From positions 1 to 31,513 of IMG/VR virus record IMGVR_UViG_3300046167_000069: a stretch of 31,513 nucleotides of DNA; one strand, 5' to 3'. A program made the translations under genes and the position numbers. The DNA comes from a virus. Of this stretch, positions 1 through 31,513 are shown piece after piece; within the stretch, counting starts at the first letter, position 1, and the number at the start of each line of letters is the position of its first letter. The notes beneath the pieces were generated by a model, which saw only the letters and a program-made list of their open reading frames with translations, had not been told where the DNA came from and did no database searches.

Positions 1-46
1 TATAACGTACTGGTATACCCCCAGTGGCCCTCGCCCCGCTGCTACT

Positions 47-84
47 TTAGGTTGCATTACCTGGTCATTTTCTACCTTAGGTTG
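47..84 (+). repeat. left pair of TTAGGTTG boxes
   Basis: TTAGGTTG occurs at 47-54 and 77-84, exactly 30 bases apart, each inside the longer match CTACYTTAGGTTG (42-54 and 72-84). A second pair lies at 319-325 and 348-354. Spacing of about three helical turns suggests cooperative protein binding. The protein is unknown. Confidence 0.55.
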
Positions 85-221
85 TGTTTTTAGAGCAATT
101 CTAAGCAAACTGTGTCGTTTTTAGGATATGGCAATAGGTAAAGCCTTGAAATCATTACAAAAATAAACTGTTTGATTGTCAGATATCCGTAAAATATGTC
201 GCAAAAAGCCTACCCCCTCAG

Positions 222-304
222 TTTGTGATCACAAAAAGCTAACGGATGCACATACTCTTTTTGTGATCACACTCAGAGCAACAGCATTTATTTGTGATCA
301 CAAA
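222..304. repeat. three palindromic operator-like sites (TGTGATCACA)
   Basis: The 10-base palindrome TGTGATCACA occurs at 224-233, 262-271 and 293-302. The first and third are embedded in the perfect 14-base palindrome TTTGTGATCACAAA. Centres are 38 and 31 bases apart. The TGT...ACA form suits a dimeric helix-turn-helix regulator (GntR or CRP-like proteins bind related shapes), but no such regulator is encoded in the window. They lie about 65-145 bases upstream of a TATAAT-like box at 367-372. Confidence 0.7.
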
Positions 305-318
305 CCATAGATCATCTC

Positions 319-354
319 TAGGTTGTGTCACATCTGCAGCGCAATCTTAGGTTG
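319..354 (+). repeat. right pair of TAGGTTG boxes
   Basis: TAGGTTG occurs at 319-325 and 348-354, 29 bases apart. This pair stands between the last TGTGATCACA palindrome and the TATAAT-like box at 367-372. With the left pair it brackets the three palindromes. Confidence 0.55.
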
Positions 355-366
355 AGCCTATATAAG

Positions 367-372
367 TATAAT
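367..372 (+). promoter_or_regulatory. TATAAT-like -10 box without a clear -35
   Basis: A perfect TATAAT lies at 367-372 in the context AAGTATAATGAG. No recognisable -35 hexamer sits 16-18 bases upstream; a TAGGTTG box ends at 354. If functional it would probably need an activator bound at the boxes or palindromes upstream. This is inference only. Confidence 0.35.
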
Positions 373-1018
373 GAGTGATCGCGCTTAAGCTTGACCCTAT
401 CAAAAACTTTAATTTGTTTCGTTTGTTTTCAAACACTTAGCAGAAAGTTTAATAAAAGTAGTTCAACCTTAAACTATCCTGTTGCAATCTTGGATCAAAT
501 AAATCAGATTGGTTACATCGAAAGCGACAAGGCGAAACGCACAAGGTTAAGACCTAGCACAAGCAGCGTCCTAGACGATCTGGCCGGATAGAAGACCCGC
601 CAAAACTTAGAAAGACAGACTAAAAAACTACTTGACTAACAAACAAAACTAAAACAGACTAAACGACAACATAGACACAACAGAACGGATCAAGCATCGC
701 AAAAAGTAAACGTATAGCATAGCCAAAGATTTACAAAATATCGTAAAGACTTTGGATGCTTTCCAGCCTAACCGGATTGAGCGTTTACAAGTAAGCTTTG
801 CAGTTCAAATTAGTCAAACAAGTAAGGATGCGGATACAAGGTTTCGCTAGAGCAGAATATCGCCGAAGGTTACACTCTAACTCCCCTAGCAAATCAGTGT
901 GGCATAAGCGTCCGTTGTGAAACGTGCGCCTATCTGTCGAGAGAGACTTTGGGCAATAGAGTGTTGGTTGCAAAAACAAACTAAAGCAGCGTCCGGGCTG
1001 ACATTCCAGGCGTTGCAC

Positions 1019-1060
1019 TCAAGAACTGTCTTGACTATATGATTGACTTGATCGTATGCT
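1019..1060 (+). promoter_or_regulatory. sigma70-like promoter with inverted repeat
   Basis: TTGACT at 1031-1036 and TATGCT at 1055-1060 are separated by 18 bases, which suits a host sigma70-type promoter firing into the gene at 1091. The inverted repeat TCAAGA-ACTG-TCTTGA at 1019-1034 overlaps the -35 and could be an operator. TTGACT is repeated at 1043-1048. Confidence 0.5.
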
Positions 1061-1090
1061 CTAGGAAGTTCAACACAATGAGGTGACACA

Positions 1091-1294
1091 ATGAGAAGAA
1101 CGTATTACATTTATAAAGGCTACGATAGAGAGAACGCCCTTGCTATCATTGCCCCAAACGTGAACAGAGAACGGCACGTAGCAGAACTGAAAAGACTTGC
1201 CAAAGAGAACGGACATATTACAATCCGTAATTGTCTAGGCGGTCTTGTTTCTGAGATTACTGAGGAAGGTAAAATAAATTCTTTTGTCTCTTGA
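1091..1294 (+). CDS. small protein of unknown function
   Basis: This encodes 67 residues, starting MRRTYYIYKGYDREN. The ATG follows GAGGTG with a 7-base gap, a good ribosome site. No domain is recognisable. The protein is mixed charged and soluble, with a basic, helical-looking middle (residues 28-40). It is the first gene after the promoter at 1031-1060. Its leader is duplicated before the next gene, and a hairpin follows immediately after its stop. Being first in the early transcript, it may act on the host, but nothing in the sequence shows how. Confidence 0.7.
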   Translation: MRRTYYIYKGYDRENALAIIAPNVNRERHVAELKRLAKENGHITIRNCLGGLVSEITEEGKINSFVS

Positions 1295-1320
1295 CAGGTA
1301 AGCCTTTCGGGGCTTACTCT
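1291..1320 (+). promoter_or_regulatory. TTGACA-N18-TACTCT box pair overlapping a UUCG hairpin
   Basis: TTGACA at 1291-1296 and TACTCT at 1315-1320 have an 18-base spacer and overlap the stop codon of the previous gene. The spacer is also a hairpin: GTAAGCC and GGCTTAC (1298-1304 and 1311-1317) are perfectly complementary around TTTCGG, so a UUCG tetraloop is possible. No T-run follows, so it is not a standard terminator. It may be an RNA processing or stability element, a promoter, or both. Confidence 0.4.
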
Positions 1321-1354
1321 CTGGATACACAAGTTCAACACAATGAGGTGACAC

Positions 1355-2081
1355 ATGACTTATAAGCTTTTAGGCGTTGGTACTAACGCTAAGACAATCA
1401 AGGGTGATGGTGACGAGTATCTCACTGCTATTCTATACATGACACCATACAAAGTGATGGTTGATGGTAAGCTATTCAACTCGTGCAGTATGGCTGCAAT
1501 GGCTTCATGCATTGACGGTTGCTTGTACACTGCAGGGCGTGGTGCCTTCAATAATGTACAGACTGCTAGGCAGCGTAAAGCTGAATGGTTCTATCGTGAT
1601 CGTGATAGCTTTATGGCTCAGCTTGTGATTGATGTTGCTAAGTTTGCTAACTATTGCCGCAAGCGTGACATACAACCATGTATTAGACTGAATGGCACGA
1701 CTGACATACGTTGGGAGCTTATCTTGATTGACGGTAAGAATATCTTTGAGCGGTTCCCTGATGTACAGTGGTATGATTACACTAAGATACCCTAACCGCA
1801 AAGGTATCACACTTAGATAACTATCACTTGACTTGGAGTTACTCCGCTGCCTAACCCTAAGTATGAACAATACTTTGATGATGTAATTCCGCAACGGTAT
1901 GTCTGTTGCTGTAGTATTCCGCAAGCCTATCAATCTTAAGACTTGGCGTGGATACAAGGTTGTTGACGGTGACAAGGATGACTTACGCTTCCTAGACCCT
2001 AAGCAATCTATTGTTGCCTTGTACGCTAAAGGCAAAGCTAAGAAAGACCAAAGCGGATTTGTTGTTGACATTGCCGCATAA
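1355..2081 (+). CDS. DUF7227-like phage protein (frame-disrupted)
   Basis: The first open piece (1355-1795) begins MTYKLLGVGTNAKTIKGDGD and has a Cys cluster (C-x7-C-x3-C, followed by LYTAGRGAF). The last piece (from 1899) has GMSVAVVFRKP and VVDGDKDDLRFLDP. From memory this matches a widespread phage family annotated as DUF7227 of about 240 residues; its function is unknown. In the middle the reading continues in other frames (KVSHL, then NYHLTWSYSAA, then NPKYEQYFDDVI). Four extra bases explain this, near CCC 1790-1792, GG 1803-1804, CC 1850-1851 and 1889-1896. Corrected length is about 240 residues. Sequence overcalls are likelier than decay, because every piece is well conserved. Confidence 0.75.
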
Positions 2082-2129
2082 ATCAGACTAACCTTAACTT
2101 ATCTTAACTGTCTTAGAAAGGACATCACT

Positions 2130-2363
2130 ATGTTTTACTGTATCGCTACTAAACCGCTTAATGACCGCACCAATGGGTTCCGCTTCAATATCCTTGGCAT
2201 CAAGGGCTTGACCCGTAAGCGTAAGACTTTCAGCCGTGGCTTCAAGCTTGAGGCTGGTAACTGTATGACAGCCTTGCATCTTGGCAAGCGTACTGTTTAC
2301 TTTGAGCGTAAGCCTAATCGTGCTCAACACGGCGTGTCCGTCACTTCGCAGGCTAACTTATAG
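2130..2363 (+). CDS. small basic protein of unknown function
   Basis: This encodes 77 residues starting MFYCIATKPLNDRTNGFRF. The ATG is preceded by GAAAGGAC, a usable ribosome site. It is rich in Lys and Arg (for example TRKRKTFSRGFKLEAG) and probably soluble. I recognise no domain. It lies about 50 bases after the DUF7227-like gene and looks like part of the same early transcript. Confidence 0.65.
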   Translation: MFYCIATKPLNDRTNGFRFNILGIKGLTRKRKTFSRGFKLEAGNCMTALHLGKRTVYFERKPNRAQHGVSVTSQANL

Positions 2364-2416
2364 TGGGGCTGAAATATGCCCCAACCTATCTAACTGTAAT
2401 ATATGGAGACACTACT

Positions 2417-2782
2417 ATGACATTCGACAAATCACACCTAAAACTCATTCGTCAATCTATGCAAGATGCACTGGATCAGGCTGGCATCAAAGATGTGACC
2501 ATCAAGGTTGGTAACTGTAGTTATTCTGGTGGTGAGGCAACCTACAAGGTGCAAGTCTTACTGGATGGTGCAGAAAGTCATGAACAGTCTGCGCTGGGCC
2601 AGATGGCAAGCATGATGAGCATTGACACAACCAAGATTGCTGAGATTAATGGTGAATCTGTGTCGCTCACTGGCTACAATGCCAAAGCTAGAAAGATGCC
2701 GTGGCAGGTTAAATCTCTGGTAAGTTCTAGCCAATGGAAGCTTACCGATAGCCAAGCCCAACGTATGTTTGGGGAGGGTTGA
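2417..2782 (+). CDS. conserved phage protein of unknown function
   Basis: This encodes 121 residues starting MTFDKSHLKLIRQSMQDAL. I chose the ATG at 2417 because GGAGA lies 8 bases upstream; an in-frame GTG at 2363 has no ribosome site and merely overlaps the previous stop. The N-terminal helix followed by a VGNCSYSGGEATYKVQV strand pattern recalls small proteins often seen in phages of Alphaproteobacteria, but I can give no function. The next gene's ribosome site lies inside its last codons. Confidence 0.7.
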   Translation: MTFDKSHLKLIRQSMQDALDQAGIKDVTIKVGNCSYSGGEATYKVQVLLDGAESHEQSALGQMASMMSIDTTKIAEINGESVSLTGYNAKARKMPWQVKSLVSSSQWKLTDSQAQRMFGEG

Positions 2783-2786
2783 TACC

Positions 2787-2972
2787 ATGAGCACACCAGA
2801 TATTTTACAAGTCTCTGCTGAAATAGCAGAGGCATGGCTTGAAGATGCTTACCTAGATCCTATCTGGGAAGTTGATGAGAACGGTGATGAAGTGTACACA
2901 GAGGATGCACAAGATCGCTTCAATGATATACTTGATGTCGTACAAGGCATCCTTGATGACTGGCTAAAGTAG
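2787..2972 (+). CDS. small acidic protein
   Basis: This encodes 61 residues starting MSTPDILQVSAEIAEAWL. GGGGAGGG at 2771-2778 sits 8 bases before the ATG, a strong ribosome site that favours this start over an in-frame TTG at 2769. The protein is very acidic (many Asp and Glu, few basic residues) and predicted mostly helical. An acidic early phage protein could mimic DNA or bind a host factor, but that is speculation. Confidence 0.65.
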   Translation: MSTPDILQVSAEIAEAWLEDAYLDPIWEVDENGDEVYTEDAQDRFNDILDVVQGILDDWLK

Positions 2973-2984
2973 ATGAGGAAAAGT

Positions 2985-3713
2985 ATGATGACCAATCTTA
3001 ACGTAGACAAGTATGTGATCAGCTTATACGACTACACAGGTGAAGCACTTGTACCGTGGGCAGAGGCAGGGTATAGCTGCATTGCCTTTGACATCCAGCA
3101 CGATGACACAGTGACAGATGTATTTGGTAGTGGTGGCAGTATCAAGTATGTCAAAGCAGATCTGCATGACCCTAAGACGCACCAAGATATATTCATGGAG
3201 TATAACGGTAAGCGTGTTATCTTTGGTATGGCTTGGCCTGTATGCACAGACATGGCTGTGTCAGGTGCAGCACACTTCAAAGCTAAGGCTGAGAAAGATC
3301 CACTGTTCCAAGACAAAGCAGTAAGTTACGCTGTGATGTGCAGTGAATTGTTTGAGGATCTAGGTTGCCCTTACTTGATAGAGAACCCTGTATCTGTCTT
3401 AGCTACCAAGTGGCGCAAGCCTGATCACTGCTTCCACCCTTATGAGTATGGCGGCTACATCTGCAAGAGTAATGCTGAGCACCCAACATGGCCTGAGTAT
3501 ATTGCACCCCGTGATGCTTATCCTAAAAAGACATGCCTTTGGACAGGTAATGGCTTTATTATGCCATACCGCTTGCCAGTAGAGCCAGAGGACGGGCACA
3601 GTAGGCAGCACCTAAAGCTTGGTGGTAAATCTATGAAAACTAAAAACATACGCAGCGCAACGCCTCGTGGTTTTGCTAGTGCTGTGTACTATGCAAATGG
3701 AGTAACGGTATAA
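2985..3713 (+). CDS. cytosine-C5-methyltransferase-like protein
   Basis: About 242 residues. The N-terminal VISLYDYTGEALVPWAEAGY followed by FDIQHD looks like the S-adenosylmethionine site of C5 methyltransferases. Further in, FGMAWPVCTDMAVSG sits where the catalytic PCQ loop is expected, and LIENPVS matches the ENV motif (here ENP). The target-recognition region is short (C-terminal HPTWPEYIAPRDAYPKKTCLW). Proteins of this type are common in phages and are annotated as DNA cytosine methyltransferases; real activity is often unproven. GAGG at 2975-2978 favours a start at 2985, though 2973 and 2988 are possible. It overlaps the next gene by one base (TAATG). Confidence 0.65.
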   Translation: MMTNLNVDKYVISLYDYTGEALVPWAEAGYSCIAFDIQHDDTVTDVFGSGGSIKYVKADLHDPKTHQDIFMEYNGKRVIFGMAWPVCTDMAVSGAAHFKAKAEKDPLFQDKAVSYAVMCSELFEDLGCPYLIENPVSVLATKWRKPDHCFHPYEYGGYICKSNAEHPTWPEYIAPRDAYPKKTCLWTGNGFIMPYRLPVEPEDGHSRQHLKLGGKSMKTKNIRSATPRGFASAVYYANGVTV

Positions 3714-3907
3714 TGGATTTAAGAGAGATAACACAAGCCTTAGCTAATGGTGATGATGTACGTTGGATCAATGATGGCTACCGTGTACAGTGGGAGAACC
3801 TACTTAATGGTCCCGCAATCACGATAAGATATACTGCCAATGGTTTCGGTGGAGCAATGGCTGGTAGTGAAATGAAAAACTGTTATATAAAGGAGCTAAC
3901 ACAATGA
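3713..3907 (+). CDS. small protein of unknown function
   Basis: This encodes 64 residues starting MDLREITQALANGDDVRWIN. The start overlaps the methyltransferase-like gene's stop (TAATG), and the stop overlaps the next start (ATGA), so it is probably translated by coupling. The sequence WINDGYRVQWENLLNGPAITIRY suggests a small beta fold. I recognise no family. Confidence 0.65.
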   Translation: MDLREITQALANGDDVRWINDGYRVQWENLLNGPAITIRYTANGFGGAMAGSEMKNCYIKELTQ

Positions 3908-4233
3908 GACTACTACTTAACACAGAAGCCTATCCAGACTACACACAAGACCAGCTAGTAGAGTGGCTTGGTATCTTACCTCACTGGGTAGCTGAGTATG
4001 CTATGGTAGAGGATGGTGACTTAGTAGAGCATATGACAGACTGCTACGGCTTTGGCAGCTTGTACAAGTTCAAGGGTAAAGTCTTACCTAATGGTAACTA
4101 TACCTACCCAGAGGATGATGACCTTGAGCCTATTGCTAAGATGAAGCTTAAGAAGGGTGACGTTTACTTCTACCCCTATGCTATGATTGCTTTGCCTACC
4201 AAGAATGGTCACTATGTAACGAGGATGGACTGA
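3904..4233 (+). CDS. protein of unknown function
   Basis: This encodes 109 residues starting MRLLLNTEAYPDYTQDQLVEW. It is acidic and rich in Tyr, with no membrane segment or recognised domain. AAGGAGC lies 7 bases upstream of the ATG. Start and stop both overlap the neighbours (ATGA at 3904 and TGATG at 4231-4235), placing it in a tightly coupled early operon. Confidence 0.65.
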   Translation: MRLLLNTEAYPDYTQDQLVEWLGILPHWVAEYAMVEDGDLVEHMTDCYGFGSLYKFKGKVLPNGNYTYPEDDDLEPIAKMKLKKGDVYFYPYAMIALPTKNGHYVTRMD

Positions 4234-4391
4234 TGGATCATGTATACACTGTAAAGTTTTACGACATAGACACTAAAGAGTTGGTGTGTTATTATAGCAC
4301 CAGTAATTTAAATCAGGCCAGGGAAATAGAAGAAGCACCTTTACAAAACGCACAAGTTAAGGTTTACCATACTGACGGACACAGAGTTTAA
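4233..4391 (+). CDS. 52-residue protein of unknown function
   Basis: A short gene, starting MDHVYTVKFYDIDTKELVCY and ending YHTDGHRV. Its ATG overlaps the previous stop (TGATG) and its frame stays open to 4391. It ends 17 bases before the next start. The coupling and full use of the gap make it a credible gene. No domain is recognised. Confidence 0.55.
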   Translation: MDHVYTVKFYDIDTKELVCYYSTSNLNQAREIEEAPLQNAQVKVYHTDGHRV

Positions 4392-4408
4392 CACAGAAAG
4401 GAAGTACA

Positions 4409-4858
4409 ATGTTTAAATATGCAGCAATACTTGCTTTAGTTGCATCACCTTTGGCAGCTAAAGATAAGGTAACGAATGCCTATGTAGAAGATCACTACAG
4501 CACATACTACGAATTTGTGCCTGAGTATGAACGGGTATGCGAGACTATTGATGTGCCTGTCTATGGTACTAAGAAGCGTAAGGCTACGGGTGGTGAAGTC
4601 TTAGGTGGTATGGTACTTGGTGGGTTACTTGGTGGTACAGCATCAGGTAAGGATGAGGGTGCGGCTATAGGTGCTTTAATTGGTGGTGCTTTAGTAAATG
4701 AATCAGCTAAAGAAGAGAAGTACATCAAGGGCTACAGACAGGAACAGAGTTGCAATACAGTTGAGACACAGAAGAAAGTTACACAGGTTCAGTATGACTA
4801 CAGTGTCTTGACATTTACCATAGATGGTGTCACATACACTCACACGTTTTATAGATAG
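4409..4858 (+). CDS. secreted glycine-zipper protein
   Basis: This encodes 149 residues. The N-terminus MFKYAAILALVASPLAAKD is a clear signal peptide with a probable signal peptidase I site after LAA; there is no lipobox Cys. Residues about 60-97 (GGEVLGGMVLGGLLGGTASG, then GAAIGALIGGALV) form a glycine-zipper double-helix hairpin like that of bacterial outer-membrane 17-kDa and SlyB-type proteins. Two Cys flank the zipper, so a disulphide in the periplasm is possible. An early phage protein sent to the envelope could block superinfection or protect the membrane; this is inference. GAAAGGAAG precedes the start, and the leader AGGAAGTACAATG recurs before the next gene. Confidence 0.7.
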   Translation: MFKYAAILALVASPLAAKDKVTNAYVEDHYSTYYEFVPEYERVCETIDVPVYGTKKRKATGGEVLGGMVLGGLLGGTASGKDEGAAIGALIGGALVNESAKEEKYIKGYRQEQSCNTVETQKKVTQVQYDYSVLTFTIDGVTYTHTFYR

Positions 4859-4870
4859 AGAGGAAGTACA

Positions 4871-5185
4871 ATGCGTATTGAAGATCAAACAGTAGAAGTA
4901 AAAGTATACAATCACAACGATGCAGTAGTGTTTGTTTATGAGAACCGCCATGAAAAGACTGGTGAGAAGACTGACAGTGGTGCTGACATCTACAAGCACT
5001 GGCAGAATATAGTAACGGCTGTGCCTGTTGACTTTGGTTACGAGGCAAGCTTGACTGACGTAGAAAAGTATGAGCTAGTCAAGAATGTAGCTGACTCACT
5101 GGCGGCTCTCTATGAGTGGGAAACAGATGGCTATGAGATAGGTGTGTCGTTCTATATCAACCACAAACCTTACGTTAATTGCTAA
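4871..5185 (+). CDS. protein of unknown function
   Basis: This encodes 104 residues starting MRIEDQTVEVKVYNHNDAVV. It has the same leader (AGGAAGTACAATG) as the glycine-zipper gene 13 bases upstream, suggesting that the two are expressed alike. It is acidic, with alternating beta-like and helical stretches and no membrane segment. No family is recognised. Confidence 0.65.
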   Translation: MRIEDQTVEVKVYNHNDAVVFVYENRHEKTGEKTDSGADIYKHWQNIVTAVPVDFGYEASLTDVEKYELVKNVADSLAALYEWETDGYEIGVSFYINHKPYVNC

Positions 5186-5205
5186 TACAACAGGAGACTA
5201 ATACT

Positions 5206-5385
5206 ATGACAAGCCAAGGTAACAAGTATGTAGTGCCAATATCACACTACCACAACAAACTAATGCAGGACATTGATGATGCAGAATGGATGTCAGACTT
5301 TGAACGCGCAGATAGAATGGCAGAAGAGGAGAAACAGATTCGCCAGGATATTGAGAACGGTGACCTTTGGTATCCACTATTCTGA
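5206..5385 (+). CDS. small acidic helical protein
   Basis: This encodes 59 residues starting MTSQGNKYVVPISHYHNKL and ending GDLWYPLF. CAGGAGA at 5191-5197 gives a ribosome site for the ATG at 5206, preferred to an in-frame upstream TTG. The second half (DFERADRMAEEEKQIRQDIE) is a charged amphipathic helix. The stop overlaps the next start (TGATG). Confidence 0.6.
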   Translation: MTSQGNKYVVPISHYHNKLMQDIDDAEWMSDFERADRMAEEEKQIRQDIENGDLWYPLF

Positions 5386-5471
5386 TGTTGATAGGTATGT
5401 TATTACTTGTAGTATACTTAGCAGCGTTTGGTTATTACTTAGTTAAGTTTTGGAATGAACATGGTAGATAA
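5385..5471 (+). CDS. 28-residue single-pass membrane peptide
   Basis: The sequence opens MLIGMLLLVVYLAAFGYYLV and then KFWNEHGR. Almost the whole peptide is one membrane helix with a positively charged end. Its ATG overlaps the previous stop (TGATG), and its stop lies 2 bases before the next ATG at 5474, which fits a real coupled gene despite its size. Role unknown; candidates are lysis regulation or membrane anchoring. Confidence 0.5.
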   Translation: MLIGMLLLVVYLAAFGYYLVKFWNEHGR

Positions 5472-5473
5472 CG

Positions 5474-5722
5474 ATGACGGAGAAAAGGATGACCCCTGTG
5501 ATGACTGGAGCGATAGGCCCATACCTAAAACGATGCCTGATCGCATTCAGCGTCCTGTTAAACGTCCTGTTAGGGGGCGCAAACAATCAGACTTTCAGCG
5601 CGAGAAACTACGAATGGCAAAAGCGAAACAAGTATAACATAGTGTTCCTTATTGATCTTATGATTGGTAGGGGCCACTGCTTAGAGTGCTGGGTGTACTG
5701 GAAAGTGAGGAAGAAATGGTAA
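5474..5722 (+). CDS. conserved small phage protein with a hydrophobic segment
   Basis: This encodes 82 residues. Residues 18-35 (LKRCLIAFSVLLNVLLGG) form a membrane-like helix, followed by NQTFSARNYEWQKRNKYN and VFLIDLMIG, then HCLECWVYW. I recognise this pattern from small conserved phage and prophage proteins of unknown function. An overlapping frame (5455-5637) is a highly charged string with Pro and Arg repeats and is probably a shadow. The stop (TAA 5720-5722) overlaps the integrase start at 5716 by 7 bases. Confidence 0.65.
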   Translation: MTEKRMTPVMTGAIGPYLKRCLIAFSVLLNVLLGGANNQTFSARNYEWQKRNKYNIVFLIDLMIGRGHCLECWVYWKVRKKW

Positions 5723-6630
5723 AGGCTCCAAAGGGTAGCGCTCCACTGTATGATGTCGTGGACTTCTACTATCACAGCGTTAAGTTCTTGAAGCTACGCC
5801 CAGCAACACAGAAAGATTATGAGTACCAGATTGATAAGGCTGTTGCTACAGTACTGCATGATGGTAGACGCTTAGGTGAGATACGCTTTGAGAACATCAA
5901 GCTTAAGCACATTACACAGGCATATGAGCAGTGGCTTAAGTCTGGTACTCGTACAGCTAACATACGGGCTACATACCTGTCTGCTGTCTGGCGTGTAGCT
6001 AAACAGCATGAGATAACCAGATACATCAACCCTATCTCATTGCTTGACAGAGAAAAGGAGAAGCCTAGAAAAGTTCTATGGGAAGAGGCACACGTTATTA
6101 AGTTCCTCAACACAGCCTATGCAGAGTTTGACTGGCGTAGCATTGGCTTGATTGTTCACATGGCCTATGACTTTGCGCAGCGTGTAGGTGATATGCGTTT
6201 ACTCAAGTGGGACTCAATTAATCTAGATGCCCAGCGCCTTGACATAGAACAGAGTAAGCGTGGAGCTAGTGTACACCTACCTATCGGTGATAACTTATGC
6301 GCTATGCTCAAGTCACAGAAGGAAGCGTTTGGCTTCCAAGATTATGTTGCCCCTAAGCCTAAGCCTAGAGCAGGTGCTTGGGTGCCATACGATAAAGGAG
6401 ATATATCTATTGTTACCAATGACATACTCGCCAAAGCTAATCTACCTAGTGAACTCCGGGCTATGGATTTACGCCGTACTGCTATCACAGAAATGGTTGA
6501 GGCAGGGGTTGACATTGCTGGCATTATGCAGGTATCAGGTCACCAAGATCCTAGTAGCGTTAAACCTTACATGGTCAATACATTAGCTGGTGCTACTACA
6601 GCTTTAGATAAGAGGAACAAGAACAAATGA
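5716..6630 (+). CDS. int: tyrosine recombinase / integrase
   Basis: 304 residues from the ATG at 5716, preferred over a GTG at 5686 because GAGGAAG lies just upstream and the start overlaps the previous stop. The N-terminal part (residues 10-100) is a SAM-like DNA-binding domain. The catalytic domain shows R156 (QRVGD), K181, R253 in MDLRRT, H276 in SGH and nucleophile Y285 nine residues later. The first His of the usual HxLR box is Met250. This family cuts and rejoins DNA for phage integration or genome resolution. The gene is packed between coupled genes with no spacer for an attachment site and no visible excisionase or repressor. It overlaps the HNH gene by 4 bases. Confidence 0.88.
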   Translation: MVKAPKGSAPLYDVVDFYYHSVKFLKLRPATQKDYEYQIDKAVATVLHDGRRLGEIRFENIKLKHITQAYEQWLKSGTRTANIRATYLSAVWRVAKQHEITRYINPISLLDREKEKPRKVLWEEAHVIKFLNTAYAEFDWRSIGLIVHMAYDFAQRVGDMRLLKWDSINLDAQRLDIEQSKRGASVHLPIGDNLCAMLKSQKEAFGFQDYVAPKPKPRAGAWVPYDKGDISIVTNDILAKANLPSELRAMDLRRTAITEMVEAGVDIAGIMQVSGHQDPSSVKPYMVNTLAGATTALDKRNKNK

Positions 6631-6923
6631 CACATTGGCCTAATCAGAGCAAGTACTTTCAAGAGAGGAGACGTAAGCATAGGGCTTACACAGATAGAGT
6701 GAAGACTATGTTTGGTTGTAAAGCCTGTGGTTTCAATGCTCATCCTGCTGCTCTTCACTTTAATCATGTAGATCCTGATAAAAAGAAAGCACCTGTAAGT
6801 AGACTAATGGAGTACGCTATCAAGACTATTAAGACTGAGATAAGGAAGTGTGAAATCTTGTGTGCTAATTGTCACGCTATTCATACATACGATGAGAAGC
6901 ATCACTTAATTAAGCAAGGATAA
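6627..6923 (+). CDS. HNH endonuclease
   Basis: 98 residues. Zinc ligands C31 and C34, the HNH-type LHFNHVDPDK (H44, N46, H47) and C79/C82 with H83 in LCANCH form a complete small HNH fold. Such proteins nick or cut DNA and in phages serve as free-standing homing endonucleases or packaging nucleases. Its start overlaps the integrase stop (ATGA). Lacking a large-terminase neighbour, a homing or accessory role is likelier than packaging. Confidence 0.8.
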   Translation: MTHWPNQSKYFQERRRKHRAYTDRVKTMFGCKACGFNAHPAALHFNHVDPDKKKAPVSRLMEYAIKTIKTEIRKCEILCANCHAIHTYDEKHHLIKQG

Positions 6924-6927
6924 AAGA

Positions 6928-7596
6928 ATGATTGAAGTAACTTTCAAAGGTAGTATGGGTAACGACTTGACTGTAGTCAATGCTGCACGAGTAAGCTTTG
7001 GCAAGGAGAGTGAGTGGGACTATGAAGAGTCAGATGCTTACAGCTTCAAGCAACACATGAAAGCTAGAGATAAGAAGCTTATACAATACCTAGCCAATCA
7101 TAAACACATCAGCCCATTCGGTCATTGCTTTGCCAGCTTCCACATCAAGGCACCAGTCTTTGTAGCTAGACAATTAGTCAAGCATAAGTTCCTGCGTTGG
7201 AATGAAATCAGCCGCAGGTATGTAGACAGTGAACCTGAGTTTTACATGCCTAGATCTTGGCGTGGACGTAGTGCTGATAAGAAACAAGGTAGTACTGGCG
7301 AGTGGTATGATGACGATCTAGATTTTGTAGTTAAGGAAAGTCACACAGCTTGCTTTAACGCCTATAAAGAGTTGCTTGAGAATGATGTATGCCCAGAGCA
7401 AGCCCGTATGGTGTTACCACAGAGCATGATGACTGAGTGGTACTGGTCAGGTAGCTTGGATGCATTTGCTGATATGTGTAAGCTTCGCTGTGCGCCTGAC
7501 ACACAAGCAGAGACAGCAGAGGTAGCATGGGAGATTGACCGCACTATGGTAAAATTATTTCCTGTGTCATGGGAAGCATTAAGGGAGAGTGACTAA
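6928..7596 (+). CDS. thyX: FAD-dependent thymidylate synthase
   Basis: 222 residues, a normal ThyX length. It converts dUMP to dTMP with FAD, NADPH and methylene-tetrahydrofolate. The diagnostic RHRxxSxNxxSxRY motif appears as KHKFLRWNEISRRY (residues about 86-99), with the two outer basic residues changed to Lys and the first Ser to Arg. VNAARVSFGKES near the N-terminus and YWSGSLDAFADMCKLRC near the C-terminus also fit. Marine phages often carry ThyX to supply thymidine during infection; it fits with the MazG and ribonucleotide reductase genes here. Its stop overlaps the next small gene (TAATG). Confidence 0.92.
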   Translation: MIEVTFKGSMGNDLTVVNAARVSFGKESEWDYEESDAYSFKQHMKARDKKLIQYLANHKHISPFGHCFASFHIKAPVFVARQLVKHKFLRWNEISRRYVDSEPEFYMPRSWRGRSADKKQGSTGEWYDDDLDFVVKESHTACFNAYKELLENDVCPEQARMVLPQSMMTEWYWSGSLDAFADMCKLRCAPDTQAETAEVAWEIDRTMVKLFPVSWEALRESD

Positions 7597-7751
7597 TGAG
7601 AGGTAACATTAACGGTGCAATCAAGGCGTCAGCTATTGTGGCTTTACTTATAGCTGCGCCACCTGTGTTGATAGCTATGACGTATGACGAATACCCAAAG
7701 TACTGCAAGTTGTCTATCTTATTACCATGTATAGGGGTGAATAATGAATGA
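7596..7751 (+). CDS. 51-residue membrane protein
   Basis: Starts MRGNINGAIKASAIVALLIA. One hydrophobic helix (residues 12-28) is followed by a short tail with two Cys (YCKLSILLPC). It is coupled to thyX by TAATG and overlaps the next gene by 8 bases. The strong hydrophobic helix and the tight packing support a real gene; function unknown. Confidence 0.55.
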   Translation: MRGNINGAIKASAIVALLIAAPPVLIAMTYDEYPKYCKLSILLPCIGVNNE

Positions 7752-7959
7752 GATAAAGGTAATAGATGTAGAAGAGCACCGTGATGGTAGCGCTACACTA
7801 CAAATAGAATGTGCCCCTGAGATATTCGCAGCTATCTTTAACGTTGGTTTTGTTGAGTTAGTAAAGCGAGGTCTAGAAAATGAGAAGTGGCAGACCTGTG
7901 TGAGTTGTAATGGCCCAGCAATGAATGACATGTGTGGCTTTTGCTTAGAGGAAGAGTGA
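7744..7959 (+). CDS. small zinc-binding-like protein
   Basis: 71 residues. The C-terminus has CVSC and CGFC (residues 51-54 and 64-67), a four-Cys pattern that could bind zinc. The N-terminal half (IECAPEIFAAIFNVGFVELV) is predicted helical. The gene overlaps the previous one by 8 bases and ends one base before the next. No named family is recognised. Confidence 0.6.
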   Translation: MNEIKVIDVEEHRDGSATLQIECAPEIFAAIFNVGFVELVKRGLENEKWQTCVSCNGPAMNDMCGFCLEEE

Positions 7960-7960
7960 C

Positions 7961-8086
7961 ATGAACCTATCGGAGTTGATCCCATACTTAATAGCATTGT
8001 CAGTAATACTAATGAGTATTGGATTTATTCCTGGAGTTCTGTTATACCTTGTCGTTGTGAAATTGAAGAGGATGTTTAAGAAATGA
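7961..8086 (+). CDS. 41-residue single-pass membrane protein
   Basis: MNLSELIPYLIALSVILMSI is followed by GFIPGVLLYLVVVKLKRMFK. One long or two short membrane helices end in a Lys/Arg-rich tail, giving an N-out, C-in prediction. It starts one base after the previous stop and overlaps the next start (ATGA). Function unknown. Confidence 0.55.
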   Translation: MNLSELIPYLIALSVILMSIGFIPGVLLYLVVVKLKRMFKK

Positions 8087-8247
8087 GTATGGTTGGAACA
8101 ATAGAAGACATGCGTTGGGAAATCAAACAGAAGCAGAAAGAGATAGATACGCTTAGAAGGTTCCTGACTAAGAACAAACTGATCAGAGAGTTTGATGATG
8201 AAGAACGTAAGAGAGCACTAGAGAGATATGAGGCTAACAAGATATGA
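8083..8247 (+). CDS. 54-residue coiled-coil-like protein
   Basis: A highly charged helix: MRWEIKQKQKEIDTLRRFLT followed by REFDDEERKRALERYEAN. No membrane segment is seen. Start and stop both overlap the neighbours by 4 bases (ATGA), so it is probably co-translated with the primase-helicase downstream. It could be a partner or regulator of that enzyme, but there is no direct evidence. Confidence 0.55.
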   Translation: MSMVGTIEDMRWEIKQKQKEIDTLRRFLTKNKLIREFDDEERKRALERYEANKI

Positions 8248-9818
8248 CACAAGAGATAGCGCATCAACCATGCCCCTATGTAGAGTGTGGATCATCAGAT
8301 GCATTCAGTTTTAATACTAAAGGATATGGTAGGTGTCACGCTTGTGAAAGAGGTTACCCCTCAAAGTATCAGAAATTTCAATGGGTTGCAGAGAAATACC
8401 CAGTACCACAAGGAACTACTATGACATCCAACGTAAATTATATATCCGAAAGGATAGAAACTAACCAAAAGGGTAGTTACACTGCAATGCGTGGTATCAG
8501 TCAGAAGACTATGGAAGACTATGGTGTTCTAACTTATCCTGATAGACAGGAATACATTTACCCTAGTGGTGGTGCTAAGGTTCGTAAGTTAAATGAAAAG
8601 GTTTTCTACACCAAGAATAACTTCAAGGGTGATGAACTGTTTGGTATGAATCTGTTTACTGCAGGGTCATCTAAGATGGTTACGATCACTGAGGGTGAGC
8701 TTGATGCATTGTCAGTGGCTCAGATGCTTAAGAGTAACTACACTAACCCTGTGGTGTCTCTGCCCAGCGCAACGCCCTCTAAGAAGCTATGGGAGAACTG
8801 CACAGAGTGGCTTGATAGCTTTGAGAAGATTATCTTATCAGTGGACAATGATGACGCTGGTAACGCTGTAGCTGACAAGGTAGCTAAGTTATTCCCTAAC
8901 AAGGTGTATCGTGTACCGCATGACAGGTTCAAGGATGCCAATGAGTTCTTGACTAATAAGGCCGGGGCTGAGTTTAAGACTGCTTGGTGGAACGCTAAGA
9001 AGTACACACCAGAGAATGTTCTGAATAGTACGCAGGACTTTATCTCACTCTACAAAGATACACCTGACCACCAGTACATCCCTACAGGTATTCAAGCACT
9101 GGATGACAAGATCCTTGGCTTAATGCAGGGACACTTCACAGTCATCAAGGCACCGACTGGTATTGGTAAGACAGAGGTGATGCGCTTCCTAGAGTACAAC
9201 ATGTTGCAGCATAAGGTTCCCTTCGCAGCTTGGCACTTGGAAGAGACTAAGCTACGGTCACTGCTTGGTCTGGTGTCGTATGAGCTAGGTGATAACCTTA
9301 CACGGCGTGACCTTATTGCAGAGAAGAATGCTGATGATGCAGTGATGGGTGCCATTGAGCGTATCACTAAGGATGAACTCTTCTACCAGTTCTACTTAGG
9401 TGATGGTCAGGGTGCTGATGCATTGTGTGACCAGATACGTTACTTTAGTCAGGCATGTGGCTGTAAGTTTGTCTTCTTTGAACCTATTCAGGATGTCGTT
9501 TCTGGTTCATCTGAGGAAGGTAAGGAGCAGATGTTAGCTGATCTATCAGTGCGTCTGTCTAAGTTATCCGCTGAGTTAAACGTAGGTATCGTTACTATTG
9601 CTCACACTAATGACAATGGTGACCCTAAGTACTGTAAGATGATTGGGCAACGTGCATCAGTTATCATTGATCTTAGTCGAGATAAAGAAGCAGATGACCT
9701 TGAAGAGCGTAACACTACGCATATATCAGTACAGAAGAATCGTCCATGTTCAGAGGAAGGCTTTGCTGGCATGATGAGGTTTAACACAGAAACATTCACA
9801 CTGAGGGAAGTTATATGA
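8244..9818 (+). CDS. T7 gp4-like primase-helicase
   Basis: 524 residues, close to T7 gp4. Four Cys (10, 15, 31, 34) form the primase zinc finger. ITEGELDALS at about residue 148 and SVDNDDAGN at about 199 are the TOPRIM motifs that bind metal for primer synthesis. After a linker, PTGIGKTE at about residues 304-311 is the Walker A loop, and EPIQDV lies in the Walker B region of the hexameric helicase (RecA-like fold). It makes primers and unwinds DNA for the polymerase encoded downstream. It overlaps the gene before it (ATGA) and the HNH gene after it (4 bases). Confidence 0.93.
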   Translation: MTQEIAHQPCPYVECGSSDAFSFNTKGYGRCHACERGYPSKYQKFQWVAEKYPVPQGTTMTSNVNYISERIETNQKGSYTAMRGISQKTMEDYGVLTYPDRQEYIYPSGGAKVRKLNEKVFYTKNNFKGDELFGMNLFTAGSSKMVTITEGELDALSVAQMLKSNYTNPVVSLPSATPSKKLWENCTEWLDSFEKIILSVDNDDAGNAVADKVAKLFPNKVYRVPHDRFKDANEFLTNKAGAEFKTAWWNAKKYTPENVLNSTQDFISLYKDTPDHQYIPTGIQALDDKILGLMQGHFTVIKAPTGIGKTEVMRFLEYNMLQHKVPFAAWHLEETKLRSLLGLVSYELGDNLTRRDLIAEKNADDAVMGAIERITKDELFYQFYLGDGQGADALCDQIRYFSQACGCKFVFFEPIQDVVSGSSEEGKEQMLADLSVRLSKLSAELNVGIVTIAHTNDNGDPKYCKMIGQRASVIIDLSRDKEADDLEERNTTHISVQKNRPCSEEGFAGMMRFNTETFTLREVI

Positions 9819-10264
9819 AGCATTGCATATCTTGTAACACTAAGAAGAAGAACGAAGAGTTTAGTTTTCGTAAGGGTTCTAAAGATCGTCTTCAGGGTTA
9901 CTGTAAATCTTGCGCTAATTCTAAGAACCAAGCTTGGATATCAGAAAACCGTGAGAGGTATCTGGTTAATTCAGCTAAAAACAGGGCTAAAAAGAAGAAC
10001 ATTTACTTTGAGTTAAAACCTTCTGATATAGTTATACCAGATGTTTGTCCAGTTTTAGGTATGCCTTTGGGTGTTACGAAACTAGGAAGATCTGGTCCAA
10101 CAGAAGATAGTGCTTCTATTGACAGACTTGATAATAACAAGGGTTACATAAAGGGTAATGTATTTGTAATATCTTGGAAAGCTAACAATATTAAATCTAA
10201 TGGCACATACGAAGAAATAATGAAAGTAGCGGAATGGATGAGGAAAACAAGTGACAGTATTTGA
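9815..10264 (+). CDS. endonuclease VII-like / HNH nuclease
   Basis: 149 residues. The N-terminus has C4, C7, C30 and C33 in the spacing of the endonuclease VII zinc site. The C-terminal half has DVCPVLGMPL, then DSASIDRLDNNKGYIKGNVF and ISWKANNIKS, the pattern of phage HNH nucleases of the homing type. It is wedged between the primase-helicase and the polymerase and overlaps both (4 and 14 bases). Its DNA looks more AT-rich than its neighbours. I think it is a mobile homing nuclease that settled without breaking either gene, though junction resolution is possible. Confidence 0.8.
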   Translation: MKHCISCNTKKKNEEFSFRKGSKDRLQGYCKSCANSKNQAWISENRERYLVNSAKNRAKKKNIYFELKPSDIVIPDVCPVLGMPLGVTKLGRSGPTEDSASIDRLDNNKGYIKGNVFVISWKANNIKSNGTYEEIMKVAEWMRKTSDSI

Positions 10265-12084
10265 CATAGAAACAGACGGACTAGATCCAACTAAGATACA
10301 CGTACTATCTTGGGAAGATGAGCTTGGTAAGATTCAACACACGCATGACTATGTGGCTATGCGTATCTTCTTTGAGGAAGCTACAATCCTCATTGGTCAC
10401 AACATTGTACGGTATGACATACCTGCAGTAGAGAAGATCTTGGGTATCAAGGTTAGTGCTACTCTAGTGGACACTCTAGCTGTATCTTGGTACATCAATC
10501 ACACTAGACCTAAGCATAACCTAGAGGGTTACGGTGAGTACTACAACGTAAAGAAGCCTGAGATTACTGACTGGGAAAACTTAACTAAAGAAGAGTATGC
10601 CCATCGCTGTAACGAGGATGTCAAGATCAATGTACGTCTATGGCGTGACTTGGATATCAAACTATCTAAGCTGTACCCTGATGTGAATCACAAGTGGGAT
10701 CTACTAAACTACTTAACATTCAAGATGCAGTGCGCTGCAGAACAGGAAGCATTGAAGTGGAAGCTTGATGTAGATAAGGCTAACAAGTACCTCGCTGAAT
10801 GGGGTGACATGAAGGAAGACAAGATTGAACAGCTTGCAGAGGCTATGCCTAAGCGTGTACTAACTAAGGTACAGCAACGTCCAAAGGTAATGTACAAGAA
10901 AGATGGCGAGCTATCCTCACATGGGGAACGCTTTGAGGAGTTACGCAAGGAGTATCGGCAGCCAGAGAATGTACAGTCCTTTGTCGTTAAGACAGGTGAG
11001 GTTCGTGGTAACCCCAGTTCACCAGAGCAAGTCAAGGACTGGCTGTACTCTATTGGTTGGGTTCCACGTACATTCAAGTTTGTCCGGGGTTCAGACGATC
11101 AGGAGAAGCAGATACCACAGATCCGTAGAGAGGGTGAGCTATGCCCATCAGTCAAAGATCTAGTATCAGAAGATCCTGCAGTGTCTATCTTGGATGGCCT
11201 GTCTGTCCTTAGTCACCGTATATCAGTCTTGAAGGGTATGGTAGATCACGAGGTAGATGGTTATGTACAAGCCTACTGTCGCTGGTATGACTAACACCCT
11301 ACGTTTTAAACACGCAAAGCCATTGGTCAACATACCATCAGTAGAGAAGCCCTACGGTAAAGAGATACGTGGTTGCCTTACTGCACCAGAGGGTTACACA
11401 TTGTGTGGGGCTGACATGACTAGCCTAGAGGACACAACCAAGCGTCACTACATGAAACCACTTGACCCTAACTACGTAGCTGAGATGTCTAAGGAAGGGT
11501 TTGACCCTCACCTTGACCTAGCTAAACATGCTGGTATCATTACTCAAGAGGATATCGACAAGCATAACTCAGGGGAAAAGTCTCTCAAGTCTCTGCGTAA
11601 GAACTACAAGGTGGTAAACTACTCCGCTACATATGGCGTAGGAGCCGCTAAGCTGTCCCGTGAGACAGGTATGTCAAAGAAGGAAGCCCAGAAGCTACTA
11701 GATGCATTTTGGTCACGTAACTGGTCAGTACAGAAGGTAGCGACAACACTACGTAAGCGTGAACTGTTTGGTGGTATGTGGGTGCAGAACCCTGTGTCTG
11801 GCTTCTGGTACAGCCTACGCAGCGAGAAGGACCGTTTCTCTACACTCAATCAAGGCACTGGTGTTTACTGCTTTGATAACTGGGTGAAGAAGTGTCGTGA
11901 GAAGGGTATCAAGACAGTTGGTCAATTCCACGATGAGATTATTGCACTTGTAAAAGAAGGGGATCAGATAGAAACAGCAATGAATATGAACTACTCTATC
12001 CAAGAACTAAACGAACAGCTTAAACTAAATGTGGATCTTGGGGTTGACGCACAGTTTGGAAAAACTTATGCAGAGATACACTAA
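10251..12084 (+). CDS. polA: DNA polymerase I, family A (one frame break)
   Basis: About 610 residues after correcting one extra base at CC 11272-11273. The open pieces are 10251-11294 and from 11257 on. The GTG start is preceded by AGGAAA. Residues 3-10 (VFDIETDG) are exonuclease motif I and HRCNEDV carries exonuclease motif III, so proofreading is probably active. Polymerase motif A is GADMTSLED, motif B is RKNYKVVNYSATYG with Tyr at the E. coli 762 position (about residue 457), and motif C is QFHDEI. No DnaJ-like zinc insertion is seen. It replicates the phage genome with the primase-helicase. Confidence 0.93.
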
Positions 12085-12089
12085 TTTGC

Positions 12090-12118
12090 TTGACATGGAT
12101 AGGTGTATAAGCTATAAC
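12090..12118 (+). promoter_or_regulatory. strong sigma70-type promoter
   Basis: TTGACA (12090-12095), a 17-base spacer and TATAAC (12113-12118) are nearly the perfect consensus. It lies in the 66-base gap between the polymerase stop and the next ATG at 12151, one of the few real gaps in the + strand block. It would give a separate transcript starting near 12125 for the ssDNA-binding, exonuclease and nucleotide genes. Confidence 0.7.
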
Positions 12119-12150
12119 TAAGTCTCTTTAACGCTCAGAAAGGAACAACA

Positions 12151-12987
12151 ATGAGCATGGAATTAACAGTCGGAACTGAAATGGGTAAGTCATTAGAGGA
12201 GCTAATGGGCTATTGCCAATATGGGTGGTAGTACAGAAAGTAAACAGCCCTCTTTAGCTAGGGTGGGTATGATCCACCAAGCTGTAATGGGTGATGTAGA
12301 TGTGGGTGGTAAGACACTACGCACAGAGGTTCTACCTATTGGGAACATATCAAGTAGAGATTGGTGATGAGAAAGTCTACAGCGCCAAGGTTTCTATTCG
12401 TGTGTTTGCTACTCGTCAGCGTTGGCAGCGCTGGAACAATGCAACAGAAGAGATGGAGAAGACTGTTATGTCAACGTCTCTGTCAAAGGATCTCAAGGAT
12501 AACTTAGGTGGCTATAACATTGGACGTCCCCTCTGGTTACATTGAGGACTTCAACGCACTGCCTGACGCCACTAAGGATCACATGCGTTCAGTTAAGAAG
12601 ATCAAGGTATTCATGGGTCTTATCACTATTGATAACCCTATGGATGAGACTGGTAACCCAGTTGATATCAAGGTAGAGGATGTGCCGTTTGTTATGGACA
12701 TCAAGAACCGTGATAGCCTCAAGTCTTTGGACACAGCTATGGGGCGTAGGTCACCTATTGAAATGCTTACTCAGGAGTTTAACCTGACAAGTGATGTAGG
12801 TTCTATTCCATCTGGCGCACAGTTTGGTGTTGTTAAAGCAGTTCCAGGTTCTAAGGTTGACATCCAAGACACAGACAATGAAACTCTCAAGAACTTCTTG
12901 GAATACATTGACTACTCCAATGCTTCTATCTTAGAGAAGTACAATGAGCGTTGTGAAGATAACGCCATTGAAGGAGAGGTGTTCTAA
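12151..12987 (+). CDS. probable ssDNA-binding / replication protein (frame-disrupted)
   Basis: About 277 residues after removing three extra bases near GGG 12207-12209, GGG 12341-12343 and CCCC 12528-12531. The long continuous piece is 12508-12987. AAAGGAAC precedes the ATG. There is no definite motif. The case for an SSB is its position between polymerase and exonuclease, its own strong promoter, a beta-rich middle (YQVEIGDEKVYSAKVSIRVF), and an acidic tail ending in an aromatic residue (EDNAIEGEVF), as in T7 gp2.5. It could equally be another replication accessory factor. The start of the exonuclease gene overlaps its stop (TAATG). Confidence 0.55.
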
Positions 12988-13841
12988 TGAACCACCCTGC
13001 AGAGCTATCTGTCTACAGTTTCTTACAGAAAGCTATGGCTGGCGAGACTACTATTACAGAAGAGGTGGCTGATAAAGTCGCCTCTGATGTTAAGGCTGCT
13101 ATGTTAAAGCAGTTTGCTGGTGGGCCTCGTGATGAGTTTAGGTTGCGTATGTCTAACATAGGTAAGCCTAAGTGTCAGTTATGGTTTGAGAAGAATGACC
13201 CAGCAGACAAAGCACCCATGCCACCACACTTCCTTATGAACATGATCCTTGGAGATATTGTCGAGGCGGTGTTTAAGGGGTTGCTTACGTCTGCTGGTGT
13301 AGACTTCAAAGATAACGCTAAGGTAACACTTGAACTAAAAGATGGACGTACTATCTCTGGTGAGTATGACATGGAACTAGACGGTAAGATTGATGATGTT
13401 AAGTCAGCATCACCTTGGTCTTACAAGAACAAGTTTGAGTCACTAGAGAAACTACAGAAGGGTGACAGCTTTGGCTACATCCCACAGCTTGTAGGTTATG
13501 CAGAAGCGGCTGGTAAAGGTGTTGGTGGCTGGTGGGCTATCAATAAGGCTAACGGTGAGTTCAAGTATGTAGATGCTTCTACTGTTGATAAGGATAAGGT
13601 ACTAGAAGAGATTCAACAATTAGTGGACTACATTGATAATGATGAGCCATTTAAGCGTTGCTTTGACCCAGTTCCAGAAACTTACTACAAGAAACCTAGT
13701 GGCAACATGGTACTATCGAAAGAGTGTGGCTTCTGTAGTTTCAAACATAAGTGTTACCCTGATATGAAAGTGCTACCCTCAAAGGTATCTAAATCAGATA
13801 ATCCCCCAATGGTAGAATACACCTACCTAAAAGAGTACTGA
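12987..13841 (+). CDS. Cas4/RecB-type exonuclease with Fe-S cysteines
   Basis: 284 residues. The PD-(D/E)XK core is visible: GD90 with IVEA, D128 in GEYDME, D137-V-K139, and Q167xxxY171 (motif QxxxY). C63 near the N-terminus and C247, C250 and C256 near the C-terminus have the spacing of the Fe-S clamp in Cas4 and AddB nucleases. The enzyme probably degrades one DNA strand 5' to 3' for recombination or host DNA breakdown, taking the place of T7 gp6. It lies directly downstream of the putative SSB, as in phage recombination cassettes. No Cas1, Cas2 or repeat array is present. Confidence 0.82.
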   Translation: MNHPAELSVYSFLQKAMAGETTITEEVADKVASDVKAAMLKQFAGGPRDEFRLRMSNIGKPKCQLWFEKNDPADKAPMPPHFLMNMILGDIVEAVFKGLLTSAGVDFKDNAKVTLELKDGRTISGEYDMELDGKIDDVKSASPWSYKNKFESLEKLQKGDSFGYIPQLVGYAEAAGKGVGGWWAINKANGEFKYVDASTVDKDKVLEEIQQLVDYIDNDEPFKRCFDPVPETYYKKPSGNMVLSKECGFCSFKHKCYPDMKVLPSKVSKSDNPPMVEYTYLKEY

Positions 13842-13852
13842 AAGGAAATATA

Positions 13853-14065
13853 ATGGCTACTCTAACTATCGACGAAACTCAATACGACATTGATGAGTCT
13901 AACGAAGATCAGGTACGTGCTTACAATGAGCTTGTAGCTAATCAGAACATCCAGCAACAACTGGACTATCAACTTGCGGTACTAAAGGATCGCTCTGGTG
14001 CCTTGGTAAACATCTTAAAGGGTATGCTGGTAACAGAAGAAGCTGGTGATGGCGAAGACAAATAA
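13853..14065 (+). CDS. DUF6447-like small protein
   Basis: 70 residues, starting MATLTIDETQYDIDESNEDQ. A short beta start is followed by a long helix (NIQQQLDYQLAVLKDRSGAL). The layout resembles the phage family I remember as DUF6447, of unknown function. GAAAGGAAAT precedes the start. It ends inside the endonuclease I gene, overlapping it by 17 bases. Confidence 0.6.
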   Translation: MATLTIDETQYDIDESNEDQVRAYNELVANQNIQQQLDYQLAVLKDRSGALVNILKGMLVTEEAGDGEDK

Positions 14066-14492
14066 TCGTCGCCACAATAAACGTACCTACCGCAGTGGCC
14101 TTGAAGTTGAGGCTGCTGCGTTTTTGTCTGAGCATCAGAAAGAAGTAAGGTACGAGAAGCTAAAGATAGAATGGGAAGATCTAAAATACCGCACATATAC
14201 ACCAGACTTTGAGTTGGACAACGGTATTATTATAGAAACCAAGGGTATCTTTAGTGCAGCAGACAGGAGAAAACATCTTGAAGTACAGAGACAACATCCT
14301 AAGTTAGATATACGATTTGTCTTTAGTAACGCAAGATCGAAGCTCTACAAGGGTGCCAAGTCTAGGTATTCTGATTGGTGTGATAAGTACGGTTTCAAAT
14401 GGTCACACAGACTAATACCAAAGGAGTGGTTGACAGAACGTGGTAAATGTTCTAAGACTGCTAGGATAACTGTAAAGAAAAGGAAAGCCTAA
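14049..14492 (+). CDS. endonuclease I (Holliday junction resolvase)
   Basis: 147 residues from the ATG at 14049, close to T7 gp3 (149). The catalytic residues fit exactly: E19 (SGLEVE), D53 (YTPDFEL), E63 and K65 (IIIETKG); T7 uses E20, D55, E65 and K67. The enzyme cuts four-way junctions and branched DNA during phage recombination and helps break down host DNA. The start is inside the previous gene and the stop overlaps the next start (TAATG). Confidence 0.92.
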   Translation: MAKTNNRRHNKRTYRSGLEVEAAAFLSEHQKEVRYEKLKIEWEDLKYRTYTPDFELDNGIIIETKGIFSAADRRKHLEVQRQHPKLDIRFVFSNARSKLYKGAKSRYSDWCDKYGFKWSHRLIPKEWLTERGKCSKTARITVKKRKA

Positions 14493-14824
14493 TGGCTCGC
14501 TATGAAGTGAAAGAGGATGAGGTGGCTCTGATTGCAAAGCCTCTCTTTGAAGAGGACGGAAAGTGGAAAGGTGAAGTGGCTACAGGTATATATGTTTCAC
14601 CTGATCTAGAACCAAGCATACAGGCACATATGATACATATAGTTACACTTATGTCAGCATTCTTAGATTGGGTGGAAGAGTACCCAGACATTCTAGATGA
14701 AGTAGAAGACCACAGGAATATGTTAATGGAAGAGAATATGGAAGATGAAGAGAAGCCTGAGATTATTAGAGATGGTAATGTCTTGACTCTAACTCAGTGG
14801 ACTAAAACAAAGGGTAATGCATGA
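14492..14824 (+). CDS. acidic protein of unknown function
   Basis: 110 residues starting MARYEVKEDEVALIAKPLFE. It is very acidic in the second half (VEEYPDILDEVEDHRNML). No membrane segment is evident. Overlaps both neighbours (TAATG at 14490-14494, ATGA at 14821). Position suggests a replication or nucleotide accessory protein; no motif supports a specific role. Confidence 0.65.
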   Translation: MARYEVKEDEVALIAKPLFEEDGKWKGEVATGIYVSPDLEPSIQAHMIHIVTLMSAFLDWVEEYPDILDEVEDHRNMLMEENMEDEEKPEIIRDGNVLTLTQWTKTKGNA

Positions 14825-15048
14825 CAGATCCAGTGAACAAGCCAGTACACTACAACCAGGCTGGGATAGAATGTATTGAGGCTATAGAGGCTATGACAGA
14901 GAATATGTCTGGAGCAATAGCACCACAAGCAGCTAACGTGCTTAAGTATATGTGGCGCTGTGAATACAAGAATGGTCTAGAAGATATTGATAAAGCTATT
15001 TGGTATCTAAACAGAATGCGTAAACGTTGGATGGAGACACACAAATGA
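14821..15048 (+). CDS. DUF3310 protein
   Basis: 75 residues. PVNKPVHYNQAGIECIEAIE, then NVLKYMWRCEYKNGLEDIDK and AIWYLNRM, match the DUF3310 family (proteins of unknown function, common in phages and described as nucleotide-kinase-like). The length is typical for a stand-alone copy. The start overlaps the previous gene (ATGA), and so does the next start at 15045. Confidence 0.85.
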   Translation: MTDPVNKPVHYNQAGIECIEAIEAMTENMSGAIAPQAANVLKYMWRCEYKNGLEDIDKAIWYLNRMRKRWMETHK

Positions 15049-15212
15049 GAAAGTTCAGTGTTACATTTTTACTTAAGTTAGATGAGGACAACAACATATT
15101 ATCCTCAGTAGAAGATGCACATGAGGAAGATGTGTTTGATTATATCAAGGACTTGTTCTACGATTCAGAAGCGATTAAAATAGAGAACTTAAACATAAAG
15201 GAACGGCAATGA
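15045..15212 (+). CDS. 55-residue acidic protein
   Basis: Starts MRKFSVTFLLKLDEDNNILS. The pattern of alternating strands and an acidic helix (DAHEEDVFDYIKDLFYDSEA) suggests a small ferredoxin-like fold. The ATG overlaps the DUF3310 stop (ATGA), and its stop overlaps the next gene's ATG. No known family is recognised. Confidence 0.6.
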   Translation: MRKFSVTFLLKLDEDNNILSSVEDAHEEDVFDYIKDLFYDSEAIKIENLNIKERQ

Positions 15213-15596
15213 TTAACGAAACAGATCTAGAGGCATTTGGATACTTTGATATGTTCCAGAACAGTCCTGACTACGGGGATGATCCACTACGCTTCTACAG
15301 TCAATTTGTAGAGGATAAGGTCTTCACCAAGGGCAGAGAGCGCCTTGTAGAGAATACACTGGGGCTTGTAGGTGAGTCTGGTGAGGTAGCAGAGAAGATA
15401 AAGAAGCTGTTTCGTGACAAGGGTAAGTTTAGTGATGAGGATGTATTGAAAGAGTTGGGGGATGTACTATTCTATGTCGTAGCTCTATCAAACATCTTTG
15501 GTGGCAACCTAAAGACAGACTATGGAAATGAATATGACCAAGCTGAATGACAGAGAGCAGCGTGGTAAACTAAAGGGATCAGGAGACAACCGATGA
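15209..15596 (+). CDS. mazG: MazG nucleotide pyrophosphohydrolase (one frame break)
   Basis: About 128 residues after removing one extra base near 15514-15522. The first piece (15209-15550) contains the MazG signature: GLVGESGEVAEKIKKL and, 15 residues on, LKELGDVLFYVV, giving the EExxE and ExxD metal ligands. The other frame then reads MEMNMTKLNDREQRGKLKGS and ends at 15596, overlapping the ribonucleotide reductase start (ATGA). MazG proteins hydrolyse nucleoside triphosphates; in marine phages they are proposed to tune ppGpp or recycle host nucleotides. Here it sits with the dNTP synthesis genes. Confidence 0.88.
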
Positions 15597-17493
15597 ATAA
15601 CTATCTACCAACAGACTACCAGAGCTTCATTGCTCTATCACGATACGCCAAGTACTATGACGGTAAGGGGCGTGAGACTTGGGGCGATACAGTACAGCGC
15701 TACATGGATAACGTAGTACACCCCAAGGCTGGCAAGGACAGTTACGTCAAAGCTATTGGTGAGGCTATTATGAACCTAGAGGTTATGCCCTCTATGCGAG
15801 CTATGATGACTGCAGGACCAGCACTTGACAGAGATAACACTGCCGGGTATAACTGTAGCTATCTACCCGTAGATGATCCTAAAAGCTTCGATGAGGCTAT
15901 GTACATCCTCTTGTGTGGCACTGGTGTCGGTTTCAGTGTCGAGCGGCAGTACGTTAGTAATCTTCCCTGAAGTTCCTGAGTTGTTCTATAGTGACACTGT
16001 TGTCGTTGTCAAAGACAGTAAGGAAGGTTGGGCTAAAGCTTTCAGACAATTACTGGCACTCCTCTGGGCTGGTGAGATCCCTCAGTGGGATATTGGATTA
16101 GTACGTCCCTGCAGGTGCTAGGCTTAAGACGTTTGGTGGTAGAGCTAGTGGCCCAGCGCCTCTAGTAGAACTGTTTAACTTTGCTATCACAACCTTCAAG
16201 AATGCACAAGGACGTAAGCTGTCTAGCGTAGAGTGTCACGATCTTATGTGCTTTATTGGTCAGATTGTTGTAGTTGGTGGTGTTCGCCGTAGTGCTATGA
16301 TTAGCTTGTCTAACCTGAGTGATGATCGTATGCGTCACGCTAAGTCAGGTCAGTGGTGGGAGACTTCCTCATGGAGAGCCTTAGCTAATAACTCTGTGTG
16401 CTACACTGAGAAGCCAGACATGGAAACGTTTATGCGTGAGTGGACAGCACTGGTTGAGTCTAAGTCTGGTGAGCGTGGTATCTTCAATCGTGAAGCCTCT
16501 AAGAAGCAAGCAGAGAAGTATGATCGGAGAGATCCTAACTACGACTTTGGTACTAACCCCTGCAGCGAAATCATTTTACGCCCATATCAGTTCTGTAACT
16601 TAACGGAGTGTGTTGTACGTGCTACAGATACTATTGATGATCTTGAAAGAAAGGTTCGCTTGGCTACGATTTTGGGAACCATTCAGTCCTCATACACCAA
16701 GTTTCCATACTTGCGTAAGGTGTGGGCTAACAACACAGAAGAAGAGCGGTTGCTTGGTGTGTCACTTACGGGAATAATGGACAACCCTCTTATGACATCA
16801 GCAAATGCTGGACTGGAGAAGACCCTTGAACACCTTAGAAATGTGGCTGTTACTACTAATGCTGAATGGGCTGACCGCCTTGGTATACCTCATAGCACTG
16901 CAATTAGCTGCGTCAAACCGTCAGGGACAGTCTCCCAGTTGGTGGATTCAGCCTCTGGGATTCATGCTCGCCATAGTCCCTATTATATCCGTACTGTCCG
17001 TGGTGATAATAAAGACCCCCTGACACAGTTTATGAAGGACAAGGGTGTACCTAACGAGCCATGTGTGATGAAGGGTGACACTACTACAGTCTTTAGCTTC
17101 CCTGTCAAGTCACCAGAGGGTGCTGTTACACGCAATGATATGACTGCCATTGAGCAACTAGAGACTTGGCTAACGTATCAGCGTCACTGGTGTGAGCATA
17201 AGCCTAGCGTGACAATCTCAGTACGGGATTCTGAGTGGATGGAAGTGGGTGCATTTGTGTACAAACACTTTGATGAGATGTCAGGTGTGTCTTTCTTGCC
17301 ACACTCAGATCACACTTATCAGCAAGCTCCTTACCAAGACTGTTCAAAGGAAGAGCATGATGAGTTACTATCCACAATGCCTAAGAACATCGACTGGTCA
17401 GAGCTAAGTCAGTATGAAAGTGAAGACAATACTGCAGGTAGTCAGACTATGGCATGTAGTGGTGACACTTGTGAGATAGTTGATCTGACATGA
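15593..17493 (+). CDS. class II (B12-dependent) ribonucleotide reductase (two frame breaks)
   Basis: About 632 residues after removing extra bases at CCC 15965-15967 and CCC 16107-16109. The open pieces are 15593-15970, a middle piece to 16121, and 16246-17493. GYNCSY (C88), NPCSEI (C323, thiyl radical) and C334 (QFCNLTE) fit the class II redox arrangement; C323 and C334 are 11 apart, as in the Lactobacillus enzyme (C408, C419). RPAGARLKTFGGRASGP is the family's conserved loop, and the tail CSGDTC is the recycling Cys pair. It reduces ribonucleotides to deoxyribonucleotides with adenosylcobalamin, so the host must have B12. MazG precedes it and glutaredoxin follows, overlapping its stop. Confidence 0.93.
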
Positions 17494-17723
17494 GTGGCGT
17501 ATACATATTAGTGGGGCGGGTTGACTGCCCTCACTGCTCCAGCGCTATGGGGTTATTGAGAGACAATCGTATTGAAGTTCAGTACTATTCTCTGAATGAT
17601 TCTAAATGGGTACTTGACTTATTCAAAAAGTCTGGTATAAAGACGGTTCCACAAATTTGGGATCGGGAGGGTAATCACATAGGTGGTTACTCAGAACTCA
17701 AAACTCTCTTGAAAGGAGATTAA
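17490..17723 (+). CDS. glutaredoxin
   Basis: 77 residues, a normal glutaredoxin size. CPHC (C13, C16) is the redox site, TVPQIW holds the cis-Pro, and GGYSEL is the glutathione-binding loop. It overlaps the reductase stop (ATGA) and almost certainly supplies electrons to the reductase C-terminal Cys pair. The start is the ATG in GACATGAGTGGC; the overlapping coupling supports it. Confidence 0.93.
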   Translation: MSGVYILVGRVDCPHCSSAMGLLRDNRIEVQYYSLNDSKWVLDLFKKSGIKTVPQIWDREGNHIGGYSELKTLLKGD

Positions 17724-17724
17724 C

Positions 17725-17844
17725 ATGACAGGATTTGAATTTATGGTAGTAGCTGGTATCGCTTTTGCAGCTATTGGTGAAGTAGCTAGTTTAGCTTCAG
17801 AGCATGGCCCAGCTATCGTTGACCAAGTAAAAGGCTGGTTCTAA
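17725..17844 (+). CDS. 39-residue hydrophobic peptide
   Basis: MTGFEFMVVAGIAFAAIGEV is followed by ASLASEHGPAIVDQVKGWF. A hydrophobic helix is followed by an amphipathic one. GAAAGGAG lies upstream with the ATG one base after the glutaredoxin stop, and the stop overlaps the next gene (TAATG). Function unknown. Confidence 0.55.
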   Translation: MTGFEFMVVAGIAFAAIGEVASLASEHGPAIVDQVKGWF

Positions 17845-18032
17845 TGTACGTCTTAGTACTCATAATGATGTTTGAAGGTAAGGTTAAGGTTGAAGCCTTT
17901 AATGGTTTATTCATGGACGTTAAGTCCTGCAATCAACTAGCTACCGAAACGGAAGAACGTCTTATGAGTACTAGGCCCACACCTGAATCATCAGCTAAGA
18001 CATATTGTTTCCAAGTACCAGAAAGTGCGTAA
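17844..18032 (+). CDS. 62-residue protein, unknown function
   Basis: Starts MYVLVLIMMFEGKVKVEAFN. A short hydrophobic N-terminus, then strands and a helix, with two Cys (SCNQLA, TYCFQV). It resembles small phage proteins of the YVLVLI type that I cannot name. Coupled to both neighbours by one-base overlaps (TAATG). Confidence 0.6.
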   Translation: MYVLVLIMMFEGKVKVEAFNGLFMDVKSCNQLATETEERLMSTRPTPESSAKTYCFQVPESA

Positions 18033-18238
18033 TGATCGACATAGAAGAAGAAGCCAAAAGGCACACAAAGATCAGACAAGAGCAATTCTATGATCAACTA
18101 GTAACCTTGTTAATACCAGCTAAGAAGCACATACAAGATAACTTATATGAGTCTAGACCTAAAGACAGAGCATTAGAAAGACTTGATGATGCTGCTACTA
18201 TAGCTAGGTTTGCTGCAGAACTGTTTAAACTAAAGTAA
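18032..18238 (+). CDS. 68-residue charged helical protein
   Basis: Starts MIDIEEEAKRHTKIRQEQFY. It looks helical throughout, ending DDAATIARFAAELFKLK. It is the last + strand gene before the terminator. Size and helical nature recall anti-defence and transcription-modulating phage proteins, but I can recognise no family and do not assign a role. Confidence 0.6.
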   Translation: MIDIEEEAKRHTKIRQEQFYDQLVTLLIPAKKHIQDNLYESRPKDRALERLDDAATIARFAAELFKLK

Positions 18239-18239
18239 A

Positions 18240-18265
18240 AGGGGGCCGCAAAGCCCCCTCTTTTT
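18240..18265. terminator. bidirectional intrinsic terminator
   Basis: Arms AGGGGGC (18240-18246) and GCCCCCT (18253-18259) form a 7-bp GC-rich stem with loop CGCAAA. TTTTT (18261-18265) follows on the + strand, and the four A at 18237-18240 give a T-run on the - strand. It lies between the last + strand gene and the end of the - strand block, so it can stop transcripts from both directions. Confidence 0.9.
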
Positions 18266-21200
18266 ATTTACCGTACATTTCGTCGTAAGCTTCTATGTAG
18301 TCCATATAGTGGAATCAACTCTGTGACAGTCATATCCCTTACACTAGTCTCATAACCCTTAGACTTCATGTGTCTCTTAGCAGCCTTGTCTAGTTTCTTT
18401 AGACCTGCCCTTTACCCACAGCGCTTCTACGCATCCTTAGTACGTAGCTTGAGCCAGAGGAAGCTTCCATTATTTCTTTAACTTCCTTACGTACCTTTCT
18501 TAGGGATGTCTTAAGCATACTACGCTGCCTGTCCAAGTCAGCATTTATGAAAGTATCATCCTTAAGTAAGATCCTAGACTCTTTCTCCAGTAGAGGGGCA
18601 AGAAGGTTATTAAAAGCCTTGTCATACGCAGGTATCTCAGAACGCTCAGAAGCTTTCCAAGGATGCATCATAGCTACTGAATAGATCTCCTCTGTAGCAG
18701 TTCTAGCAGGGGCTATAGTAACACCAAGGATCTTAGCTAGTGGGTTAGCATCCCTTAAAGATCCCTCTCTAGTTGCTACTCTTAACTCTTCCCCAGTTAT
18801 ACCATCTACTTTGTCAGAGAATATCTCAACAAGGTTATCGACATACTTAGTAGATGTTACACCAAATGAGTTAGCTATGCCTGTAGCTTGTCTAGGGTCT
18901 TTAGCTACACCTATATCCTTATCAAATCCAACATCAGCAACGTATCCTACAAGCCTGTTAGCAAAGTCTAGAGGTCTTGTGAAGCCAGCAGAGATAGTTC
19001 CAACTTTTCTACCAAAGGTTTCAGCGCCTATACTTCTTGCTTGTTCTCCATCACCAGAGAAACCCTCAACTGCCATGTCTAGTATGTTAAATAGGTCATT
19101 ACCGAATTGTAAGTCTGTAGCGGCCTGACCAATAGCGAACTGGTTACCTAGCTCCTCATACATTTCTCTAGGTACAGTTTCTCCTCTACTGCGCATATTG
19201 TATATCCTACCTGCGGCTAACCAAGCAGAAAACGGAAACAAGTTCTTAACATCAATGATCGTACCATCTGCAGACTCTACTTGATAGTATGGTAAGTTCT
19301 TATCCCTTTTGTTGTTATCAAACTGTATAGCTGCAACTAAAGCGCCAGTACCTACAGCGGCTCTAGCAAACCTTTCAGATTCTTCTACAGCAGTACGTGT
19401 TGATTCTTTGCCTAGAGCTTTAGCGAAAGCATTGTTTGTACCTATAACTTCCATCATTGGAATAGGTGACCACTGGTATGCAGTAGCTACAACATTGTTC
19501 ATAAAACGACCAAATGGTAATACTAATCCAAGACCGGGTGTATTAGATACATTCTCCACTAACTTAGCCGCTTTAGAAAAAGCTCCACCTGCTTCTGGTG
19601 TAGTGTAGTTCTTAGCAAAGACAGACTTAAGTGTAGAATCCAGTGCAGCACTCATAGAGGCATCATCAATCAGGTTAGTAGACCCTTCATTAAGTATCTC
19701 ACCTAAACTCTTCTTTTGGTTAAGACGTAAGTGTTTATCTAACTCAGTCATAAACATCTGTGACTTAGTAAAGGTATCCTGAATGCGAACACCAGTTAGA
19801 GTTGTAGATGCCTTAGTGATAGCCTCTGATGTCTTGTAGTAACCATTAGCAGTATCAAAACCAAAACGTTTAGCATTAGCTTCACCCTGCTGAACACCAC
19901 CTGACATAGTTTCATTCAGAACCTTAGCAAGCTTGTCATCTGTCTGCAGAAACTGCATGTATGCATCATGTGTTGTATTAGCATCCATAAGGTACTTAGC
20001 CCTCATGTTGATCATCTGACCGTATACTTGACCCTTACGGATAAGCTCTTCACCCTACCTCAGTTTTACCATCTAACTTAGCTAGATGCCCAGCCACGAC
20101 AAAAGACCCAGACTGTAGGGCGTCAGCAAGAGTTTGACCTAAAGCAAACTGAGTAAAACCAGCAACGTTTACAGCAGTTGTAGCAGGTGAGGATACAAGC
20201 ATTCTCTTCCACACACTCTGCAAGTGAGCAGCATATCTAGGAGAGTTTTCTACTCCCTCTTCACCCTTAATTACACCAGTTACTTGATCTGTAAGGGTAT
20301 CATCTGCACGTAGCATACCACCATTAATAATCTTACGGCTCTGTGACAACGACATTAAGTATCTGACCAGCCTCATGTGCGCTCTTAGATGCTAGACCAG
20401 CTAGATTTCCAGGTGCGGATGCCATGTCACCGAGTGTGATACTAGTGTTTTTAAGTATCTCATTGATGTCTTTCAGATCTTTCTGAGGCATATCCTTAGT
20501 GATGTTAGTGAGTGTATCTGCTAGTAGTTTGTCTTTAGGCAAAGGTTTACCTGCATCAGCAAACACCCTAGCTAACCCACCAGTCTTACCAGTACCATCA
20601 ACACCTAAAAAGATAACCTTAAATGCATCAGGGGTACTAGTTAAGCTACCGTATATGTTGTCACCTTCTTTAATCTTTTGTGCCCAAGTCTTAAGGTCTT
20701 TCTTAATTGAGTCCCTTGCGGCCTTCATAGTCTTTGTATCTAGCACAGATTCAACTTTACTTGCAAGCTTATCTCTCTGGTCACGTAAGTTAACAGCATC
20801 CTTTACTGACAACCCCTTATCTAACCCAGTACCAGCGCCCTTAAGAGCTATACCACCAAGTTGAACACCACCAGCTATACCACCAAGTCCAAAGCTAAAC
20901 AAGGTCTGTGCTGTGCTGTATTCATTCTGTGACCCAGCTTCCATAAGTGTACTCTGGATCTGATAATCGTTTAGAGCAGCGATAGTACTATCTATAGCAA
21001 CAGTGCCACCTACCGTCTGATAGATGTACTTATCCTTTTGTTTATTCTTAAAGTCGTTCTTAGCTTTCTTAACAGCCTCTAAACGAAACAAGTTCTGTTC
21101 TCTATCACCAACCTCTTGTAAGATCTTCTTGTACTTCTTATTCTTAGCGGGGTTCTTGATACCAGATTCCACCAGCCTACCAAGGATCTTCTCTTGAGCC

Positions 21201-21820
21201 TCTCTACCAGCTTTCTCTGCACCCTCTCTTGTAGCACCGCTCTTCATAGCCGCTTCAATAGCTTCTTTAGCAGACTGTTTAACTAGCTCTTTACCCCCTT
21301 TGGTAACACCCATAGCCGCAGCCTTACCTAAACCACCTGTAGCTAATCCAAGATAGTTACTGGGGTCTGTTGCCGCAGCAAAGATGTAATCTTTAATACC
21401 ATCGACAGCACCAAGTAATCCATCATTTACAAATACGTTACCAGTCTGATCATATAACTCATAGGCTTTAGCTGCCCTAGCTTTCTTATCTTCATCAGCC
21501 TTACTTATAAACATAGCTTCACTTGCTGTGGACAAAGTGTTAGTGTTGAAGAAGCGCATAGTTCCAAAGAAGTCTTCTACTAACTGATCATCATCAATGT
21601 TACCATCAAAGCGATAGTCATTACCTTTACGGTCAATCATATACTGACGAATGGCTGTAGCATTCTTGCCCTTCTTGAGGTCACTCTTCTTTAGTTTACC
21701 TGCTAAGGATGTATTGTTGTCTTCATCAACATCTTCTCTAGCATCGTACATAGTCACATCAAATTCAGAGTCTTCTTCCTCTGGTTTAGCATCATACATA
21801 CGTACATCAAAGTTCGACAT
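18264..21820 (-). CDS. giant internal virion (ejection) protein, about 1183 residues (five frame breaks)
   Basis: Open pieces are 20333-21820, 20050-20376 and 18399-20015, plus a tail to 18264 ending YMDYIEAYDEMYGK. They join smoothly if extra bases are removed at GG 20337-20338, CCC 20053-20055, CCC 18415-18417, CCC 18408-18410 and GG 18311-18312. For example HEAGQILNVVVTE continues as RKIINGGMLR. The start has GGAGAAG 4 bases upstream. The protein is mostly helical, with a low-complexity acidic N-terminus, Ala/Gly-rich hydrophobic stretches (GLGLVLPFGRFMNN, AAAMGVTKGG) and an SSPATTAVNVAGF segment typical of very large virion proteins of marine podoviruses. It probably is ejected with the DNA and spans the envelope. 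No lytic domain is seen. Function is inferred from position and size. Confidence 0.72.
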
Positions 21821-23513
21821 TATCTTCTCCTAAGCCAGAAAAGCTTTTAATTACTTGAACTACCTCTGCAATGTTCTCTGGTGGGGTTATGTTGTTCTTT
21901 TCACACCACTCAAGAATAGCACCCTTCATTGCCGCATCTGTAGTTGCACCACGATCCATGATATGCTTCATTAACTCAGAACCATGCTCTCTTAGTAGCT
22001 TATCAGCAGGATCATCATCCTGTATAACCTCTGACCCTTCTGTATCTTCTACTAAGCCACCTTCAGCAAAAGCTTGTTCAGTTTGATTGTAAAGCTTTGA
22101 GCGAGGGTCATTCTTATTTCGCTGATCCCACTCAGCAATCTCAGCCTCTGTTTTAGGTGTACCGTCTGGGTTGTGAGTTCTACCATACTTATCTTCCCAA
22201 GCGTAGTAGTCTTTATATACCTCATTCCGTTGCTCTACTGACATGCTCATCTCTTCCATGTCTGTAAATTCACGACTTGGGCCGGGGCGAGGGGTTACAT
22301 CTTGTCCAGACATGTCTCTTTCAACTTCAACTTTTTCTACGTGGTAGTTATATAATTTTTCACTCTCTTCTACGGAGTGCTTCTTACCATTGGAAATATT
22401 CTCAGCTACCCATTCACCTAGTTCGTTCTTAGTAAACTTTAGTTTAACACCGCTAGAAGTTGTTACTACTTTAGAACCGTCCTCTGCTGTTGAAGTCTCC
22501 TCTTCAGAAAGAAGCCCCATCTCTTTCATAACTTCAGCAGTAAACCCTGTCCTAATTTGACCGTCAACAACGGTCTCCATTTGTTGTAAGAAGTCTAACT
22601 TATCATCGTAATTATCTGCTGCACTAATAAGCCACTCCTTCATAGGCGTGTCTAGTAAGGCATTCTTTTGCTCTTTAAGTGCATTTAACTGACTGTTCTT
22701 CTTTTCAAGCTCTTCAATATCTATAGGGTTTGTTGAATCTCCAGGTATCTTAGCAATAGATTTTTGTAATGCTTCAATCTTATCTATTACGTCAACTAGT
22801 TGTGGGCTTTCTGAGAAGTTATCTAGCTCATCTGCAAAATCTTCACGTTCCCTCTTGTACTCATCTGGTCCCATCTGTCTAGGAATGGTCACATAAGCAG
22901 AGCTAGGTGTAAGAGCTTTATAAGCTGAGTCAGCACTAAAGTTAGCTAAGTCATAGACACTCATACCTAAAGCTGCAGTCTCTTGGTCAAGTGCTGCTCT
23001 CATTCGATCCTTAGCACCTATGCCCATACCCTTATCAAACCAGCTAGTAGCCTGAGCCTCGTAATCACCTAGCTTACCAACGTTACCGTAGTAAAGGTCA
23101 TCAACAAAAGACTTCACACTTACTTCATCCTTATAGTCATCAGCGTCATAACCTTTAACAAGTAAGTCAACGTTATCTTTAACATACTGCATACCCTTCT
23201 CAAGCTCTAGTTTTGAAAACGTTTCGTATGCATCTTTTAGTCCAGTAGGTCCAGACGCAGCAAGAGCCTTTACAGCGGCTTTAGGTACACCGTATTTACT
23301 GACAAGCTTTCCCCCTAAAGAAGCGTGAGCATTCACAACAGACGTATATTTCTCTGCTGTAGGTTGATTACGCATAGCTCTCTCACGTAAGGTATCTTCA
23401 GCATCTTCAGCTTTATCTTTACGGGCGTTGATATAAGCTGCTGTATCACCAAGAAATGCTGTAGCAAAAGCTGCCCAAGGGTTATCCCCATAATCTTTTG
23501 AGTTTATGGCCAT
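21807..23513 (-). CDS. putative internal virion protein
   Basis: 568 residues, charged and largely helical. The N-terminus (DNPWAAFATAFLGDTAAYIN) is followed by a long helical region and then an acidic, repetitive middle (residues about 200-300). The C-terminus has a low-complexity segment of Asp/Glu and Pro (EDTEGSEVIQDDDPADKLLR). Its start and the previous stop share TAATG, and its last 14 bases overlap the giant gene. The coupling and the block context suggest a virion or ejection component. No enzyme motif is present. Confidence 0.6.
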   Translation of the reverse strand: MAINSKDYGDNPWAAFATAFLGDTAAYINARKDKAEDAEDTLRERAMRNQPTAEKYTSVVNAHASLGGKLVSKYGVPKAAVKALAASGPTGLKDAYETFSKLELEKGMQYVKDNVDLLVKGYDADDYKDEVSVKSFVDDLYYGNVGKLGDYEAQATSWFDKGMGIGAKDRMRAALDQETAALGMSVYDLANFSADSAYKALTPSSAYVTIPRQMGPDEYKREREDFADELDNFSESPQLVDVIDKIEALQKSIAKIPGDSTNPIDIEELEKKNSQLNALKEQKNALLDTPMKEWLISAADNYDDKLDFLQQMETVVDGQIRTGFTAEVMKEMGLLSEEETSTAEDGSKVVTTSSGVKLKFTKNELGEWVAENISNGKKHSVEESEKLYNYHVEKVEVERDMSGQDVTPRPGPSREFTDMEEMSMSVEQRNEVYKDYYAWEDKYGRTHNPDGTPKTEAEIAEWDQRNKNDPRSKLYNQTEQAFAEGGLVEDTEGSEVIQDDDPADKLLREHGSELMKHIMDRGATTDAAMKGAILEWCEKNNITPPENIAEVVQVIKSFSGLGEDNVEL

Positions 23514-24052
23514 TACATATCTCCTCTTGACATAAGACCTTTAGGTTCACTCTTTTCCATAGGGGGTTCCTCTTGTGATGCAACCTGCTGCATGTCTTGT
23601 ATTAACTCTTTACCTTCATCAGGCTCACCACTACCATCATCAGGTAGCTTGTCTAGTGCGGCTTCAAGAAGTCTATCAAACCTAGCCTTAGCCTTGGCCT
23701 TCTTGTCTTCGTCCTTACTAACTAGTTTTTCTTTTACATCCATGCCGTAGGTAGTCATAGCCGCTTTAATAAATGAAGCAACCTGTGGACCGACCAACAT
23801 ACCTACCTCAGTTGTGTGTAGCCCATTCATAGTCCCAACTGTTACCAAAGTTTCTGTCACTGTTTGTAGGTCTGCTCCTAGTTCAAATACGACAGCAAGA
23901 TCGTCTAAAACGTCATCATCAGCTAACTTAGTGATGTAATACTTTAGAACGTCCTTAACCTCTGCCATCTCAGGGGGACGCTCCCAAGGAGAGTTACGTG
24001 GTGTTGTAGTAAGAGACTGACCTGGGATAGGTGCTTGTAGTAAATCAACCAT
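23513..24052 (-). CDS. conserved virion-cluster protein
   Basis: 179 residues. PWERPPEMAEVKDVLKYYIT and NGLHTTEVGMLVGPQVASFI resemble, from memory, a protein conserved in marine phages beside internal virion genes. The C-terminus is a low-complexity Asp/Glu/Lys tail (DEDKKAKAKARFD). It is preceded by AAGGTA and overlaps the next gene by one base. It is probably a structural or assembly protein. Confidence 0.6.
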   Translation of the reverse strand: MVDLLQAPIPGQSLTTTPRNSPWERPPEMAEVKDVLKYYITKLADDDVLDDLAVVFELGADLQTVTETLVTVGTMNGLHTTEVGMLVGPQVASFIKAAMTTYGMDVKEKLVSKDEDKKAKAKARFDRLLEAALDKLPDDGSGEPDEGKELIQDMQQVASQEEPPMEKSEPKGLMSRGDM

Positions 24053-24063
24053 TTTGTTGTACC

Positions 24064-24486
24064 TTATTTAGTAAATCCAGCGCCAAAGTAGAGTCCTACA
24101 ATGGCTGATACGATGTGTGTGTCTAGGGGGGTAATAACAAAGCCTCGTGCAGATACCCACATGATACTCTCTGAGGGGCCAAACAACCAGTTCCACAACC
24201 CGCCATTCATTTCAGTGTACCCTACTATGACGGTAACTTCAGGATACCACACTGCTACTAGCTTTGGCAAGACAATAATTGCGAAAACTGCAGATAGTGC
24301 TATAATACGTCTAGTCCAAGCGAAGTGTTTATCTGTCTTACCGTGTTCACGAGCCTGACTTGCAGCGCCAATCAATGCTCTTTGTTGTTCAGCTTTGTTC
24401 TTATTGGACTGACCCCAGATAGACATTACTCCCCCCAACACTGTTGAGAAGAGCATAGTGATAAGTTCTAGGGGTAGACCGAACAT
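24064..24486 (-). CDS. three-helix membrane protein, holin candidate
   Basis: 140 residues. Hydrophobic helices are at about residues 3-23, 60-82 and 121-138. The first is followed by a charged stretch (QSNKNKAEQQRALIGAASQA). Size and topology would fit a class I holin, which opens the inner membrane at lysis, but virion membrane proteins of this size also exist. It sits just downstream of the peptidoglycan-binding gene, which supports a lysis link. Confidence 0.5.
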   Translation of the reverse strand: MFGLPLELITMLFSTVLGGVMSIWGQSNKNKAEQQRALIGAASQAREHGKTDKHFAWTRRIIALSAVFAIIVLPKLVAVWYPEVTVIVGYTEMNGGLWNWLFGPSESIMWVSARGFVITPLDTHIVSAIVGLYFGAGFTK

Positions 24487-24487
24487 G

Positions 24488-25888
24488 TTAAGTAGTTCTT
24501 CCAGTTCGTCTAGTTATGATAGGCTCTTCTTTAACTGAACCTCTAACTTTAGGTCTCTTACTTGCTCTAGGGTCTAGTTGAAGAGCGTCACCTAAATTAA
24601 CCTCAAATGCAACTCCCTCTCCTTCTTTAGACCCATAAAGACCACCTAGCTTCCTTAACCAACCATACTTACTAAGATCTCCCGTAGCAACTTGAGTAGC
24701 TAGACTTGTCAAGTGCTTTACTTTGTCTTTGTTACTAGGGTACTGCTCTTGTAACTCTTTTGCATCATTAAAGTCATACTCATCAGTGACAATAATATCT
24801 CCGTTATCGTCAATCCTCCATGTAAACTGACCTAGAGTCTTCTTAACAGATCCCTCCGCATCTCTTATAGAAAGAGAGTCCACATTTGATTTATTCCAAG
24901 TGACGTCTGCTAAACCAGAAGTGTAATCTTCATATGTTACGCTACCTGTACTTTTATTATTTAGACGATCCATGCTATTTTTGATAACTGACAACATAGA
25001 AACCTTTTCAGCTTCATTAAAGAAGTCCTCAGTCTTAGTTTCTTCAAGATCTAGTCCAGTTAAATCTTTTGCAAACATTCTCATGTGAGAAGGGATTAAA
25101 TTAGAGGCTTTTTTAGCCAACATCATTGGGTTTATCATTAATCCCTTGTATCTAGATCTTGCGGTAGTGTCATCCGTATCTGCAACAATGTCATCAGGTC
25201 TAGCCTTTGGACGTTTATCTGCTAGTGGATCTTCTTTTGGGTCAGACAACAATGCGGCTATAGTGTTCTTACCTACAATTCCATCAGCCTTAAGACCCTT
25301 TGACTTCTGAAACTCTCTGATAGCCCTACGAGTCTTTGGACCCATCTTACCATCAACACCACCTACATCAAAGCCTTCTATAGTCAAGTAGCCCTGTATC
25401 TGCTCTACACTTAACTCTTCAGGCATAACAGCAGGGGTCACCTCTTTTGTAGGCTCTTGTTTAGCCATAATACCTTTACTTACAGGTGGTTCAATAGGAG
25501 CGTCACTTACCTGTGAGGGTTCTAAAGTCTTTACCTCTACATTACTACTTCCTATTGAAGGCATGCTGTACAATGCAGCAATAGTTTTTGATCCTACTAT
25601 CCCGTCAGCTTCTAAACCCTGAGCTTTCTGAAAGTCTTTTATAACTGACGTAGTGTCTGTACCAATAATACCATCTACTGAAAGACGCTTCTTAGAACCT
25701 TTACGAGACAGGAATGCATTTAGGTTAGTTTGTATAGTCTCGTTGTCTATCGTTTTAGGCATAGGCATGTCTGCAGCACCCACAACGTCTTCCGTAGGGG
25801 CCATCTCTGTAGACTCAACAAAGCTTTTTAACTTAGGGAACTTGTCTAACTGAAGGACATCAATCAGTGACTGTTGAAAGCTTGCCAT
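24488..25888 (-). CDS. protein with two peptidoglycan-binding domains
   Basis: 466 residues from the ATG at 25888, which has GGAG 7 bases upstream; a TTG at 25900 is also in frame but lacks a ribosome site. Two PG_binding_1 domains are visible: residues about 45-108 (LSVDGIIGTDTTSVIKDFQK, then GIVGSKTIAALYS) and about 162-215 (VDGKMGPKTRRAIREFQKSK, then GIVGKNTIAALLSD). The rest is a Lys/Asp-rich linker and a C-terminal domain with TLGQFTWRIDDNGDIIV. I see no catalytic motif. It probably anchors a virion or lysis complex to the cell wall. Its start overlaps the stop of the lysozyme-like gene. Confidence 0.8.
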   Translation of the reverse strand: MASFQQSLIDVLQLDKFPKLKSFVESTEMAPTEDVVGAADMPMPKTIDNETIQTNLNAFLSRKGSKKRLSVDGIIGTDTTSVIKDFQKAQGLEADGIVGSKTIAALYSMPSIGSSNVEVKTLEPSQVSDAPIEPPVSKGIMAKQEPTKEVTPAVMPEELSVEQIQGYLTIEGFDVGGVDGKMGPKTRRAIREFQKSKGLKADGIVGKNTIAALLSDPKEDPLADKRPKARPDDIVADTDDTTARSRYKGLMINPMMLAKKASNLIPSHMRMFAKDLTGLDLEETKTEDFFNEAEKVSMLSVIKNSMDRLNNKSTGSVTYEDYTSGLADVTWNKSNVDSLSIRDAEGSVKKTLGQFTWRIDDNGDIIVTDEYDFNDAKELQEQYPSNKDKVKHLTSLATQVATGDLSKYGWLRKLGGLYGSKEGEGVAFEVNLGDALQLDPRASKRPKVRGSVKEEPIITRRTGRTT

Positions 25889-25889
25889 A

Positions 25890-26735
25890 TTAGTCTCCAA
25901 TCTCTTCGATTATCTCTAGAAGAGTATCATCAGAGGCTTTCTTAAGACCTTCCCAAACGTTTCTCATGTTGGCCATCTTTTCCTCTTCTGTCTTACCCCG
26001 TTTAACTGCATCCTTAGCCAAGAAGATAAACATAGCATCCTGCGTTTGATCGTTAAATTTAGTGTCAGCAGGTAAGTTCATTTGCTTCATAACACTTCTT
26101 AAGGTAGTGCCTACCATCTGGTAACGACCCATAGGTGTAGATGTAAGACCTTTAGCTCTTGCTTCTGAATCCTCTGCTAGTCTAGGCTTAACCCACTGAC
26201 CGTACTCACCAGAAGGCTTAGAAAACTCTGATAGCTCGCCTAGAGTCATCTCAGTTACCTTCATACCTTTAAACGGTGTGTCGCCTGACTCAGCATTGCT
26301 GTAGAGAGTATCATAGCTAGATGCCTCAAACCTCTCAAGTGTTTGTCGGGTAACAGAACCCTCACGTAAGCTAGGCTCTACATCTGACGCAGCCTTATCC
26401 ATAGCTTGCATCTGTACCTCTTGATCAATACGCTCTACTTCTTGTGGTAGCAGAGAATAAGGTTTTAATACCTCATTAACATAGTCAGGTTCGTCTGAAA
26501 GAAGCTCTGCTCTAACAGGTTGTACTTTAGCTAAGTACTTATCCTTACCACCAAAGGTAGCCGCCATCATATCAGCAAACTCTGTTAAGTGAGAGTTAGG
26601 GTCATACTCTTTTTTAGTGTCAAGAGCTTCTTGAGCTATGTATGGGCGAGGCATAAGAGGCTTAATAGTATTATCTACAACTTCCTCCTGCGAGAGAAAC
26701 TTACTTAGATCTGTTGAATATGCATAGTTAACCAT
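25890..26735 (-). CDS. virion lysozyme-like (muramidase) protein
   Basis: 281 residues from the ATG at 26735. AAGGAGGT lies 10 bases upstream in the 22-base gap after the preceding gene, so the longer in-frame start inside that gene is unlikely. The C-terminal third has SGEYGQWVKPRLAE, then STPMGRYQMVGTTLRSVMKQ, TQDAMFIFLAKDAV and RNVWEGLKK, a layout I associate with phage lysozyme-superfamily domains. The N-terminal part is helical and acidic. It is probably a virion-associated wall hydrolase that locally opens peptidoglycan for DNA entry. Confidence 0.6.
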   Translation of the reverse strand: MVNYAYSTDLSKFLSQEEVVDNTIKPLMPRPYIAQEALDTKKEYDPNSHLTEFADMMAATFGGKDKYLAKVQPVRAELLSDEPDYVNEVLKPYSLLPQEVERIDQEVQMQAMDKAASDVEPSLREGSVTRQTLERFEASSYDTLYSNAESGDTPFKGMKVTEMTLGELSEFSKPSGEYGQWVKPRLAEDSEARAKGLTSTPMGRYQMVGTTLRSVMKQMNLPADTKFNDQTQDAMFIFLAKDAVKRGKTEEEKMANMRNVWEGLKKASDDTLLEIIEEIGD

Positions 26736-26757
26736 TTTACGGTGTACCTCCTTAAGT

Positions 26758-28812
26758 TCATCTACGTATAAAGGCAGCGCCGAAACTGCCAAGAGCGCCC
26801 CACATACCATTAGATACCTTAGCTTTTGCACTAGCGGCGGCGGCATCCGCTGATAGTTTTCCAAGTGCAAGTTGTGTTGCTCTCTCTGCGTCATTGTTTG
26901 CTGTTTGCCAAGCATAGCTCATTAAGTCCCTTGTCTCTTGCATAACCGCATTAAAGGCTAACTGAGTCATATTATTTGCCTCTGCTGCCTTATCACGGTT
27001 AGCTTGGTTGATAGCTGCTGTATCTGCTGTAGCTACCTGTTGATACCACGATGCGTTTGCTTGTTCAATTATGAGAGAGTTCTGAGCATTGAATTGCTCT
27101 CTAGCCTCTAACATTTTACTGTTGTGCATTGCCACTGCATTAGCTTCACCCGCATTAAACCTTTCCTGCGCGTTAGCCTGTTCATTGTTTTGTAATGCTA
27201 CTGTTGCAGTTAAGTTATCATAAAACTGATTAACTTGTATCTCGTTAGTAGCATTAAACTGTTTAGCTGCATTGTCAGCGGCTGCATCTGTAAGCATAGC
27301 ATTAGTGATTTGCTGTGACTTAAATATACTAGTTGACTGCTCATTGTCAAGGTTTTTCATGTCCATTTGCAAGAAAGCGTTAGCCTGTTGCACTTGTGCT
27401 TGCTGACGGTTGTTTAAGTTAGTCATGTCTAATTGGGACATAGCTGCAGCATCAGACAACACCTTAGCATTAGCTGCATCTAAGTTAGCTAGATCTACTG
27501 ACTGAGCTAGTCTAGCATTCTCTAGTGCTACTTGTTGCTCTGCAGTGAAGTTCATGTTAGCTATGTCAGAGATCTTAGCTGCATTAGCTACACGAGTCTG
27601 AAACTCTTGGTTAAACTCTAGGTTGAGGAACTCAGCACGTTGCTGTGCAGCAAACATAGCAGACTGTTGCTTATTAGATAAGTTCTGTAACTCAAAGCTT
27701 GCTGCAGTCTTAGCATCCTGAGATGCAATAGGGATAGCACTCTCCATTGCAGCCTGTACAATAGCCTGACCAGCCATACTAGAAGAACTAAGACCCCTTG
27801 CGGCCATCTGTGCAGATGCAGCCCTCATAGCTCCTGCTGCCCATGCCGGGGGTTCTTTACCTTCAAAGTCTTCCATTAGGCCAGTTAGCTGACCCTGTAC
27901 TGTAGCATCAGATGATGGTGCGCCTGTAGCTGCCTCAAAGTTAGTCTCTTTACGGACACGCTCCATATCTACGGTAGCGCCCTCAATCATCTCACCTTCT
28001 TCTAACTTACGTTCATCAGGTGCTTTAACTGTTTGTGCGGCTGTAATCTGTGCAGCATCTAAACCAAGCTGTGCTAGTTCTTCTGGCTTCATGGTTGCGG
28101 CCTTAGCTAGTGCCTCATCACTAGGTAGACCAGTGGCTGCAGTAAGCTTGTCAAGGGTGGCATCTATTTCCTTTGATACAGTTGTAGCTTCTACTGTAGG
28201 CGCACGGGTTTTCTCTGGGGCAACAACAGCATCAGCAGTTCCAGCGGTAGTGACATCTGCTTGAACTACAGGGTCTTCTATTTTAGCCGCATCTTTACTA
28301 ACAAGCTGTTCATCAGTAGTAGTAATCTTTTCTACGTCAGCACCTACAACACCAGATGTAGGATCTTTCTGTATGTCGCTAACCATCTCAGCAGCGGAGT
28401 CTATTTCAGTGGTTTTAAAGCTTGACTGAGCAGTAGTAAGAGCCTCTTGCGCCCTAGTTAATGCAGCCTGTTTATCATTAACTCTCTCTACTAGAGATGT
28501 GTTCTCTGGATTAGCTGCCTGTGCATCTCTAGCGGCCTGTAGTGCAGCCATAGCATCACTTACACGCTTTTGTGCGGAGTCTAGTTTAGCTTGACCACCC
28601 TGTGCATAACCCCTAACATAAACACCCTCATTAGCCTTCACTGGCTCTGGGTTGAGTATACGCATTGCTTGCTCTGTAGCATTACCAAGCTTCTGCTGAT
28701 AGGCAGGATTAGATGCAATAACTTTACGTTGTTCATCTTCTTGCATACCAGCTAACTCAGGCAGTATCTTGCCCCTCTGCTCTGGTGTAAATCCTAAGAA
28801 ACGTTTTGCCAT
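26758..28812 (-). CDS. large repetitive helical virion protein
   Basis: 684 residues. It begins MAKRFLGFTPEQRGKILPEL, then has a coiled-coil-like Ala/Gln/Asp region (residues about 80-140) and a Thr/Val/Ala-rich acidic middle. After AARGLSSSSMAGQAIVQAAM comes a long Gln/Asn/Ala-rich helical stretch with repeated NL-type motifs (DLANLDAANA, DMTNLNNRQQ, DMKNLDNEQ). It ends in a Gly/Phe tail (GMWGALGSFGAAFIRR). AAGGATAAG precedes the start. This looks like an internal core or ejection protein, or a stem-like tail protein. Confidence 0.6.
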   Translation of the reverse strand: MAKRFLGFTPEQRGKILPELAGMQEDEQRKVIASNPAYQQKLGNATEQAMRILNPEPVKANEGVYVRGYAQGGQAKLDSAQKRVSDAMAALQAARDAQAANPENTSLVERVNDKQAALTRAQEALTTAQSSFKTTEIDSAAEMVSDIQKDPTSGVVGADVEKITTTDEQLVSKDAAKIEDPVVQADVTTAGTADAVVAPEKTRAPTVEATTVSKEIDATLDKLTAATGLPSDEALAKAATMKPEELAQLGLDAAQITAAQTVKAPDERKLEEGEMIEGATVDMERVRKETNFEAATGAPSSDATVQGQLTGLMEDFEGKEPPAWAAGAMRAASAQMAARGLSSSSMAGQAIVQAAMESAIPIASQDAKTAASFELQNLSNKQQSAMFAAQQRAEFLNLEFNQEFQTRVANAAKISDIANMNFTAEQQVALENARLAQSVDLANLDAANAKVLSDAAAMSQLDMTNLNNRQQAQVQQANAFLQMDMKNLDNEQSTSIFKSQQITNAMLTDAAADNAAKQFNATNEIQVNQFYDNLTATVALQNNEQANAQERFNAGEANAVAMHNSKMLEAREQFNAQNSLIIEQANASWYQQVATADTAAINQANRDKAAEANNMTQLAFNAVMQETRDLMSYAWQTANNDAERATQLALGKLSADAAAASAKAKVSNGMWGALGSFGAAFIRR

Positions 28813-28823
28813 CTATCTTATCC

Positions 28824-29072
28824 TTATTTGCCTACTTGCATCCATACAGCAGTAGCTATGAATGTCAGTACTGCAACTGTTCCTAATTGTACTAGTGTCT
28901 TCCATACACTCTTTTTAGTATCTCGCCATGAGTCTAACAAACTGCGCAACTCTTTAATGTCATTAGCTGCATCCATGTCAGATAACCCTAAGTCGCACAG
29001 AGCTTGTTTAGCGCCCTTCTTAGCGGCCCTATCAAGCATAGCTTCAAGTTTCTCTGTGGTCAAGGTATCCAT
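28824..29072 (-). CDS. DUF6127-like membrane protein
   Basis: 82 residues. The first two-thirds (LEAMLDRAAKKGAKQALCDL and DIKELRSLLDSWRDTK) is a charged helical part; the last third (TLVQLGTVAVLTFIATAVWM) is a membrane helix. The layout matches what I remember of the DUF6127 family, common in alphaproteobacterial phages and prophages. A lysis role (small holin or spanin) or a virion role is possible. Its start is 2 bases after the upstream stop. Confidence 0.65.
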   Translation of the reverse strand: MDTLTTEKLEAMLDRAAKKGAKQALCDLGLSDMDAANDIKELRSLLDSWRDTKKSVWKTLVQLGTVAVLTFIATAVWMQVGK

Positions 29073-29074
29073 GT

Positions 29075-29242
29075 TTAATCTACACCATGCTTATTTAAAG
29101 GGCAGTTATTACCAGACAGTCTAGCCTTAAACAACATTAAACAGCCACACTCTTTACACGTAGTAGTGGCAGCATTGTAACTTTCACAGCTTTTACAGAT
29201 GTCTAATTTCTTTTTATAGTTATCACCAGAGTCTAAGAACAT
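29075..29242 (-). CDS. 55-residue zinc-binding-like protein
   Basis: MFLDSGDNYKKKLDICKSC is followed by TCKECGCLMLFKARLSGN and CPLNKH. Four Cys in two CxxC pairs and a following CxC/C-rich pattern suggest one zinc site. I recognise similar short proteins in the tail region of alphaproteobacterial phages. The ATG shares a base with the previous stop (TGATG). Confidence 0.65.
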   Translation of the reverse strand: MFLDSGDNYKKKLDICKSCESYNAATTTCKECGCLMLFKARLSGNNCPLNKHGVD

Positions 29243-29616
29243 CATTGACTGAATTCGTGTATAGAGGTGCCACCTGATATGCTATCGAAATTAACCTTAC
29301 GATTTAGCCAATCTGTAATAGTCTCCTCAATCTTAGTCGTATTAGGGAATGTACCTAATGCTTCCCAGATACGTGTGCCATTATGTAACGCTATAATAGA
29401 GGGAATTACAGGGGGTGCAAATAAAGGTATGTCTGAAGAGGTTATGTCTAGTTTAGAGAACGTAACTGTAGGGTAGTTGCCTTCAATAGCCTCTAATTGA
29501 GTTACCATTTCTACACATGCATAGCATTCACTGTGATGTAATACGACCAAATCCCAAGAGTCTTCTTCGCTCCGTTTGTTAATTAAGTCTTGCTGTGTAA
29601 CTGTTGTTATTGTCAT
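29242..29616 (-). CDS. thioredoxin-like protein
   Basis: 124 residues. HHSECYACVEMVTQLEAI holds the active-site CxxC as C-Y-A-C (residues 32-35), after strand LVVLHHSE. VIPSIIALHNG contains the cis-Pro loop. The sequence fits a thioredoxin fold with a nonstandard CYAC motif. A disulphide oxidoreductase in the late tail block could help fold the Cys-containing tail proteins or the neighbouring zinc protein. Both start and stop overlap neighbours by one base (TAATG, TGATG). Confidence 0.8.
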   Translation of the reverse strand: MTITTVTQQDLINKRSEEDSWDLVVLHHSECYACVEMVTQLEAIEGNYPTVTFSKLDITSSDIPLFAPPVIPSIIALHNGTRIWEALGTFPNTTKIEETITDWLNRKVNFDSISGGTSIHEFSQ

Positions 29617-30131
29617 TATACGTATCCTACTTGGTCTGCTGTCATTGAACAGTATCTGATTGATATACCTGCATCTGGGAAACTAGCGGTGCAACCATAA
29701 TCATTCTCTAGGTAAAAAAGCCAGCCGGGGTCATTTTGATGTATGCCTGTTACACCATTCCAGTCATTTGGATTGATGTTAGGTGTATTTGTAACAACAC
29801 CTCCCTGAGTGAATCCAGAGGGACAACTAGCTGGTGTATTATAAGTACCTGCAAAGCCGTTACTCCAACAGGGTCCAGTTCCCATAGCAGTAGTATTATC
29901 AAATAATAGGTTAAGTGAAGTTATCCCATAGGCAGCACCACTACCATACTTATAGGGAAAGTGGTTGTACACAGCCTCCCTCTCTGCGGAAGTCTTCTCT
30001 GGTATAAACATATCATATGAACCAGAACCAATTAGCAGACGCCACCTACCATATTCAGGTCTAGAGGAATCATCCCCAGACCCATAACGACCTAGTAACT
30101 TAGTGTTAGTAGTTAATCTACGGCTTGTCAT
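29616..30131 (-). CDS. tail-associated protein of unknown function
   Basis: 171 residues starting MTSRRLTTNTKLLGRYGSGD. The middle is Gly/Asn/Pro-rich with conserved-looking Cys (GPCWSNG, SCPSGF, YGCTASF, RYCSM). It starts inside the tail fibre's last 14 bases, so it is probably made with the fibre and could be a fibre tip, chaperone or receptor-binding module. No family is recognised. Even Cys number and the neighbouring thioredoxin-like protein make disulphides plausible. Confidence 0.55.
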   Translation of the reverse strand: MTSRRLTTNTKLLGRYGSGDDSSRPEYGRWRLLIGSGSYDMFIPEKTSAEREAVYNHFPYKYGSGAAYGITSLNLLFDNTTAMGTGPCWSNGFAGTYNTPASCPSGFTQGGVVTNTPNINPNDWNGVTGIHQNDPGWLFYLENDYGCTASFPDAGISIRYCSMTADQVGYV

Positions 30132-31513
30132 TTAAACGGTCTACCTCTGCTTTAAGTTCTTTAACAGCCTCAATAAGGTGTGCGATAATAGGTGTTGCAT
30201 TAACAGACAAGAACCCATCATCTTTAGCCACAACAGCCTCTGGTATAATAGCCGCAACCTCTTGAGCAATTACACCTATGTCGTGATTACCTGTTTCAGA
30301 CCAATCAAAAGAAACACCCTGCAGTTGCCCTATAACATCAAGAGAGTTAGTTACAGGTAAAATGTTTTCCTTAAGACGTTCATCTGAGCTATAGTAGAAT
30401 GCTGTGGCATATAGGTTATTAGCACTAAAGTTTTGACTACCAGAACCTGCCTTGTAAGCAAACCTGCTATTTGATTCACCTTCAGTGAAGTAACGACCGT
30501 CTAAATTAACTGATGATAAGCCTGTTATATGACCGTAGCCATCCAGAGTTATATCTTGAATTACTGTTCCATTACTATTATTGACAGAACCTTGGCTAGA
30601 TGTGTCGGTGTGACTAAAGGTTGTACCTGATAAGCTTAGGCCACCCCCTGCACTATAAGTTGTATTGGTGTTTACTACAGTTTCAGTAGCAGTAGATAAG
30701 CCTGTAACGTGTCCGTAAGTGTCTAAGGTTATGTCTTGAATGTAAGTACGACCAGAGCCGTTTACTGACGTTTGAGAAGAAGTATCAGAGTGACTAATAG
30801 ACCCATTGGAGATTCCAATACCGGAACCTGCACTAAAGTGCGCTCTTACTTGAGCAGCGCTAGGACCAGTGTAGGTAATAACACCAGAAGTACTATTATA
30901 AGACAGGCTACCATCCCCACCTGCATCAGTTACAGAGATAGCACCTCTTGCTCTTGCAGTAGTGTGATACAGATTGCTAGAGCCTTCAGCTATTGTGTCT
31001 GTGTTACCCTGTGTAAAACTCATCACACCTGTTGTACTGTTGTAGCTTAAACTACCTGTTGCAGATATAGCAGCCCTTGCTCTTGCAGTAGTGTGGTATA
31101 GGTTAGAGCCTTCAGAAAGATCCCCTGTGTCGTGGTTACTTATGCTAGATACAGTCCCAGTAACATTACCAGTAAGATTACCATTAACACCACCATTAGC
31201 CGCAATAGCACCTGTAGAAGTAATAGTACCCCCTACGATAAGATCACCACTAGATAAAGTTACATCACCAGCGTTTACAGTGACATTGTTTGAACCAGAG
31301 ACAGTAACAGTACCGTTAAGAGTAGTAGCACCTGTTACAGCTAGAGTACCAGCTAGTGTAGCGTCTGCACCACTTAGTGTGATAGCTGTAGTAGAACCAG
31401 ACTTTACAACAAGGTTGTTACCCGTCATTAGTGAAAGTACCAAAAGTAGTACCTGCATCTTTCAGCAAGATATCACCACCGTCAGCATCAAGTGTAATAT
31501 CACCTGCTGCATC
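30118..31513 (-). CDS. tail fibre with S74 chaperone domain (partial, one frame break)
   Basis: The gene runs off the right edge. The open piece to 31458 starts with an artificial N-terminus; removing one base at CCC 31421-31423 joins it to DITLDADGGDILLKDAGTTF upstream. The body is Gly/Ser/Thr/Asn-rich beta repeat, with two internal duplications: SNLYHTTARARGAIS and VIQDITLDGYGHITGLS types. The C-terminus has SSDERLKENILPV and GVIAQEV, the S74 intramolecular chaperone domain (self-cleaving before Ser in SDERLK) followed by a coiled coil (AVKELKAEVDRLND). It binds the host receptor as a trimer. Confidence 0.85.
30521..31112 (-). repeat. duplicated segments in the tail fibre gene
   Basis: Two repeat types are visible on the coding strand. 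One encodes IQDITLDxYGHxTGLS near 30521-30575 and again near 30701-30755. The other encodes NLYHTTARARxAIS near 30940-30983 and again near 31070-31112. They would give repeated beta-helical turns of the shaft and are candidate sites for recombination between phages. Coordinates are approximate. Confidence 0.65.

Follow-up and report, generated by a model that had tools for sequence, protein, structure and literature searches.

The start of the early region in this virus contig raises the question of which protein recognises three identical palindromes located ahead of the first genes, and whether it is supplied by the phage or by its host. The window, meaning the whole stretch of 31,513 bases (31.5 kb) that was analysed, is probably incomplete, as genes for terminase, portal and capsid were not recognised. 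A nucleotide similarity search with positions 1-8000 gave no named relatives, and the window had no matches in Rfam and tRNA scans. The primase/helicase of the window shares 74% identity with the primase of Roseobacter phage CRP-6, which infects FZCC0042, a Roseobacter strain of the RCA cluster (PMC6918029), and the sequence suggests that the window's own host belongs to the Rhodobacteraceae.

The decamer TGTGATCACA occurs exactly three times in the window, at 224-233, 262-271 and 293-302 (putative AkgR-type operators 1, 2 and 3), and no copy with a single mismatch was found elsewhere in it. Since 100 dinucleotide shuffles yielded a mean of 0.08 copies and a maximum of 1, the preliminary description was right to call three such palindromes within 80 bases far more than chance. 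It had also correctly noted that two of them, copies 1 and 3, are enclosed by a perfect 14-base palindrome, TTTGTGATCACAAA (222-235 and 291-304). The start-to-start spacing is 38 bp between the first two copies and 31 bp between the second and third.

The array sits in a stretch of some 1.1 kb that holds no convincing gene and is followed by small rightward early genes. The first plausible one (1091-1294, plus strand) encodes 67 aa without a family match. The next (1355-1795, plus strand) corresponds to phrog_1617 and likely belongs to the Pfam family GP88, which was matched by two window proteins. Upstream of these genes, a putative activator-dependent promoter block, common to the close relatives L338 and L402, spans 345-375 on the plus strand with a TATAAT at 367-372 and no good -35 element. 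The palindromes were said to lie 65-145 bases ahead of this box, which is indeed the case, and about 80 bp separate the nearest one from the putative transcription start downstream. An AT-rich -10, the lack of a good -35 and sites placed upstream are what would be expected of an activator-dependent promoter; a consensus scan of the window did not report this putative promoter, so that the promoter call is a weak one. The early operon would start with a long untranslated leader (373-1090, plus strand) including a conserved block at about 515-604. In several distant relatives, the leader block 506-604 (core ACATCGAAAGCGACAAG ... CAGCGTCCT) shows 74-91% identity with unconserved flanks, and RNAalifold predicted a weak structure with a few compensatory pairs.

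Two further motifs accompany the palindromes. GGATGCA (244-250, plus strand) separates operators 1 and 2, is invariant across a five-sequence alignment and recurs in other phage arrays, including those of L338, L351 and L400; it was present in 17 of 83 non-redundant phage arrays against a background of 1.1. The tract TACCCCCT precedes operator 1 (211-218, plus strand), and related C-rich tracts recur in or beside phage arrays, with TACCCC tracts as a further companion motif in the gaps. In the wider phage gaps, GGATGCA and TACCCC may be sites of a second factor. Apart from these, TAGGTTG flanks the array and the putative promoter in four copies (48, 78, 319 and 348). It occurs eight times on the plus and three times on the minus strand of the whole window, and in close relatives it is part of a block CTTAGGTwGAGC adjoining the -10.

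Viral relatives were collected with the early protein encoded at 1355-1795 as anchor, resulting in 47 loci with at least 1.5 kb of upstream sequence. The exact palindrome was found in 25 of them, 0.26-1.35 kb upstream of the anchor gene and in two or more copies at 21 loci, and was absent from the other 22. Spacings at these loci were mostly 30-34, 39 and 44-45 bp. When all 1024 palindromic decamers were compared, TGTGATCACA formed close pairs upstream at 18 of the 47 loci, whereas the next best reached 2 of 47. The preliminary description had proposed a search in related phages as a check and absence from close relatives as a refutation; the search recovered the palindrome, and all three copies are still present in the closest aligned relatives although the DNA around them has diverged. 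The early genes of L338 and the window share 94.6% identity, and the DNA from 338 onward 69%; the array region is without a BLAST match, yet all three palindromes and GGATGCA are retained.

Beyond these loci, a scan of IMG/VR returned at least 120 contigs with close palindrome pairs. Overall, the spacings in phages were about 31, 38-46 and 52 bp, and in a non-redundant subset, among the matches listed, the gaps were phased near 10.5-11 bp. The window departs from this phasing with its 38-bp gap, which does not fall on a helical multiple. The composition-matched control palindrome TGTAGCTACA behaved similarly, with helical spacing in at least 120 contigs. Because helically phased arrays are also formed by a control decamer, the array alone proves nothing, and we rejected the number of array-bearing contigs as proof of identity. 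The arrays of this unrelated palindrome (L217-L336 are among the viral contigs concerned) have spacings of 23 and 31-35 bp and, among the matches listed, a median GC of 0.52.

The preliminary description had stated that no regulator is encoded nearby and had left the choice between a host protein and a phage repressor encoded elsewhere. No GntR domain was detected in any frame of the window or in 28 related phage records, and none of the window proteins scanned against Pfam contained a helix-turn-helix (HTH) domain or matched an HTH family. These two results make a host protein the most likely binder. A GntR-family candidate is present on the host side, as detailed below, and missing from all 29 phage records, the window being a fragment. 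Sites for the host regulators CRP and FNR were rejected, as their consensus sequences differ: in that of CRP, TGTGA and TCACA are separated by 6 bp, and that of FNR reads TTGAT-N4-ATCAA.

In host genomes, the decamer leads to the TCA cycle. A scan for three clustered copies in genome_contigs (84,980 species) gave 10 matches, six of them in Rhodobacterales and all six before sucC. We then surveyed 80 genomes, one sample of the Rhodobacteraceae. Exact TGTGATCACA pairs 20-22 bp apart were found in 49 of the 80 (reversed control: zero), and pairs of the core GTGATCAC about 21 bp apart in 70, usually with two pairs per genome. Among the host pair loci whose orientation could be assigned, 29 precede sucC and 4 precede sdhC, at 95-165 bp from the ATG. 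Four genomes that were checked contain 3-5 palindrome copies in total.

The same survey pointed to the regulator. Genome G037 (1.9 Mb) encodes a single FCD/GntR protein, whose gene is located beside lpd, at the end of an mdh-sucC-sucD-sucA-sucB-lpd cluster. This contig has three palindromes, of which two form the sucC pair and the third directly precedes the start of the GntR gene. An ortholog with about 45-52% identity, separated by a clear gap from paralogs, is present in 70 of the 80 genomes. It co-occurs with the GTGATCAC pair: 69 genomes have both, 9 neither and 2 are discordant, one each way (agreement 78/80, Fisher p = 4e-10). At 23 of 30 ortholog loci (L447-L476), the start codon follows the core at a distance of 5-26 nt, which suggests autorepression. 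NCBIfam provided no specific name for this protein, all matches being below the cut-off. In work by Imam et al. from 2015, AkgR is said to activate several TCA genes in Rhodobacter sphaeroides. The conserved palindrome motif reported for the R. sphaeroides activator AkgR by Price et al. (PMC6365646) is identical to GTGATCAC. Given the agreement of this motif with the independent genome data, together with the study by Imam et al., the GntR/FCD ortholog is presumably AkgR.

The decamer of the phage carries this core, and its full sequence recurs at the TCA operons of the host family and at the akgR-like gene. The suggested search of host regulons located sites upstream of sucC, sdhC and the akgR-like gene in Rhodobacteraceae genomes. 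Motif, host TCA-gene sites and co-occurrence with the regulator gene together strongly support the host-protein option and give it a name. We therefore favour, with a probability of about 0.72, that the palindromes are binding sites for host AkgR, a GntR-family activator of TCA-cycle genes, which would activate the early promoter. Dimers of AkgR from the host would occupy all three sites, approximately on one face of the DNA helix. Located upstream of a promoter whose -10 is good and which lacks a good -35, the bound protein would aid the sigma-70 RNA polymerase of the host in transcribing the early operon, and the expression of early phage genes would thereby be tied to the state of the host TCA cycle. 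From the sequence we infer that AkgR binds in the phage, that it activates rather than represses, and that this coupling is the physiological purpose.

The phage and host arrays resemble each other in their identical core, in clustering and in their position upstream of a regulated operon. They differ in layout: host operators come in two or three copies 21 bp apart, whereas the window has three copies on a phage genome at 38 and 31 bp, other phages have mostly 30-34 and 39-46 bp, and GGATGCA and TACCCC are companions in the phage arrays. The 21-bp spacing is a feature of host arrays and not of the single site. It equals two helical turns, the phage spacings mostly three to five, and both cluster near whole turns.

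Arrays of the same type were identified in cultured phages. The full decamer occurs at 54394 and 54469 in CRP-345, at 53719 and 53793 in CRP-1 and at 54104, 54136, 54182 and 54213 in CRP-603, in each case in a noncoding stretch at the genome end. CRP-2 has a single copy. In CRP-13, likewise near the genome end, the core GTGATCAC occurs at 54779 and 54854, a distance of 75 bp that is also found in CRP-345. According to their records, all five infect Rhodobacteraceae strains. The HMO-2011-type phages CRP-1, CRP-345 and CRP-603 and the related CRP-13 thus share the palindrome arrays with the window, but represent a different phage group, as the primase of the window is CRP-6-like. In a small sample (n=5) of phages of other hosts, namely HMO-2011 (SAR116), HTVC033P, HTVC103P and HTVC115P (SAR11) and MEP401 (Methylophilales), the core was absent. 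The sites were also absent from the roseophages CRP-3, -4, -5, -6, -207, -235, -738 and ICBM2; of these, CRP-4, -5, -6 and ICBM2 are the isolates that had been found through the primase. As many roseophages are without the sites, these are not essential.

Could the sites instead be operators of a phage-encoded regulator, e.g. an early-gene repressor, which shares or copies the same sequence? The window encodes a tyrosine integrase (5686-6630), three closely spaced operators recall the control regions of temperate phages, and arrays of the unrelated palindrome are common in viral contigs, too. Moreover, the window is an incomplete genome, and CRP-603 encodes one winged-helix protein (HTH_39). 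This reading is nevertheless unlikely given the lack of HTH families in the scanned window proteins and of GntR in the phage records, and because the hosts themselves have this decamer as the operator of their TCA genes and of the AkgR-like gene. CRP-3, in addition, bears an integrase and zero copies of the palindrome.

A second option accepts AkgR as binder and reverses its effect, so that the early promoter would be repressed and the phage kept quiet in some metabolic states. The sites of the akgR-like gene itself adjoin the start codon, as autorepression would predict, and in some relatives no more than about 50 bp separate the promoter-nearest site from the predicted transcription start. 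Against this stand the distance of about 80 bp in the window, which resembles the arrangement at host TCA operons, and the description of AkgR as an activator at these operons (PMC6365646); we regard repression as improbable. It is less plausible still that the sites mainly act as a sponge, with replicated phage genomes titrating AkgR off sucC and sdhC and lowering TCA-cycle expression of the host during infection. Several sites per phage genome compared with 3-5 per host chromosome would fit, and titration is compatible with activation by AkgR, but a fixed position upstream of early genes, phased spacing and a companion motif would be needless for a sponge. A replication origin or a chance repeat without a link to transcription control is very improbable: the array lies in noncoding DNA, and origins can be located in long stretches of this kind, but chance is excluded by the shuffles and the comparison of the 1024 decamers, and an iteron would not be expected to match exactly the operator of the host TCA genes and the AkgR-like gene.

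The proposed activation of phage early genes by AkgR has a parallel in cyanophages. In S-PM2d and P-SSM2, promoter Pho boxes are bound by host PhoB (PMC10976474), and as in the window, promoters of marine phages carry sites for a metabolic regulator of the host. There, the regulator is part of a two-component phosphate system and acts on specific genes including auxiliary ones (PMC10976474), in contrast to the predicted sites of the window, which lie at the start of the early region and would serve a GntR regulator of central carbon metabolism. That phage promoters use regulators of the host is already known; AkgR in this role and the array are, to our knowledge, new. A literature search for AkgR retrieved no phage paper, a search with the full decamer gave no titles on AkgR or phages, and nothing was found on early-gene control in RCA or HMO-2011-type roseophages. 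Promoters, palindromes or a regulatory role of the sites are not mentioned in the available excerpts of two papers on these phages (PMC9038755, PMC6918029).

RCA Roseobacter phages, including the HMO-2011 type, are reported to be abundant and widespread in the ocean (PMC6918029, PMC9038755). Tentatively, and at somewhat less than even odds, we propose that AkgR together with a second regulator at GGATGCA licenses early transcription in a considerable fraction of the roseophages abundant in the ocean. The carbon and energy state of the host would then be read at the start of infection or, in phages with an integrase, in choosing between lysis and lysogeny. With a named host regulator and a defined operator, the question becomes testable in CRP-1, CRP-345 and CRP-603 with FZCC hosts. 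In metagenomes, the palindrome array may also serve as a tag by which phages of Rhodobacteraceae are recognised from sequence and, if the proposal is true, viral gene expression would be linked directly to the carbon and energy metabolism of the host.
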